From the NCBI GenBank assembly GCA_016744475.1, contig JADGEH010000008.1, positions 1 to 64,000 on the forward strand: 64,000 nt of DNA, given 5' to 3'. The notes under the pieces are model-generated. The model saw only the letters and a program-made list of their open reading frames with translations. It was not told where the DNA came from and ran no database searches. Shown here piece after piece: positions 1 through 64,000 of the stretch. The DNA comes from Thiotrichales bacterium. GTDB lineage: Bacteria > Pseudomonadota > Gammaproteobacteria > Beggiatoales > Beggiatoaceae. Every line of letters begins with the position of its first letter. The stretch's first letter is position 1. A program made the translations under genes and the position numbers.

Positions 1-107
1 GGCGTGAGGACATCGGCTTTGTTTACCTTTTGCAAAATATTATGATGAGTGTATAGGATAACTTGGAGGGAGTTCTTTTACAGCCTCGCCGCTTGGGAAT
101 GCTGTCT

Positions 108-213
108 TGACCGCGTTGCGGTCAGTACTGATAGAGGAATAATATTTCAGTGGTACTGGAGTATCGTGATTAAGGTATGACAGGATTTTTGAAATCCATC
201 ATATCTGTCGCAT
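108..213 (+). repeat. dispersed repeat F, copy 1
   Basis: This stretch matches 29424-29519 over about 100 bp with small indels. It opens with the palindrome GACCGCGTTGCGGTC. The motifs TATTTCAGTG, GTATCGTGAT, GATTTTTGAAA and TGTCGCAT then follow in the same order in both copies. No coding sequence is visible. The second copy abuts a decayed IS630-type transposase, so this may be a solo fragment of the same insertion sequence or an independent REP-like repeat. Confidence 0.6.
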
Positions 214-322
214 AACTCACCTCACATCTTTATAGCTTTGTTTTAAAAAAAGCCTTTGGGTCATGTCCGTCAATAACCTGTGCTATCGCTTATTAGGCTT
301 TGTGCTTCCACGAGTTGCCTTA

Positions 323-481
323 GAGCCTATACGAAGATAGGGAATCGAAGCGAAAATTCGCTATTTTGAGGCAGGTTTTTTGGTTTTTTAAGGCGAATAG
401 TGGGCTATTTAACGAAAAAAAGCGGAAAACCTGACCAAAAGGGCGGATTTGCAGCCGATTATCCCGTTTTCGTATAGGCTC
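323..481 (+). repeat. palindromic element A1 (159 bp)
   Basis: The ends are GAGCCTATACGAA and its reverse complement. The 159-bp element is flanked by direct TTA repeats (320-322 and 482-484). The arms pair along almost their whole length around a short apex inside GAATAG-TGGG-CTATT. It belongs to family A (five full copies in this window, all 159 bp) and lies 71 bp upstream of the OmpA-like lipoprotein start. Confidence 0.9.
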
Positions 482-552
482 TTAACCCTCGGCATGTTTT
501 GTGCTTTTGCCATGAAAACGTTCATCTTTTCAGTTTGACCTGGAGAACTCTC

Positions 553-1365
553 ATGCAAGGCTTAAAACTCTTACCGCTCTTATTACTCGCTGCTTGTGCG
601 AGCCAACCGCCTCATTCTAAAACTGATTTATCGGTACTTGAAGAACATCTGACGCAAGCTAAAGCGGGGGATTTTGGCGAGCTCATGGTGCATTTACATA
701 AAGCCGAAGATCACTTAGATAATGCGGAAACTATTTACCAGAAAATACAAGGTGATAGCCCTGACAAGCAGTTGCAAAAGCAAGGCGAACAAGCGGCAAA
801 ACGGGCGATGGCACACCGTATCAGCGCTGAAAATGCGTTAGGGCGTATTTTGCAACCACTAGAAGTAGGCATTGAAGGCAATACGCGCACGACTGAAAAT
901 CTGGATTATCGTTTAGCCTATATCGAAGATATGCACATTCCTGAAGGTTTAGTCATTCCTGAAGAAAATATTTATTTCGATTCCAACAGTGCGCGAGTGC
1001 TGAGCGGTCAAAAAGATCAATTGCAAGTGATGGTTAATTTTTTACAAAAATATCCTGTATTTGCTATGGAATTAGTCGGTTATGCTGATACGCAAGGCAG
1101 TTCAGCTTTTAACCGTCGGTTGGCGGAAAAACGCAATCATTCAGTGTTAGCAGGTTTGCGCAAACGGGGTTTACCTACACAAACAGTAGTCACTATTGCA
1201 GTGGGAGAAGCAGATGGTGCGGATGAAATGGAAAACCCAGATAACCGCCGGGTAGAAATTCGCCCTTATGTGCATGGTCGTTATGCTGAACGCATCGCGG
1301 TGAATACGGATAAAGCTGTAACAGACACCTCAATGGATATTGAAGTGACAGATATGAGCGATTAA
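553..1365 (+). CDS. OmpA-family peptidoglycan-binding lipoprotein
   Basis: This is a predicted outer-membrane lipoprotein of 270 residues. I chose the ATG at 553 because GGAG lies just upstream and it opens directly into a lipoprotein signal ending LLLLAAC, with the lipidated Cys at about residue 16. A helical N-terminal half of about 120 residues is followed by an OmpA C-terminal domain: IYFDSNSARV, then GYADTQGSSAFNRRLAEKR, then NPDNRRVEI. These match the family motifs that bind the diaminopimelate peptide of peptidoglycan. The likely role is to tether the outer membrane to the wall. A longer in-frame start at 499 would bury the signal and is rejected. Confidence 0.88.
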   Translation: MQGLKLLPLLLLAACASQPPHSKTDLSVLEEHLTQAKAGDFGELMVHLHKAEDHLDNAETIYQKIQGDSPDKQLQKQGEQAAKRAMAHRISAENALGRILQPLEVGIEGNTRTTENLDYRLAYIEDMHIPEGLVIPEENIYFDSNSARVLSGQKDQLQVMVNFLQKYPVFAMELVGYADTQGSSAFNRRLAEKRNHSVLAGLRKRGLPTQTVVTIAVGEADGADEMENPDNRRVEIRPYVHGRYAERIAVNTDKAVTDTSMDIEVTDMSD

Positions 1366-1374
1366 AGAGAAATA

Positions 1375-1418
1375 AAGCATAAAAAAAGCCCACAATATTG
1401 TGGGCTTTTTTTATGCTT
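1375..1418. terminator. bidirectional rho-independent terminator
   Basis: This is a perfect 44-bp palindrome: AAGCAT, seven A, a GC-rich stem around GCCCACAATATTGTGGGC, seven T, ATGCTT. It sits between the convergent OmpA-like gene and the HPt gene and has a U-tract on both strands, so it should end transcripts from both. Confidence 0.93.
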
Positions 1419-1425
1419 GAATGAA

Positions 1426-1773
1426 TCACTCAGCGCTTTTTAAGTCTAACAAAGCTGCTTGTGTCTTTTCACACGCCGTTGTCAAAGGTTGAATCAAGCC
1501 AGGAATATCAGAGAAGTCAACTTCTCGGCCTTTTTTTTCTAAAACAGCACAGATTTCTCCCACTTCTTTAGCCCCCATGTTGTAGCTAGAACCTTTTAAG
1601 CTATGTGCAGCGTGCATAAGTTGTTCTGCATCTTTATTTTTCACGCCTTGCTCTATGCCCTCCAAAAATTCTGGCAATTGGAATAGGTAAGAATCAATAA
1701 TTTCATCTAGCAATTCAGGTGCATCGCCTGCGACCATTTTCAATTCTTCAATCACATCATCATCAAGCAACAT
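1426..1773 (-). CDS. histidine phosphotransfer (HPt) domain protein
   Basis: This is a small all-helical phosphorelay protein of 115 residues. The motif AHSLKGSS carries the phosphoryl-accepting His at about residue 57, followed by a long C-terminal helix, as in stand-alone HPt proteins. I chose the start at 1773 because AAAGGA lies about 8 nt upstream; the in-frame extension to 1827 runs into the preceding gene. It follows an unknown gene by 13 bp, so the two are probably co-transcribed. No hybrid kinase or receiver gene is adjacent, so its partners are not known. Confidence 0.88.
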   Translation of the reverse strand: MLLDDDVIEELKMVAGDAPELLDEIIDSYLFQLPEFLEGIEQGVKNKDAEQLMHAAHSLKGSSYNMGAKEVGEICAVLEKKGREVDFSDIPGLIQPLTTACEKTQAALLDLKSAE

Positions 1774-1786
1774 AATCGCCCGTCCT

Positions 1787-2260
1787 TTAAGATATATCAA
1801 TGAAATGATAAACCACGTTCTGCTCACTGGTGGTTTCGCTCTGTGCTAAATCCATAGCATTTAAGGTTTGGATTAAAGCTGAACAGCTTAAATGCAATAA
1901 ACCGACTTGCTGAGCCTGCAATAATTGTATTTTAAACGCAGACAGGGCTAGTTGTCCGCCCGCATTTTGCCACACCCGCCAAGCATGGTTAATAAAGACT
2001 TGTTGCTCCCCAAAGCGCCCCGCAGGCGGCACAGCGCTGCAAACACTCAGCAGATGTCGTGCAAAATCTTCAATTTTTTCAGATGGGTGCGTTTGTGCAG
2101 AAGGTTTAGGTTGCCAATGGATGTGCCAGTTAAAGGCTTGGGAAAATTGTCGCAATAAATGCTGAGCTTGTGCGGGATCAATCTGCACAGTCACTGACTG
2201 TCCTTGGACATCTGGCAGTTCACATTGGAGATAAGGCGCGGGTGTTGATGGGGTTTGCAT
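1787..2260 (-). CDS. conserved-looking hypothetical protein upstream of HPt
   Basis: This 157-residue protein is not recognised. It has no signal peptide, membrane segment or familiar motif. It is rich in Gln, Ala and Leu, and two segments (about residues 28-45 and 105-135) look amphipathic or helical. Codon use resembles that of its neighbours. It ends 13 bp before the HPt start, which suggests an operon and possibly a signalling role, but this is association only. No strong ribosome-binding site is visible before the ATG. Confidence 0.6.
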   Translation of the reverse strand: MQTPSTPAPYLQCELPDVQGQSVTVQIDPAQAQHLLRQFSQAFNWHIHWQPKPSAQTHPSEKIEDFARHLLSVCSAVPPAGRFGEQQVFINHAWRVWQNAGGQLALSAFKIQLLQAQQVGLLHLSCSALIQTLNAMDLAQSETTSEQNVVYHFIDIS

Positions 2261-2274
2261 AGTATTAATGGCAG

Positions 2275-2350
2275 TTCAACGAAAAAAAGCGGGAAAATGA
2301 ACAAAAAGGGCAGCTTTGCAGCCGATGCTTATGTAGCTCGTATAGACTCT
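2275..2350 (+). repeat. half of a family-A palindromic element
   Basis: Only the right arm is present. It starts at the apex-proximal sequence AACGAAAAAAAGCGG and ends CGTATAGACTCT. The tip carries GAGTC in place of the usual GAGCC, the same variant as the left-arm fragment at 23164. The missing left arm suggests deletion between the hairpin arms. Confidence 0.7.
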
Positions 2351-2438
2351 CACGCATAGATGCTAACAAAGCCTATAATGTGTGCCATATTGTAACACCA
2401 TTTATTATTCCCGCCTCTGCTGCTCAATTAAGACTCTT

Positions 2439-3212
2439 ATGCCTCCAAGCCACTCTTTTCAACGCTCTCAATGGTTTACTCACCACCCATTAGGACAGCG
2501 CGTTTTACAGCAAGAAATCAATGCTTTGCAACAATTTTATCCACAGCTTTTTGGTTATTATTTAGTCCAGATAGGTGATGTGGGACAAGGGCAATTATTG
2601 CAAAATAGCCGCATTAATCATCCGTGCTTAGTGTCGATGACCGATATGCCGCTCATCGCGCCTGCCAGTCGGGTGATGGCTCAAGCCGAGGATTTACCTT
2701 TTGCAGCAGACAGTATTGATGCCATTTTATTGCCTCATATTTTGGAATTTGCGGACAATCCTCATGCCGTTTTGCGAGAAATCGAGCGGGTTTTAATCGC
2801 TGAAGGGCATTTAATCATTATTGGATTTAATCCGCTCAGCGCTTGGGGAGCATGGCATTTATCGCGTATCAGACAACGCCATCAAGTGCCGTGGAATGCG
2901 CATTTGCTAGGGCTTGCACGGGTGAAAGATTGGCTGTCGCTGCTAGATTTAGAAGTGCTACAACAGCACACCTGCTTTTTTGCGCCGCCTCTACAAAGTT
3001 TGCGATTGATGCGCCATTTAGGTTGGATGGAAGATTGGGGGCAATGTTGGTTGCCGCAAAACGGCGGTATTTATCTGCTGTTAGCGAGAAAACGTCGTTT
3101 GCAATTGCCGACAATGCGCCCACGTTGGCGGCTTCGCTCCAAAGATCGGCGCTTGGTAGGAGCACCTAGCCCGACAGCAAGACAGTGGTCTAAAACTCCT
3201 TCTCCTGATTAA
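2439..3212 (+). CDS. class I SAM-dependent methyltransferase
   Basis: This is a soluble methyltransferase-like protein of 257 residues. The central part reads AEDLPFAADSIDAILLPHIL, then EIERVLIAEGHLIIIGFNP. These match motifs IV to VI of the Methyltransf_11 fold; the Gly-rich SAM loop is poorly conserved (about VQIGDVGQG). Similar genes often lie beside rnhA and dnaQ in gammaproteobacteria, but neither is here. I prefer the start at 2439 over 2382 because the upstream extension is Cys/Tyr-rich and unlike the family. The substrate is unknown. The TAA stop (3210-3212) is also the left target duplication of the palindromic element that follows. Confidence 0.75.
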   Translation: MPPSHSFQRSQWFTHHPLGQRVLQQEINALQQFYPQLFGYYLVQIGDVGQGQLLQNSRINHPCLVSMTDMPLIAPASRVMAQAEDLPFAADSIDAILLPHILEFADNPHAVLREIERVLIAEGHLIIIGFNPLSAWGAWHLSRIRQRHQVPWNAHLLGLARVKDWLSLLDLEVLQQHTCFFAPPLQSLRLMRHLGWMEDWGQCWLPQNGGIYLLLARKRRLQLPTMRPRWRLRSKDRRLVGAPSPTARQWSKTPSPD

Positions 3213-3371
3213 GAGCCTATACGAAAACGGGAAAATCGGCTGCAAATCCGCCCTTTTGGTCAGGTTTTCCGCGTTTTTTCGTTAAATAGCCCGCTATTCG
3301 CCTTAAAAAACCGAAAAACCTGCCTCAAAATAGCGCATTTTCGCTTCGATTCCCCATCTTCGTATAGGCTC
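3213..3371 (-). repeat. palindromic element A2 (159 bp, inverted)
   Basis: This has the same tips and length as the other family A copies but the opposite orientation. TAA direct repeats flank it at 3210-3212 and 3372-3374. The left TAA is the stop codon of the methyltransferase gene, so insertion happened exactly at the end of that reading frame. Confidence 0.9.
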
Positions 3372-3508
3372 TAAGCCTGCAATCACATCCCTTTTTAGCA
3401 AAAGTCTGTGACTTTGGTAACAGAGATTCTTAGCCAAAGAGAATACCCTGGTTTTGTTTTTAGTGATGTTCATGCAACGATAAAATACTGATGAAACAGG
3501 AGGATAAG

Positions 3509-4042
3509 ATGATATTAAAAATATTGTTTTGCTGCGTAGGGATAGGCTGTTTATCTCCGGTACTGGCTGATGATGAGTCCGAACCACCGCCGCTTTATCA
3601 TTACTCGTCATTATCTGTGGAAATGGCCTCTAAAGCAGCTTGGGCGGCACTGACAGATTGTCGTAAAAAAGGTTTTTCTGTGGCTGTTGCGGTCGTGGAT
3701 CGCGGTGGACACCTGCAAGCCTTGTTGCGAGATCAATTTGCCGGCCCTCACACACCTGAAACGGCTATACGTAAAGCTTGGACAGCCAATAGTTTTCGTC
3801 AATCTACAGCAGTGCTGGCGGGTTTATTAAGTGAGGGACGGATACCGAGTCAAGTGCAGCACAATCCCGGTGCTTTGCTGGTGGGGGGAGGACTTAAAAT
3901 AGAGACCGGAGGCGCTACCGTGGGAGGCATTGGTGTTTCTGGTGCACCTCCTGGCACTTCAGAGACGGAGAGCATTGATGATGCGTGTGCACAAGCGGGT
4001 ATTGATGCCATAGTCGATGAACTGGCCTTTGGGGACAGCTAA
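3509..4042 (+). CDS. exported GlcG/HbpS-type heme-binding-like protein (DUF336)
   Basis: This is a 177-residue protein with an N-terminal signal (hydrophobic stretch ending VLA before DDES). The DUF336 fold is recognisable from AVAVVDRGGHLQALLRD, AIRKAWTANSF, GGLKIETGG and GGIGVSGAPPG. The family includes GlcG and the extracellular heme sensor HbpS; its biochemical role is often undefined. The ATG at 3509 is preferred because CAGGAGG lies 6 nt before it, while the in-frame ATG at 3491 has none. The probable location is the periplasm. Confidence 0.85.
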   Translation: MILKILFCCVGIGCLSPVLADDESEPPPLYHYSSLSVEMASKAAWAALTDCRKKGFSVAVAVVDRGGHLQALLRDQFAGPHTPETAIRKAWTANSFRQSTAVLAGLLSEGRIPSQVQHNPGALLVGGGLKIETGGATVGGIGVSGAPPGTSETESIDDACAQAGIDAIVDELAFGDS

Positions 4043-4149
4043 CTTGCGGTCTCCAAAATATCTATGCTGTTTGATAAACCATAGACTCCATCGGCAAGAG
4101 TCAAGCGTATCCTTACGAAGATAACGTATTGTATGGGATACGATTGATT

Positions 4150-4308
4150 AGACTTGTCCAGGTTTAAAACGCCGACTGCAAAACAGCGGATATTGGCGAT
4201 TTTTCTCGTTCCTTTTCGTTAAATAGAATGACTATTCGCCTCAAATGAACGAAAAAAACCACTCAATCCCGCTGCTTTTCGCTACGGCGTTTAAACCCGG
4301 ACAAGTCT
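4150..4308 (-). repeat. palindromic element C1 (159 bp)
   Basis: The tips are AGACTTGTCCAGG on the left and AGACTTGTCCGGG read inward from the right, flanked by ATT direct repeats (4147-4149 and 4309-4311). The interior keeps the core of families A, B and D (CGTTAAATAG, GACTATTCGCCTCAAA). It lies between convergent genes and may act as a bidirectional 3'-end hairpin. Confidence 0.88.
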
Positions 4309-4325
4309 ATTCTTTTGCACCGCCG

Positions 4326-5672
4326 CTAAGAGCTGTCTTTCATGTCTAAGGGCAGCGGTTCTAGTACGCCCACCGTCAAACCATCATCCACCAAATATTT
4401 TTGCGCCACTTGCTGCACTTGCTCAGGCGTAATCGCGCTCAGGCGTTCGATATAACTGTCCATGAGTCGCCAATCCAATCCCACACTTTCTAATAAACCT
4501 ATCTGCATGGCTTGATTAAATGAAGCATCTTGCTCATAAATTTTTTCAGCCATGAGTTGCGCTTTGACTCGTTTTAATTCTTCAGTCGCAACAAGACTGG
4601 TTTGTAGACGTTTGACTTGTTGACGTAGAGCATTTTCTAAATCTTCGATGCTGTGGCTTTGGGTGGGTATGCCTGAAAAGGTGAATAAACCTTCTAAACG
4701 GCTATAAGGATCGTAGCTGGTGTTTAAGCTGTTGGCGATTTCTTCACCCCGTATGAGTTCTCGCGTCAGACGCGCACTGCTACTGCCATCCAACACATAA
4801 GCCAGCAGCTCTAATGCGTAAGCCTCCCACTCTTCGCCTGGAGCGGCATGGTTTAGCACGGGCACTTTGTAACCCATTAATAAGTAAGGCAGGCGGGCAG
4901 GGCGTTTGATGGTGACACGTTTAATGCCGCGCTGTGGCACTTCTGGACGTACACGCGGTGGTGTGACGGTGGCGGGTTTAAGTGCGCCAAAATACTGTTT
5001 GGCAAGGGCTAAGATTTCAGTCGGTTCAACATCCCCCACGACGACCACGACGGCGTTGTTAGGGGCATACCATTGTTGATACCAGTCGCGCACATCATCT
5101 AGTGTGAGATGCTTTAAATCTGCGGGCCAGCCGATGGTGGGGTTTTGATAAGGACTTGTTTGATAAGCGGTGGCGCGGAAAGTTTCGTAGGCTAAAGAGG
5201 TAGGTTTGTCGTCATAACGTAGACGGCGTTCTTCGATGACAACTTCGCGTTCTTTAGAAAACTCTTCAGGGTCGAATTTCAAATGTCGCATCCGATCCGC
5301 TTCTAGCTTAAAGCTGATGTTTAGTCGGCTTTTTTCTAGTTTTTGATAATACGCGGTGAAATCGGGCCCTGTGAAAGCGTTTTCTTGTGCGCCGTTTTCA
5401 GCCATGATGCGCGAGAATTCGTTGCCAGGATAATCAGCCGTGCCTTTGAACATCATGTGTTCTAGGACATGAGATAAACCCGTTCTGCCGCTTTCTTCAT
5501 AGCTTGCACCAATTTTGTACCACACTTGGCTGATGGCGACGGGCACTCGATGATCTTCTTTGACGATTAATTTTAAGCCGTTGTCTAAAACATATTCATG
5601 CACTTGAGCCTGTACCCCATAAACCCAGCATGTACTGAGTAGGCAAATCAATGCGACGGGTTTTTTCAACAT
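4326..5672 (-). CDS. M16 family zinc metalloprotease, exported
   Basis: This 448-residue insulinase-type peptidase has a signal peptide ending VQAQ. The inverted zinc motif HVLEH is at residues 68-72, and the downstream zinc-ligand Glu lies in VVIEERR (about 147). A second M16 domain (about 180-370) follows with the glycine-rich substrate-binding region. The length suits a single-chain periplasmic M16B half of the PqqL/YmxG type. M16B genes often come in pairs, one active and one inactive; no partner is adjacent. AAGGAG lies 6-7 nt before the ATG. Substrates are unknown. Confidence 0.9.
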   Translation of the reverse strand: MLKKPVALICLLSTCWVYGVQAQVHEYVLDNGLKLIVKEDHRVPVAISQVWYKIGASYEESGRTGLSHVLEHMMFKGTADYPGNEFSRIMAENGAQENAFTGPDFTAYYQKLEKSRLNISFKLEADRMRHLKFDPEEFSKEREVVIEERRLRYDDKPTSLAYETFRATAYQTSPYQNPTIGWPADLKHLTLDDVRDWYQQWYAPNNAVVVVVGDVEPTEILALAKQYFGALKPATVTPPRVRPEVPQRGIKRVTIKRPARLPYLLMGYKVPVLNHAAPGEEWEAYALELLAYVLDGSSSARLTRELIRGEEIANSLNTSYDPYSRLEGLFTFSGIPTQSHSIEDLENALRQQVKRLQTSLVATEELKRVKAQLMAEKIYEQDASFNQAMQIGLLESVGLDWRLMDSYIERLSAITPEQVQQVAQKYLVDDGLTVGVLEPLPLDMKDSS

Positions 5673-5834
5673 AATGTACTCCTTGGAAAAGTTTTTGTTT
5701 TGTCAGCACAGCAGTATAAACTCCCCTGCCACACCTTATCCGCTCAAACGCCCATCATTAACGCACTGATTAAGCGGTCAAAGTATAAATATAGGCTCTC
5801 TTGCAAGCTTTAATGCCTTGCATCACTACAAGCA

Positions 5835-6452
5835 ATGTTAAACAAACATACAAAAAGCCGTTACGAGTGGCTGGTTTTACTAGGAGGAATGCTGCTGGGC
5901 AGCGTGTGCCTGGGGTTATGGTGTCATACTGACGATGACACAAGAGTGGGCGTCCTGGCACCCCATCCACCGATGCAGCAAGCACTCGATCCGCCGATGG
6001 CTGATTTTGAGTTTCGCGCTCATCGCCTCAAACCACAGGCTTCTTTTCTGATGCAAGCACAGGTGCTCAGTATGGCTTGGTATGCTGAGGGTACGGGCGC
6101 TATGATTGCACCGTTGGATTTAGCGCTGGGTTGGGGGCCGATGTCGGATAGTGTCGTGTTGTCACACTTTCAAATCAGCCAAAGCCTGCGTTGGTATGCT
6201 TTGTCAGCGCCGAAGTCCCCGATTAGTATGCATACGGCTGCGCAGCACAGCGCTAATATTCACATTATCCCTGCCAATAGTGGGTTACAAACCTATTTAC
6301 AAGCAGTGAAAGTGGGAGACGTGGTGGAACTTAGCGGTTGGCTAGTTAATGTAGAAGGTGAAAATTGGCACATCAATTCATCGCTGACTCGTGATGATCG
6401 CGGTGCGGGTGCTTGTGAAGTGCTGTACTTACTGACTTTTGAAGTTTTATAA
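5835..6452 (+). CDS. conserved hypothetical membrane-anchored periplasmic protein
   Basis: This is a 205-residue protein with one N-terminal membrane segment (about residues 12-30) and a periplasmic remainder. The patterns LGWGPMSD, QSLRWYAL, HSANIHIIPAN and SSLTRDDRGAGACEVLYL are highly patterned, and I associate them with a widespread proteobacterial family of unknown function. The His/Ser/Asn cluster and the buried-looking GDVVELSGWLV strand suggest a beta-rich fold with a conserved pocket. It converges with the histidine kinase gene 9 bp away. Confidence 0.7.
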   Translation: MLNKHTKSRYEWLVLLGGMLLGSVCLGLWCHTDDDTRVGVLAPHPPMQQALDPPMADFEFRAHRLKPQASFLMQAQVLSMAWYAEGTGAMIAPLDLALGWGPMSDSVVLSHFQISQSLRWYALSAPKSPISMHTAAQHSANIHIIPANSGLQTYLQAVKVGDVVELSGWLVNVEGENWHINSSLTRDDRGAGACEVLYLLTFEVL

Positions 6453-6461
6453 ATGTTTCTC

Positions 6462-7937
6462 TTAAGACAAGGGTAAGATCACCGTAAAGCAACTACCTTG
6501 TTGTTCCACACTCTGTAAATGAATTTTCCCATCATGCTTTTCAACAATTTTCTGCACAATTTCCAATCCCATGCCACTCCCCACGCCAGAGGGTTTAGTG
6601 GTAAAAAACGGTTCAAAAATCTTCTCCTGAAGTGAGCTAGGAATGCCTATTCCTGTATCTTTAATACTCACTTTAATCTGTTGTTCATGCACACGAGTAC
6701 TAATCGTGAGTTGTCCTTGTTCCCCCATGGCTTGAATTGCATTATGAATGAGGTTCATCCACACCTGAATCAGTTCATCGGGATAACACAATAAGGCTGG
6801 AAGGTCTGAATAGTCGCGGACTAATTCAATGCCTTGCTTAAGCGTGTTATGATTTAAAACCAAGACGATTTCAATACCTTCTTGTACATAGGCTAAGGTT
6901 TTATTGCGCTTCTGGTCGTAATGAGAAAAACTTTTCAAAGCCAACACCATACTGGCAGCGCGTTCAATAGCAGTATGAATAGTTTGAGTGCTACGCAGTG
7001 CTTCAATTAACTTATGTGCCATGCGTAGAATATGCTCTCCCGATGCATCCAAGAGCAGCGCTTTAATCTCATCATTTAATGTATAGATGCCCATATCATT
7101 AAGCATGTCTGCTATGACATCGACATCCATATGAGAGCAGGTATCTAATGATCGGCGCAATGCACGTTTATGCTGACGTTCTTCTTTACTACTTAAGGTA
7201 GGGGATGAGGTGAGTGCTGCATTTAATAAAGATACGAGTTGTTTTTGCTGAATATCGGATAGGCCATGAAAAAAACCTGGCAATTGTTCTAATGTGTTAC
7301 GCCAGAAACCATTTAATGTATGGGCTGAAGAACGGATCGCCCCCAAAGGGGTGTTGATCTCATGAGCTACGCCCGCCAGCAACTTTCCCAATGAAGCCAT
7401 TTTCTCCACTTTTAACAAATCATTTTGTGCATTTTCTAATTGTTCTAATACCTGGTGTAATTCATGTTGGCAGTCTTCATTAAGCGGAGGTAAGCTGCGA
7501 TGCATTAAATACCTTAAATAGAGAATAGCTACCCAAAATAACAACACTGATATTAACAATACAAATATAACACTTAAAACAATAAATAATTGACTGTCTT
7601 TTTGTATAGCTGTTTTTATGTCTGTGAATGTGGGTGACTGAGTGGTGGTAGAAGAGGGAGAAATATTGCTTGATGATGATACTAATGACAGGTGATGAGA
7701 TTTTTCTAAAGGAATAGGCACACTTGATAAAGTATCTGTGTGTGCAACATCAGTGTTTAATAGTAAGGATGTAGAAGAGGTGGTGTTAGGAAAGTGTTGA
7801 AGCACTGATTGTACATGCCAATGAGCAAAGAAAAAAATTCCAGCAATAGCCATCACTGCAAATAGCAAGCTCATAACACTTAATAACCAAAATAAGTGTT
7901 TATACAATGGAGGCAATGTATTGGAAGATTGATTCAT
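6462..7937 (-). CDS. membrane sensor histidine kinase
   Basis: This 491-residue kinase has two membrane segments (about 15-38 and 118-142) bracketing a Ser/Thr-rich periplasmic loop of about 80 residues. The H-box AGVAHEINTPLGA puts the phosphorylated His at about 192. An insertion of more than 100 residues separates the H-box region from the ATPase part, which has the N-box NLIHNAIQAMG, DTGIGIP, EPFFTTKPSGVGSGMGLEIV. No HAMP, PAS or receiver domain is evident. No response regulator is adjacent; the sigma-54 regulator at 29705 is a possible but unlinked partner. The signal is unknown. Confidence 0.9.
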   Translation of the reverse strand: MNQSSNTLPPLYKHLFWLLSVMSLLFAVMAIAGIFFFAHWHVQSVLQHFPNTTSSTSLLLNTDVAHTDTLSSVPIPLEKSHHLSLVSSSSNISPSSTTTQSPTFTDIKTAIQKDSQLFIVLSVIFVLLISVLLFWVAILYLRYLMHRSLPPLNEDCQHELHQVLEQLENAQNDLLKVEKMASLGKLLAGVAHEINTPLGAIRSSAHTLNGFWRNTLEQLPGFFHGLSDIQQKQLVSLLNAALTSSPTLSSKEERQHKRALRRSLDTCSHMDVDVIADMLNDMGIYTLNDEIKALLLDASGEHILRMAHKLIEALRSTQTIHTAIERAASMVLALKSFSHYDQKRNKTLAYVQEGIEIVLVLNHNTLKQGIELVRDYSDLPALLCYPDELIQVWMNLIHNAIQAMGEQGQLTISTRVHEQQIKVSIKDTGIGIPSSLQEKIFEPFFTTKPSGVGSGMGLEIVQKIVEKHDGKIHLQSVEQQGSCFTVILPLS

Positions 7938-7976
7938 AATTATTTATAGTTTTAAGTGTGGAGGAGCATCTTAAGT

Positions 7977-8747
7977 CTATTCAAAGTCATCAATGTTTTT
8001 TCGCATAAAATCAATAAGCTCTGCATCAATCGCTTGTTTTCTATCATCTTCTAAACGTCCCTGCAAAAGCTCTGCTAAACGCTGGGTGTAATGCAGCATC
8101 AGTTCAAAAGCCACCCTTCCACCAAGAGGCCCTGGTAATTGCAAAAAAGCCACTAAACCCGGTGTGGTAAAATGATCTTGTTCATCAGGGTTAAAGGTGC
8201 CGGGTTTTAGTAGATTCGCAATACTAAAAACGGGATCAAGAGTAGCTTGTTTTTCTATACCATAATGATGAAATATATTCATTCTGCCATGTTGAATACC
8301 TAACTCTTCCATTGCAGCAAAAATGTCCTCACCACTAATCCCCTCTTCTCGAATAGAGCAAATATTGATGGCTATAATCAGTTCTTTAGGTGGTTTTTCC
8401 TCAAATTCCTCATCCATTGGGTATGAGGTTTCCGTTGAGTGGGTATTATCCATCCTCTCTGAGGCCGTGTTATTTTGATCTTCAGCTAATATGGCAGGTG
8501 TTTGTTCTGTTTCTGTGAGTGAATTTTTTTCTTCAAAATCTAAAACACTAGAATCAATAATTTCATCATCTTTATATGCAGGGCTATCATCAAAATATTG
8601 CTGATTGTATAAATCTTTATCTGATAAATAAATCTCATCATCATATCGGCGGCGATAAAATAATTTCCAAAGGAGTAAAACTGCTACGGCAGTGATGATT
8701 CCCCAGAGAACCCAAGGCTCAGTGAGCCATTGCTCTATTAATTCCAT
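7977..8747 (-). CDS. zipA: cell division protein ZipA
   Basis: This 256-residue protein has an N-terminal transmembrane anchor (residues about 13-30), a basic patch RRR, an acidic variable linker, and a C-terminal FtsZ-binding domain from about residue 122 (PKELIIAINI, GMxIFHHYG-like RMNIFHHYG, FSIANLLKPGTF, LQLPGPLGG). ZipA anchors FtsZ to the inner membrane during septation. It lies directly downstream of smc, the usual gammaproteobacterial order, but ligA, which normally follows, is absent. GGAG lies 6 nt before the ATG. About 350 bp of repeat-filled DNA separates it from smc. Confidence 0.88.
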   Translation of the reverse strand: MELIEQWLTEPWVLWGIITAVAVLLLWKLFYRRRYDDEIYLSDKDLYNQQYFDDSPAYKDDEIIDSSVLDFEEKNSLTETEQTPAILAEDQNNTASERMDNTHSTETSYPMDEEFEEKPPKELIIAINICSIREEGISGEDIFAAMEELGIQHGRMNIFHHYGIEKQATLDPVFSIANLLKPGTFNPDEQDHFTTPGLVAFLQLPGPLGGRVAFELMLHYTQRLAELLQGRLEDDRKQAIDAELIDFMRKNIDDFE

Positions 8748-8778
8748 GTTGACTCCATTTCAGGCATGCATTTACTAG

Positions 8779-8789
8779 GAGACAGCCTC
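8779..8789. repeat. collapsed family D element between CTAG repeats
   Basis: GAGA is joined to CAGCCTC, the two tips of a D element without an interior. CTAG flanks it on both sides (8775-8778 and 8790-8793). This looks like the footprint of near-complete loss between the arms. It is short, so chance cannot be excluded. Confidence 0.45.
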
Positions 8790-8791
8790 CT

Positions 8792-8878
8792 AGACTATTG
8801 CAAGGGGTAGGCATCGCAGCGAAAATCAGTTCAAAATCCACGCCTTTGTAGCTGATGAATCCCTCTTGCAACCAGTCT
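8792..8878 (+). repeat. short B-type palindromic element (87 bp)
   Basis: It begins AGACTATTGCAAGGGGTAGG and ends CTTGCAACCAGTCT. It retains GCATCGCAGCGAAAA and CACGCCTTTG from the family B interior but lacks the central half. No clean 3-bp duplication is visible, because its left end sits inside the D footprint. Confidence 0.7.
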
Positions 8879-8977
8879 ACTATATGGATGATACTCATTT
8901 TAAACGAGTAGCGATGAAGTGCTATTGTTTTATGTAAAGATATATTTAACACAATCTCAAGCATCCACAAAATGCCC

Positions 8978-9065
8978 TGACTCCAGGTGTTTAAGTGGAC
9001 ATGGTGTGGGAAAAATCGCCAATCTCCACTGTTTTGCAGTCGGTGTTTTAAGCCTGGACAAGTCT
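8978..9065 (+). repeat. short C-type palindromic element
   Basis: The right arm (about 9010-9065) matches element C1: AAAAATCGCCAAT, CTGTTTTGCAGTCGG, then GGACAAGTCT. The left arm is reduced to a degenerate GACTCCAGGTGTTTAA. ATT follows the right end. The left boundary is approximate. Confidence 0.65.
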
Positions 9066-9102
9066 ATTTTAGAACTTTAGGCATGAGTGTTTAGAACACT
9101 GA

Positions 9103-12100
9103 TTAATGTGTGGCCATTTCCATGGCTAAATCAATATCCACACTCACAGGGCGCGATACACCGGCTTCCTGCATCGTGACTCCCAATAATTGTTCCGCCA
9201 TTTCCATGGCAATTTTATTATGTGAAATAAAAATAAATTGTACGTGCTCAGACATACTTTTGACCAGATCACAAAACCGTCCCACATTGGTATCATCCAA
9301 TGGCGCATCCACTTCATCTAACATACAAAAAGGCGCAGGATTTAATTCAAAAATAGCAAACACCAGTGCTACCGCAGTGAGGGCTTTTTCTCCCCCGGAT
9401 AAAAGATGAATGGTGCTATTACGTTTGCCTGGAGGACGAGCCATAACTGCAATGCCAGAAGTCAAAATATCATCACCCGTTAAGCGTAAATTAGATTGTC
9501 CTCCACCAAATAAACGTGGAAACATCGCCTGAAAACCTTCATTGACGGTATCTAAGGTTTTTTGCAAAATGGTGCGAGTTTCATTATCAATTTCAGAAAT
9601 GGCTTGATCTAACATTTTTAACGCTTTTTCTAAATCTTCTCGTTGTTCTTTTAAATATTCTTGTCGTCCCTTTTGTTCTTCATATTCCTCAAGTGCGGCT
9701 AGGTTAATAGAACCTAAACGCAACATTTTACGCTCAATATCATCAATACCTTCTTGCCACACTTCTTCATTGGCTTCAGAAGGTAATTCTGCCAGCAGCG
9801 GTTCAATCTCGTATTCGCCTTCTTTGAGTTGCTCATCCAAGGTCTGACGGCGCACTAAATGAGTTTGGTGTTCTAATTTGCCTTGCTCTAAGGTAGAACG
9901 AATACTCCCTATCTGGCCTTCAATGGTACGTTGTTCTTCTTCTGATTGGCGCAATTCCGTGTCTAATTGACTGAGCCGAGATTTGGCTTGCTCTAAATCT
10001 TCATTTAAAAGCTGATGTTTTTCTGCATGTTCTTCATGTTGTGCTTGCCATTCGTCCAAAGGTTGTTCTTGTTCTAATGCGGTTTGTAGTGTTTGACGTT
10101 TTTCCTGAAAATCTTCAATCTGAACATTTAAACGCTCAATGCTTTGTTGTAGACCTGAAATTTCAGCTTTTTGAGTGTGTAAACGCGATTGATTTTGCTG
10201 CACACTATCGCGGATCATTTGCCATTGCTGTCTGGATTGTTCTACAGCTTCGCGTTGTTGGCTGCGTTGTTCTGCTAATGATTCTCGTTCTACTTCAAAA
10301 TTTTCAAGATGCATTTCGGCTTGTAATAAACGTTCACTGGATTCTTCTAAACTTAAAGCATCTTGCTGAATCGCTTCATTCAGTTCAGAATGCTCTGCTA
10401 GTAATTGGCGTGCCCGCACACTCATTTGTTCAAGTTTGGCAGCTTGCCCACCGTGGCTGGCTTTGATATGTGATAATTGTTGTTGGGTTTGATTAATGCT
10501 ATGTTGAATTTGATGGCGCAATGCTTCTTGTTGAGTAATGTTTTCTTTATGTTGTTCCAAGTGTTGTTTGAAATTTTCAATGGTTTTGATTAATTGTTGA
10601 GAGTCACTGTGTAGGCGTTGAATATCTTGCTCACGCGCAAAAATACCCGCACGTTGATCACGTTCTTCATTGAGACTTAACCAATTAGGCCCTAGCCACA
10701 CGCCTTGTGCGGTAATAATGGATTCATAGGGGGCCAGTTGTGGACGTAATTGCAGAGCTTGTGCAAGATTATCAGCAATGTACACGCCCGCCAGCAAGCT
10801 TTCTACCGCCCAATCAGCATCAATTTTATCCACTAATCGCACGGCTTTATTCTGAGCTAACACACTGCTGGATAAACTGTGTTGAAGGTCAATCAAGTTC
10901 AACTGACCCTGTGGCAAGGTATCCAAACGTGCCAGTAAATGCCCGAAATTGTCCAAGCACAAGCTTTCTAAATAGTCGCCCAAGACCGTTTCGACGGCAC
11001 GCTCCCAACCGGGTTCTACGCTTAATTGCTGTGCCAAACGGGGTGTATCAATGCTGATGTCACGTTCTTGCAGCCAGTCGTCCAGATCGCTGTCACCTTT
11101 GCCCAAGGCTGATTCTTGTAAAGCTTCTAATGAAGATAAACGTCCTTGAGATTGTTGCCATTGAGATTGTTGTTGATGTAGATGGTGTGTGACTTGTTCT
11201 TGTTGTTCACGGACTTTAACAATAGAGTCTTGGGTCTCTGTGAGTTGACCTTGTTGTTCTTCTAATTGTAATTCTAGTTCTGCAACTTGAGTATTGAGTT
11301 GGGTTAAATCTTGCTCTAGGCTACTTAAGTCCAGTTCTTGATTTTCTTCATTGAGACGCTGTAAACGTTGACGATTTTTAGCTAAATGGACTTCTAAATT
11401 TTGAATTTGATTTTTTTCAACTTTAATCTGTTGTGCAGGTTCCGCTGCTTGTTTGTTAAAATGTTCCCAACGAATCTCTATGGTGTGGAATTGATCCTGC
11501 ACAAGGTCTAGCTGTTCTTGTGCTTCATCACATTGAATTTGCAATTCTTCTTGTTGTGCTTCAATGGCAAAAATATCTGTTTCTAAGCCAATTAAGCGAG
11601 ATTTATCGGCTTCTAAGGTATTTTGTGCTTGGTGATACTGAGTATCTGTCTGTTCTAGTTCCCATTCAAATTGCTCTTGTTTTTCTTTGGAGTGCTCAAT
11701 ACTCTGTTCTAATCGGTCTAATTCTGATTGATGAGTGTAATATTGGGTTTGCACTTCATTAAAGGTAATGTTGGCCTGACTGTGGGCTTGACGTTTTTCT
11801 TGATATTCTTGTTCGAGTTCAGCTAAACGTTGTTTTAATATATCTAATACTTCTGTCTGACTAGAAATATTACCTTCTTGTTGCTCAACCGCCGTATGAT
11901 ATTTTTGCCAGCGCATAGCCAGCAATTGACCTTTTAATAAATGTTCAGCTTCTTTAAATTGTTTATAACGTTCAGCGGCACGTACTTGACGCTTTAGTTT
12001 ATCGACTTGTTTATCTAATTCTTGATTTAAATCACCCAGACGATCCAAGTTTTCTTGGGTATGTTGCATTCTAAGCTCAGTTTCTCGACGTTTTTCTTTG

Positions 12101-12609
12101 TAACGAGAAATACCTGCCGCTTCTTCTAAGAAAATGCGCAATTCATCAGGCTTAGCTTCAATAAAGCGAGAAATCATGCCTTGTTCAATAATGGCATAGC
12201 TGCGTGGGCCAAGCCCTGTGCCTAGAAAAATACCCGTGATGTCTTTGCGGCGACAACGCACGCCATTGAGGAAATACAGAGATTGATTATCACGTCCTAA
12301 ACGACGCTTGATAGCAATATCTTCCATGTCTGGATACTGCGGTAAAGCGGCTTCGCTAAAGACGAGTTCTATTTCAGCATAATCAGCGGGTTTGCGATTG
12401 CGTGAGCCATTAAAAATGACATCAGACATGCTTGAACCGCGCAAAGTTTTGGCGGAACTTTCCCCCATCACCCAGCGCACAGCATCAATCACATTGGATT
12501 TGCCACAGCCATTAGGGCCTACGACACCAACGAGGTTACTGGGAAAAGAAATAGAGGTGGGATCAACAAAAGACTTAAACCCAGCAAGTTTAATCTGGCT
12601 TAAACGCAT
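9103..12609 (-). CDS. smc: chromosome partition protein Smc
   Basis: This 1168-residue SMC ATPase condenses and segregates the chromosome with ScpA/ScpB. Walker A GPNGCGKSN is near residue 32. Two long coiled coils surround a hinge domain (about residues 500-640). The C-terminal head carries the signature LSGGEKALTAVALVFAI and Walker B FCMLDEVDAPLDD. I set the start at MRLSQIKLAGFKSF (12609), the conserved SMC N-terminus; an in-frame extension to 12726 would overlap lpxA. The start lies 53 bp after lpxA and has a weak Shine-Dalgarno. smc sits where lpxB is usually found, which is unusual. Confidence 0.96.
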   Translation of the reverse strand: MRLSQIKLAGFKSFVDPTSISFPSNLVGVVGPNGCGKSNVIDAVRWVMGESSAKTLRGSSMSDVIFNGSRNRKPADYAEIELVFSEAALPQYPDMEDIAIKRRLGRDNQSLYFLNGVRCRRKDITGIFLGTGLGPRSYAIIEQGMISRFIEAKPDELRIFLEEAAGISRYKEKRRETELRMQHTQENLDRLGDLNQELDKQVDKLKRQVRAAERYKQFKEAEHLLKGQLLAMRWQKYHTAVEQQEGNISSQTEVLDILKQRLAELEQEYQEKRQAHSQANITFNEVQTQYYTHQSELDRLEQSIEHSKEKQEQFEWELEQTDTQYHQAQNTLEADKSRLIGLETDIFAIEAQQEELQIQCDEAQEQLDLVQDQFHTIEIRWEHFNKQAAEPAQQIKVEKNQIQNLEVHLAKNRQRLQRLNEENQELDLSSLEQDLTQLNTQVAELELQLEEQQGQLTETQDSIVKVREQQEQVTHHLHQQQSQWQQSQGRLSSLEALQESALGKGDSDLDDWLQERDISIDTPRLAQQLSVEPGWERAVETVLGDYLESLCLDNFGHLLARLDTLPQGQLNLIDLQHSLSSSVLAQNKAVRLVDKIDADWAVESLLAGVYIADNLAQALQLRPQLAPYESIITAQGVWLGPNWLSLNEERDQRAGIFAREQDIQRLHSDSQQLIKTIENFKQHLEQHKENITQQEALRHQIQHSINQTQQQLSHIKASHGGQAAKLEQMSVRARQLLAEHSELNEAIQQDALSLEESSERLLQAEMHLENFEVERESLAEQRSQQREAVEQSRQQWQMIRDSVQQNQSRLHTQKAEISGLQQSIERLNVQIEDFQEKRQTLQTALEQEQPLDEWQAQHEEHAEKHQLLNEDLEQAKSRLSQLDTELRQSEEEQRTIEGQIGSIRSTLEQGKLEHQTHLVRRQTLDEQLKEGEYEIEPLLAELPSEANEEVWQEGIDDIERKMLRLGSINLAALEEYEEQKGRQEYLKEQREDLEKALKMLDQAISEIDNETRTILQKTLDTVNEGFQAMFPRLFGGGQSNLRLTGDDILTSGIAVMARPPGKRNSTIHLLSGGEKALTAVALVFAIFELNPAPFCMLDEVDAPLDDTNVGRFCDLVKSMSEHVQFIFISHNKIAMEMAEQLLGVTMQEAGVSRPVSVDIDLAMEMATH

Positions 12610-12662
12610 AGAGAACGATTTGGCAAAAAAAGGAAGGGGTTGATGTGCTTGTAATGCGGAAT

Positions 12663-13433
12663 TTAACGCACAATGCCGCGCGTTGAAGTTTGCAAGAAAG
12701 TCATTAATTGTCCTACTTCGGGACAAGTGTCCGCCATAGGTTGCAGCATTTCTATGGCTGATTTAATGGTGAGATTTTGACGATAGATAATTTTGTAGGC
12801 TTTTTTTAAGGTTTCAATGGTTTCTGAAGAAAAATCCCGACGGCGCAAACCTTCGCGGTTTAAACCATTGGCAGTGGCACTATTGCCTGCCACCATTACA
12901 AAAGGAGGGACGTCTTTGAATACGATAGAACCCGCTGCAATAAAGCTGTGCGCACCAACTGCACAGAATTGATGTATACCAGAAAAGCCTCCTAAAATGA
13001 CATAATCCCCCACCACTACATGACCCGCCAAAGAGGCTCCATTGGCAAAAATAGTGTGGTCGCCGACGATACAATCATGTGCAAAATGTGTATAAGCCAT
13101 CAACCAATTATCGCTACCAATACGCGTGTATCCCCCGCCTTGAACTGTGCCACGACTCATAGTGCAATATTCGCGGATTTCATTGCCGTCACCAATCTCT
13201 AAAAAAGTGCGTTCGCCGGCGTATTTTTTATCTTGAGGGGCTTCGCCTAAAGACGTAAATTGATAAATGCGGTTATCACAGCCGATCTTAGTCGGCCCTT
13301 TAATCACCACATGTGAACCAATCCAAGTATTGGCTCCAATTTCAACTTCTCCTTCAATCACAGAAAAAGGCCCGACTGTGACACTAGAATCTAGTTGAGC
13401 CTTGGGATCGATAATAGCGCGAGGATCAATCAA
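12663..13433 (-). CDS. lpxA: UDP-N-acetylglucosamine acyltransferase LpxA
   Basis: LpxA catalyses the first step of lipid A synthesis, transfer of a 3-hydroxyacyl chain from ACP to UDP-GlcNAc. The 256 residues show left-handed beta-helix hexapeptides from residue 1 ([13 protein letters not shown]) to about 185. His119 in HFAHDC corresponds to the catalytic His125 of E. coli. The helical C-terminal domain starts at [13 protein letters not shown]. The start codon is TTG, overlapping the fabZ stop as TTGA, which implies translational coupling. lpxB does not follow. Confidence 0.95.
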
Positions 13434-13879
13434 GCTGATATTTTCCGGTTAGCACACAGAAGTTCTGCTGAGGCAACGACTTTGCCATCCACTTTGGATT
13501 CTGCTGAGTATTTCCAAAAACCTCGTGTCACGCGCAGCAATTGAACTTTTATTTCTAATTGATCGCCAGGTTCTACAGGTTTTTTAAATTTAGCGTTGTT
13601 AATGCCCGCTAGATAATATAGAGAATCATCATCAGGCTGTGCTTCAGCCGTTTTAAATGACAATATCCCCGTTGCTTGAGCCATTGCTTCAACCACTAAT
13701 ACGCCGGGCATGACGGGTCTAACTGGAAAATGTCCTTGGAAAAAAGGTTCATTAAACGATACGTTTTTAATCGCAATGAGGTAATCACCCTCTTTGTAGT
13801 TCACCACCTTATCAATTAAAAGAAAAGGGTAACGATGAGGTAGGTGTTCTAATATCTCATGTATATCCATGCTATTCAT
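13430..13879 (-). CDS. fabZ: 3-hydroxyacyl-ACP dehydratase FabZ
   Basis: This 149-residue hotdog-fold enzyme dehydrates 3-hydroxyacyl-ACP in fatty-acid elongation. The motif [13 protein letters not shown] opens the domain. The catalytic pair is His50 (FFQGHFP) and Glu64 (VVEAMAQ). It sits between lpxD and lpxA as in most gammaproteobacteria, linking fatty-acid and lipid A flux. A second ATG three codons in is possible. Confidence 0.95.
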
Positions 13880-13925
13880 CGTGTTTTATTCTCACTAAGT
13901 ACTCGAGCTAAAAAACTCTTATTCC

Positions 13926-14975
13926 TTAATTATGTTGGCTATCAGCTAATTGTTTTTCTAATGCGTTTAAATGTCGAGACATTTTGTCTAATTGTTTAAA
14001 CCGCAAATAGTTTTTGTGCCACGCTCTATTTTCTTGCAATGGCGAACCTGCTGAATAAAGCCCTGGTGTTTTAATTGATTGCAAAACATTAGAACCCCCG
14101 GTGATATGCACATCATTGACAATCTCAATATGTCCGACAATCCCCACACCGCCACCTATTAAGCAACGTTTACCAATGTTTGTACTGCCTGCAATGCCAA
14201 CACAACCTGCAATAGCTGTTTGGCTGCCAATTCTAACATTATGTGCAATTTGAATCTGGTTATCTAATTTAACTTCATCTTCAATAATCGTATCATCTAA
14301 AGCACCACGATCAATGCTGGTGTTCGCTCCAATTTCAACATCATTACCAATACGAACTCGACCCAGTTGTGGTACTTTCAACCAATGTTGGCCATCATGT
14401 GCTAAACCAAAACCATCAGAACCAATGACGGCTCCTGCTTGTATTAATACTCGATGTCCAAGAATGCATTGCTCATAGATAGTAACATTTGGGTATAAAT
14501 AACTATCATGGCCTATTTGTACATTTTTACTCACCACACAGCCTGCGCCAATCACCGTATTATTACCAATAGAACTTCCCGCTTCAATCACTGCATGAGC
14601 GCCAATTGAAACATGGCTGCCTAATTGAGCATCAGGACTGACCCAAGCGGTGGGATGCTGCTCTGCTTGAAGTAAGGTAGGAGGATTGAAAAAACGCGCT
14701 ATCCGCGCATAGGCAACATAAGGTTGTTCTGTCACTAATGTGGGTACAGGACTTAAAGAACAGTCATTGGCAGTTAAAATAACAGCAGCAGCTTGAGTGT
14801 TTTGCAGTGCTTTACAATAACGGCGATTTGTAAAGAAGCTTACTTGATGGGCGCGAGCATCCATTAATGTAGCAACACCTGAAATATGCTGTGAGTGCAT
14901 CGCAGGTGAATAATTATCTAAGCGTGCGCCTAGCCATTCAGCTAAAGCTACCAGTGTGATAGAAACAGCACTCAT
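13926..14975 (-). CDS. lpxD: UDP-3-O-acylglucosamine N-acyltransferase LpxD
   Basis: LpxD performs the third step of lipid A synthesis, N-acylation of UDP-3-O-acyl-glucosamine. The 349 residues comprise an N-terminal uridine-binding domain (about 1-105, with VSFFTNRRY), a left-handed beta-helix (about 110-300) with repeated I/V-G-x-x hexads, and a C-terminal helical tail. The conserved QIQIAHNVRIG segment holds the catalytic His. It follows skp and precedes fabZ with a 46-bp gap, in the standard order. Confidence 0.95.
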   Translation of the reverse strand: MSAVSITLVALAEWLGARLDNYSPAMHSQHISGVATLMDARAHQVSFFTNRRYCKALQNTQAAAVILTANDCSLSPVPTLVTEQPYVAYARIARFFNPPTLLQAEQHPTAWVSPDAQLGSHVSIGAHAVIEAGSSIGNNTVIGAGCVVSKNVQIGHDSYLYPNVTIYEQCILGHRVLIQAGAVIGSDGFGLAHDGQHWLKVPQLGRVRIGNDVEIGANTSIDRGALDDTIIEDEVKLDNQIQIAHNVRIGSQTAIAGCVGIAGSTNIGKRCLIGGGVGIVGHIEIVNDVHITGGSNVLQSIKTPGLYSAGSPLQENRAWHKNYLRFKQLDKMSRHLNALEKQLADSQHN

Positions 14976-15016
14976 TTAGTTTAATATCTTATGGTTGTGT
15001 ATCAGCGCTATTTCAT

Positions 15017-15547
15017 TTAGCGTTCTAGGCGACGCAACACTTGATCAGTTATATCAACTTGATCGCTGGCATAAATCACACCTTCACCCACTACTAAATC
15101 GTAGCCCTCTTCTTTAGACAAAGAAACAATGGCTTTAAAAATATCTTTTTGTAGCTTATTCAGTTCTTCGTTGCGACGAAAATTAAAATCTTCACGTAGT
15201 GCTTCTTGCTCACGTTCAAAATCACGGCGCTGGGCACGCAATTGCTTTGCCAAACGAGACAATTCTTTTGAAGACATCGTATCTTCTTCTTTACGTACTC
15301 GTTCTTCAACACGGCGAATGTCATCGCGGGAACGAGCCAGTTCTTTTTCTTTAGGTGCAAATTCCTGTTTAAGACGGGCATCTGCTTTTTTGGCTTGTGG
15401 TGCTAAATCCAGCACTTTAAGAATATTTACAAAACCAATTTTAAGATTAGCTGCCTGCAATGTATAAGGAGCTGAAAAACTTAATACAAAAAGAATTAAA
15501 CCAAGCAGAGCTTTTGTCGGGATTATCTTATTCAAGATTAACTCCAT
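15017..15547 (-). CDS. skp: periplasmic chaperone Skp/OmpH
   Basis: This 176-residue outer-membrane-protein chaperone has a signal peptide (hydrophobic core ALLGLILFVLSFSA, cleavage around LQAA). The mature part begins LKIGFVNILKVLDLAPQ and has a highly charged coiled-coil middle (residues 55-135) forming the tentacles. It lies 22 bp after bamA, its partner in the outer-membrane protein assembly pathway. Confidence 0.92.
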   Translation of the reverse strand: MELILNKIIPTKALLGLILFVLSFSAPYTLQAANLKIGFVNILKVLDLAPQAKKADARLKQEFAPKEKELARSRDDIRRVEERVRKEEDTMSSKELSRLAKQLRAQRRDFEREQEALREDFNFRRNEELNKLQKDIFKAIVSLSKEEGYDLVVGEGVIYASDQVDITDQVLRRLER

Positions 15548-15569
15548 TATATAGTAGTCAACAGGAAAA

Positions 15570-17867
15570 TTAGAACGTGCTTCCTAGGGTAAACTGGAAC
15601 ATTTGAGTTTCATCACCCTCTTCACTGTTTAAGGGTTTTGCTAAACTAAAACTTAAAGCACCTAAAGGCGATAACCAAATGGCACCCACTCCAGTGGAAT
15701 AACGCAGGGTAGAGGCATCAAAATCATCATTAATACCGTATACGTTACCAATATCAAAAAAGGCAGAGAGCCTTACCGAACGACTTTCTTTAACAAAAGG
15801 TAAAGGTAAAATCAGTTCTGCATTACCCACCATACGCAGATTTCCTCCAGCCGGACTATTATTAGAGTCTCTTGGGCCTAGCGTATTTTCTTTGAAACCG
15901 CGAATGGTACGTGGCCCACCCGCTGTATAATGTTCAAAGAAAGGAAAATCTGCATCGCCATAGCTTTCGCCATAGCTAACATCACTTTTTAGTAATAGAA
16001 CATAATCTGTAATTAAAGGTAAGTACCAATGTTGACGTGCAGATAATTTATAATATTGTAAATCATCTCCAATAGGCACTGTCACTTCTGCATTTAAGGA
16101 TTGTAACACGCCACGGTCTGGAAACAAGCCACGATTACGTGTATCTCGTGTCCACCCTGTAATCAACTTAAAGGTATTAAAGTTATCTCCACTTCGTACC
16201 GCATAATCATGTACTTCTACTGGGCTAAATGCTGTTGCTTTAATAGTCACGTTTTCAGCTTCTAGTCCAAAACGGACAGAGTTATGCTCACTCAAAGGTA
16301 AACCATAGGTTAAAGCGCCGCCAAACACATCTAAAGCATAACGACTTAAATTAGCTTCTTCGGCATCTGTTTCACGATAATACATATTAATGCCTTGGCT
16401 AATACCATCAATCGTGTAATAAGGATCAAGGTATTGAAAACTATAGACTCGGCTCACTTGACTATTATTGAACTGAATACCTACTCGTTTACCACTACCT
16501 AAGAAGTTATCCTGTGAAATACTAGCATTGAATAAAACCCCTTGTGCTTGTGAATAACCCACACCCGCCAGAAAATTACCCGAAGCTCGTTCTGTCACCG
16601 CATATTCTAAATCAATTTGATCAGCTACGTCTGGTACATTGAGTTGTTCTACTTGAGCTTCTTCAAAAAAATTCAAACGCTGAAGGCGCGTGCGAGAGCG
16701 TTTGATTTTTTCGCTAGAATACCAAGCAGACTCCATTTGACGCATTTCCCGGCGCAAAACCTCATCTCTGGTTTTGCTATTACCCGCAAAATTAATTCGT
16801 CGTACATAGACACGACGACCTGGATCAATGTAAAAGGCTAAGTTGACTATTGTATCTTCGCCTTCTATGGGTTCTGGCACCATATTAACATTAGCAAAGG
16901 CATATCCTTCATTGCCTAAACGCTCTTGAATAGCTTCAGTGCTGGCAGTAATGAGTTTTCGAGAGAAAATGCCATTTTTCTTAATGCTAATTTGTTTTAA
17001 TAGTTCTTCTTCATCTAAAATCAAATTACCCAATAACTTAATCTCTTTAACGGTATATTTATAACCTTCAGTTAAATTGATAGTAATATAGATGTCTTGT
17101 TTATTAGGGGTAATAAATACTTGAGTGGAATCAATACTGAAATTCAAATAGCCACGATCTAAATAGTAAGAGCGCAGAGCTTCTAAATCAGCAGCTAGTT
17201 TTTGTTTGGAATATTGATCTGAACTTCCAAAAAATGACCAAAAAGTAGAAGGACTGAGTTCAAACTCATCGATCAATTCATCATCATCAAAAACTTGATT
17301 GCCTACTAATGTGATTTGGTGGATTTTTGCGGGTTCGCCTTCAGTAATATCAATCTGAATATTAACGCGATTACGTGGTTGAGGGGTGATGGTGGATTGA
17401 ATTTGTGCGGCATAATGTCCAAGACTAAAATATTGGCGTTGTAATTCAAGTTTTACTTTTTCTAAGATAGAGCGATCAAACACGCGACCTTCAGCAAAAC
17501 CAATATTCTTTAGGGCTTTCACTAATTCCTCTGTTTCAATCTCGTCATTTCCCGTGTAACCAATATCAGAAACAGCCGGACGTTCTTCTACGGCAACAAT
17601 TAAAACATCATCCACTCGTTTTAGGTGAATATCATTAAACAGCCCCGTTTTGAATAACTCACTAATAGCTGTTTGTGATGATGAGGTGTTGAATGATTCC
17701 CCCGTTTTAATCGGCAGGTAGTTAAATACAGTGCCCGCAGAAATACGCTGTAAACCTTCCAGACGAATTTCTTTAATAATGAAACTATCAAAAGCTGTAG
17801 CAGTGGTGGAAAAAAGTAGGCTACTAAGCAATAGGATTAAGCTTATTTTTATACGAACTATCCGCAT
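15570..17867 (-). CDS. bamA: outer membrane assembly factor BamA
   Basis: BamA is the essential barrel that inserts beta-barrel proteins into the outer membrane. The 765 residues have a signal peptide ending TATA, five POTRA repeats (about 28-420; first one IKEIRLEGLQRISAGTVF) and a 16-strand barrel. The lid-loop motif is IRGF (TIRGFKENTLGPRD), and the C-terminus ends in Phe, the usual barrel signal. AGGAA lies before the ATG. A D-type palindromic element sits in the 311-bp gap between rseP and bamA, so bamA may rely on its own promoter. Confidence 0.96.
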   Translation of the reverse strand: MRIVRIKISLILLLSSLLFSTTATAFDSFIIKEIRLEGLQRISAGTVFNYLPIKTGESFNTSSSQTAISELFKTGLFNDIHLKRVDDVLIVAVEERPAVSDIGYTGNDEIETEELVKALKNIGFAEGRVFDRSILEKVKLELQRQYFSLGHYAAQIQSTITPQPRNRVNIQIDITEGEPAKIHQITLVGNQVFDDDELIDEFELSPSTFWSFFGSSDQYSKQKLAADLEALRSYYLDRGYLNFSIDSTQVFITPNKQDIYITINLTEGYKYTVKEIKLLGNLILDEEELLKQISIKKNGIFSRKLITASTEAIQERLGNEGYAFANVNMVPEPIEGEDTIVNLAFYIDPGRRVYVRRINFAGNSKTRDEVLRREMRQMESAWYSSEKIKRSRTRLQRLNFFEEAQVEQLNVPDVADQIDLEYAVTERASGNFLAGVGYSQAQGVLFNASISQDNFLGSGKRVGIQFNNSQVSRVYSFQYLDPYYTIDGISQGINMYYRETDAEEANLSRYALDVFGGALTYGLPLSEHNSVRFGLEAENVTIKATAFSPVEVHDYAVRSGDNFNTFKLITGWTRDTRNRGLFPDRGVLQSLNAEVTVPIGDDLQYYKLSARQHWYLPLITDYVLLLKSDVSYGESYGDADFPFFEHYTAGGPRTIRGFKENTLGPRDSNNSPAGGNLRMVGNAELILPLPFVKESRSVRLSAFFDIGNVYGINDDFDASTLRYSTGVGAIWLSPLGALSFSLAKPLNSEEGDETQMFQFTLGSTF

Positions 17868-18178
17868 GGTGATTCCTGTTCGGGTTTCTGGGTAGCAGGT
17901 TTAAGTGTATTATTGAATGAGGCGCTGTTAGTTTTATATTCACTCATCAAGGGCTGAAAATAAGCCTTTGCGTAATATCCATTATTCAATAGGATGTGGT
18001 TGACAGCACATTAGGAGACTGTCCGAGAATAGAGAATCTACTGTGAAAACATGGATTTTGGACAGTTCCCCCGCTTTTTTTCGTTAAATAGAGTGACTAT
18101 TCGCCTCAAAAAACCAAAAAAACTGCCTCAAAACCCTGACTTCTCGCTACGACTTCTATTCTCGGACAGCCTCCTAGA
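17868..18178. other. rseP-bamA intergenic region
   Basis: This 311-bp gap holds full element D1 (18015-18173) four bases past the rseP stop. The remaining roughly 150 bp before bamA may carry the bamA promoter, which in relatives is envelope-stress responsive. I do not see a site I would assign with confidence. Confidence 0.5.
18015..18173 (-). repeat. palindromic element D1 (159 bp)
   Basis: The tips are GAGACTGTCCGAGAAT and GAGGCTGTCCGAGAAT read inward, flanked by TTAG (18011-18014) and CTAG (18174-18177), a near-perfect 4-bp YTAG duplication. The interior shares CGTTAAATAG, GACTATTCGCCTCAAAAAACC and CTGCCTCAAAA with families A-C. It lies between rseP and bamA, both read right to left. Confidence 0.85.
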
Positions 18179-19540
18179 TTAATTCAACAAACGATTAAAG
18201 TCATTAAACAAAGCCAGGCTCATCAAGAGCAGCACAATACTGACCCCAATACGCTGCATAAATAACATTAAATGATCAGACAAAGGACTGCCTTTAATGG
18301 CTTCCATTAAATACAATAACAAATGACCACCATCTAATAAGGGAACGGGCATGAGATTGATAATGCCTAAACTCAGACTGACTAATCCTAAAAAGAATAA
18401 GAAGCGATCCCAGCCCATATTAAAAGAGTGTCCGGCAAATTCTGCAATCGTAATCGGACCGCTAATGTTTTTATGTGATACTTCTAGCATCAACATTTTG
18501 CCTAGCATTTTCAGTGTTAATGCGGATAAATCCCAGGTTTTGTCCACAGCTTGTCCGAAAGCCGCAAACATACCATATCGTTCAATACTGCGATAGTTCG
18601 CTCCCCAGTTTTCAGGAACTTTGGCACCCACACCTAATTTGCCTTGGCCTTCGATATTATCCGGTTTAAGTGTCAACGTCATGCGCCGTCCTTGGCGTTC
18701 TATCTCGATATAAATATCTTGCTCAGGATATTGCGCAATCTGCTGTGCCCATTCATGCCATGAATGAATTTTTTCACCATTAAAACGTAATATTTTGTCA
18801 CCTTCTTGCAAACCACCGCGTTGTGCGGCGCTGTTGTCCAGTACACGTCCAATGATAGGAGGCAATTGAGGGCGGTAGGGCTTAAGACCTAATTTGTCAA
18901 ATAAACCACGTTGGGTGAAATCATCAGGCGAGAGATGCTGGGTGTTGATCGTGAGATTTTTTTCATAGCCTTTTTCATCACGCAGTTGATAATGCGTTTC
19001 TTCTTGATTAACCACCGTCTGCAAGGTTTCTTGAATCACGGATTCCCAACGTAAAGTCGCACGTTGATTGACAGCAATAATTTCTTGTCCCGTTTGGATG
19101 CCTGCTTGGGCTGCGGGCGTATTTGGCAATACTTCTCCGACTACTGGACGCGCACCTTCTACGCCGAGCATAAACATCAGCATAAACATTAATATGGCAA
19201 ATAAGAAATTGATAAGAGGGCCTGCTGCCACCACTAACGCACGCACCCATAAAGGCTGGCGATTAAAAGCACGATGGCGCTCTTCAGGAGCTACATCCCC
19301 TTCTTGCTCATCCAGCATCTTCACATAACCACCCAATGGAATGGCTGCAATCATGAATTCAGTCTGATCGGCCCCCCAACGACGAGTAAATAAGGGTTTT
19401 CCAAAGCCTACAGAAAAGCACAGAATTTTAATGCCTAAGCGCTTAGCCACCCAGTAATGTCCCCATTCATGCACAGTCACTAAAAGACCAATGGTGAAGA
19501 GGAAGGCTAAAACAATTTGTAATAAATCCAGCAATGACAT
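18179..19540 (-). CDS. rseP: RIP metalloprotease RseP
   Basis: This 453-residue intramembrane site-2 protease cuts anti-sigma factor RseA and signal-peptide remnants. HEWGH at residues 24-28 forms the zinc site with the later NLMPVPLLDGGHLL motif. Two PDZ domains lie between (about 120-205 and 215-305). About four membrane helices are visible. It starts 8 bp after dxr, in the common order cdsA-dxr-rseP-bamA. Confidence 0.95.
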   Translation of the reverse strand: MSLLDLLQIVLAFLFTIGLLVTVHEWGHYWVAKRLGIKILCFSVGFGKPLFTRRWGADQTEFMIAAIPLGGYVKMLDEQEGDVAPEERHRAFNRQPLWVRALVVAAGPLINFLFAILMFMLMFMLGVEGARPVVGEVLPNTPAAQAGIQTGQEIIAVNQRATLRWESVIQETLQTVVNQEETHYQLRDEKGYEKNLTINTQHLSPDDFTQRGLFDKLGLKPYRPQLPPIIGRVLDNSAAQRGGLQEGDKILRFNGEKIHSWHEWAQQIAQYPEQDIYIEIERQGRRMTLTLKPDNIEGQGKLGVGAKVPENWGANYRSIERYGMFAAFGQAVDKTWDLSALTLKMLGKMLMLEVSHKNISGPITIAEFAGHSFNMGWDRFLFFLGLVSLSLGIINLMPVPLLDGGHLLLYLMEAIKGSPLSDHLMLFMQRIGVSIVLLLMSLALFNDFNRLLN

Positions 19541-19548
19541 AAGTAATA

Positions 19549-20745
19549 TTAAGCCGTGCGTAATAGGGGTGAAGAAGAGGAATATAAGCGCAATATAGCT
19601 TCTTGAGCGAGATCGCGGGCTTTCGCATCGTCTTCTAAAATAATCTCCAGACTGCTAGCCGCACGTCCAGAAAGATTGGCTAAGGTGGTTTCAATCACTT
19701 TAGCAATATCGGTAAATTTCAAACGTGTTTGCAAGAAGGCCGCGACTGCGATTTCGTTAGCCGCATTCAAGATGGTGGTGGTGGTACCGCCTGCCAGCAT
19801 CGCTTCATAAGCGAGACGCAGACAAGGAAAACGTGCTATATCAGGTTGGGAAAAACTCAGTTGTGCAATGGTTTTTAAATCGAGCGACTGCACCCCGGCA
19901 TCAATACGTTCAGGCCACGCCAGTCCGTAAGCAATAGGAGTACGCATGTCAGGATTACCTAATTGCGCCAATACTGAGCCATCAATGTATTCAACCAGTG
20001 AATGAATGACGCTTTGCGGATGAATCAGTACCTCAATGTGATCCGGCGTGGTTTCAAATAACCAACACGCTTCAATCACTTCTAAGCCTTTATTCATCAT
20101 CGTGGCGGAATCCACTGATATTTTGCGTCCCATCACCCAATTGGGATGAGCACAAGCTTGCTCTGGGGTCACGTCGTGTAAATCTTCTGCGGCATGTTCA
20201 CGAAAAGGCCCGCCGGAAGCGGTGAGTAGAATTTTTCGCGCCGCGACTTTATCTTGTCCATGCAGACATTGAAAAATGGCGTTGTGTTCGCTGTCTATGG
20301 GTAATAAGCGTGTGTTATGGCGTTTCACAGCATCCATAAACACTTGTCCAGACATGACCAGGCTTTCTTTATTGGCTAATAATACTTGCTTACCCGCTTC
20401 TGCGGCTGCCAAGGTGGGTAATAAACCCGCCCCTCCCACAATCGCCGCCATGACAATATCTGTCGCATCTGCGGAGGCGACTTGCTTTAAACCCTCCACT
20501 CCGCTGAGAACTTCAATGTCAGGATTGATGGGTAATAATCGCTGGCGCAGTTGCTCAGCCGCATCAGCATCCATCATCACCGCATAACGCGGCGACCATT
20601 CCAAACATTGTTCGTAGAGTTTGTCCACTGAAGTGTTGGCTGTCAGTGCAATGATGCGATAACGCGAACGGTGCTGTTGAATGACGTTTAAGGTATTGAC
20701 ACCGATAGTGCCCGTTGCGCCGAGAATGGTTACACCAAGACTCAT
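19549..20745 (-). CDS. dxr: 1-deoxy-D-xylulose 5-phosphate reductoisomerase
   Basis: Dxr makes MEP from DXP with NADPH, the committed step of the non-mevalonate isoprenoid pathway. The 398 residues begin with the nucleotide-binding motif [11 protein letters not shown]. The active-site regions [18 protein letters not shown] and [18 protein letters not shown] are intact. It overlaps cdsA by 4 bp (ATGA) and feeds the pathway used by the nearby uppS. Confidence 0.96.
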
Positions 20746-21572
20746 AAATGTTCTCCTGGAATCAAGTATTGTAGCCCCAGCAAAAAAATGGGCGCAGCGG
20801 CGGTGATACTGTCGATGCGATCCAGTACACCGCCGTGACCGGGCAACAAATGGCTGCTGTCTTTCATATTCATTTGCCGTTTAAACAGGCTCTCTAGCAA
20901 ATCACCTGAAATGGACACGGCGACAGTCAATAAGCTCAATAAAATCAGACCTATGCGAGCATCAACAGCTTGCATTTGCCAGAGGCTATACAACCCGGCA
21001 AAGAGTAAACTGCTGACTAAAGCGCCTAATACACCTTCCCAACTTTTGCCAGGGCTAACACGCGAAGCCAGCTTGCGTTGCCCCCAACGTCGCCCGGAAA
21101 AAAAGGCACCTATATCAGCCACGGCAATCAGCAATAAGAGAAAGAGCACCCAAATACCGGAATATTGTTGATGTAAGAGTGTGAGAGATAGCCATGCAGG
21201 TAATAAAATGAATAGCCCCAATAGACTTTTTAACCAACGGTTAGATAGCCAGGGTAAGGCGTGTCCACGTTGAAAGGCCATTATCCATAGCACAGCCAGA
21301 CTCCACCAGAGTACGGCAAGCCACAAAACAATCTGTTGCCACAACACATATGGGCTTAAAAAATATAAACCGATGACACTCAGCATAATGAACAAAACAT
21401 ATAAGAATTGAGCGCTGAGTGTTTGCCAACCTGCAATGCGACTCCATTCCCAAGCACTGATTAATACTATCAAAGCGATAAAAAGGCTAAACAGCGATGA
21501 AGGGAGATAGAAAATACTCAATACCACGCTGAATGCTAGCAGAATAGCCGTCACGACACGTTGTTTTAGCAT
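20742..21572 (-). CDS. cdsA: phosphatidate cytidylyltransferase CdsA
   Basis: This 276-residue integral membrane enzyme forms CDP-diacylglycerol from phosphatidate and CTP. It has about eight hydrophobic segments. The family signature is visible: [12 protein letters not shown], then [19 protein letters not shown], then [13 protein letters not shown] near the C-terminus. It overlaps uppS by 7 bp and dxr by 4 bp, so the three are translated as one operon. Confidence 0.95.
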
Positions 21573-22309
21573 GTTTTTTGTTGCTCAACTTGTTCGCCAG
21601 TGCGTCCAAATCGGCGCTGACGGGAAGTAAAATCAGTGAGGGCTTGTTGAAAGGCATCACGACCAAAATCAGGCCATAAAACATCGGTAAAATATAATTC
21701 GGTGTAAGCCAATTGCCAGAGTAAAAAATTGCTAATGCGTTGTTCGCCGCCGGTGCGGATAAATAGATCGGGTTCAGGTACTTCAGCTAAGTTGAGTTGC
21801 TGAGACAACCTTTCTTGGGTAATGGCATCAACTTCTAATTGTCCGCATTGAACTTGCTCGGCTAATGTTTGGCAAGCTTGCACGATGTCCCAACGCCCAC
21901 CGTAGTTTGCGGCAATACGCAGTTTCAAGCCCGTATTGTGGGCGGTTAATGCTTCAACATGCTGAATTTTATCTTGGAGTTTAGTGGGAAAGGCGGTGCG
22001 TTCACCAATCACCAACAACTGCACATTGTTTTTATGCAAACGATTGGCTTCTCGCTGTAAGGCATTGAGAAATAACTCCATTAACATGCCCACTTCACGT
22101 TCTGGTCGGCGCCAGTTTTCGCTACTAAAAGCAAACAAAGTCAAGGCTTGAATACCTTGTTCACTGCAAGCTTGTACCACTTGCCGCACACTGTCTGTGC
22201 CCGCTTGATGTCCGGCATAACGCGGCAATAAACGTTTTTTTGCCCAGCGTCCGTTACCATCCATAATAATGGCCACATGTTGCGGTAATTTAGACGATGC
22301 TGAGTTCAT
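21566..22309 (-). CDS. uppS: undecaprenyl diphosphate synthase
   Basis: This 247-residue cis-prenyltransferase elongates farnesyl diphosphate to the C55 carrier lipid used for peptidoglycan and LPS. The N-terminal motif VAIIMDGNGRWAKKR contains the catalytic Asp. FAFSSENWRRP and the C-terminal PEPDLFIRTGGEQRISNFLLWQLAYTE motif (shown in part) are present. The 256-bp gap to frr upstream contains a strong hairpin. Confidence 0.95.
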   Translation of the reverse strand: MNSASSKLPQHVAIIMDGNGRWAKKRLLPRYAGHQAGTDSVRQVVQACSEQGIQALTLFAFSSENWRRPEREVGMLMELFLNALQREANRLHKNNVQLLVIGERTAFPTKLQDKIQHVEALTAHNTGLKLRIAANYGGRWDIVQACQTLAEQVQCGQLEVDAITQERLSQQLNLAEVPEPDLFIRTGGEQRISNFLLWQLAYTELYFTDVLWPDFGRDAFQQALTDFTSRQRRFGRTGEQVEQQKTC

Positions 22310-22492
22310 AAACGAGAGCTTTGCAGTACATCAAAAAATAAATCAAACAAAACACCGCTCAGGTAAAACACCTGATCTGCGGTTTTTGAAGAAGTTATAT
22401 ATGCAGGTTTAATCAAGCTTTAAGTGCATAATGAGGAATGAAAGTTTGGGTGATGATGCCATCTGTCTAGTCTTTATTATTTAACCAAGTGA

Positions 22493-22513
22493 CAGCCTCT
22501 CTTTGAGAGGCTG
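22493..22513. other. perfect 9-bp stem-loop between frr and uppS
   Basis: CAGCCTCTC, loop TTT, GAGAGGCTG. Neither side has a clear T-run, so it is not a textbook terminator. It could be an RNA processing or attenuation element dividing the translation genes from the lipid genes. Confidence 0.55.
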
Positions 22514-22565
22514 GCTATACAAATAAATGTTTGAATATCCAAACTGCCAGCATCTAATGCTTATT

Positions 22566-23123
22566 CTAAACTTCCATCAATTCAGTTTCTTTAGCCGTCA
22601 ACTGTTCGTCCACTTTAGCAATAAATGCATCCGTTAATTTTTGGATGAACTCTTCAGCATGACGTTCTTCATCTTCTGTAATCTCTTTGCTTTTGATTAA
22701 TTTCTTCAGATGTGTATTAGCATCACGACGAATATTACGGATAGCCACTCGTCCATGTTCAGCTTCTTGACGCACCACTTTCGTCAAATCACGGCGACGT
22801 TCTTCTGTCATGGGAGGTAAAGGAATGCGGATTAAAGTGCCTGCACTGGCAGGGTTCAAGCCCAAATCAGAATCCATAATGGCTTTCTCAACCGCTTGCA
22901 CCATACTTTTTTCCCACGGTGTCACGCCTAAAGTGCGCGAATCAATCACGCTGATATTGGCTACTTGAGACAATGGCGTATTATTACCGTAATAAGAGAC
23001 TTGGATGTGATCTAATAGGCTGGTATGCGCACGCCCTGTACGTATTTTAGTAAAATCTTGGCGCAAGGATTCCAGACTTTTTTCCATGCGATCTTCGGCA
23101 TCTAATTGTATTTCTTCGATCAT
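22566..23123 (-). CDS. frr: ribosome recycling factor
   Basis: This 185-residue factor, with EF-G, splits post-termination ribosomes. It has the typical N-terminal helix ([13 protein letters not shown]), then [17 protein letters not shown] and the compact domain II ([17 protein letters not shown]), and a C-terminal long-helix bundle. The length matches the family exactly. It lies 115 bp downstream of pyrH; that gap holds a truncated palindromic element. Confidence 0.96.
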
Positions 23124-23163
23124 GATGTGTTCTTCCGTTATGTGAACTATGACATTTGCCTTT

Positions 23164-23209
23164 AGAGTCTATACGAATACAGGGCATCGTAGCGAAAAAG
23201 CCGCTTTAG
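23164..23209 (+). repeat. left-tip fragment of a family A element
   Basis: AGAGTCTATACGAATACAGG, then GCATCGTAGCGAAAA. This is the outer left arm only. It shares the GAGTC tip variant with the half element at 2275-2350. It lies between pyrH and frr. Confidence 0.6.
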
Positions 23210-23238
23210 CATTGATGTGTCTGTGTGGGTATCGCCTC

Positions 23239-23955
23239 TTAAGTATGAATCAATGTACCTTCATCTTCACCCATGACTGCACGCATTAAGGCTTGGGGTT
23301 TGAGCATATTGAGTACACGTAAAGGCATTTGGTGGTCACGACATAACACCACAGCCGTGGTGTCCATCACCTTTAATTGGCGTTGTAGGGTCTCTTCATA
23401 ACTCAGGCTGGTGAAACGTTCCGCATTCGGGTCTTGCAAAGGATCAGCACTATAAACGCCGTCTACTTTGGTGGCTTTAATCATCAAATCAGCGCTGATT
23501 TCTATAGCCCGCAAGCTGGCAGCAGAATCGGTGGTGAAAAAAGGGTTTCCGGTGCCGGCGGCAAATAATACGACCTGTTTTTGTTGCAGATAATTCACCG
23601 CTTGTTCCCAGGAATATTTCTGTGCAACGCCCTCCAAAGCCAGTGCGGATAATAGCTGAGCTTGCAAGCCCACACGCTTGAGCATGTCTTGCATAGCCAG
23701 CGCATTCATCACGGTCGCCAACATGCCAATTTGATCGGCAGTGACTTTATGTATTCCTGAAGTCGTTAAACCCACACCGCGAAAAATATTACCGCCCCCG
23801 ATGACAATACCCACTTCCACACCGAGATCAACTAAGGATTTAATCTCTTCAGCCGTGGTTTTCAGAATGCCAGCATCAATACCAAACTGGCCTGAACCCA
23901 TCAGCGCTTCGCCACTGAGCTTTAATAATACGCGCTGGTAGGCAGGGCTTGTCAT
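23239..23955 (-). CDS. pyrH: UMP kinase PyrH
   Basis: This 238-residue hexameric amino-acid-kinase-fold enzyme phosphorylates UMP to UDP, feeding nucleotide-sugar and RNA synthesis. [13 protein letters not shown] at the N-terminus, [10 protein letters not shown], and [15 protein letters not shown] are family motifs. The start is supported by AGGAAG 7-8 nt upstream. It sits between tsf and frr in the conserved order. Confidence 0.96.
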
Positions 23956-24123
23956 GGTATGGCTTCCTTAGAATCGCTGTAAAGCTTGGTTGGAGGGCTA
24001 TTGGGGCTGACACCTTATTGAGCCACGTTGATGCGCTTGTGTTTAACCTGTTGATACGCATACAGGACATCATCACGGCTCAATAGCAGTCAACCTCAAA
24101 CAGGCTGATATAGCACTATCAGA

Positions 24124-24993
24124 TTAACCGCCGCTGGCTTGTTGCATCACTTCTTCAACAAAATTATCGACTTTCTTTTCAATGCCTTCACCGACTTCAA
24201 AGCGGGTAAAGCTTAAAGCTTTTGCGTTGGCTGTTTGCAGCAGTTTCTCGATACTTTGCTCTGGGTCTTTGACAAAACCTTGTCCCAATAAAGTAACTTC
24301 TTTGAGATATTTTTTGATGCGACCTTGTACCATTTTCTCAATGATTTCAGGCGGTTTTCCGCTTTCAGCCGCTTGTGCCGAGAAGATTTCTTTTTCTTTC
24401 TCTAACAGTGCTGCGGGGACATCTTCAGACGATACGCAAACCGGGCGACTGGCTGCAATATGCATAGCGATGTCTTTAGCCAAACCTGCATCACCGCCTT
24501 CGAGAGCGACCAATACACCAATGCGGCTACCGTGCAAATACACGCCTTGAGTAGACGCTTCAGACAAAGCCACGCGACGCACGCCAATATTTTCACCAAT
24601 TTTGGCAATCAAATCTTTGCGTGTATCTTCCACATTTTTGCCACCGTCTAAGACAGCGGCTAATAAAGCGTCTAAATCAGCCGTTTGTTGTGCTAAAGCC
24701 ACTTGGGCTACAGCGCTACAAAAATCTTTAAAATCATCACCTTTAGCGACAAAATCAGTTTCAGAGTTGATTTCAACCATCGCTGCACGCTGACCGTCTT
24801 GAGCGACGCTAATTAAACCTTCAGCCGCTACACGTCCAGCTTTTTTCGCCGCTTTAGCTTGACCAGAAATACGCATGGCTTCAATAGCAATTTCAATATC
24901 GCCATTGTGTTCCACTAGGGCTTTTTTACATTCCATCATGCCAGCGCCTGTGCGCTCGCGCAGCTCTTTGACTAAAGTCGCTGTAATCTGCAT
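24124..24993 (-). CDS. tsf: elongation factor Ts
   Basis: EF-Ts exchanges GDP for GTP on EF-Tu. Its 289 residues begin with a UBA-like domain ([19 protein letters not shown]). The core motif follows ([17 protein letters not shown]; the TDFV loop inserts into EF-Tu), then a coiled-coil and the C-terminal module. GAGG lies upstream of the ATG. It lies 84 bp after rpsB, across a strong hairpin. Confidence 0.96.
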
Positions 24994-25041
24994 AGAATAA
25001 ACCTCGAAATTCAGTTGTTTAAGAAGTATTAGAAAACAACG

Positions 25042-25064
25042 CTGACAAGCCAGTGGCTTGTCAG
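25042..25064 (-). terminator. attenuator-like hairpin between rpsB and tsf
   Basis: CTGACAAGCC, loop of three, GGCTTGTCAG: a perfect 10-bp stem just after the rpsB stop. On the transcribed strand it is followed by CGTTGTTTTCT, an imperfect U-rich tract. It probably reduces read-through into tsf, as known for this intergenic region in enterobacteria. Confidence 0.65.
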
Positions 25065-25077
25065 ACTGGTAGGGTGT

Positions 25078-26043
25078 TTAAGCGGTTTTTGTTGGGGATT
25101 CAGCCGTTTCAGTCGCTGGTGTTTCTGCTGCTGCTTCAGGTGCAGTTTCGCTAGGCGCTTCTGCTGCCACCGGTGCCGCTTCTGCTTCAGGTGCAGCTTC
25201 GCTAGGTGCTTCTGCTGCGGCTGGTGCAGCTTCGACTTCAGGCGCAGCTTCGCTAGGTGCTTCTGCGGCGACGGGTGCGGCTTCAGCTTCAGGTGCTGCT
25301 TCTTCTGCGTTGGTACCCACTTCTTCAACGAAATCATCGCTACTCGCGCTGACCTGTGCTGAGGCTTGGATGCCGTCTAAAATGCCATCAGCCACACCGC
25401 CTACATATAAACGAATGGAACGGATAGCGTCATCATTACCTGGAATCACATAGTCAATATGGTCAGGGCTGTTGTTGGTATCGACCACGCCCACGACAGG
25501 GATATTCAACTTGACCGCTTCTTTTACCGCAATTTTTTCATGCCCAACATCAATAATAAACAGTGCATCAGGCAGGCCATTCATGTTTTTAATACCGCCG
25601 AGACTACGTTCTAGTTTTTCACGCTCGCGGGTTAAAGTCAGCGCTTCTTTTTTAGAGACTTTATGCAAAGTACCGTCAGCATCCATCGCTTCTAAATCTT
25701 TCAGACGCTTGATAGAAGATTTTACGGTTTTATAGTTGGTCAACATGCCGCCTAACCAGCGACGATTGACATAAGGCATACCACATCTTTCAGCGGCTTC
25801 GCGCACTGCTTCTTGAGAAGCGCGTTTAGTCCCTACAAACAAAATTTTGCCACGGCGAGAAGCCATTTTACCGAGGAAATTAGTCGCCTCGTTATACATC
25901 GGCAGGGTTTGTTCCAAATTGATGATGTGAATTTTATTGCGTTCCCCGAAAATGTAATTTTTCATTTTGGGGTTCCAATAACGCGCTTGATGTCCAAAAT
26001 GAACACCCGCTTCCAACATCTGTCGCATGGATATATTAGCCAT
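25078..26043 (-). CDS. rpsB: 30S ribosomal protein S2 with long Ala/Glu/Pro-rich tail
   Basis: S2 is needed for S1 binding and mRNA docking on the 30S subunit. The first roughly 245 residues are a normal S2 ([54 protein letters not shown]). Residues about 246-321 form an added tail: a 17-residue unit of the type [17 protein letters not shown] occurs three times, with a partial fourth, corresponding to 51-bp tandem repeats at about 25110-25310. The tail is acidic and probably disordered. GGAG lies about 10 nt before the ATG. Confidence 0.95.
25110..25310 (-). repeat. 51-bp tandem repeats inside rpsB
   Basis: Roughly three and a third units of 51 bp encode the 17-residue Ala/Glu/Pro repeat of the S2 tail. 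Small codon differences between the units show that they have diverged after duplication. The boundaries are approximate. Confidence 0.75.
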
Positions 26044-26458
26044 TACTTCTTATCTCCGTTTAGGGTTTTGAACCTCCACGTACCCCAACCACTGACTCTT
26101 AAATTAAGAGCACCCCAGTGGGTGTGTCGATACGTGTGTGGAATTAAAGCGACCTGCTATCAACAAAGCCTACCGTTGCAATGTGTTCAGCTTGTCGCCA
26201 TATACAGCAGCGAATGATGTCAAGCCTTGTTACAATCCGTGCCTTTCATTCATACTGCTGAGTGCTGCCGCTGACATAGTGGCTAGCACCAAAGCGTGCG
26301 CTTTATACCATATCAAGCGGTTTATCACAATTCTGATAATGATGCAGCTCCTTGATTTTGGTGGCGTACAAAACCGACATTTGTCGCATGGTATGGGGCG
26401 ATACCGCCTAATATGCAGGGTGTCACTTAAAGATTTTTAAACAACTAACCATTCCCTC
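26044..26458. promoter_or_regulatory. divergent rpsB-map intergenic region, possible S2 leader
   Basis: This is 415 bp between divergent genes and must contain promoters for both. On the rpsB side, the stem CTCTTAAATTAAGAG (26096-26110) and CACCC-cagt-GGGTG (26111-26124) form adjacent hairpins about 55-80 nt upstream of the start. In relatives the rpsB leader folds and is bound by S2 for autoregulation. Whether this is the same structure I cannot tell. Confidence 0.4.
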
Positions 26459-27244
26459 ATGTCTATTACGATTAAAACTCCCGACGAAATTGAAAAAATG
26501 CGCCAAGCTGGACGGCTGGCTGCTGACGTATTACTGATGATTGAGCCTTATGTGAAGCCCGGTGTCACCACCGATGAGCTGGATCGCATTTGTCACGATT
26601 ACATGGTCAACGTGCAGAAAGTCATTCCGGCTCCTTTGAATTACAAAGGTTTTCCTAAATCCATCTGCGCTTCCGCCAACCATGTCGTGTGCCACGGTAT
26701 TCCCAACCAGAAAAAATTAAAAAAAGGCGACATGGTGAATCTGGATATTACGATTATCAAAGACGGTTTTCATGGTGATACCAGCAAAATGTTTTTTATT
26801 GGCGAACCCAATATTCGCGCTAAGCGTTTAGTACAGATTGCTCAAGATTGTTTAATGCGAGGCATTGCCGCCGTCCGGCCCGGCGGATATTTAGGCGATG
26901 TGGGATATGCCGTGCAACGCTATGCAGAATCACAACGTTGTTCTGTGGTGCGAGAATATTGCGGACACGGTATCGGGCGCGCTTTTCATGAAGAACCCCA
27001 AGTCTTGCATTACGGCAAACAAGGTGAAGGCGTGCCACTTAAACCGGGCATGACGTTTACTATCGAACCCATGATCAATGCAGGCAAACGCCATGTGCGT
27101 TTATTGCCCGATGGCTGGACGGTGCTCACCAAAGACCGCAGTTTGTCAGCACAATGGGAACACACCATCCTGGTGACACATACCGGTGTGGAAGTGCTGA
27201 CCAAACGCCCAGAAGAAGACTTTTCTGCGATTGAGGCGGCATAA
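26459..27244 (+). CDS. map: type I methionine aminopeptidase
   Basis: Map removes the initiator methionine from nascent proteins. The 261 residues show the five metal ligands of the pita-bread fold in order: Asp in NLDIT, Asp in FHGDTS, His in GHGIGRAFHEEP, Glu in FTIEPM and Glu in AQWEHTI. It is divergent from rpsB, a very common arrangement. Confidence 0.96.
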   Translation: MSITIKTPDEIEKMRQAGRLAADVLLMIEPYVKPGVTTDELDRICHDYMVNVQKVIPAPLNYKGFPKSICASANHVVCHGIPNQKKLKKGDMVNLDITIIKDGFHGDTSKMFFIGEPNIRAKRLVQIAQDCLMRGIAAVRPGGYLGDVGYAVQRYAESQRCSVVREYCGHGIGRAFHEEPQVLHYGKQGEGVPLKPGMTFTIEPMINAGKRHVRLLPDGWTVLTKDRSLSAQWEHTILVTHTGVEVLTKRPEEDFSAIEAA

Positions 27245-27729
27245 TAAACGCTAGTTTTTTGCGCTTGAGTTTGTTTTTAAACACAAAATTAAGCCTTTTC
27301 GTAACGTCAGTATTTAACTCACCTTACCGCACACGATAACAAGTATCGTGTGCGCGAGCACCAATCAAAGACGGTGCACAGCCTCCTAGCTAAACCTTTC
27401 AACACTTAAAACAGAGCTGCATTAGATCGTCCCGAAAAGGACGAAGAAGGGCGCAAAACGCTTCTTTAATTTATAACGGTGAGTTTTTCCAATCACCGTG
27501 AAAACTCTCTTTTGCACCCCTTCCTTGATTATCAAAATCATCCTACTTTTATTTCTATTAGCAAGGTCTTTGTTGCAACGGCAGAGACTTTTTAGATGCT
27601 TTCTTTTCAATGCTAAAATCCCACGTTAGCTGTGTTGTTTTTTAACGTGAAGAGTTTGATACCTTGTGTATTTAAGCTCCTCACTCTTTTTGAAGTGCAA
27701 CCAATCTATTCATGATGGTAGGAGAAAAC
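27245..27729 (+). other. intergenic region with clustered stem-loops
   Basis: No gene is evident. Hairpins are at 27328-27354 (11-bp perfect stem), 27428-27443, 27444-27466 and 27476-27499. A competing pairing, GAGTTTT (27481-27487) with AAAACTC (27501-27507), excludes the last one. The cluster might be a structured RNA or the 3' end of the map transcript. CAGCCTCCTAG at about 27379-27389 resembles a D-element tip. Confidence 0.4.
27328..27354. other. perfect 11-bp stem-loop downstream of map
   Basis: CGCACACGATA, loop ACAAG, TATCGTGTGCG. No T-run follows on either strand, so it is not a standard terminator; it may stabilise the map mRNA 3' end or serve as a binding site. Confidence 0.6.
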
Positions 27730-29331
27730 ATGAAAAAATATATCTACACAAGCCTAATGTTAAGTAGTTTATTAGTCGGGTGTTCTAATGATGATAGTGA
27801 TCAGCAATATACCACTGAAGTTTTTATGACGGGTGCCGCATTAAATGCTGCGGTGACGCTGAATTTTAGCCCTAATGGAGATATGCATGTCATTGATGCT
27901 TTCTCTAATCGCTTCCTCAAAATTGATCCTAATAACGGCGATATTTTGGAATCCATCCCCAATACCACGGGTTCCGATTTAGATTTTGCTAACGATGGCA
28001 CGATGTATTGGGTCGATGCTTTTGTGGGGAAAATTTTCAAAAAAACTACGGCTGGAGACATCAGCTTAATTGCTGAATTAAATACCGTTATTGATGGTAT
28101 TGCCGTCAATGACGCAGGTCGTGTGTTTACCGCAAGCTTTTTAGCGGGCGAAGATGCGCTGTGGGAAGTTGATCCAGAAGGCATTCAAGAACCACGTTTA
28201 GTCGTTGCACTGGGCGGTTTTGATGCTTTTGATTTTGGCCCTGATGGCTATCTGTATGCGCCTGATTATGTGAATGGCACGGGGCAAATTTATAAAATTG
28301 ATGTGGACACAGGGGATGTAAGCGTTATTTCTGATGGCTTTTGCAAGCCCATTGCCACCAAAGTGAATAGCCTGGGTGAATTGTACGTGCTAGATAGTGG
28401 TTGTCCGCAAATGGTCAAAGTAGATATCAGCACCGGAGAAAAAACCGTGATGGCAGATAATTTAGTCGGTGGGCCTGACAACTTTGATTTTAATGCAAAT
28501 AATGAGTTATTTGTGGCTTTCAATGCTGATGCTTACATTGGTAAAATTTTAGCCGATGGCAGTGTTCAAGCTATCACCCCTTCGGGCCTTTCAACCCCTG
28601 GTACATTCTCTATCCGCCCTGATGGTTCTTTATTAATTGCCGATTTATTTTCTTTGCGCCGTTTCAATCTCAACACGGGCGAATTATTAGAATCCTATTA
28701 CATGGATACCGGATTAATTCCACCGCTCACGCATTATGATGATGGTAATCAAATCATTATCAGTTGCTTTATGTGCAATAGCGTTCAAGTCTGGGATATT
28801 AACCAAAAAGCCCCGGTAGAGACCTACGCAAACTTGCAAGTCCCCTTAAATGCCATACGTTTCCGTGGTGAAATCATTGTGGCGGAAATGGGCAGTGGCA
28901 GCGTCTTCCAATTATCAGACAAGACGACTTTAATCTCTGGTTTACAGGGCCCTGCGGGCTTAGTGGCTCAAGGAGATGATTTGTACGTCAGCGATGCCAT
29001 CACAGGCACTATCTGGAAAGCTGTTGAAGCGGGCGTGCCCTTAAATCCGCCACAAGCCATTATTGAAGGCCTAGCTCATCCTGAAGGTTTTGCCTTTGAC
29101 AACGAAGGCGGCGTATTGGTGGTTGAAGTGGGCAATAAACGCTTAATTCGTGTGGATTTAGCCAGCCAAGACATCACTGTACTGGCAGACAATCTGGATA
29201 TGGGCTTACCCATTTCAGAAGGTGCAGCCCCCACAGGTGGAGCCTTAAGCAGCGTCTTAATCCTTGATCCCAATACCTATTATGTCAGTGCTGAAGTAGG
29301 CAACGTGATTTATAAAGTCACGCGCCATTAG
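27730..29331 (+). CDS. beta-propeller lipoprotein (NHL/SMP-30-like)
   Basis: This 533-residue protein has a lipoprotein signal (LLVGC). The remainder consists of repeated four-strand blades with recurring motifs such as FSPNGDMHVIDAFSNRFLKI, FANDGTMYWVDAF, FGPDGYLYAPDYV and FDNEGGVLVVEVGNKRLIRV, typical of NHL or gluconolactonase-like propellers. No catalytic motif is obvious, so a binding or scaffold role is as likely as an enzymatic one. The start at 27730 follows AGGAG by 5-6 nt; an upstream in-frame ATG at 27712 is less suitable. It stands alone. Confidence 0.8.
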   Translation: MKKYIYTSLMLSSLLVGCSNDDSDQQYTTEVFMTGAALNAAVTLNFSPNGDMHVIDAFSNRFLKIDPNNGDILESIPNTTGSDLDFANDGTMYWVDAFVGKIFKKTTAGDISLIAELNTVIDGIAVNDAGRVFTASFLAGEDALWEVDPEGIQEPRLVVALGGFDAFDFGPDGYLYAPDYVNGTGQIYKIDVDTGDVSVISDGFCKPIATKVNSLGELYVLDSGCPQMVKVDISTGEKTVMADNLVGGPDNFDFNANNELFVAFNADAYIGKILADGSVQAITPSGLSTPGTFSIRPDGSLLIADLFSLRRFNLNTGELLESYYMDTGLIPPLTHYDDGNQIIISCFMCNSVQVWDINQKAPVETYANLQVPLNAIRFRGEIIVAEMGSGSVFQLSDKTTLISGLQGPAGLVAQGDDLYVSDAITGTIWKAVEAGVPLNPPQAIIEGLAHPEGFAFDNEGGVLVVEVGNKRLIRVDLASQDITVLADNLDMGLPISEGAAPTGGALSSVLILDPNTYYVSAEVGNVIYKVTRH

Positions 29332-29423
29332 ATTGGAATGATGGGTTTCGGTGCGAGAAGGACAGTGGCTAAAACAAAGTTCATTAGCGCACCTCTACCC
29401 ATCCTACCGCGCTGATGAATAAC

Positions 29424-29519
29424 TGACCGCAACGCGGTCAGTACCGATATATTTCAGTGCTACTGGCGTATCGTGATGAAGATATGACCGATTTTTGAAA
29501 CCTATCAGGTTTGTCGCAT
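29424..29519 (+). repeat. dispersed repeat F, copy 2
   Basis: It matches 108-213, beginning with the palindromic GACCGCAACGCGGTC and continuing through TATTTCAGTG, GTATCGTGATGAAG, GATTTTTGAAA and TTGTCGCAT. It directly precedes the transposase remnant, which suggests it is the non-coding end of that insertion sequence. Confidence 0.6.
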
Positions 29520-29520
29520 C

Positions 29521-29703
29521 ATTGATTTATTGTCCCTATATAACCCAGGGCAACGACGTGCCAATCTGGAGAAACGGGTACATACAGGAAAAGCCGCAGC
29601 GTATATGCGTATCCATGCTCAAGTTTTATTGAAAGCAGAGGTGAGCAGGGAGACGGATGGAAGAATGCGGACATCCGCCAAGCATTCGACCCGACGGTGC
29701 TAT
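29521..29703 (+). pseudogene. N-terminal remnant of IS630-family transposase
   Basis: One frame reads RRANLEKRVHTGKAAAYMRI, then HAQVLLKAEVS. After a 1-nt frame change it continues DGWKNADIRQAFDPTV. This matches the helix-turn-helix N-terminus of IS630-type transposases (LE-x-TGKAAA-x-HARILLKAD, then GW-DA-I-AFDVSV). No DDE catalytic part remains; homology ends where the convergent regulator gene ends at 29705. It is a dead fragment, truncated and frameshifted. Confidence 0.72.
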
Positions 29704-29704
29704 G

Positions 29705-31150
29705 TTATTGGGAAGGCTCTTCTTCGTTGTTTTTACTCAAACGTTGCATTTTGCTATACAGCGTGGTGCGGTTGATGCCGAGTACGCGGGCGGCTTGGCT
29801 AAGGTTGCCTTGGCTGGTTTGTAAGGCGGCGTTGATATAGCGGCGTTCCCACTCTAGTAACATCGCATCCAGTGAGAAGTCGCCTTGGTTGAGTTGCTGA
29901 ATAATGGCTTCATCGCTGCTGTCTTGCCCGTTGGTGGTGTCATCAATGACTTCCATTTCCAGTTCTGCGCGGACTTGATCGGCGCTAATGGGTTGTGCTG
30001 GATATTTTGCGCCGAGGCGAATGACGACATTGCGCAATTCACGGACGTTGCCGGGAAAACCATATTGCCGCCAGAGGTTTTTGGCTTCGCTGGAGAGCTC
30101 AAAGTTGGTGCCCATGCTGGCGTAAAATTGTTGAAAATGTTGCAGCAGCAGGAGTTTGTCGTCGCCGCGTTCGGATAAGGGGGGAACGCGCACGGTAAGG
30201 ATGCTGAGGCGGTGATAAAGGTCGCCGCGAAAACGCCCGTTGCGCACTTCTTCGCGTAAATCACGGTTGGTGGAGGCGATGATGCGGGCGGAGGATTTGC
30301 GCACTTTGGTTTCGCCCAGTCGATAGTATTCGCCGTTTTCTAGCACGCGCAGCAGTTTTGACTGTAATTCCATCGGCATTTCGCCAATTTCATCGAGAAT
30401 TAAACTGCCTTCATTGGCTTCTTCAAAAAAACCGGAACGGGCGGTGGTGGCTCCGGTGTATGCGCCTTTGGTGTGTCCGAACAGTTGTGCATCTAAGAGT
30501 TCTGCGGTAAAGGCGGCGCAGTTGACGGTGAGGCAAGGCGCATCGCTGCGCTGACTTTGGGTGTGCAGGGCTTGTGCGACGAGTTCTTTGCCTGAACCGG
30601 ATTCACCCATAATGAGCACGGCAAAAGGTGAGCCTGCAAATTGCAGCACTTGTGCATTGAGCGATTCCATCGCGGGGCTTTGACCGATGAGCAAGCTTTG
30701 TTCGTTGTTGTTTTTTTGCTGGTTGGTGTTTTTTTCGGTCTTGGGTTGATGATGTTCGGCTTCAAAAATCATCAGTTGGTGGCGTAAGCGGGTTTTGAGT
30801 AGGTCAATATCGCAGGGTTTGGGAATGAAATCGACAGCGCCTAACGTGAGCGCATGTTGCACATTGGCGCGTGAATCTTGCCCTGAGAGCACGAGGATTT
30901 TCATTTTAGGGTTAAAGACCAGCAATTCTTTGACCATGGCAAAGCCTTCATCGGGCGTGTGCGGATTGGGCGGTAAGCCCAGATCAACCAGTGCCATATT
31001 GGGAATGATGGGTAAGTTTTGCAGTAAGCGGCGGGTTTCTTCACGCGAGGGCTGAACTTTAACTTCAAAGTCTTCGCGCAGGACAAAAGCCAAGGATTCA
31101 CTAATCAGCGGATCATCATCAATCAGCAGTAAGCCAGGTTTTGCAGGCAT
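29705..31150 (-). CDS. sigma-54-dependent response regulator (NtrC family)
   Basis: This 481-residue activator has three parts. The receiver domain (about 5-125) has phospho-Asp56 in ALVDLGLP and Lys111 in FIPKP. The AAA+ domain (about 150-390) has Walker A GESGSGKE and Walker B SLILDEIGEM. The C-terminal Fis-type helix-turn-helix reads NLSQAARVLGINRTTLYSKM. The sigma-54 contact loop reads GAYTGA (229-234) instead of the usual GAFTGA. The shape resembles PrsR-type and NtrC-type regulators. No kinase is adjacent and targets are unknown. The base composition looks more GC-rich than its neighbours. Confidence 0.93.
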   Translation of the reverse strand: MPAKPGLLLIDDDPLISESLAFVLREDFEVKVQPSREETRRLLQNLPIIPNMALVDLGLPPNPHTPDEGFAMVKELLVFNPKMKILVLSGQDSRANVQHALTLGAVDFIPKPCDIDLLKTRLRHQLMIFEAEHHQPKTEKNTNQQKNNNEQSLLIGQSPAMESLNAQVLQFAGSPFAVLIMGESGSGKELVAQALHTQSQRSDAPCLTVNCAAFTAELLDAQLFGHTKGAYTGATTARSGFFEEANEGSLILDEIGEMPMELQSKLLRVLENGEYYRLGETKVRKSSARIIASTNRDLREEVRNGRFRGDLYHRLSILTVRVPPLSERGDDKLLLLQHFQQFYASMGTNFELSSEAKNLWRQYGFPGNVRELRNVVIRLGAKYPAQPISADQVRAELEMEVIDDTTNGQDSSDEAIIQQLNQGDFSLDAMLLEWERRYINAALQTSQGNLSQAARVLGINRTTLYSKMQRLSKNNEEEPSQ

Positions 31151-31185
31151 AGGTTCTATTCCTTATTTTGAGCCGTCTAAATATT

Positions 31186-31346
31186 AGACTTGTTGCGAGG
31201 GGTAGGCATCGTAGCGAAAAGGTGTGGTTTTGAGGCGGTTTTTTCGGTTTTTTGAGACGAATAGCGGGCTATTGGTTGAGAAAAAGCGGAAAAACAGGCC
31301 AAAACCCACGCCTTTGCAGTCGATGAATACCCCTTGCAACAAGTCT
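31186..31346 (+). repeat. palindromic element B1 (161 bp)
   Basis: Tips AGACTTGTTGC and GCAACAAGTCT, flanked by ATT direct repeats (31183-31185 and 31347-31349). The interior contains the core TTTTGAGGC, CGGTTTTTTGAGACGAATAG, CTATT, AAAAAGCGGAAAAA. It lies 35 bp upstream of the regulator start, in the metF-to-regulator gap. Confidence 0.9.
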
Positions 31347-31434
31347 ATTTTTATTATGGACATGATGCAAAGGGTTGTCATGCGTCTAAAACGCTTTGAG
31401 GCATGACGCTTTGCCCTTGCCCAGCGGATTAGAG

Positions 31435-32295
31435 TTATAACAGTTTTAAGCCTTTAACGATGTCGAGGGTCGGGGCTGCGCGGTTGAGGCTGTAAAAGTG
31501 TAATCCTGGCACACCAGCATCCAGCAGACGTTGACACATGTGTGTGACGACATCGCAGCCAAAGGCTTGCAAACTGTCGAGATCGTCTTCTAGTTCTTGT
31601 AAACGCCAGCGTAACCAACGTGGGATTTCTGCACCGCAGGCATCAGAAAAACGCGCCAGTTGTGCATAGTTGGTGATGGGCATAATGCCCGGTACGATGG
31701 GGATATTGATGGCTTGTTTTTCACAGGCATCGACAAAGCGAAAATAGGCTTCTTCATTAAAAAAATACTGGGTGATCGCGCTATTAGCTCCAGCCTCGAT
31801 TTTTTGTTTGAAAAATGCTAAATCGGTGCGGGCATTCTTAGCTTGGGGATGAAATTCAGGATAAGCCGCGACTTCAATGGTGAAGTGATCGCCTGTTTCT
31901 GCACGAATGAATTCAACCAGTTCATTGGCGTAATTGAGTTCGCCCATTTCTCCGCCCATGCCGGAAGGACGATCCCCGCGCAGCGCGACAATACGTTTAA
32001 TGCCTTGTTCTTTGTAGTGATTAAGTAAGTCACGAATGGCGGTACGAGTGGATGAGACGCAAGATAAATGGGGGGCGGCATTGATGCCGTATTGTTTTTG
32101 GATATCGACGACGGTATCCATGGTTTTTTCTTGTGTGGTGCCACCGGCCCCGAAAGTGACGGAGAAAAAGTCGGGTTTGAGGGCTTGTAATGCTTGGGCA
32201 GCTTGATGGAAGTTATTAAGTCCCTTTTCAGTACGCGGTGGGAAGAATTCACAACTGAGTGAGAAGGTGTTGTGCAAGTCGGCTTCTGAAGTCAT
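31435..32295 (-). CDS. metF: 5,10-methylenetetrahydrofolate reductase
   Basis: MetF reduces methylene-THF to methyl-THF with FAD, supplying methyl groups for methionine. The 286-residue TIM barrel has SCEFFPPRTEKG at the N-terminus (catalytic Glu), VTFGAGGTT, ALRGDRP, FEIxVAAYPExHP-like IEVAAYPEFHPQA, and ITQYFFN. The length fits the bacterial enzyme. It is flanked by palindromic elements on both sides and has no operon partner. Confidence 0.95.
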   Translation of the reverse strand: MTSEADLHNTFSLSCEFFPPRTEKGLNNFHQAAQALQALKPDFFSVTFGAGGTTQEKTMDTVVDIQKQYGINAAPHLSCVSSTRTAIRDLLNHYKEQGIKRIVALRGDRPSGMGGEMGELNYANELVEFIRAETGDHFTIEVAAYPEFHPQAKNARTDLAFFKQKIEAGANSAITQYFFNEEAYFRFVDACEKQAINIPIVPGIMPITNYAQLARFSDACGAEIPRWLRWRLQELEDDLDSLQAFGCDVVTHMCQRLLDAGVPGLHFYSLNRAAPTLDIVKGLKLL

Positions 32296-32578
32296 AAAAA
32301 ATCCGGGTTTTGGGTGTCAAAAAAAATGATCTCCGATCAAACCATAAAATTGCTAGTGGAGACAAGCATTAGACGGGTTGCGAGGGGTCGGCATCGTAGC
32401 GAAAAGGTGTGGTTTTGTAGCCCTTGCAACCCGTCTATTAAGCATATCATCGCTGGGCTTGTGGCAGGGCGTTGCTTGGATTGTAGCTTCTTTAGATTTT
32501 TTGTAGCGGACTGTTCTAAGTGATGGAGGTTTAGGGGTAACACCGCTTAGAGCAATGTTACCCCTCAAAGTCCGTTGC
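32296..32578. other. metF upstream region with short palindromic element
   Basis: The gap contains the 66-bp element B6 (32371-32436). The remainder (32437-32578) must hold the metF promoter; I recognise neither a MetR/MetJ box nor a SAM-type riboswitch. Confidence 0.5.
32371..32436 (+). repeat. short B-type palindromic element with changed tips (66 bp)
   Basis: The tips are AGACGGGTTGC and GCAACCCGTCT, so the TT-to-GG change relative to family B is mirrored at both ends. It is flanked by ATT repeats (32368-32370 and 32437-32439). It retains GGCATCGTAGCGAAAAGG and TGTGGTTTTG, but the palindromic centre is lost. Confidence 0.85.
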
Positions 32579-33250
32579 TTAATAAGCCCGGGCGATTTTG
32601 GGTAAGGCGACTTGTTCCATCAGCACCACGCGGTGGGTGAGCAGCATGGTGTCTTCAGGACGCGCATCAATCAACGCTGAAATATTGCTAATCGCGTCAT
32701 ACCAAAAACCGGAGCGGGCATAGACGGCATATAAAGCGCTGCCTTTTTTAGCCTTGGCTAAGGATTGTTTGAGCTTAGGAGTCGGTGGCACACGTTTTAA
32801 TGTCGCGCTGGTTAGGGCTTTGCGCTTGCCAGGAGAAGCGGGCAGCACGATAGACCATTCATAAATTACGTCATATTTGAGTTGTACTTTGTGCGCCGCC
32901 AGGTTGATGGCTTGAACACCGCCTTTTTTGGCTCTGACCTTGACTTCTAATACGGGCTTAGAGGTCATGGGGCTGATTTGTTGTAAGCGAAAGCGGGCTT
33001 GTCGGATGGGTTGGTTGGTAAACCAATACAACATGGGCTGTGCATTCATCACATGCCCGGTGCTTTCTGGAGCCACTACAAAAAAGCTTAAGCGACCACT
33101 GCTGCGCGTACCTGCCCCTAAGCGGCGAGTGGGTGCGCCTGTTTCGGGCGGCGTGTAGACGGGAGAATTATCCGCATAGCTTGATTTGATGGGCAGTAAT
33201 ACAGCACATACCGCGAGTGCTGTGATAATCCATTGGGCGTTTCGTTTCAT
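32579..33250 (-). CDS. DUF928 domain protein, exported
   Basis: This 223-residue protein has a signal peptide ending SSYA. The DUF928 features I recognise are RRLGAGTRS, FFVVAPESTGHVMNAQPMLY, a beta-sandwich-like middle with ARFRLQQIS and VIYEWSIVLP, and the helical C-terminal segment ARSGFWYDAISNISALIDAR. The family is common in filamentous cyanobacteria and sulfur bacteria beside CHAT and TPR genes; its function is unknown. It is divergent from a TPR-CHAT gene. AGGAG lies 7 nt before the ATG. Confidence 0.78.
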   Translation of the reverse strand: MKRNAQWIITALAVCAVLLPIKSSYADNSPVYTPPETGAPTRRLGAGTRSSGRLSFFVVAPESTGHVMNAQPMLYWFTNQPIRQARFRLQQISPMTSKPVLEVKVRAKKGGVQAINLAAHKVQLKYDVIYEWSIVLPASPGKRKALTSATLKRVPPTPKLKQSLAKAKKGSALYAVYARSGFWYDAISNISALIDARPEDTMLLTHRVVLMEQVALPKIARAY

Positions 33251-33556
33251 CGTTGGTCTCCTACCAGGATGTTGGGTGTAACAAAGGGATGTGGAATGGG
33301 CGTAGCGTCAAACAGAGGCAAAGCAGCGATTGGACAGTATTTCTGTTTATGACGCACAATAAGTCTATTGTAGAACTTTAGAGATAATATCGCTTAGAAG
33401 CGATGCCATCCCTCGCAGACCACGGTTTTGCAGACTTTAGAAGCTGTCTGCTCAAGATAAATCGACTACGGTCAAGCTGCATTGGGTCAAACAGCTTCTA
33501 TGCCAGATGTACCAGAAATCCATTCCTTTCCGCAATTGCACAAAAGAGTCAGATTG
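33251..33556. other. divergent DUF928/TPR-CHAT promoter region
   Basis: These 306 bp should contain both promoters. They include the short palindrome E1 (33440-33498) and AAGTCTATTGTAGAACTTTA (33361-33380), which resembles 9060-9079 next to a C element. No operator is recognised. Confidence 0.5.
33440..33498. repeat. short palindromic repeat E1
   Basis: Tips GAAGCTGTCTG and AACAGCTTC. Inside, ATAAATCGACTACGGTCAAGCTG resembles ATAAATCGACGGCGATCAAG of E2 at 44813 (each quoted in part). It lies about 60 bp upstream of the TPR-CHAT start, in the divergent promoter region. Confidence 0.6.
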
Positions 33557-36304
33557 ATGCACCTCTCACGCCCTGTTTTATTGTTATGTTTGTTCAGTTT
33601 CAGCCCATTGAGCTTTGCCGATTGTTCACAGCGCTATCAAGCTGCGCTTAAGGCGGGCTCGCAAGCCACTCAAAAGCTTCAACAATTACTCACAGATTGC
33701 CCGACTTTAAGCGGTGAAGCGCATTTTAGTTTAGGCCGCATTGCGCATAAAAAAAGGCAGTTAGAACAAGCTCAAGCGCATTATCAACAATCGGTGGAAA
33801 GCTTTAAGGCGCAGGGCAAAAAACCGGATGTTGCACTGAAATTAGCCGATTCTTTACAGAAACTCGGCGATTTAGCCCGTATCTCTGGCGAATATGCGCA
33901 GGCTGAACCGCTGTATTTAGAGGCTCTGGCCTTGCGTCAGCAACAAGCGGATAGCGCCCCGTTGCAAGTCGCCAGCAGCTTGAATGATTTGGGTTTGCTG
34001 TATGACCGCCAAGGTCTTTATGAAAAAGCGGAGACTTCACTGAAACGCGCTTTGGCATTGAAGCAAGAGCATTTGCCCGCTGAGCATTACCATTTAAGCA
34101 CCAGCTTGAATAATCTGGCCTTGGTGTATACCCACGCGGGGCGTTATGCCGAAGCGGAGCCTTTGTATCAACAAGCCTTGCAGATTCGAGAAAAGACTTT
34201 AGCCGCTGATGATCCGCGCTTAACTCGCAGTCTGCATAATTTGGCGCTGCTGTATAAGCAACTGGGCGATCAGGCAAAAGCTGAAAAACTGTATGAACGC
34301 ACGTTGGCAATACGCGAAAGCACCTTGGGGGCGGATCATCCTGATGTGGCGAACACGCTGCACCAACTGGCTTTGTTGGCGCATGAGCAAGGGCAATTAG
34401 ACAAGGCTGAGTCGCTTTATTTACGCGCATTGGACATTAAGCGCCGTGCCTTTGGTGAAGAGCATCCTGGTTTAGCGGCTTCTTTAACCGGGTTGGCGGC
34501 TTTGTACCGCAGCCAGGGACAGACTGCGCGGGCGGAGGCTTTGCATCAACATGCGGTGTCCATCCGTGCGCAAACACTGGGCATACAACATCCTGATTAT
34601 GCGAAAAGTTTGACTAATTTGGCTTTTCTTTATACGCAAGCGAAAGATTTCGCGCACGCTGAGCACTTGTATTTACGCGCATGGTATGCGGTGTCGGCAC
34701 GTCATGCGCCGGAAACGCTGTGGTTTGTACAGCATAGTTTAAGTAATGCTTTGCTACGCCAGGGGGCTGAACGAGCGGCAATATTTTTTGCTAAACAAGC
34801 GGTTAATACACTGCAAGGCTTGAGGCTGAATGTGCATGATTTGCCGGAACATTTGCGTCAGTATTTTTTGCAAGATAAAGCCCCTGTGTATGAGCGATTG
34901 GCGGATACTTTGTTGAATCAAGGACGTTTATTGGAAGCCCAACAGATTTTAACGATGCTACGTGAGGAGCAATATTTTGATTTTATTGAGCGCGATAATG
35001 CCGCCGATATACGCAGCACGCAGGCGGATTTTAATCCGCAGGAAGTGACTTGGGAGGTTGAGCAAGACATTTGGCAAGAGACGTTGGATAACAGCTATGC
35101 AGCATGGCAGGCGCATCCGCAGGATACTCAAACCAGCGGGGCTTGGCAGCATGATTTAGACGGCTTTTTCGGCTGGTTACAAGCCATGAAAACCGCTCAA
35201 GCTGAACCCAAAGCGGATGCTGAAACACCGCGTCCAGAAGCGCTGCAAGCTTTTTTAAGTCAATTGGGGACAGGCACGGTGTTGTTACAATTTCTCAGTT
35301 CAGAACAACAAGTGAGAATGATTTTAACCAGTGCGGAACAACAAGTGAGCTATAAGGTGGCGCTGTCTCGCACTGAATTGAACCGTCAATTGTTGGATTT
35401 TCATGCGGTGTTGCAAGACCCCACACAAGATACTCGTGAATTAGGACAGGCTTTGTATCAAGCCTTGTTTGCGCCCTTAGCCTCAGCCCTGCAAGCGGCT
35501 CAAGCGCAGGTCATTTTATTGGCACCGGATGGGCCTTTGCATTACATCCCGCTGGCGGCGCTGCATGATGGTGAGCAGTATTTGGCTGAGCGTTACGCGC
35601 TGGTGCGCTACACCGCTGCGGTGCGTGACAGCTTATTGGTCAAGCCACAAGCACAATGGCGTGCAGTGGGTTTAGGCTTAAGCCAAGCGATGGGGGATTT
35701 TAATCCGCTGCCTACGGTTGAGCGCGAATTGGATGGCATTATCAAGCAAGCAAAGAATGATGCGCAGGGCATTCTTGATGGGCATATCTATCTCAATCAG
35801 GACTTTAATCAGGATAACTTGAAAGCAGTATTGGCACAGGATTGGTCGGTGCTGCACATTGCCAGCCATTTTGTGTTTAAACCCGGTACCGAACAGGCTT
35901 CATTTTTATTATTGGGTAATGGTGAGCATTTAAGTCTGGCTCAGGTGCGGGCGGATTATCGCTTTGATCATCTGGATTTGGTCACACTATCGGCGTGTGA
36001 CACCGCTGTGGGTGCCAGTGGTGGGCAGGAAATTGAGGGCTTTGGGGCTTTAGCACAGCAGCAAGGTGCAAAGGGTGTATTAGCGACTTTGTGGCCGGTG
36101 AATGATGATAGTACGGGTATGTTAATGCAGCAGTTTTATCGTTCTCGCGTGGAGCAACACCTCACGAAAGCCGCCGCCTTGCAAGCGGCACAAAAGGCTT
36201 TTATTCACGCGGGGGATAGCATTGAGGGGCAAGCAGCATTGCCGTATTTTTATCAGCACCCTTATTATTGGGCGGCCTTTATTTTGATGGGTAATCCTTT
36301 GTAA
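33557..36304 (+). CDS. exported TPR-CHAT protease-like protein
   Basis: This 915-residue protein has a signal peptide (VLLLCLFSFSPLSFA), then about nine kinesin-light-chain-type TPRs (about residues 30-400; LNDLGLLYDRQGLYEKAE, LNNLALVYTHAGRYAEAE). A helical linker and a C-terminal CHAT caspase-like domain follow (about 600-915). The catalytic dyad appears intact: His771 in HIASHF and Cys814 in LSACDTAVG, then GFGALAQQQGAKGVLATLW. I chose 33557 for its signal peptide; 33482 lies inside a repeat. The sequence does not reveal the substrate; divergence from DUF928 suggests a shared envelope or secretion function. Confidence 0.9.
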   Translation: MHLSRPVLLLCLFSFSPLSFADCSQRYQAALKAGSQATQKLQQLLTDCPTLSGEAHFSLGRIAHKKRQLEQAQAHYQQSVESFKAQGKKPDVALKLADSLQKLGDLARISGEYAQAEPLYLEALALRQQQADSAPLQVASSLNDLGLLYDRQGLYEKAETSLKRALALKQEHLPAEHYHLSTSLNNLALVYTHAGRYAEAEPLYQQALQIREKTLAADDPRLTRSLHNLALLYKQLGDQAKAEKLYERTLAIRESTLGADHPDVANTLHQLALLAHEQGQLDKAESLYLRALDIKRRAFGEEHPGLAASLTGLAALYRSQGQTARAEALHQHAVSIRAQTLGIQHPDYAKSLTNLAFLYTQAKDFAHAEHLYLRAWYAVSARHAPETLWFVQHSLSNALLRQGAERAAIFFAKQAVNTLQGLRLNVHDLPEHLRQYFLQDKAPVYERLADTLLNQGRLLEAQQILTMLREEQYFDFIERDNAADIRSTQADFNPQEVTWEVEQDIWQETLDNSYAAWQAHPQDTQTSGAWQHDLDGFFGWLQAMKTAQAEPKADAETPRPEALQAFLSQLGTGTVLLQFLSSEQQVRMILTSAEQQVSYKVALSRTELNRQLLDFHAVLQDPTQDTRELGQALYQALFAPLASALQAAQAQVILLAPDGPLHYIPLAALHDGEQYLAERYALVRYTAAVRDSLLVKPQAQWRAVGLGLSQAMGDFNPLPTVERELDGIIKQAKNDAQGILDGHIYLNQDFNQDNLKAVLAQDWSVLHIASHFVFKPGTEQASFLLLGNGEHLSLAQVRADYRFDHLDLVTLSACDTAVGASGGQEIEGFGALAQQQGAKGVLATLWPVNDDSTGMLMQQFYRSRVEQHLTKAAALQAAQKAFIHAGDSIEGQAALPYFYQHPYYWAAFILMGNPL

Positions 36305-36310
36305 ACAAGT

Positions 36311-36871
36311 CTATTGCACGGTTAAGGACGGTGCGGCGGGCAAAGGGTGTGCATCTTCATACAAAGTCACCACACCCACTTTCAAATATTCAACCAGTTG
36401 CATGTAGGCTTTTTCGTTTTCTTCATCGTCAGGCAATTGCGCATCTAATTGAGAAAACTTTAAAATATCTTGAATGAATTCCTGGCTGTCTTTGGGTAAG
36501 GCTTCGGTGCGTTTTTGATTTAAACCGCCTGAAGTAGTCCCTAAAATAAAACCATCACACCATTGCTTTAAGCCGTTTAAGCGTTGTTCTAAAGCCACTT
36601 CATCGCTGGGCAGTAATAATACAAATTGAAAATCACTGCTGTTCAATTGATCGCGGTAATAATCTTGTAATTTAATCAATACTTTTTGTGTTTGTTGTGC
36701 CAGCACATCCCCGGTTTCTATCGGGGGTAAGACTTGTGATAACCAAGCCGTGCTCTTTGAATCGGCACTGACACATAAAAATCCGCATAAAACGCCGTGT
36801 GCTTCGGTCGCATGAATCTCGGATTCTGCACGTTGCAGAGTGGTTTCGATAGCGTCGTACAAATTAGCCAC
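36311..36871 (-). CDS. UPF0149 family protein (YgfB-like)
   Basis: This 186-residue all-helical protein has the UPF0149 hallmarks: EAHGVLCGFLC, then LNGLKQWCDGFILGTTSGGL and the C-terminal YMQLVEYLKVGVVTLYED. In other bacteria YgfB-type genes lie upstream of pepP and ubiH and one has been linked to stress and antibiotic-tolerance regulation; the exact role here is unknown. It starts with GTG inside the tyrA 3' end (8-bp overlap), so translation is coupled. Confidence 0.88.
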   Translation of the reverse strand: MANLYDAIETTLQRAESEIHATEAHGVLCGFLCVSADSKSTAWLSQVLPPIETGDVLAQQTQKVLIKLQDYYRDQLNSSDFQFVLLLPSDEVALEQRLNGLKQWCDGFILGTTSGGLNQKRTEALPKDSQEFIQDILKFSQLDAQLPDDEENEKAYMQLVEYLKVGVVTLYEDAHPLPAAPSLTVQ

Positions 36872-37724
36872 TAAATTCGTCCCTTTTTTGTTTAGCGCGA
36901 GTAAATAAGTCTTCCAAACTTTGGCTGTCAGCGTGGCGAATCATGTCGCTGACTTGCTGTAAATCCCGTGCAAAAATATCTAATACCTGCACTAAAGCGT
37001 CTTGATTCGCCAGACAGATGTCATGCCACATGCGCGGGTGACTGGAAGCGATACGGGTAAAATCTCGAAATCCTCCTGCTGCAAAGCGGAAAATTTCTCG
37101 GCGATCTTCCATTTGCGCCAAAGTATCCACCAAGGTGTAAGCCAATACATGTGGTAAATGACTGGTGGCTGCGAGCACTTCATCATGGTGCATCACCTCC
37201 ATTTCTACGACTTCCGCCCCGGTGATATTCCACATCTTTTGGATAAGTTGATGCGCCTGATCGTCGGTTTCAGGTAATGGCGTGAGAATGACGCGGCGGT
37301 TTTGAAATAATTCGGCAAAAGAGGCTGTTACCCCATTTTGTTCTGAACCCGCAATGGGATGTCCAGGCACAAAACGAGGTAAGTGCTCGCCCAAATGTGC
37401 TCTGGCTTGTGCCGCGACGCTGGCCTTTGTGCTGCCCACATCCGTGATCAGCGTATTTTCGATTAATACCGGATAAATGCGTTGAAAAGCATCTGCCATC
37501 ACGCCCAGCGGTGTCGCCAACACAATCACATCAGCGTCTTTTGCCGCACACGACATATCGGTGTGGTAACTGTCGATAACTCCTAATTTTTGAGCGGTTT
37601 TGAGGTGCTCTATATTGCGTCCGCAACCCACGACATGGGCACATTCTCCCGCCGCTTTTAAGGCGCGAGCCAGTGAGCCGCCGATAAGGCCTACACCGAT
37701 AATGCAAAGTTTATTGATTAACAT
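36864..37724 (-). CDS. tyrA: prephenate dehydrogenase
   Basis: This NAD-dependent enzyme converts prephenate to 4-hydroxyphenylpyruvate for tyrosine synthesis. The 286 residues begin with the Rossmann motif IIGVGLIGGSLARAL; the active-site segment is FVPGHPIAGSEQNGV, and the dimerisation helices follow (SHLPHVLAYTLVD, AAGGFRDFTRIASSHPRMW). No chorismate mutase or ACT domain is attached. Starts at 37733 and 37724 are both possible; AGG about 10 nt upstream favours 37724. Confidence 0.93.
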   Translation of the reverse strand: MLINKLCIIGVGLIGGSLARALKAAGECAHVVGCGRNIEHLKTAQKLGVIDSYHTDMSCAAKDADVIVLATPLGVMADAFQRIYPVLIENTLITDVGSTKASVAAQARAHLGEHLPRFVPGHPIAGSEQNGVTASFAELFQNRRVILTPLPETDDQAHQLIQKMWNITGAEVVEMEVMHHDEVLAATSHLPHVLAYTLVDTLAQMEDRREIFRFAAGGFRDFTRIASSHPRMWHDICLANQDALVQVLDIFARDLQQVSDMIRHADSQSLEDLFTRAKQKRDEFSG

Positions 37725-37763
37725 GAACTTCATACCTGATGTTATGCAAAGACGATAGCGGCT

Positions 37764-38288
37764 TTATCCACTGTGTTTAAGAGTGCCTAATGCTTGTTCG
37801 TAAGCGAGTTTGATGTCTTCATGAAATACGACAAAATACACGGCTGTAATGCCTGTATGTGTTGCACAGACATCATGGCATTGTTGCACAGCAATATGGC
37901 TGGCAGGAATGATGGGATAACCATACACGCCGCAACTAATGGCGGGAAAAGCGATGGTTTTGCATTGATATTCGAGTGCCAGTTGTAAGCTATTTTGATA
38001 ACAAGCGGCTAGTAACTCGGCTTCTCCAGCGTGCCCGCCTTGCCAAACGGGGCCTACGGTATGGATGACGTGACGTGCAGGTAATTGATAGCCCGAAGTG
38101 ATTTTCGCTTGCCCGGTCAGGCAACCTCGCAGTGGAATGCAGGCTTGTTGCAATTGAGGGCCTGCTGCTTGATGAATGGCACCATCAACGCCACCACCGC
38201 CTAGCAGGGAATTATTGGCGGCATTGACAATCGCATCGACTTTTAAGGTGGTAATATCGGTATGGAGTAGTTTTAATAGGGTGGACAT
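37764..38288 (-). CDS. macrodomain protein (ADP-ribose/O-acetyl-ADP-ribose hydrolase type)
   Basis: This 174-residue single macrodomain protein resembles YmdB and MacroD. It has DAIVNAANNSLLGGGGVDGA near the N-terminus (the catalytic Asn and the Gly-rich loop), then HVIHTVGPVW and AFPAISCGVYGYP. The fold removes acetyl or ADP-ribose from ADP-ribosylated substrates. The ATG at 38288 is preferred to an upstream GTG. No toxin or ADP-ribosyltransferase gene is adjacent. Confidence 0.9.
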   Translation of the reverse strand: MSTLLKLLHTDITTLKVDAIVNAANNSLLGGGGVDGAIHQAAGPQLQQACIPLRGCLTGQAKITSGYQLPARHVIHTVGPVWQGGHAGEAELLAACYQNSLQLALEYQCKTIAFPAISCGVYGYPIIPASHIAVQQCHDVCATHTGITAVYFVVFHEDIKLAYEQALGTLKHSG

Positions 38289-38419
38289 AAATTCAACTCT
38301 TAATGCCACAAGATGTGGTCGAGATCAAGGAATGAGAATTCAATGACTCCAGCGTCTAGCGGCGCTTTTATTAAATTCTCATTCCTAAGTAACAAAATGA
38401 CAAGAAAGGACATCAGCCA

Positions 38420-39688
38420 ATGACACAAAATAACACAGCCCTTGAGGTTTCTTCCAATGAAAAAATGAAACAACCATTATATGACATGGTGATTGTGGGG
38501 GGGGGGATTAGCGGCTTAAGCATGGCACATTTTTGTGCTAAACAGGGCTGGTCGGTGTTGTTATTAGAATCTTCTGAGCACTTAGGAGGGGCATTACATT
38601 CGCAGCATTTTAACGCACCCGCACAGGATTTTTGGGTCGAATTGGGGGCTCATTCTTGTTTTAATTCTTATCAACATTTAATTGGTATTTTGGAAGATTT
38701 AGAATTATTAGAACATATACAAAAAAAGCAGACATCTAAGTTTCGTTTATGGCGGCAGGGTGAATTGTTATCTATTCCTTCACAATTGAGTATTTTGCCT
38801 TTATTACTGACTTTACCTAAATTGTTTTTTGCAAAGAAAACCCAACGCACGGTCATCGATTATTACACCGGCTTGTTTGGAAAAGATAATTATCAAAACT
38901 TATTTAAACATGCTTTCAATGCGGTCATTTGTCAGCCTGCTGATAGATTTCCGGCTGAACTTTTATTTAGAAAAAAACAACGGCGTAAAGAGGTATTAAA
39001 GAGCTTTACCTTTAAGAACGGGCTGCAAACGATAACAACAGCAATGAGTGAACAAGCGGGCATTGACATCAAGACGGGCGTTGAAGTGTTAGATGTGAAT
39101 TTTTCTAAACCTTACTTTGAAATAAAGACGAATCAAAGTGCACCGGATGTCTCTTTTCGCAGTCGTTATTTAACAGTGGCTACCTCGGTTAATCAAGCTT
39201 GCACTATGTTGAAACATATCGTTCCTCAAGCCGCCGCTTTATTGAATACAATGCAAGTGGTCAAGGTAGAATCAGTGGGGGTATTGGTAGAAAAATCAGC
39301 CCTCGATTTAGAGCAACTAGCAGGGATTATTGCTCCAGATAATGCTTTTTATTCTTTAGTCTCAAGGGACACTGTAGAGCATGATACTTATCGAGGTTTT
39401 ACCGTTCATTTTAAACCGCAAGGCATGTCTAAATTAGACAAAAGCCAGAAAATATGCGAGGTATTGGGCGTTCATCCGCAAGCCATTATGCAATGGACTG
39501 AAAAAACCAACTATTTACCCGCGCTACGCCTAGAACATCAGGAAAAATTACAACAACTTGATGAGGATTTAAAAGATTTACCATTAGCAATGACTGGCAA
39601 TTATTTTAATGGCGTGTCGATTGAAGACTGTATCACTCGTTCAGCAGTAGAATTTCAACGCTTGTGTGAATTAGATTCAGTGGCGTAA
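38420..39688 (+). CDS. FAD-dependent amine-oxidase/protoporphyrinogen-oxidase-like protein
   Basis: This 422-residue flavoprotein begins with a dinucleotide motif (VIVGGGISGLSMAHFCAKQG), then LESSEHLGGALHS. The middle resembles the HemY/amino-oxidase fold: VELGAHSCFNSY, FKNGLQTITTAM and C-terminal AMTGNYFNGVSIEDCITR, where the FAD is closed over. Similarity to HemY-type protoporphyrinogen oxidase is best at both ends, but carotene-desaturase-like enzymes have the same motifs, so the substrate is uncertain. AGGA lies about 10 nt upstream. Confidence 0.78.
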   Translation: MTQNNTALEVSSNEKMKQPLYDMVIVGGGISGLSMAHFCAKQGWSVLLLESSEHLGGALHSQHFNAPAQDFWVELGAHSCFNSYQHLIGILEDLELLEHIQKKQTSKFRLWRQGELLSIPSQLSILPLLLTLPKLFFAKKTQRTVIDYYTGLFGKDNYQNLFKHAFNAVICQPADRFPAELLFRKKQRRKEVLKSFTFKNGLQTITTAMSEQAGIDIKTGVEVLDVNFSKPYFEIKTNQSAPDVSFRSRYLTVATSVNQACTMLKHIVPQAAALLNTMQVVKVESVGVLVEKSALDLEQLAGIIAPDNAFYSLVSRDTVEHDTYRGFTVHFKPQGMSKLDKSQKICEVLGVHPQAIMQWTEKTNYLPALRLEHQEKLQQLDEDLKDLPLAMTGNYFNGVSIEDCITRSAVEFQRLCELDSVA

Positions 39689-39717
39689 TGATGGAGTGAT
39701 GCCTATTTTGTAGGCAT

Positions 39718-39747
39718 AAAAAAACAGGCACCGAAGTGCCTGTTTTT
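39718..39747. terminator. bidirectional rho-independent terminator
   Basis: A-run, CAGGCAC, loop CGAA, GTGCCTG, T-run: a 7-bp GC-rich stem with a tetraloop. It sits between the convergent FAD-enzyme gene and the secreted protein gene and serves both. Confidence 0.92.
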
Positions 39748-39774
39748 CTAATGACTAATTAACAATTCCTAGAC

Positions 39775-41316
39775 TTATTGGAATTGAGAGAAGCCATTAC
39801 CATCTTGAGTCGTTGCATAAGTACGTACTTGAACACCCGTTGAAGTGCCTGTTGAACCAAATTCAGCATCCACTACTAAGCGTACTTTATTAGCTTTACT
39901 AGGGATAACATTTGCAGGTGTAATGTTGTCATTGACTGCATCCAAGAAAGTAACTCCAGTCTTATCAAGAATGGTTTGGCTAGTAAACAGACCTGTAGAA
40001 TTGCCCGCAGGTAAGTCAAATTCAAAGACATTAGGTCCTTTTTCGCCTTTATCGTTATAAGCAGTGATCCGTACTTTACCATCAGTATTGGATGGATTAG
40101 TGACACGAATAAATTGCCCATATGCAGAAGTAGGATTCAGAATCATTGGAATGCTGGCGCTAGAACCGCCTTTTTTCAGACCACCACAAGTAGCATCAAT
40201 ATTACCAACATTGTAATCAGGTGCAGCACCAGGACGATATTGAGCCGTCAATGTGCCATCAACGCCTGTCATTTCAACTAAAGGTGTTGTTTGGTCAGGT
40301 TGATAGCAAACAAATACAGAACTACCACCACCCGGTGCATTATTGTTAAAGTTGAAAGTAGCGGTTTGGAAGTCATCAGCCACAGTAGCAGGCGCAGTAG
40401 TCATCACTGTGCTACAAAGTGAAGTAGTAGACAAGAAGACTTTCTCCGCATCCAGCTCACCATTGGCATCTTTAGCCGCGCTGAAATCACCTGTTACCAC
40501 CAATTGGCTACCATCAGTAGCAGAAGATAAAATAACAGTAGGGCCACCTGCAGCAGTCGCAGCTGCCGTCAAGCTACCAGAGTTATCAAACTTAGGGTCA
40601 GTATCAAAGCTAACATCTAGTTCACACAATGCTGCAATTTGATTAGTGCCTTCTAAAGTCGCGCTACCTGCTGCTACATCAATGGTGGATACGGATGGTG
40701 CACCAGGCTTGCCATCTTGCAGGACAGGTGAAAATTTCAGGTAGGTTTTCTTAACGGTGCCACCAAAAATATTGTTATTAGAAAAACCTTCAGCACTACT
40801 GACATCATCATATAAACGATAAGTCAGATCAACACTGGCAGCACTGTCTAATTTCAAGACTGGGCTATTTAAAGTGAACGTATCAGTTGCAGTCACACCA
40901 CTGGCTTCAGGAATACTGAAGACAGTCGCTTGATTGGTGCCTGTTAGTAGGTTATTAGGATTAGTAGTATCCTGACTGGCATAAAAACCACTAATCGTTT
41001 GAGGACTAGAAGTACAACCTGATGCAGTAGTCTGACAGCTATAAGTCAGTGTTGGCGTAGCCAGAGAAGCCGCATTAAATTCCAGACCTTGATCCAGTAC
41101 GAACAATACCGCATAAGCACCAGAGCCTAAAGTACGTCCCGCGTTGACTTGAGCACTATCCATAGTGAAAGCAGAACCGGTATCTACAGCAATTTCTGAA
41201 GCGTAAGTGACAGGGGTTGCAGCTGGATCCGCGCTCATATCAAAAACAGCATAAGCGGAACTAGAGCCTAAAGCAGCCACAACTGCGGTGGCTAATAATT
41301 TTTTGTTAAATTTCAT
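39775..41316 (-). CDS. secreted protein of unknown function
   Basis: This 513-residue protein has a clear signal peptide (KKLLATAVVAALGSSSAYA). The mature protein is rich in Thr, Ser, Ala and Asn, with few charged residues and spaced Cys (SCQTTASGCTSS, STTSLCSTVM, IDATCGG) that may form disulphides. Its repeated beta-strand-like segments fit a surface or extracellular beta-sandwich. No family is recognised. The ATG at 41316 has GGAG 9 nt upstream; longer versions are not credible. A secretin gene lies upstream on the same strand, 231 bp away, and could export it. Confidence 0.75.
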   Translation of the reverse strand: MKFNKKLLATAVVAALGSSSAYAVFDMSADPAATPVTYASEIAVDTGSAFTMDSAQVNAGRTLGSGAYAVLFVLDQGLEFNAASLATPTLTYSCQTTASGCTSSPQTISGFYASQDTTNPNNLLTGTNQATVFSIPEASGVTATDTFTLNSPVLKLDSAASVDLTYRLYDDVSSAEGFSNNNIFGGTVKKTYLKFSPVLQDGKPGAPSVSTIDVAAGSATLEGTNQIAALCELDVSFDTDPKFDNSGSLTAAATAAGGPTVILSSATDGSQLVVTGDFSAAKDANGELDAEKVFLSTTSLCSTVMTTAPATVADDFQTATFNFNNNAPGGGSSVFVCYQPDQTTPLVEMTGVDGTLTAQYRPGAAPDYNVGNIDATCGGLKKGGSSASIPMILNPTSAYGQFIRVTNPSNTDGKVRITAYNDKGEKGPNVFEFDLPAGNSTGLFTSQTILDKTGVTFLDAVNDNITPANVIPSKANKVRLVVDAEFGSTGTSTGVQVRTYATTQDGNGFSQFQ

Positions 41317-41547
41317 CGTGTTAATCTCCGTGAGATAAGGTTTGACTAGAAGCCTTTGTTTTAACATAAAAGCTGAAATAGTATAACAACACACTTGCGC
41401 TTGGAATAGTCATTCAAGCCATTTTAGAGCCATTATTATTCCTGAAGTGCTTGAGTTGGAAGTATATCATGCTTGATATTATCCCCCAAGGTACCAGGAT
41501 TAAAGGTTTGAGCAAGCGGACAAATGGGATAAGCCAAAAAGGCTTTG

Positions 41548-43731
41548 TCAGTCTGCCAAATGAGGCTCGGACAAACTGTCAGGCAATGTATCAGGTAAGG
41601 GCTGCTTCTCTAATTTATCGCCATAAAGTGATAAAGCCTCTTGAATTTGCCGAGTAATATCGACGGCTTCTTGGGCATTATTGATGATATAGGGAATAAT
41701 CAGCATCACCATTTCGGTACGCACTAGGCTCTCTTTTTTGACTTTAAACAAATTACCTAGGATAGGGATGTCGCTCAATACAGGTACGCCTGAAACACTG
41801 TCAGTTTTATTAGTGGAAATCATACCGCCTAAGAAGACTGAACCGCCGTCGCTGATGCTGAGCTTGGTTTGTATATTACGATTGAGAATAATAGGGGAAT
41901 TGATATTACTGGTGTTATTCACTTCAGCACTACTCACTTCTTGAGTAATATCCAAATCGATTTGACTTCCTGAATGAATGGTAGGCTTAACCGTTAAAGT
42001 CACGCCCGTTTTGCGATATTGAATTTGCTGCAAAATAGTATTGTTGCCATTATCATTATTTTGTAGCGTACTCGAACTATTAGTCGTCACAATAGGCACT
42101 TCAGAACCGACACGAATATGAGCTTGCTCACCGCTACGCACCATTAAACGAGGATTAGATAACAAAGATACACGATTATTACTAGCAAAAGCATTCAGTG
42201 CTGCCAAGGTTTGTCCAGATGTACTAATGGGGTAATACACTAAACCGCGACTAGCTACCCCTAACCCCGTACCAACACCTTCACTACGGGTACCTAATGC
42301 ACCATTAAAATTGCCTATGCCCGCATCACGTAACAGCCATTCAATCCCTGTCTCAAATTCATCCGTTAAGGTAATCTCAGCCACAATCACTTCAATCAGT
42401 GCCATTTTAGAAGGCGTATCTAACTTTTTGAGTAACGGTAAAATTTGTTGCCACTGAGCAGTTGTTCCCTGCAAAATGAGTGCGTTACGCTTCTCATCTA
42501 AAACAAACGTCATACTCTTGCCGAGCACTGCTTGCTGTGTGGCTGGCTTTCCTTTTGGAGGCGGGGTATTTAATTGTTTGAGCAAGGGTTGTATAACATC
42601 AGCAATATCTTTTGCTGTAGTATTTTCTGCCGTATAAAAAAACAGTTTTGCCTGCTCAGTTTTATCATCTGTCAATCGATCCAAGCGTGTAGCCCAGTCC
42701 TGAGCATGAGATAGCAAGGCTTGATCGGAAGAAAAAATCAATATCAAATGACTATCATTAATTGGCAAAATCACCAAAGGTAAAGAGGGGCTGCTACTGC
42801 TTCCTACCTCATAACCTTCAGCTTTTAAGACAGTGATCAAGTGTGCGGCTAGAACATTGGGCTCGAGATACAGAGGCTTAATGGCAGAGCTATAGCGACT
42901 GCGCATTAAAGGGCGATCAAACATATCCAACACTTGTATGGCTTGTCGTACCAATTCTGGCGGCCCTTTTAAGATAATGGCATTATGCGAAATATCTTTA
43001 AGGATTTTTAAGTTTTGTTGGTGATAAATGTGATGTAGCCAGCGCTCAACAGAAGATAACTTGGTCGCTTTTAGTTCAATATATTGAAAGACAGTACGGT
43101 GTGTAATCGGAACACTCGGTAAAGTCCGTCCACTGATTAATAAGGGGGGCTCACTGCTGCTGGCTTTGGCATCCGCAATAAAACGCAATAAATGCCCTTG
43201 AAAAACAATACTCACACCATAATCCGCCAAAATAGTGCGCACTGTTCGGTAAAATTGTTGTGGTGTTTGCGGTTGTGCAATGCGTAAGGTGACTAAATCT
43301 TTGGCTTTTTTGAGTTTGCTGCCTATTTGAAAATCTAAACCTAACAGGTTTCCAAAAACTTCATTAATGAACGCAGGCAAGGCTAAATTGTCCACATTAA
43401 TAGTAATAGGCTGTTGGCTTTTAAATACAGGCTGTTGCTCTTTTGAGGTTGAGAGTATGCGCGGGCTGTAGGGGGGCGGCGGGGTATTTTTAAATCGTTT
43501 TTCAGCCTTTTGTTCTTCTGTCTTAGCAACCACTAAATCGGTGTCTAGTTCACGTTCTACGGGGGATAGGGCTTCATCAACCGTTGGAATGTCAGAAGAA
43601 GTCTCATGCACGCTGCGCAAGGGTTGTGGAATGGTGAAGTTTTTTTGTTCCAATCCAGAACAAGCAGTGAGACTCAATAACAATAAAAGGCTACACGGTG
43701 TCCAAAGGGATGATAAGAGAATATTTTTCAT
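41548..43731 (-). CDS. secretin, GspD-like outer-membrane lipoprotein
   Basis: This 727-residue protein has a lipoprotein signal (LLLLSLTAC). N-terminal N0-N3-type domains (about 95-420) include KALILQG-like RNALILQGTTAQW. The C-terminal secretin domain has VIVAEITLTDEFETGIEW, NNRVSLLSNPRLMVRSGE, VGSEVPIV, RNIQTKLSISDGGSVFLGG and VPVLSDIPILGNLF. It matches type II secretion GspD better than PilQ. No other gsp gene lies nearby, so it is either an orphan or works with a machinery encoded elsewhere. The start between 43731 and a GTG at 43752 is uncertain. Confidence 0.88.
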   Translation of the reverse strand: MKNILLSSLWTPCSLLLLLSLTACSGLEQKNFTIPQPLRSVHETSSDIPTVDEALSPVERELDTDLVVAKTEEQKAEKRFKNTPPPPYSPRILSTSKEQQPVFKSQQPITINVDNLALPAFINEVFGNLLGLDFQIGSKLKKAKDLVTLRIAQPQTPQQFYRTVRTILADYGVSIVFQGHLLRFIADAKASSSEPPLLISGRTLPSVPITHRTVFQYIELKATKLSSVERWLHHIYHQQNLKILKDISHNAIILKGPPELVRQAIQVLDMFDRPLMRSRYSSAIKPLYLEPNVLAAHLITVLKAEGYEVGSSSSPSLPLVILPINDSHLILIFSSDQALLSHAQDWATRLDRLTDDKTEQAKLFFYTAENTTAKDIADVIQPLLKQLNTPPPKGKPATQQAVLGKSMTFVLDEKRNALILQGTTAQWQQILPLLKKLDTPSKMALIEVIVAEITLTDEFETGIEWLLRDAGIGNFNGALGTRSEGVGTGLGVASRGLVYYPISTSGQTLAALNAFASNNRVSLLSNPRLMVRSGEQAHIRVGSEVPIVTTNSSSTLQNNDNGNNTILQQIQYRKTGVTLTVKPTIHSGSQIDLDITQEVSSAEVNNTSNINSPIILNRNIQTKLSISDGGSVFLGGMISTNKTDSVSGVPVLSDIPILGNLFKVKKESLVRTEMVMLIIPYIINNAQEAVDITRQIQEALSLYGDKLEKQPLPDTLPDSLSEPHLAD

Positions 43732-43831
43732 GTGGCAGCAGATAACAATCACCCTACGTTATGTTGAATAAAAACCTAAATGAACCATGCGTATTATGTA
43801 ATAAGCATAAAAAACATCATCTTAAACAATA

Positions 43832-43868
43832 AAACGCCTCTCAATATTATCAATATAGAGAGGCGTTT
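43832..43868 (-). terminator. terminator-like hairpin downstream of comEA-like gene
   Basis: AAACGCCTCT and AGAGGCGTTT form a 10-bp stem, with a 17-nt AT-rich loop that can pair further. Read right to left it is followed by TTATTGTTT. It could end the comEA-like transcript, although element B2 lies in between. Confidence 0.65.
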
Positions 43869-44003
43869 ATACTGTGTTACGACTCAAAAATATACATCAT
43901 ACATATAGACGGCTAGGTTCTGTTGATATTTGGAATATGAGATGAGTTTTCAAGCAGTTTGGTAAGTGGGTCACACCCCATTTTTCACGGTCATATCAAC
44001 AAT

Positions 44004-44164
44004 AGACTTGTTGCGAGGGGTAGGCATCGTAGCGAAAAGGTGTGGTTTTGAGGCTATTTTTTCGGTTTTTTGAGACGAATAGCGGGCTATTTGTTGAGAA
44101 AAAGCGGAAAAATAGGTCAAAATCCACGCCTTTGCAGTCGGCGAATACCTCTTGCAACAAGTCT
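44004..44164 (+). repeat. palindromic element B2 (161 bp)
   Basis: Tips AGACTTGTTGC and GCAACAAGTCT with AAT direct repeats on both sides (44001-44003 and 44165-44167). Nearly identical to B1. It ends 12 bp before the stop of the comEA-like gene. Confidence 0.9.
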
Positions 44165-44176
44165 AATATAGCCCAC

Positions 44177-44536
44177 TTAGTTTTTACCCGGCTCGGTATT
44201 TACGTTTTTTTCAGTCGATACAGCTTCTTCAATAGACTGTTTTTCTTCGGCTGTTTGTGGTTTTTCTACAGGTAGAGATACCATGATTTTATCGCGGTTT
44301 TTTTCCAGGGTTTTGACACCAATGCCACTCACATGGGTTAATTCATCCACTGATCTAAAAAAACCGTGTTTTTCACGGTAATCGATAATCGCCTGTGCTT
44401 TTTTAGGCCCAATGCCCTCTAAGCCCACATCTAAGATTTCAATATCCGCAGTATTGATATCGATCTTGCCCGCCATAGCTGGAGACATGGATAAAAACAA
44501 TATCATGGACATAAATACAACGCTTAAAAACCGCAT
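44177..44536 (-). CDS. ComEA-like helix-hairpin-helix DNA-binding protein, exported
   Basis: This 119-residue protein has a signal peptide (SMILFLSMSPAMA) and one helix-hairpin-helix unit: IDINTADIEILDVGLEGIG, then KKAQAIIDYREKHGFF and VSGIGVKTLEKNRDKI. In naturally competent bacteria ComEA binds incoming DNA in the periplasm. A low-complexity Glu/Lys-rich tail of about 30 residues follows, longer than in most small ComEA proteins. GAGGAG lies just upstream of the ATG. Confidence 0.88.
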   Translation of the reverse strand: MRFLSVVFMSMILFLSMSPAMAGKIDINTADIEILDVGLEGIGPKKAQAIIDYREKHGFFRSVDELTHVSGIGVKTLEKNRDKIMVSLPVEKPQTAEEKQSIEEAVSTEKNVNTEPGKN

Positions 44537-44970
44537 AAACTTCTCCTCTATTTAGAATGATTCCACAGTTAAAAGAACAGTCGATACAGCTCAGCCGACT
44601 GAGCCACTATTGTAACTACAGAGATAAATGGGTGCAATATAAGCGGCTTGAATCTTAATACTGGTGCCTGGTTCCACACCGCGAGAAGCCGCCAGATACC
44701 TTTTCAAACAGTTTCTAAGGTTTGCTCATCCGATGGGCATTGATTATATACAGCAGCTCACAACCTTTTGGTTTACAATCTAATGCTACGCAAACGCTGC
44801 TCATCACGTTAAGAAGCTATCTGGGTCATATAAATCGACGGCGATCAAGCTGATTTTGACTCGCTACGACAGCTATGGACTAGACAACTTCTAAAGTGAG
44901 CCGCCATGCTAAGCGTAATACATCCTGATTTTTTAGAAACAGTCGGAAACCAAGGAGGAACCCTACGAAA
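44537..44970. other. intergenic region with repeat E2
   Basis: This 434-bp divergent gap contains the 79-bp palindrome E2 (44813-44891) and presumably both promoters. I identify no other motif. Confidence 0.5.
44813..44891. repeat. short palindromic repeat E2 (79 bp)
   Basis: Imperfect tips GAAGCTATCTGGGTC and, read inward from the right, GAAGTTGTCTAGTCC. TAA direct repeats flank it (44810-44812 and 44892-44894). Part of the interior matches E1. Confidence 0.65.
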
Positions 44971-45651
44971 ATGTATAAATTAACCATGCTGAGCGCAGGT
45001 GTTTATTTAAGCGCTGCTTTGTTGTCAGGTGCGGTTCTGGCAGGTGATGATCTGGCAGTCAAAATCACTGCGGAATTGTCCAACATCACGGTGAAACATA
45101 ATGGTGAAGAGGTCACCATTATGCGTAACCAAGATAAAAAGCATACGATTAATCCCGTGTATGCAAAAACCTCTCGTGGTTGTCCGCCTTTTTGTGTCAC
45201 ACCGGCTCAAGTCCATGCAGATGTTGATACTGTAGGCGAATTAGAAATATTAGATTATTTGCAAAAAATCAGTGCTGGTGACGATAGCATACTGGTGATT
45301 GATTCACGCACGCCAGACTGGTTAGCACGCGGTACGATTCCGGGTTCAATCAATATTCCCTGGATTAATATTAGCCCTCGAGATACCAGTCCTTTTGAAG
45401 TCACTGAAATGGCTACTCGTGATGACATTTTAAGTCAGCACTTTGGCGCGAAAAAAACTGAAAACGGCTGGGATTTCACTCAAGCCAAAACTTTAGTGAT
45501 GTTCTGCAATGGCTTGTGGTGCCCTCAATCCAGCAGCAATATTCAGACTTTGCTGGCCATAAAATATCCAGCCGCCAAGCTGAAATGGTATCGCGGGGGA
45601 ATGCAAGATTGGGAAATGCTAGGACTCACTACCGTTAAGCCTAAGCACTAA
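44971..45651 (+). CDS. exported rhodanese-domain protein
   Basis: This 226-residue protein has a signal peptide (VYLSAALLSGAVLA). The rhodanese domain (about 90-222) has VIDSRTPDWLARGTIPGSIN and WYRGGMQDWEMLGL. The active-site loop is FCNGLWCPQSSSN, with Cys179 and Cys184. A preceding conserved segment, RGCPPFCVTPAQ (Cys71, Cys75), might bind metal or form a disulphide. Periplasmic rhodaneses of this type are common in sulfur-oxidising bacteria and transfer sulfane sulfur; the substrate is not inferable here. AAGGAGG is about 12 nt from the ATG. Confidence 0.88.
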   Translation: MYKLTMLSAGVYLSAALLSGAVLAGDDLAVKITAELSNITVKHNGEEVTIMRNQDKKHTINPVYAKTSRGCPPFCVTPAQVHADVDTVGELEILDYLQKISAGDDSILVIDSRTPDWLARGTIPGSINIPWINISPRDTSPFEVTEMATRDDILSQHFGAKKTENGWDFTQAKTLVMFCNGLWCPQSSSNIQTLLAIKYPAAKLKWYRGGMQDWEMLGLTTVKPKH

Positions 45652-46009
45652 CTTCACCTCAGTTTTAGAGCCTATACGAAGATGGGGAATCGAAGCGAAA
45701 ATTCGCCATTTTGAGGCAGGTTTTTCGGTTTTTTAAGGCGAATAGCGGGCTATTTTTTGAGCCAAAGCGGAAAAACTGACCAAAAGGGCGGGTTTGCAGC
45801 CGATTATCCCGTTTTCGTATAGGCTCTTAAGCCTCATTCAGCACCTTTAAACCACTGAATGAAGCTTAAATAGGTTGATTCCGTGCATCGAAGTCGGTCA
45901 CATCGGAGCACTCACAATATTAATTCTGAACTGAAAACACCTTTCCCCCTTAATTTTTAAGACGGCACGGGATCACCCATAGCCTCTTCCTCACATTCTG
46001 GAATCCTTC
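45652..46009. other. rhodanese-rimO gap with element A3
   Basis: Element A3 occupies 45668-45826. About 180 bp precede rimO and should contain its promoter; no further motif is recognised. Confidence 0.5.
45668..45826 (+). repeat. palindromic element A3 (159 bp)
   Basis: Tips GAGCCTATACGAA and reverse complement, with TTA direct repeats (45665-45667 and 45827-45829). It starts 16 bp after the rhodanese stop. The arms pair along nearly their whole length around the apex AATAG-CGGG-CTATT. Confidence 0.9.
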
Positions 46010-47332
46010 TTGAGCACCCCTTCCACAATTGGTTTTATCTCTCTTGGCTGCCCTAAAGCCACTGTCGATTCTGAACGCATTCTCACCCAACTTCGCGCTG
46101 AAGGTTATCTACTCACGTCTAGCTATGCACAAGCCGAACTCGTCATCGTCAATACTTGCGGTTTTATTGATGATGCAGTAGCAGAATCCTTAGAAGTTAT
46201 TGGTGAAGCATTAAGTGAAAATGGGCGGGTAATCGTCACAGGATGCTTAGGTGCGAAAGGTTCTATTGTGCAGGATACGCATCCCGCCGTTTTAGCCGTG
46301 ACAGGGCCGGATGCATTAGATGAAGTGATGGCTTTAGTGCATGAAGTTCTACCGCCACAACATGATCCTTATCAAGACTTAATGCCTCCGGGCGGAATTA
46401 AACTCACCCCCCGCCATTATGCGTATATAAAAATTGCCGAAGGTTGTAATCAATCTTGTAGCTTTTGCATTATTCCCAGTATGCGCGGGAAGTTGCGCAG
46501 TCGCCTAATCGGTGACGTGCTCACAGAAGCTGAAAATTTAGTCAATGCGGGCGTTAAAGAACTTCTTATCGTCTCACAAGACACTGCTGCTTATGGGGTG
46601 GATACACGCTACAAACTTGATTTTTGGCAAGGTCGTCCGCTTAAAACCCGCATTACAGAATTGGCAAAACAACTGGCTGATTTGGAAGTTTGGGTGCGCT
46701 TGCATTATATCTATCCCTATCCTCATGTGGATGCATTGGTGGAATTAATGTCGGAAGGTGTATTGTTACCCTATTTGGATGTGCCTTTACAACACGCCAG
46801 CCCTTCCCTTCTTAAAGCCATGCGTCGTCCTGCTGATAGTGAAAATATGCTTAAACGTATTGAGCATTGGCGTTCAATATGCCCTGACTTAACTCTGCGC
46901 AGCACGTTTATCGTGGGTTTTCCAGGAGAAACTGAAGCTGATTTTCAACATTTACTGGATTTTTTACAAGCCGCTCAACTAGACCGTGTGGGTGCTTTTG
47001 CCTATTCGCCAGTAGCAGGGGCTACCGCCAATCAATTAGCTCATCATGTTGACAGTGCTTTACAACAAGAACGCTTAGAGGCTTTTATGACCGTGCAGGC
47101 CGACATTAGCGCAGAAAAATTACAGGCTAAAGTAGGACAAACAATGAAGGTGTTGATTGATGAAGTGGAGGAGGACGTGACTTATGCTCGCAGCCAAGCC
47201 GATGCCCCTGATATTGATGGATGTGTAATCTTAGACACTAATAACCATCAGTGGGATGTTGGAGATTTTTGCCAGGTGGAGATTATTCGTGCGGATGCAC
47301 ATGATCTGTATGCGATACCAAAAACGGACTGA
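46010..47332 (+). CDS. rimO: ribosomal protein S12 methylthiotransferase RimO
   Basis: RimO adds a methylthio group to Asp89 of ribosomal protein S12 using SAM and two iron-sulfur clusters. The 440 residues show the N-terminal cluster cysteines Cys14 ([12 protein letters not shown]), Cys50 and Cys79, the radical-SAM triad Cys146, Cys150 and Cys153 ([13 protein letters not shown]), and a C-terminal TRAM domain. The start codon is TTG, with GGA about 8 nt upstream; no ATG is suitable. It is a single gene. Confidence 0.95.
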
Positions 47333-47369
47333 TTCACTGTTGCATTGCTACTGCACTGTTCAACCAAAC

Positions 47370-48188
47370 CTAAATCTCTCCGGCTAACCACAATGCAATA
47401 TGACTAAAATATAGATGGGTATCTTGCCTTGCTTGAGGATGAGACAACATGGTATCGCCTACCGTCGAGCTAATAAAAGAAGGCGCACCAAAACTTGGAT
47501 CAAGATGATAATCGCTGAAACGACGAAAGCTGGCATCTAATACCGTTCTGCCCAAAATAACGCCATCGGCGTTAGCAATAGCATCACAAGCCAGCATTAA
47601 ATTGAAAGACTTGCCACTATGCTGGCAATGTCCACTTGCCATCACGGGCATAAAATCCTCACAACCGGAAGGTATTTGCAATGCACTTTCTTCGCTATGC
47701 GCGGGTAAGTAGTGCAAACAATGCCCCTCCGCATCTTGCAAAAGGGGATGTAAATGTGAACCCTGCGCTTGAATACGTTGATAGTCCCCAGCCATCCCCG
47801 AATAAAACGTCTGATGAAGTTCAGAGAATGCCGAACCTATCATCTCCAAATCATTCAATACCGTGCGATGCGCCTGTGCATGACAAGCCAGAAATAAAGC
47901 CCCGCCACGTTGGCGAAAACGATTAATGGCTTCAATATCAGACCAATTTAAGCGGCTATTATTCACCACTAATAACCAAAGTTGTTCGATACCTTCTTCC
48001 AACAAGTCCGGTAAATCTTCATCATTGCCTTGCTCATTTTCACGATAATCATGGGCTAACACTTCAAACAAGGGTTCGCCTAATGAGTCAGTGATGGTGC
48101 TCAGTTGCAAATGCAACAAAGAAAAGCGCCGGATATGCCATTCATCTCTAGCATAAGGTGTGGTGGTTTTCAGCAAAATACGTGGCAT
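47370..48188 (-). CDS. unknown protein, possible ThuA/GATase-like fold
   Basis: This 272-residue protein is not confidently recognised. The segment LLEEGIEQLWLLVVNNSRLN, then INRFRQRGGALFLACHAQAH, resembles the glutamine-amidotransferase-like or ThuA fold, where GGALFLACHA would hold the nucleophile elbow. Two later segments (IPSGCEDFMPVMASGHC and DASFRRFSDYHLDPSFGAP) would form the active-site rim. It starts 13 bp after the MORN gene, suggesting an operon. Confidence 0.6.
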   Translation of the reverse strand: MPRILLKTTTPYARDEWHIRRFSLLHLQLSTITDSLGEPLFEVLAHDYRENEQGNDEDLPDLLEEGIEQLWLLVVNNSRLNWSDIEAINRFRQRGGALFLACHAQAHRTVLNDLEMIGSAFSELHQTFYSGMAGDYQRIQAQGSHLHPLLQDAEGHCLHYLPAHSEESALQIPSGCEDFMPVMASGHCQHSGKSFNLMLACDAIANADGVILGRTVLDASFRRFSDYHLDPSFGAPSFISSTVGDTMLSHPQARQDTHLYFSHIALWLAGEI

Positions 48189-48201
48189 GAGGTATACAAT
48201 C

Positions 48202-49038
48202 TTAGGGTTTTACCGAATCCTGGGGCACTTGTTCGCCATGCTCAAAATAAACGGCATATTGAGCGCCACTGGCTCGAATAATACGTCCTTCACCATGACG
48301 TTTATCATTGCTGAATCCCCCTTCATAACGATCTTGATAGGCTGAATACATCACCCCGCGTCCGTGACGCAAATTATCTTTAAAACCACCTTCGTAGCGC
48401 TCACCTGTTGCCCAAGTATAAACCCCATCACCATTGCGTTGATTATTTTGCCATTCGCCCGTGTATTGATTGCCATTACTCCAAGCATAAGAACCCTGTC
48501 CATGACGCTGACCGTCTAAATAATCGCCTTCGTACTGATCGCCATTTTTCCATTGATAAGTTCCTTTGCCCGTGCGCTCATCATTGACAAAATCACCACG
48601 ATAAACATCACCATTACTCCATTGCAAAATACCTTTGCCAGTGCGATTATCAGCAACAAAATCGCCTTCATAACGATTTCCATTAGCCCAGGTAAACACT
48701 CCTTTACCCTGACGCTCACCATACATCCAATCACCTATATACTGATTGCCGTTTTTCCACCGATAACTCCCTGTGCCACTGCGTTCGGCATCAACATAAT
48801 CACCTGTATATGCATCCCCATTGGCCCATGTGTAAGTGCCTTTTCCATGGCGTTTACCGAGTTTGAAACTACCCACGTATTTATCTTTATTTGACCAGCT
48901 AGCCGCGCCTTGTCCGCTGTAATCTGCGGCCATGGCTTTGCCTTTCACAGTGATCTGCATGGTGATTTCGGCATGTACAACAGGCATAAAAAGCACTGAT
49001 AAATTCACCCACATAATCCATAAAAATGACTTCAACAT
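48202..49038 (-). CDS. MORN-repeat protein, exported
   Basis: This 278-residue protein has a signal peptide (WVNLSVLFMPVVHA) and about nine MORN repeats of 23 residues (YTGDYVDAERSGTGSYRWKNG and relatives, here quoted in part) running from about residue 50 to 265. MORN repeats form elongated beta-hairpin rods that bind lipids or partners at membranes; in bacteria their function is mostly unknown. AAGGAG lies 7 nt before the ATG. The unknown gene at 47370 follows. Confidence 0.9.
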   Translation of the reverse strand: MLKSFLWIMWVNLSVLFMPVVHAEITMQITVKGKAMAADYSGQGAASWSNKDKYVGSFKLGKRHGKGTYTWANGDAYTGDYVDAERSGTGSYRWKNGNQYIGDWMYGERQGKGVFTWANGNRYEGDFVADNRTGKGILQWSNGDVYRGDFVNDERTGKGTYQWKNGDQYEGDYLDGQRHGQGSYAWSNGNQYTGEWQNNQRNGDGVYTWATGERYEGGFKDNLRHGRGVMYSAYQDRYEGGFSNDKRHGEGRIIRASGAQYAVYFEHGEQVPQDSVKP

Positions 49039-49467
49039 GTTTTAGCTCCTTGTATTATTGATTGAGGTGACGCAAAGGCTCGCAATGCGTTTAAAAACAG
49101 CGTCAAGCGCAAAAAAACCGCTATGATTTCACACTTGAATTAACCTAAGCCCCATGAATACGGGGCACTTTTATTCATTTCACACATTCAGTGTAAGGTG
49201 AATCATCTATTAAAAATCGACATCGTGCTTAAGAGCCTATACGAAGATGGGGGATCGAAGCGAAAATTCGCCATTTTGAGGCAGATTTTTCGGTTTTTTA
49301 AGGAGAATAGCGAGCTATTTGTTGATAAAAAGCGGAAAACCTGACCAAAAGGGCGGGTTTGCAGCCGATTATCCCATTTTCGTATAGGCTCTAAAGGCAT
49401 CATCAACGAAATAAGCGATATATGGTAATCTATCAACTTTCTGATTGATAGTTGGGTCTAAATATCC
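49039..49467. other. intergenic region with element A4
   Basis: The gap between the divergent MORN and permease genes includes the palindrome A4 (49233-49391). I do not identify promoter motifs with confidence. Confidence 0.5.
49233..49391 (+). repeat. palindromic element A4 (159 bp)
   Basis: Tips GAGCCTATACGAA and its complement, TAA direct repeats (49230-49232 and 49392-49394). It lies 76 bp upstream of the permease gene. Confidence 0.9.
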
Positions 49468-50400
49468 GTGTTGCATTTTTTATTTTCCCGCCTTTTGAGC
49501 ACACTCATTGTCGTCTTAGGTGTTATCACCTTAGTGTTCCTACTCATCCACTTGGTACCAGGCGATCCTGTTGAAGTCATGTTAGGCGAATCAGCGCAAC
49601 CTGCTGATCGCGAGGCACTGCGGCAAGCTTTAGGTTTAGACCAGTCTCTCTGGCAACAATGGTGGCATTACATGAGCCACTTATTACAAGGTGATCTAGG
49701 GCGCTCCTTACATTCCCAACAACCCATTACAGAAATCCTCTGGCAACGTATGCCCGCCACCGCACAACTAGCCTTAGTCAGTTTATTAGTCGCCATATTG
49801 ATAGCTTTGCCATTAGGCAGTATCGCAGCCTTACGTAAAAATACTGTTTGGGATCAAGGTGCCATGCTGTTTTCCTTGCTCGGTGTTTCTATTCCCAATT
49901 TCTGGATGGGGCCTTTATTGATTTTACTATTTTCCCTCACTTTAGGATGGCTTCCTGTGAGTGGTAAAGAATCCGCTCTATCTATCGTGTTACCCGCCCT
50001 CACTTTAGGCACTGCATTAGCCGCTATTCTTGCTCGTATGGTACGCGCCACATTATTGGAAGTGCTAGGGGAAGATTACATCCGCACAGCGCGTGCTAAA
50101 GGTTTAAGTGAAATCGCTGTTATCTGGCAACATGCCTTACGTAATGCGGCTTTACCCATTATTACCATTCTTGGATTACAACTAGGTACATTGCTCGGCG
50201 GTGCAGTGATTACAGAGATCATTTTCTCGTGGCCAGGATTAGGATATACCCTGATTGAATCCATTCAACGACGCGATTATCCCGTGGTACAGGCTTGTGT
50301 TTTATTCATCAGTCTGACATACGTTATTATCAATGCACTGACTGATTTACTCTATGCTTGGCTTGATCCCAGAGTACGTTTTAGTCCAACACTGCATTAG
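49468..50400 (+). CDS. DppB/OppB-type ABC transporter permease (orphan)
   Basis: This 310-residue inner-membrane permease has about six membrane segments. The N-terminal TLIVVLGVITLVFLLIHLVP, VPGDPVEVMLG and the EAA-type loop DYIRTARAKGLSEIAVIWQH are typical of peptide or nickel importers. The start is GTG. No dppC, substrate-binding or ATPase gene follows: element B3 begins at the stop codon, and the stop TAG itself combines a T from the target duplication with AG from the element. The original 3' end may have differed. The substrate is unknown. Confidence 0.9.
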   Translation: MLHFLFSRLLSTLIVVLGVITLVFLLIHLVPGDPVEVMLGESAQPADREALRQALGLDQSLWQQWWHYMSHLLQGDLGRSLHSQQPITEILWQRMPATAQLALVSLLVAILIALPLGSIAALRKNTVWDQGAMLFSLLGVSIPNFWMGPLLILLFSLTLGWLPVSGKESALSIVLPALTLGTALAAILARMVRATLLEVLGEDYIRTARAKGLSEIAVIWQHALRNAALPIITILGLQLGTLLGGAVITEIIFSWPGLGYTLIESIQRRDYPVVQACVLFISLTYVIINALTDLLYAWLDPRVRFSPTLH

Positions 50401-50561
50401 ACTTGTTGCAAGGGGTATCCATCGACTGTAAAGGCGTGGATTTTGGCCTGTTTTTCCGCTTTTTTTCGTTAAATAGCCTGCTATTTGCCTCAAAAAACCG
50501 AAAAAACTGCCTCAAAACCACACCTTTTCGCTACGATGCCTACCCCTCACAACAAGACTAT
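50399..50561 (-). repeat. palindromic element B3 (163 bp, inverted)
   Basis: Left tip AGACTTGTTGC, right tip CAACAAGACT (one mismatch), flanked by ATT direct repeats (50396-50398 and 50562-50564). The inner core is in reverse orientation relative to B1, B2 and B4. It supplies the last two bases of the permease stop codon. Confidence 0.88.
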
Positions 50562-50611
50562 TGAGAAAAGCTTTTGCATATACCCTCAACCAATAAAAGG
50601 AAGGAACCTTT

Positions 50612-50959
50612 ATGAGTCAAACCGTAGAAGATTTTTCTGAACGTGAATTGCACATCATTCACGACACCTTGACCGAACGTTTTCAACAAACGATTGATAT
50701 ACAATTAGCCGATTCTGAAATTCGCTTATCCCCTGAAGATCGAGAATTAACTCTCTGTCCAGCTGCTTTCTGGCAAGTGAAAAAAGTCAGTTTTATTGTG
50801 ATAAAAACAGCTAAAAATGCCTATCGCAGCCAATTTTTTTATCGCCCACATGAGCAATTTGGTACTGGCATTAAAGAATATGACAATATCGGTGATTGCG
50901 TCATTGCTTTGTTGAAAGCTCAGGAAGAACATGAGGCGGCACAATCGAAGCCTGTTTAA
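50612..50959 (+). CDS. small hypothetical protein
   Basis: This 115-residue cytoplasmic protein is not recognised. It has a helical N-terminus (DFSERELHIIHDTLTERFQQ) and a beta-rich second half (VKKVSFIVIKTAKNAYRSQF). AAGGAAGG upstream of the ATG supports translation. It lies 13 bp before the YgjP-type gene, so they are probably co-transcribed. Confidence 0.65.
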   Translation: MSQTVEDFSERELHIIHDTLTERFQQTIDIQLADSEIRLSPEDRELTLCPAAFWQVKKVSFIVIKTAKNAYRSQFFYRPHEQFGTGIKEYDNIGDCVIALLKAQEEHEAAQSKPV

Positions 50960-50971
50960 GATGATGTTATA

Positions 50972-51745
50972 TTGAGCACAGTTTGTTTGGTATTAAACTC
51001 TGCTCTAAAATTTAGATGTCTGGATTCAAATACATTGGACACTTTTAAACATCTCACTTACATCGTAAAAGAATCCTCTCGCGCAAAACATGTCCGCTTA
51101 AAGATTTCAGTACAAGAGGGCTTAGTCATTGTCATTCCAAAAAACTTTGATCAACGCCATCTATTATCTATCTTGAAACAAAAAGAAGCCTGGATTACAA
51201 AACATCTACCCTTGCACGTCTCGCCGTTAAAAGCCGTATCCTCTCCCAATACCCTCAAGTTTCGGAGCCTTGCTCAAGAATGGAAGATTAAATATTCCGA
51301 TACTCATTTTGACATAGGGCGATTATCTTGGACTGAAGATAGCTTGCAGCATATCTTATATTTAAATGGGGATATTTCAGATATTGAATTAGTCAGAAAA
51401 ACTATTCATCAATGGTTACGACACCAAGGACATCAGCATCTCGTACCTTGGCTAAAAAGACTCAGCCAACAAACAGGATTAGATTACAACACAGTGCAAA
51501 TTCGCAAACAAAAAACACGCTGGGGCAGTTGTTCTAATCACTTAACTATTAGCTTAAATTGCACATTATTATTTTTACCCAGCGAGTTGGCTCGTTATGT
51601 ATTGTTGCATGAACTTGCGCATACACAACATTTAAACCATTCAAAACAGTTCTGGAGGCTTCTAAATAAACTAGAAAAAAATAGCTTTATTTTAGATAAA
51701 GATTTAAGTGAAAATGGACAAAAATATGTGCCGGAATGGCTTTAG
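50972..51745 (+). CDS. YgjP-type metal-dependent hydrolase
   Basis: This 257-residue protein has the zincin-like motif HELAHTQHLNHSKQFW (HExxH with a third His), preceded by RWGSCSNHLTISLN, as in the YgjP/M48-related DUF45 family. The N-terminal half (about 27-150) contains the accessory beta domain with RAKHVRLKIS. In other bacteria relatives are poorly characterised; some associate with restriction or stress genes. The start codon is TTG. Confidence 0.88.
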   Translation: MSTVCLVLNSALKFRCLDSNTLDTFKHLTYIVKESSRAKHVRLKISVQEGLVIVIPKNFDQRHLLSILKQKEAWITKHLPLHVSPLKAVSSPNTLKFRSLAQEWKIKYSDTHFDIGRLSWTEDSLQHILYLNGDISDIELVRKTIHQWLRHQGHQHLVPWLKRLSQQTGLDYNTVQIRKQKTRWGSCSNHLTISLNCTLLFLPSELARYVLLHELAHTQHLNHSKQFWRLLNKLEKNSFILDKDLSENGQKYVPEWL

Positions 51746-51782
51746 AAAGGGATTAAAAATAACGGAGTAGAATAAGGAAGGT

Positions 51783-51810
51783 AAAAATCCGCAGATATAG
51801 ACTATCTGCG
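51783..51810 (-). terminator. atp operon terminator
   Basis: Read on the minus strand: CGCAGATA, loop of five, TATCTGCG, then GATTTTT. It lies 14 bp after the atpC stop and matches a rho-independent terminator for the operon. Confidence 0.85.
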
Positions 51811-51823
51811 AATGAGATATAGA

Positions 51824-52246
51824 TTATTTACGCATTTTACGCAGCTTTTGAATGGCTTGGATTTGTGCCATAGCTTCAATCAATTCAGCTTGAGCTTTGG
51901 CATAATCAACATCTGATTTTTTATCAGTCAGAAGTTTTTCGGCACGCTCTTTTGCTTGCAGCGCTGCTGCTTCATCTAAGTCTTTAGCACGCAATGCAGT
52001 ATCAGCCAAAATAGTCACAACATGTGGCTGAATCTCTAACATTCCACCCGAAACAAAGAAAAACTCTTGATGATCTGCTTTAGTTTGAACTCGTACTTCA
52101 CCAGGCTTTAAAAAAGTCAACAATGGTGTATGGCGAGGAGTAATACCTACTTCCCCCATATTTGCAGGTGCAAATACCATTTCAGCTTGACCTGAGAAGA
52201 TTTCTTCCTCTGCACTGACGATGTCAACATGGATGGTCATTGTCAT
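51824..52246 (-). CDS. atpC: ATP synthase epsilon subunit
   Basis: This 140-residue central-stalk subunit modulates ATPase activity. The N-terminal beta-barrel ([20 protein letters not shown]) and helical C-terminal hairpin ([18 protein letters not shown]) are typical. The start at 52246 is set by the conserved N-terminus and AAAGG upstream. It is last in the operon. Confidence 0.94.
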
Positions 52247-52302
52247 AGCGATTACCTTTAACGTTTTCAGGCTAGTAAAACTAGCCTGAAAACTTATCAA
52301 CC

Positions 52303-53718
<1,416 letters not shown>

Positions 53719-54579
53719 TTAAACCGCAGCAGCGCCTGCAACAATTTCTGAAAGCTCTTGAGTAATAGCCGCTTGACGTGCCTTGTTATATGCTAATTGC
53801 AACTCATCAATAAGATCGCCAGCATTATCAGATGCACTTTTCATTGCTACCATTCGTGCTGATTGCTCGCAAGCTATATTTTCTACTAAACCTTGATACA
53901 CACGAGATTCAACATAACGAGTTAACAAGTTTTGCAGCACCTCTTCAGCATCTGGCTCATAAATATAATCCCAGTGATGTTTCAGATTCTTATCTTCTGT
54001 CGCTTCAATGGGTAAAAGCTGTTCAACTATAGGTTCTTGCGTCATCGTATTAACGAAACGATTATAAACTAGCACCAAGTGGTCAATATCCCCATTCTCA
54101 AATTTATCTAGCATTACTTTGACTGAACCAATCAAAGATTCAATGGAAGGGGAATCACCTAAATGAGCTACCTGTGCGACGATGTTGCTACCTATGCGCT
54201 TAAAGAAACTGCTGCCTTTAGTACCAATGACACAAATTTCCAAGTCGATTTTCTTTTCCTGCCATTGCTTCATTTCAGTGACAGCTTTTTTAAACAGGTT
54301 AGTATTCAAGCCACCACACAAACCACGATCAGAAGAGACTAAAATAACACCCATTTTTTCTATGGGGCGCTCATTCATATACGCATGTTGATATTCTGGA
54401 TGTGCGTTTGCGAGGTGCCCGATCACTTGACGGATTTTTGCTGCATAGGGACGAGAGCGTTCCATTTGGGTCTGCGCTTTGCGCATCTTACTCGCCGCTA
54501 CCATTTCCATTGCACGGGTAATCTTTTGTGTGTTTTTTACACTCGAAATCTTACCGCGAATCTCTTTGCCGCTTGCCAT
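53719..54579 (-). CDS. atpG: ATP synthase gamma subunit
   Basis: This is the rotary stalk, 286 residues. N-terminal ([20 protein letters not shown]) and C-terminal ([20 protein letters not shown]) coiled-coil helices form the shaft; [16 protein letters not shown] lies in the globular middle domain. Confidence 0.97.
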
Positions 54580-54631
54580 ACTATCTTAATCCTATCGACT
54601 TGAATGTACTGACACTGCCAGCCATCAGGTT

Positions 54632-56173
54632 TTACCAGGTATGATTGGCTTTAAAGTCATCCAATGCTGCTTTCAAGCCGCTTTGAATGTCATCATCATA
54701 ATCGCCACTCTCATTGATCTTGTCTAATAAGTCTTTATGACTATTGCGCACATAAGTGTGTAATGCCTGCTCAAAATCAACAATTTTTTTCACGTCCACA
54801 TCATCCAAATAACCTTCATTCGCTGCATATAATGAAGCAGCCATTTCAGCCACACTGAGTGGAGAATATTGCTTTTGCTTCATCAACTCAGTCACACGCT
54901 GACCACGTTCGATCTGCTTCCGAGTAGCTTCATCTAAATCAGAAGCAAATTGTGCAAATGCAGCTAATTCACGGTATTGCGCGAGACTTAAACGTACACC
55001 GCCGCCCAGTTTTTTAATGATTTTAGTTTGTGCTGCACCACCGACGCGAGAAACTGACAAACCCGCATTAATAGCAGGACGAATACCTGCATTAAACAAA
55101 TCGGTTTCAAGAAAAATCTGACCATCTGTAATAGAAATCACATTGGTGGGGACGAAAGCTGATACATCACCAGCCTGTGTTTCAATGATAGGTAATGCTG
55201 TCAAAGACCCAGTTTTTCCTTTCACTTCACCATTCGTCATTTTCTCGACATGATTAGTATTAACACGAGCTGCGCGTTCGAGCAAACGAGAATGCAAGTA
55301 GAAAACATCTCCAGGATAAGCTTCACGTCCTGGTGGACGACGCAGTAATAAAGAGACTTGACGATAAGCCCAAGCTTGTTTGGTAAGATCATCATAAACA
55401 ATTAATGCATCTTCACCACGATCACGGAAATATTCCCCCATCGAACAACCTGAATAAGGGGCAATAAACTGCATTGCCGCAGAATCAGAAGCGGAAGCAG
55501 CTACAATAATTGTATGATCAAGCGCATCATGTTCTTCTAATTTACGCACCACATTAGCAATAGAAGACGCTTTCTGACCAATAGCAACATAGATGCATTT
55601 TACACCTGTACCTTTTTGATTGATGATGGCATCAATCGCAACAGCCGTTTTTCCTGTTTGGCGATCACCAATAATTAATTCGCGTTGACCACGACCAATT
55701 GGCACCATAGCATCTAATGCTTTCAAACCCGTTTGAACAGGCTGACTTACCGATTGGCGAGTAATCACTCCAGGAGCTACTTTCTCAATAGGGGAAGATT
55801 CTTTTGCATCAACAGCACCTTTGCCATCAATAGGGTTTCCTAAAGAATCAACAATACGCCCTAATAAGGCTTCGCCTACAGGCACTTCTAATACGCGCCC
55901 GGTACATTTTACCCAGTCGCCCTCAGTAATGTGCTCATACGAACCTAAAATAACTGCACCCACTGAGTCGCGTTCTAGATTTAACGCCATACCAAAAGTA
56001 TCATTGGGAAATTCTAACATTTCCCCTTGTAACGCATCGGCAAGCCCGTGAACACGCACAATACCGTCAGTTACGCTGACTACAGAGCCTTCACTACGCG
56101 CTTCTGCCGCCAGTTCATAGTTTTGAATTTTTTTCTTAATCAGTTCACTGATTTCAGATGGATTAAGCTGCAT
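54632..56173 (-). CDS. atpA: ATP synthase alpha subunit
   Basis: This is the regulatory F1 subunit, 513 residues. It has Walker [16 protein letters not shown], the signature [17 protein letters not shown] and a long C-terminal helical domain. GAGAGAAT lies before the ATG. Confidence 0.98.
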
Positions 56174-56237
56174 GGTATTCTCTCAAAAACTGTGTCTGAG
56201 CGGGCTTACCCGCAAAATAAAAACAATCCGAACTTGC

Positions 56238-56783
56238 CTAACCACGTAAATCACTTGCTAAGTGCTGAAAACGTCCTAACACTGACAAATCAATTACCTG
56301 ATCACCTGTACGAATTAACCATCCTCCCATTAGAGAACGATCAATATTGACTTCAAGCTCAACCTTTTTTCCAAAACGCTTTTCTAAAGCTTCAGTCAAC
56401 TCTTTTTTCTGCGGTGTTTTCACCGCATACGTTGAGATCACTTCAACTTTTAGATAACCTTCATGTTCAGCCTTCAATTTCTCAAACTGCTTGATTAAAC
56501 TCGGCATCACTGATAAGCGATCATTATTAATCAATAATTTAACAAAATTCTCAGCTTCTTCATTAAAATTGAGTTCAGCTTGTTCTTTACACAGTTCTAA
56601 TAGAATCTCACACAAAGCATTTTTATCAACGCTTGGGTTTCTCACCAATGCTGAAAATTTTGAGTCTGTAACAACTGCATTAAGAAAACTTAGAGTATCA
56701 GCCCATTGAGACAGCGAATTTGACTCTACTGCAAGTTCAAACACCGCTTCTGCATAAGGCCGAGCCAGGGTTGCAAGTTCCAT
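56238..56783 (-). CDS. atpH: ATP synthase delta subunit
   Basis: This is the peripheral stalk cap that joins F1 and the b subunits, 181 residues. It has N-terminal TLARPYAEAVFELA and a C-terminal domain with SLMGGWLIRTGDQVIDLS. AGGA precedes the ATG. Confidence 0.95.
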   Translation of the reverse strand: MELATLARPYAEAVFELAVESNSLSQWADTLSFLNAVVTDSKFSALVRNPSVDKNALCEILLELCKEQAELNFNEEAENFVKLLINNDRLSVMPSLIKQFEKLKAEHEGYLKVEVISTYAVKTPQKKELTEALEKRFGKKVELEVNIDRSLMGGWLIRTGDQVIDLSVLGRFQHLASDLRG

Positions 56784-56792
56784 GCTTTCGTC

Positions 56793-57263
56793 CTAGAGTT
56801 TGCCTGCCAGTTTGGTGATAAATTCACCATGTGCCTGAGCATTCACCTCGCGTTCCAGAATCTTATGTACACCGTCCAATACTAAGTCAGATACTTGCTC
56901 ACGCAAATGTTCTTTTGCACGGTTAGATTCCTGCTCAACTTCGGCTTGCGCCGCGTCTAATTGACGTTGACCTTCAAGGCGACCTGCTTCTTTGGCTTCT
57001 TCAACGATTTCGTTTGCGCGTTTATTGGCCTGCGCAATAATGTCGGCGGCTTGCTGTTTTGCTTCGCGCAAGCGTTCTGTGGCTTTTTGTTCAGCCAGCA
57101 CCAACTCATGCTTACCTCGTTCAGAGGCAGCAAGTCCGTCGGCAATACGCTTACTGCGATCCGCCATCATATTAGTCATCGGCCCCCATAAGAACCGATT
57201 GACGAACCAGACCAATACCACAAACGTGCCCATCTGACCAAACAATGTGGCTGTTACGTTCAT
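56793..57263 (-). CDS. atpF: ATP synthase b subunit
   Basis: This is the stator subunit, 156 residues. One N-terminal membrane helix (FGQMGTFVVLVWFVNRFLW) and a long charged helical tail dimerise to form the peripheral stalk. GGGAG lies upstream. Confidence 0.95.
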   Translation of the reverse strand: MNVTATLFGQMGTFVVLVWFVNRFLWGPMTNMMADRSKRIADGLAASERGKHELVLAEQKATERLREAKQQAADIIAQANKRANEIVEEAKEAGRLEGQRQLDAAQAEVEQESNRAKEHLREQVSDLVLDGVHKILEREVNAQAHGEFITKLAGKL

Positions 57264-57309
57264 GTAGTATCTCCCGTTCTTAAAGAAAAAATCTTAACGT
57301 TGCAGATTT

Positions 57310-57618
57310 TTAGTGTGCGCCAGTTGCTTTAGCAGCTTGACTCATGAAAGCACCAACAAAAGGATTTGCTGTCACAAACCACATAGACAGACCCAAAACA
57401 ATCATAGGGAACGCTTCCATTAAACCACCCGTAAATAACATTTGCCCCATTAACTGTGGACGCATTTCAGGTTGACGTGCAATACCTTCAAGATATTTGG
57501 CACAAATCAAACCCCAGCCTAGTGCGGAACCTAAACCCGCACCTGCCAGAATAACGCCAGCGCCAATTGCAGTGTAAGCATAGATCATGCTGACAGCATT
57601 CATGATTTCAGGGGTCAT
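57310..57618 (-). CDS. atpE: ATP synthase c subunit
   Basis: This rotor-ring subunit, 102 residues, has two membrane helices joined by the polar loop ARQPEM. The ion-carrying carboxylate is Glu68 (GGLMEAFPMI). The residues around it do not match the sodium-binding pattern, so proton coupling is expected. It is longer than the 79-residue E. coli protein, mostly at the N- and C-terminal tails. GGAGAG precedes the ATG. Confidence 0.95.
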   Translation of the reverse strand: MTPEIMNAVSMIYAYTAIGAGVILAGAGLGSALGWGLICAKYLEGIARQPEMRPQLMGQMLFTGGLMEAFPMIVLGLSMWFVTANPFVGAFMSQAAKATGAH

Positions 57619-57693
57619 TAAAGCTCTCCTTGAGTGAATAAAAGTAAATACAAAAGTAAAGTTGAAAATAAGACAGTATGTTAGACAGTTAAA

Positions 57694-58494
<801 letters not shown>

Positions 58495-58530
58495 TCACTC
58501 CAGGTTGTTTTCTTAAAAAAACCAAATCGA

Positions 58531-58947
58531 CTAGGTGTTGCTTTTCAAAAAATAGCCAGCCTGAGCAGCCGCAAAAGCTGCCATTAAAGCAAGAGGTGAC
58601 AATTTCAAAAAAAACATACCTACAACAAATAAAATTAACGTCACCACAAAACGCTGCACCGCTCCGATGTAAAGCAAAGCCACTTCACTTCCAGGAGCTT
58701 GCTGCGACATTTTTGCAGCCATTTGCAATTTACGTTCGGTAGACCAAACATTCAACATGGCTATGAAGCCACCAAAAATGGCCGACTGCGCGGCAAAAAA
58801 ACCTTCAAAATATAAAAAAGCGAAAGCTGTTAATAATGTTAAAAATAATTGAGCAGACAATATTTTACGTGCTCCCGTATCGCTCTGCACAAAAACGGGA
58901 GAAGAGACATCATCTGTTACTTTATTTGATAAATTTTCTTCAGTCAT
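58531..58947 (-). CDS. atpI: ATP synthase subunit I
   Basis: This is a small membrane protein of 138 residues at the head of the operon, with about four hydrophobic segments (e.g. LFLTLLTAFAFLYFEG, GFIAMLNVWSTERKL). AtpI assists c-ring assembly and is not part of the final complex. A GTG five codons upstream (58962) is an alternative start. Confidence 0.86.
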   Translation of the reverse strand: MTEENLSNKVTDDVSSPVFVQSDTGARKILSAQLFLTLLTAFAFLYFEGFFAAQSAIFGGFIAMLNVWSTERKLQMAAKMSQQAPGSEVALLYIGAVQRFVVTLILFVVGMFFLKLSPLALMAAFAAAQAGYFLKSNT

Positions 58948-59068
58948 AAAATGAATAATCACAACACATCAAGTCACTGCTGCGTTGCAGCATTGATAGA
59001 AGGTGCGCATTATAGAGATAAGCAAATGCTCAGTCAATACACTAATAAACAATAATTATAAGGTTACT

Positions 59069-59731
59069 TTAAGCTTTGCCGCTATTAAGAGGGTTATTAA
59101 TACGAATTAAATGACGTTGCGCCTCTAAGTCTGGCACCTTAAGAGAGGTGACTAAGTAAGGCTTTTTTTGTTCGCTCAAAGAGGCTAATTCATTTTTGAT
59201 GAGCTGTCCTTTCATGGCTAACAAGTAACCATCAATGCCTATTAGATCAATAGTTTGCTGAAAAAACTTAGATATATCACTGTAAGCACGACTAATCACT
59301 ATATCATAATATTCTTCTGAAGAATGTGATTCTATTCGTTGGCATATTGATTGGATATTCCTTAATTGGAGTTCTATACAGGCCTGACGAACAAAGCGTA
59401 TTTTTTTTTGATTACTGTCTAATAAGGTGAACTGCATATCTGGACGTGCTATAGCTAATAAGATACCGGGCAAACCCGCCCCCGTTCCTACGTCCAATAC
59501 AGTGGTTCCCTGTAGATGCGGCAAAACCACAAGGCTGTCCATCACATGCCGAATCAACATTTGCCAAGGATCATGAATCGCTGTCAGGTTATAGGTGTGA
59601 CTCCATTTCTCGAGCAGGGCTAAATAATTTATGATTTTTTGGTGCTGCTCAATCGATAAAGAAAGGGACGCTTGCTGGAGATAATCCTGCAAACGTACAT
59701 GCAGTGCATCTTGAATCGCTAATACCGGCAT
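59069..59731 (-). CDS. rsmG: 16S rRNA (G527-N7) methyltransferase RsmG
   Basis: This SAM-dependent methyltransferase, 220 residues, modifies G527 of 16S rRNA. It has YNLTAIHDPWQMLIRHVMDS, the SAM loop VLDVGTGAGLPGILLA and ISRAYSDISKF. In many relatives mnmG, parA and parB lie around this gene; here folK is upstream and atpI downstream. Confidence 0.95.
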   Translation of the reverse strand: MPVLAIQDALHVRLQDYLQQASLSLSIEQHQKIINYLALLEKWSHTYNLTAIHDPWQMLIRHVMDSLVVLPHLQGTTVLDVGTGAGLPGILLAIARPDMQFTLLDSNQKKIRFVRQACIELQLRNIQSICQRIESHSSEEYYDIVISRAYSDISKFFQQTIDLIGIDGYLLAMKGQLIKNELASLSEQKKPYLVTSLKVPDLEAQRHLIRINNPLNSGKA

Positions 59732-59753
59732 TTGTACGTACTTTTAGGTGGAA

Positions 59754-60251
59754 TTATGAGAATGTCACATCGACCACCCATAAGGCTTGATGGCTGGCAT
59801 TAAATGCCTGCCATAAATCAGCATAGGTGTGTTGGGTGATGGGATGTTTGCCTTGAGGGAAAATATCGGCAAGAGGACGCAAAACAAAAGCGTATTTGAG
59901 AATTTCATCGCGTGGTAAGCGTAATTTATCCTGTTCAATGATCTGTTGGTCATACAGCAATAAGTCTAAGTCCAGAGTTCTGCTGCTAAATTTTTCATGA
60001 CCACGTTGACGATGGTGTGCAGTTTCAATCTCTGCCAGACACTGATTAACCGCTAAAGCTTCTTCCTGGGTCTGAAAACCAACTACCAAATTATAAAAAT
60101 TATCCCCAGTAAAGCCCACCGCCGCGCTTTCATAGACAGGAGATACCTGCAATTCACCATAAATCTCTCGCAAAGCACGCACACCTGAGTGAATATTGTG
60201 ACTCGGTTGGATGTTACTACCGATGCTGACGTAAACTTGATGTGGGTTCAA
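59754..60251 (-). CDS. folK: 2-amino-4-hydroxy-6-hydroxymethyldihydropteridine pyrophosphokinase
   Basis: HPPK transfers pyrophosphate from ATP to the pterin in folate synthesis. The 165 residues include VYVSIGSNIQPS, AAVGFTGDNFYNLVV and the metal-binding signature RTLDLDLLLYD. The start codon is TTG at 60251. It is close to rsmG (22 bp). Confidence 0.94.
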   Translation of the reverse strand: MNPHQVYVSIGSNIQPSHNIHSGVRALREIYGELQVSPVYESAAVGFTGDNFYNLVVGFQTQEEALAVNQCLAEIETAHHRQRGHEKFSSRTLDLDLLLYDQQIIEQDKLRLPRDEILKYAFVLRPLADIFPQGKHPITQHTYADLWQAFNASHQALWVVDVTFS

Positions 60252-60329
60252 ACTAGATAAAGTCTCTTAGAATAAAAGGGGATAAAAAATTCCTATTTTC
60301 CGTTTAAAAACAGAGCTAAACGGAAAAAG

Positions 60330-61130
60330 CTATTTTTTAAGCGAATTCTGGAATTCAGGTTCCGACTCATTCCAATCATGTCGTTCTACATCCCAGTCTC
60401 GCGCCAGATAAATAAACGGCGTATCAATTAAAGCAATTAAAACTTTAAAGAAATATTTAGCCAATGCCAATTGGAACGCCACGATCAGCGCATCCATCAT
60501 GCTCATCTCAGGATTTTTTTCAAGAAACAAAGGCCACCAAACAATCATGGCATATAACACGGTATCAACCGCTTGGGAGCTAATGGTTGAGACATTATTG
60601 CGTAACCACAAATGTTTGCCGTTGGTTTTGTGCTTAATATAATGAAAAATCCATACGTCTAAATTTTGGCTCACCAAGTATACAAACAAAGAGCCTAAGA
60701 CAAAATGCGGGGTAAAATTAAACAAGGTCAGCAATGCCGCATGTGTATCTAACGCCATTTGCCGTTCTGCTGAAGGCAAAAACATCAAACTAAACGACAT
60801 CATCACCACTACAATAACACTCGTTGCAAACCCTAACATCACCGCACGATTGGCTTCACGCCGACCATATTTTTCGCTTAATAAATCAGTTGCAAAATAA
60901 ATCCCCGCATAAAGAATCAAGCCTAAGCTGGTTTCCAGGCCAAAAATCATAGTGAGTTTAGGGCCTTGAATATTGCTTAACATAATATTCAGCACCACCA
61001 CACCATATAAGCCCATTTTGCCGAAAATGCGGTACATCAAGAGAGTCAGGGATAAATCCACCGCAACAACAACTATCCACAATAAGTCTTGGTGTTGGGC
61101 AAAAAAATCGCTAATAAATGTAGGCAGCAT
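60330..61130 (-). CDS. yhhQ: queuosine precursor transporter (YhhQ family)
   Basis: This 266-residue inner-membrane protein of the VUT/ECF-related family takes up preQ0/preQ1-type queuosine precursors. It has about six membrane segments; SEKYGRREANRAVMLGF and the charged SSQAVDTVLYAMIVWW motifs are conserved in the family. No preQ1 riboswitch is evident in the 126 bp upstream. Confidence 0.88.
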   Translation of the reverse strand: MLPTFISDFFAQHQDLLWIVVVAVDLSLTLLMYRIFGKMGLYGVVVLNIMLSNIQGPKLTMIFGLETSLGLILYAGIYFATDLLSEKYGRREANRAVMLGFATSVIVVVMMSFSLMFLPSAERQMALDTHAALLTLFNFTPHFVLGSLFVYLVSQNLDVWIFHYIKHKTNGKHLWLRNNVSTISSQAVDTVLYAMIVWWPLFLEKNPEMSMMDALIVAFQLALAKYFFKVLIALIDTPFIYLARDWDVERHDWNESEPEFQNSLKK

Positions 61131-61256
61131 AATAGTGTCTCAAGGTTTTTAGTCACAAATGGGGGTGTGAATTATTCAAGCAAAGCGATTCTAATGAGCA
61201 AAAATTGAACCATAGCTTATTTTAGACCAGAAAGACACCATACTATCCACCACTCA

Positions 61257-62297
61257 TTAACCTCCTGTCATATTCATATAGCGCAAAAGACTAGGTTGTT
61301 GTGAATCAGCAAAGTCATGACCTTTAGGTTTAAGTGTCATCGCCGTCATAATCGTTTGTTTTAAATACTGCATATCACCAGGATGTGTGCGCACCACTTG
61401 GCGCAAATCCACAGAATGTTCTTGCCCCAAACACAATAATAAACGCCCTTCAGCCGTTAAACGCACACGATTGCAGGTATCGCAAAAATTATGACTATGC
61501 GGAGAAATAAAACCCACGCGGGTCTCTGGATAATCTGCAAGGCGATAATAACGAGCCGGCCCACCAGATTGCTCAGTGGTCGGTAACAAATGATATTTCT
61601 GCTGTAAATCTTGCAAAATTTGCTGGCTTGAATAATAAGATTGCTCGCGATCACGATCACTCATCCAACCCAACGGCATTTCTTCAATAAAACTAATATC
61701 CAATTGCTCAGCCAGAGCAAAGGCCAATAAATCCAAGACTTCATCATGATTACGCTGCCGCAAAATCACAGCATTCAACTTAACACCTTCAAATCCCGCT
61801 TGTTTTGCCGCTCGAACCCCTTCTAAAACCTGTTCTAATTGTCCCAATCGTGTGAGCCGCTGAAACCGCTCAGGCTTTAAGCTGTCCAAACTAATATTTA
61901 AATGCTTCACGCCAGCGTCGCGTAAAGCAGGAGCAAAGCGTTTCAATTGCGAACCATTTGTGGTCAGCGCTAAATTCTTTAAGCCCGGTAACTGCCCTAA
62001 ATTTTCCAACAAGGACACAATATTTTGACGTACCAAAGGCTCACCGCCCGTTATACGGATTTTATTCACGCCCAACTCAATAAAAGCTTGTCCAATCCAG
62101 GTGATTTCTTCTAAAGATAAAATCTGTGCGCGTCGCAAAAAACGCATATCGTCATTCATACAATAAATGCAGCGAAAATCGCAGCGATCTGTGACCGAAA
62201 TGCGCAAGTAAGTGACTTTGCGCTGAAAAGCATCTTGTAATTGTGACAAAGAGGTAGGGGACACTTCAGGGGAAGGGGGTAATGCGCGAACGCTCAT
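61257..62297 (-). CDS. moaA: GTP 3',8-cyclase MoaA
   Basis: MoaA is the radical-SAM enzyme of the first molybdenum-cofactor step. It has 346 residues, with the N-terminal cluster cysteines 39, 43 and 46 (VTDRCDFRCIYCM) and the C-terminal cluster in NFCDTCNRVRLTAEGRLLLC. The C-terminus ends in GG, essential in the family. I chose the ATG at 62297 (GGAG 9 nt upstream); a TTG at 62312 is also possible. No other moa gene is adjacent. Confidence 0.94.
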   Translation of the reverse strand: MSVRALPPSPEVSPTSLSQLQDAFQRKVTYLRISVTDRCDFRCIYCMNDDMRFLRRAQILSLEEITWIGQAFIELGVNKIRITGGEPLVRQNIVSLLENLGQLPGLKNLALTTNGSQLKRFAPALRDAGVKHLNISLDSLKPERFQRLTRLGQLEQVLEGVRAAKQAGFEGVKLNAVILRQRNHDEVLDLLAFALAEQLDISFIEEMPLGWMSDRDREQSYYSSQQILQDLQQKYHLLPTTEQSGGPARYYRLADYPETRVGFISPHSHNFCDTCNRVRLTAEGRLLLCLGQEHSVDLRQVVRTHPGDMQYLKQTIMTAMTLKPKGHDFADSQQPSLLRYMNMTGG

Positions 62298-62455
62298 AAT
62301 CTCAGGCTCCAATGCTCATTTTTAGGAACACACCTTTTATCACTGAGCAACCTTCTCTGTGTTGCGGGTACGTCGTGATAAAAAGCTCCATCTTCTAGAC
62401 TTTTTGACATTTGCGGCTAAAAATTCAATCAGCCTCAAATATCAACAGAGCCTAA

Positions 62456-62614
62456 GAGCCTATACGAAGATGGGGAATCGAAGCGAAAATGCGCTATTTT
62501 GAGGCAGGTTTTTCGGTTTTTTAAGGCGAATAGCGGGCTATTTGTTGATAAAAAGCGGAAAACCTGACCAAAAGGGCGGATTTGCAGCCGATGATCCCGT
62601 TTTCGTATAGGCTC
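62456..62614 (+). repeat. palindromic element A5 (159 bp)
   Basis: Tips GAGCCTATACGAA and complement with TAA direct repeats (62453-62455 and 62615-62617). It lies 89 bp from element B4, making this a tandem pair of different tip families. Confidence 0.9.
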
Positions 62615-62703
62615 TAAGCCACCATCTTACTCCTTAATGATGACTCGAAGTTCTCCAAAAAAGCACGAACTTGATACATATCAAACACACGTTTTATATT
62701 ATT

Positions 62704-62863
62704 AGACTTGTTGCGAAGGTAAACATCGTAGCGAAAAGGTGTGGTTTTGAGGCTATTTTTTCGGTTTTTTGAGACGAATAACGGGTGATTGGTTGAGAAA
62801 AAGTGGAAAAATAGACCAAAACCCACGCCTTTGCAGTCGATGAAGACCCATTGCAACAAGTCT
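62704..62863 (+). repeat. palindromic element B4 (160 bp)
   Basis: Tips AGACTTGTTGC and GCAACAAGTCT, ATT direct repeats (62701-62703 and 62864-62866). The right repeat overlaps the hslU stop codon at 62865-62867, so it sits exactly at that 3' end. Confidence 0.9.
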
Positions 62864-62864
62864 A

Positions 62865-64000
62865 TTATAAAATATACCGACTTAAATCTTCATTTTGAAC
62901 CAAGTCCGCTAAATGCTCATTCACATAATCCGCATCAATTTTGATGGTATCGTCATTGCCATCAGAAGCCGAAAATGAAATCTCCTCAACCAATGATTCC
63001 ATCACCGTGTGCAAACGTCTAGCCCCGATGTTTTCAGTGCGCTCATTCACCTGCCAAGCCATTTCTGCAATTCTTTGAATGGCAGAAGCATCAAATGTCA
63101 AATGCACACCTTCAGTCTCCAACAAAGCGGAATATTGTTCCGTTAAAGAGGCATTAGGTTCGGTTAAAATCCGCACAAAATCTTCAACGGTTAAGGAATT
63201 TAGCTCAACGCGAATCGGCAAACGTCCCTGCAACTCAGGAATCAAATCAGACGGTTTGGCGTAATGAAAAGCGCCTGATGCAATAAATAAAATATGATCG
63301 GTTTTGACCATACCCTGCTTAGTCGTCACCGTCGAACCTTCTACTAAAGGCAATAAATCACGCTGTACGCCTTCACGAGACACATCGGCACTACTATGCT
63401 CTGCACGCTTGGCAATTTTATCCAGTTCATCTAAAAACACGATGCCGTGTTGCTCTACTCGTTCGACGGCATTGGCTTTGAGGTCATCTTCATTAATCAT
63501 CTCATCGGCTTCTTCTTCGCTAATGAGTTTCATAGCTTCTTTAACGCTCAACTTACGGGTGCGGCTGCGATTATTACCCATGTTCTGAAACATATTTTGC
63601 AACTGGCTGGTCATTTCTTCCATACCCGGCGGAGCCATGATTTCTACCCCAATACGGGTTTCACTGACTTCAATTTCAATCTCTTTATCATCAAGCTTGC
63701 CTTCACGCAGCATTTTGCGGAATTTTTGTCGCGTGGCAGAATCTTCAAGTTCTTCTTCATCGACGCCTCGTGCTGGTGGTAACAAAGCATCCAACACACG
63801 CTCTTCAGCTAAATCTAAGGCTTGATCATGCACGGTTTGCATGGCTTCTTCGCGCAGCATTTTCATCGCCATATCGACTAGATCGCGGATGATCGACTCC
63901 ACATCACGCCCCACATAGCCCACTTCAGTGAACTTAGTCGCTTCAATCTTGATAAAAGGGGCTTTTGCTAAACGCGCCAAACGTCGTGCGATTTCTGTTT
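62865..64000 (-). CDS. hslU: HslU ATPase subunit of the HslUV protease (partial)
   Basis: The reading frame is open to the window edge, so the N-terminus and Walker A lie outside. The visible part covers [20 protein letters not shown], the I-domain (about 120 residues), Walker [13 protein letters not shown], the sensor regions ([20 protein letters not shown]) and the C-terminal AAA+ subdomain ending EDLSRYIL, the HslV-activating tail. hslV would be expected just beyond the edge. Confidence 0.96.

Follow-up and report, generated by a model that had tools for sequence, protein, structure and literature searches.

The question raised by this locus is whether a gene for a DUF928 protein and a gene for a predicted exported TPR-CHAT protein, which lie back to back, are functionally connected and, if so, what the two proteins do. 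The window, which is the whole stretch of 64,000 nucleotides that was analysed, belongs to a genome of 5.3 Mb in 253 contigs, in which 6 DUF928, 19 CHAT, 10 two-partner secretion (TPS) and 5 CHASE2 matches were found. The gene coordinates and domain features that an earlier note had given for both proteins were right according to the Pfam matches (PF06051 and PF12770) and the open reading frames (ORFs). The features of the locus are as follows.

32579..33250, minus strand: DUF928 protein, 223 aa, predicted exported (PF06051, E-value 1.4e-22)
32588-33115, minus strand: DUF928 domain (profile search match in the genome)
33173..33250, minus strand: putative DUF928 signal peptide, aa 1-26, ending KSSYA/DN (sequence reading, heuristic)
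33251..33556, no strand: intergenic region between the divergent genes, 306 bp, with an AAAAGAG-containing stretch near the ATG at 33557
33557..36304, plus strand: predicted exported TPR-CHAT protein, 915 aa (ORF, Pfam, start choice)
33557..33619, plus strand: putative TPR-CHAT signal peptide, aa 1-21, ending PLSFA/DC (sequence reading, heuristic)
33776..34675, plus strand: kinesin-light-chain-type TPR array, about aa 74-373 (PF13424, 5.1e-66; PDB matches)
35438..36295, plus strand: CHAT domain, aa 628-913 (PF12770)
35867..35869, plus strand: putative catalytic His771, in HIASH771F (sequence and alignment)
35996..35998, plus strand: putative catalytic Cys814, in LSAC814DTA (sequence and alignment)

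The longest ORF of the TPR-CHAT gene begins at a TTG (33482). The ATG at 33557 was preferred as the better start because the His771/Cys814 numbering results from it and because the congener G001 retains the AAAAGAG-containing stretch immediately before it. The N-terminus thus obtained, MHLSRPVLLLCLFSFSPLSFA/DC..., resembles a Sec signal peptide on inspection and under a crude hydrophobicity rule, and with this rule nearly all of 32 aligned CHAT proteins have a signal-peptide-like start. No transmembrane segment was noticed beyond the signal peptide, and the only cysteines of the predicted mature protein are Cys23, Cys48 and Cys814. The TPRs match kinesin light chain structures in the PDB (1.7e-41), and the CHAT domain matches PF12770 with 208.8 bits against a cut-off of 24 (E-value 1.5e-61). 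The dyad named in the earlier note is present, and the histidine and cysteine are both kept in all 32 aligned CHAT domains; His771 and Cys814 are described as a putative protease dyad, activity being suggested by the residues. A sequence-profile search of the PDB with the CHAT domain found no relative, Csx29 included, and viral contigs scanned for the domain gave no match. An AlphaFold2 model of the CHAT domain, built from two sequences, was set aside (pLDDT 44).

CHAT proteins with TPRs include Csx29, the protease of type III-E CRISPR systems (Craspase), whose catalytic residues are H615 and C658 (PMC10028731). It shares with the window protein the order of N-terminal TPRs and C-terminal CHAT domain, and its histidine and cysteine are likewise 43 residues apart; it differs in that the window protein is predicted to be exported and carries TPRs of the kinesin-light-chain type. 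Cas7-11 or CRISPR neighbours, such as those of Csx29, were absent among the genes examined at 27.7-41.4 kb, which are housekeeping, regulatory or surface genes. The same note had regarded HetF as cytoplasmic, a statement that has to be corrected, as HetF is a membrane protein with one transmembrane segment (PMC8406250). HetF, a cyanobacterial protein of the divisome and heterocysts, resembles the window protein in combining CHAT and TPR parts and in acting at the cell envelope. It is unlike it in having an N-terminal CHAT part (construct of aa 1-555; PMC8406250) together with the transmembrane segment, whereas in the window protein the TPRs precede the CHAT domain.

The DUF928 protein scored 80.7 bits against a gathering cut-off of 26, and its N-terminus, MKRNAQWIITALAVCAVLLPIKSSYA/DN..., is also Sec signal peptide-like by eye and by the crude hydrophobicity rule; on these heuristics both proteins look exported. 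An alignment of 21 sequences gave three family motifs (GAPxRR..G.GTR, QP.LYW and GxWYDA), all of which occur in the window protein in slightly changed form (GAPTRRLGAGTRS, QPMLYW and GFWYDA). An AlphaFold2 model built from 11 sequences (pLDDT 79) showed a beta-sandwich (aa 56-153) and, after it, a helical C-terminus (aa 158-222). The best fold match of this model in the PDB was the C-terminal domain of MtxA (PDB 4z29; E-value 2.9e-4), a moderate match with TM-scores of 0.48/0.60, of which 0.60 is on the target. MtxA has a signal peptide and Ig-like and TPR-like parts, and the gene next after mtxA in Magnetospirillum encodes a CHASE2 adenylate cyclase (PMC4439547). The DUF928 family and MtxA are alike in predicted fold, in a signal peptide (putative for DUF928) and in CHASE2 gene neighbour, and they are unlike in sequence, since a sequence-profile search of the PDB with DUF928 gave no detectable similarity to any chain. 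The fold match agrees with the CHASE2 neighbours of DUF928 itself, which had been seen before the fold search.

With 6 DUF928 and 19 CHAT genes in the genome, two abundant families could come to lie side by side by chance, and the pair may simply not have been separated yet. In the only congener compared, G001, DUF928 and TPR-CHAT are again divergent neighbours, with 66% identity to the window for DUF928 and 72% for CHAT. For these two genes dN was 0.20-0.26; dS reached 1.7 in DUF928, and in CHAT it was saturated. The G001 orthologues of the flanking genes (a sigma-54 regulator, MTHFR and UPF0149-TyrA-macro) lie on three other contigs, which indicates that the pair stayed together as its surroundings changed. 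On these sequence comparisons, the adjacency is probably not due to chance, as it is kept in a congener at a distance where synonymous sites are saturated or nearly so. The divergent arrangement also recurs with another CHAT subfamily at four loci (L088, L089, L094 and L141). Chance adjacency would be favoured by the closest homologues of the window CHAT protein in the other genera checked (42-48% identity), which have no DUF928 neighbour; this observation indicates that the exact pairing is genus-level. Taken with the evidence from the congener, an accidental pairing is improbable.

In a CHAT tree, the window protein groups with CHAT proteins that have no DUF928 neighbour, separately from the subfamily of the full gene set described below, and the window DUF928 branches apart from the other CHAT-linked DUF928 proteins. 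As both branch apart, this pair appears to have been joined separately. The DUF928-linked CHAT proteins are scattered over the CHAT tree, less so than at random (10 changes, compared with 19.7 with shuffled labels).

Linkage was then considered at the level of genomes. In a class-wide sample of 232 gammaproteobacterial genomes, with DUF928 counted above the cut-off, all nine genomes with DUF928 also had CHAT, which occurred in 37 genomes overall (p 2.7e-8 in a simple test; 9e-7 without Beggiatoaceae). The linkage that the earlier note wanted to see counted is real and wider than had been guessed. At the level of loci, 57 DUF928 loci of the window genome and its relatives (Beggiatoaceae and relatives), selected by DUF928 alone, were inspected; a separate, narrow contig query gave 11 loci. 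CHAT was the immediate neighbour in eight of the 57, divergently in five, and was not the immediate neighbour in the remaining 49. About 0.4 adjacencies were expected by chance, a figure which assumes some 15 CHAT genes in 4200 genes and treats related genomes as if they were independent. For the window pair itself, this expectation is the other point on the side of chance adjacency. In five Beggiatoaceae loci (L118, L088, L089, L094 and L103), CHAT adjoins DUF928 and no CHASE2 or TPS gene was recognised within four genes, L118 and L103 ending at contig ends.

Outside Beggiatoaceae, the gammaproteobacterial DUF928 loci are mostly gene sets with an exported CHAT protein, a CHASE2 receptor and TPS. 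The order is CHAT-CHASE2-DUF928-x-TPS in L155 and L156, CHAT-CHASE2-DUF928-ShlB with TPS on the other strand in L154, and TPS-CHAT-DUF928-ShlB-CHASE2 (cyclase) in L157. L132 has CHASE2-CHAT-DUF928 adjoining ShlB-TPS, L159 has CHASE2-DUF928 with CHAT alongside, and L160 has DUF928-CHASE2 at a contig end; L158 has DUF928 without CHAT, CHASE2 or TPS. The domains of representative proteins were confirmed by a domain scan, and the CHASE2 proteins scanned carry a cyclase, GGDEF-EAL or histidine kinase ATPase domain as their C-terminal output. Among 20 DUF928 loci on cyanobacterial plasmids, CHAT was present within four genes in 14, CHASE2 in 16 and TPS in 11, and each locus has at least one of the three. 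Plasmid pANACY.04 of Anabaena cylindrica PCC 7122 unites CHASE2, DUF928, CHAT and TPS. Fusions were also observed: a single Acaryochloris record holds one protein of 1756 aa that combines TPS, TPR and CHAT and is encoded beside DUF928, and CHASE2 proteins of Brasilonema and Picosynechococcus carry an N-terminal fused CHAT. DUF928, exported CHAT, CHASE2 and TPS very probably constitute a linked gene set.

At the window locus, DUF928 lies beside a predicted exported CHAT gene, and a search of the window's contig for TPS and CHASE2 found none. The earlier view of DUF928 and exported TPR-CHAT as a paired module holds for the linkage of the families; the exact pair is confined to the genus level and is part of a larger set. 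The envelope-side location proposed with it is still the best reading, and the purpose, which had been called unknown, can be narrowed to envelope signalling or secretion, since the pair is a fragment of the larger CHASE2/TPS set.

Members of one gene set may nevertheless serve separate tasks. DUF928 could be a periplasmic adaptor of CHASE2 receptors and the constant part, with the exported CHAT protein serving TPS processing or quality control, so that the two would not act on each other and would be linked through shared surface-sensing gene sets. The cyanobacterial plasmid counts, in which CHASE2 accompanies DUF928 no less often than CHAT does, are consistent with this, as is the gene of MtxA, the top fold match, which also lies beside a CHASE2 gene. 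CHAT and TPS are moreover linked without DUF928 in G217 (L187 and L188, with ShlB) and in the window genome (L037-L039). ORFs of 560-570 aa beside DUF928-free CHAT genes were considered as ShlB and rejected, the one at L189 being a TonB-type barrel and the others resembling housekeeping ORFs. Against separate tasks stand the window pair and the five Beggiatoaceae loci listed above, where CHAT is adjacent and neither CHASE2 nor TPS was recognised within four genes, and we consider this explanation rather unlikely.

The reading that we put forward, tentatively and as falling a little short of probable, is that the two window genes represent a short copy of an extracytoplasmic module that recurs elsewhere. 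Against it weigh the lack of TPS and CHASE2 genes on the contig, the separate branching of both proteins and the 49 of 57 loci in which CHAT is not the immediate neighbour. The fuller module would consist of a TPS exoprotein, an outer-membrane transporter of the ShlB/FhaC type, TPR-CHAT, DUF928 and a CHASE2 receptor whose output is a cyclase, GGDEF-EAL or kinase domain. Sec is predicted to carry DUF928 and TPR-CHAT to the periplasm or the cell surface. The TPRs may bind a partner protein, most likely the TPS exoprotein, and this binding would gate the His771/Cys814 protease, which would clip the bound partner. DUF928, with its beta-sandwich and helical tail, might act as a periplasmic adaptor passing the resulting state to the CHASE2 receptor, which would then change cAMP, c-di-GMP or phosphorylation inside the cell. 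As neither TPS nor CHASE2 is encoded at the window locus, the pair would act in trans with the 10 TPS and 5 CHASE2 proteins encoded elsewhere. The adaptor and protease roles are suggested by linkage, fusion, fold and residues, and the mechanism as a whole is plausible without reaching an even chance.

Control of adhesins by LapG/LapD involves a periplasmic cysteine protease, a membrane signalling receptor and a surface exoprotein. It is the nearest known behaviour for the proposed module, by analogy, as the folds and the secretion system differ. In Sinorhizobium meliloti, the CHASE2 receptors CyaD1/D2/K sense an external protein signal via the outer-membrane protein NsrA and raise cAMP (PMC13001267). 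CHASE2 receptors would answer an external protein signal in the proposed module as well; no mention of CHAT or DUF928 was found for the S. meliloti pathway, and NsrA is a different beta-barrel.

The CHAT protein might instead be a regulated death or defence effector set free when the envelope is damaged, and DUF928 might inhibit it or act as its sensor. Such a role would suit the divergent arrangement, as divergent gene pairs can be toxin/regulator pairs. CHAT proteases are also known to work in CRISPR-guided and conflict settings (PMC10028731). However, both proteins are predicted to be exported, PADLOC gave only a generic TPR model match, and the many CHAT paralogues per genome together with the TPS/CHASE2 linkage fit signalling or secretion better, making this role very unlikely.

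A literature search, with subscription journals mostly outside its reach, found no description of the full DUF928-CHAT-CHASE2-TPS set, nor any paper that treats CHAT together with two-partner secretion or together with hemagglutinin and either CHASE2 or cyanobacteria; on DUF928 it yielded a single paper. An undescribed envelope signalling system common to cyanobacteria and sulfur-oxidising gammaproteobacteria is possible, if doubtful: an exported caspase-like protease would process a TPS surface protein, and an MtxA-like DUF928 adaptor would report to a CHASE2 receptor, changing second-messenger levels. In two phyla, DUF928 and extracytoplasmic CHAT proteins are tied to CHASE2 receptors and to two-partner secretion, and this provides a concrete hypothesis for both families. 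Extracytoplasmic CHAT proteins are numerous, and the linkage suggests candidate substrates and partners for them; it also gives the little-studied DUF928 family a testable role in a recurrent cell-envelope gene set of sulfur bacteria and cyanobacteria. The linkage may also matter for MtxA, whose fold is similar to the one predicted for DUF928 and whose gene likewise has a CHASE2 neighbour. Parts of the set have been recorded before, as TPR-CHAT neighbours were named in Beggiatoaceae (PMC5108060) and CHASE2 and DUF928 genes were found together in one Nostoc species (PMC5587647). The DUF928 protein sll1891 of Synechocystis responds to acid stress (PMC5587647).

A CHAT or CHAT-like domain was also found within other proteins, one of which joins it to a two-partner-secretion (TPS) domain in a single polypeptide, and two of which belong to the CHASE2 membrane receptor family:

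L175:6708-11978, TPS-TPR-CHAT fusion of 1756 aa, Acaryochloris marina MBIC10699 plasmid pREC3
L144:6491-8818, CHASE2 protein with a CHAT-like domain at its N-terminus
L173:3417-5819, CHASE2 protein with a CHAT-like domain at its N-terminus

In the fusion, the TPS secretion domain is N-terminal, followed by the TPRs and a C-terminal CHAT, and a DUF928 gene immediately precedes it. As no signal peptide was obvious in either CHASE2 protein, CHAT probably faces the cytoplasm in these members of the receptor family. A further CHASE2 protein (L168:2660-5809, Kovacikia minuta plasmid pB), divergent from DUF928, contains TIR domains in three stretches. Separately, L186:8589-17318 encodes a 2909-aa protein, predicted to be exported, that ends in a CHAT domain and also carries numerous ankyrin repeats as well as propeller motifs.

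A recurrent, predicted exported protein of 930-990 aa was encoded between the DUF928 and TPS genes at all three of its loci:

L026:9760-12741
L086:6186-8975
L090:6239-9151

A Pfam scan of the L026 and L086 copies gave no convincing match.

MTHFR (31435-32295) adjoins the DUF928 gene of the window pair. In the congener G001, ∼2 kb separates MTHFR (G001:C112:3751-4532) from another DUF928 locus, of layout DUF928-x-TPS, which may indicate exchange between DUF928 loci. TyrA, a prephenate dehydrogenase-like gene, was located near the CHAT gene both in the window (36864-37733) and at L094 (5480-6355), a divergent CHAT-DUF928 pair of another genus. The window also encodes a predicted exported protein (39775-41394) weakly matching the S-layer protein Slr4.
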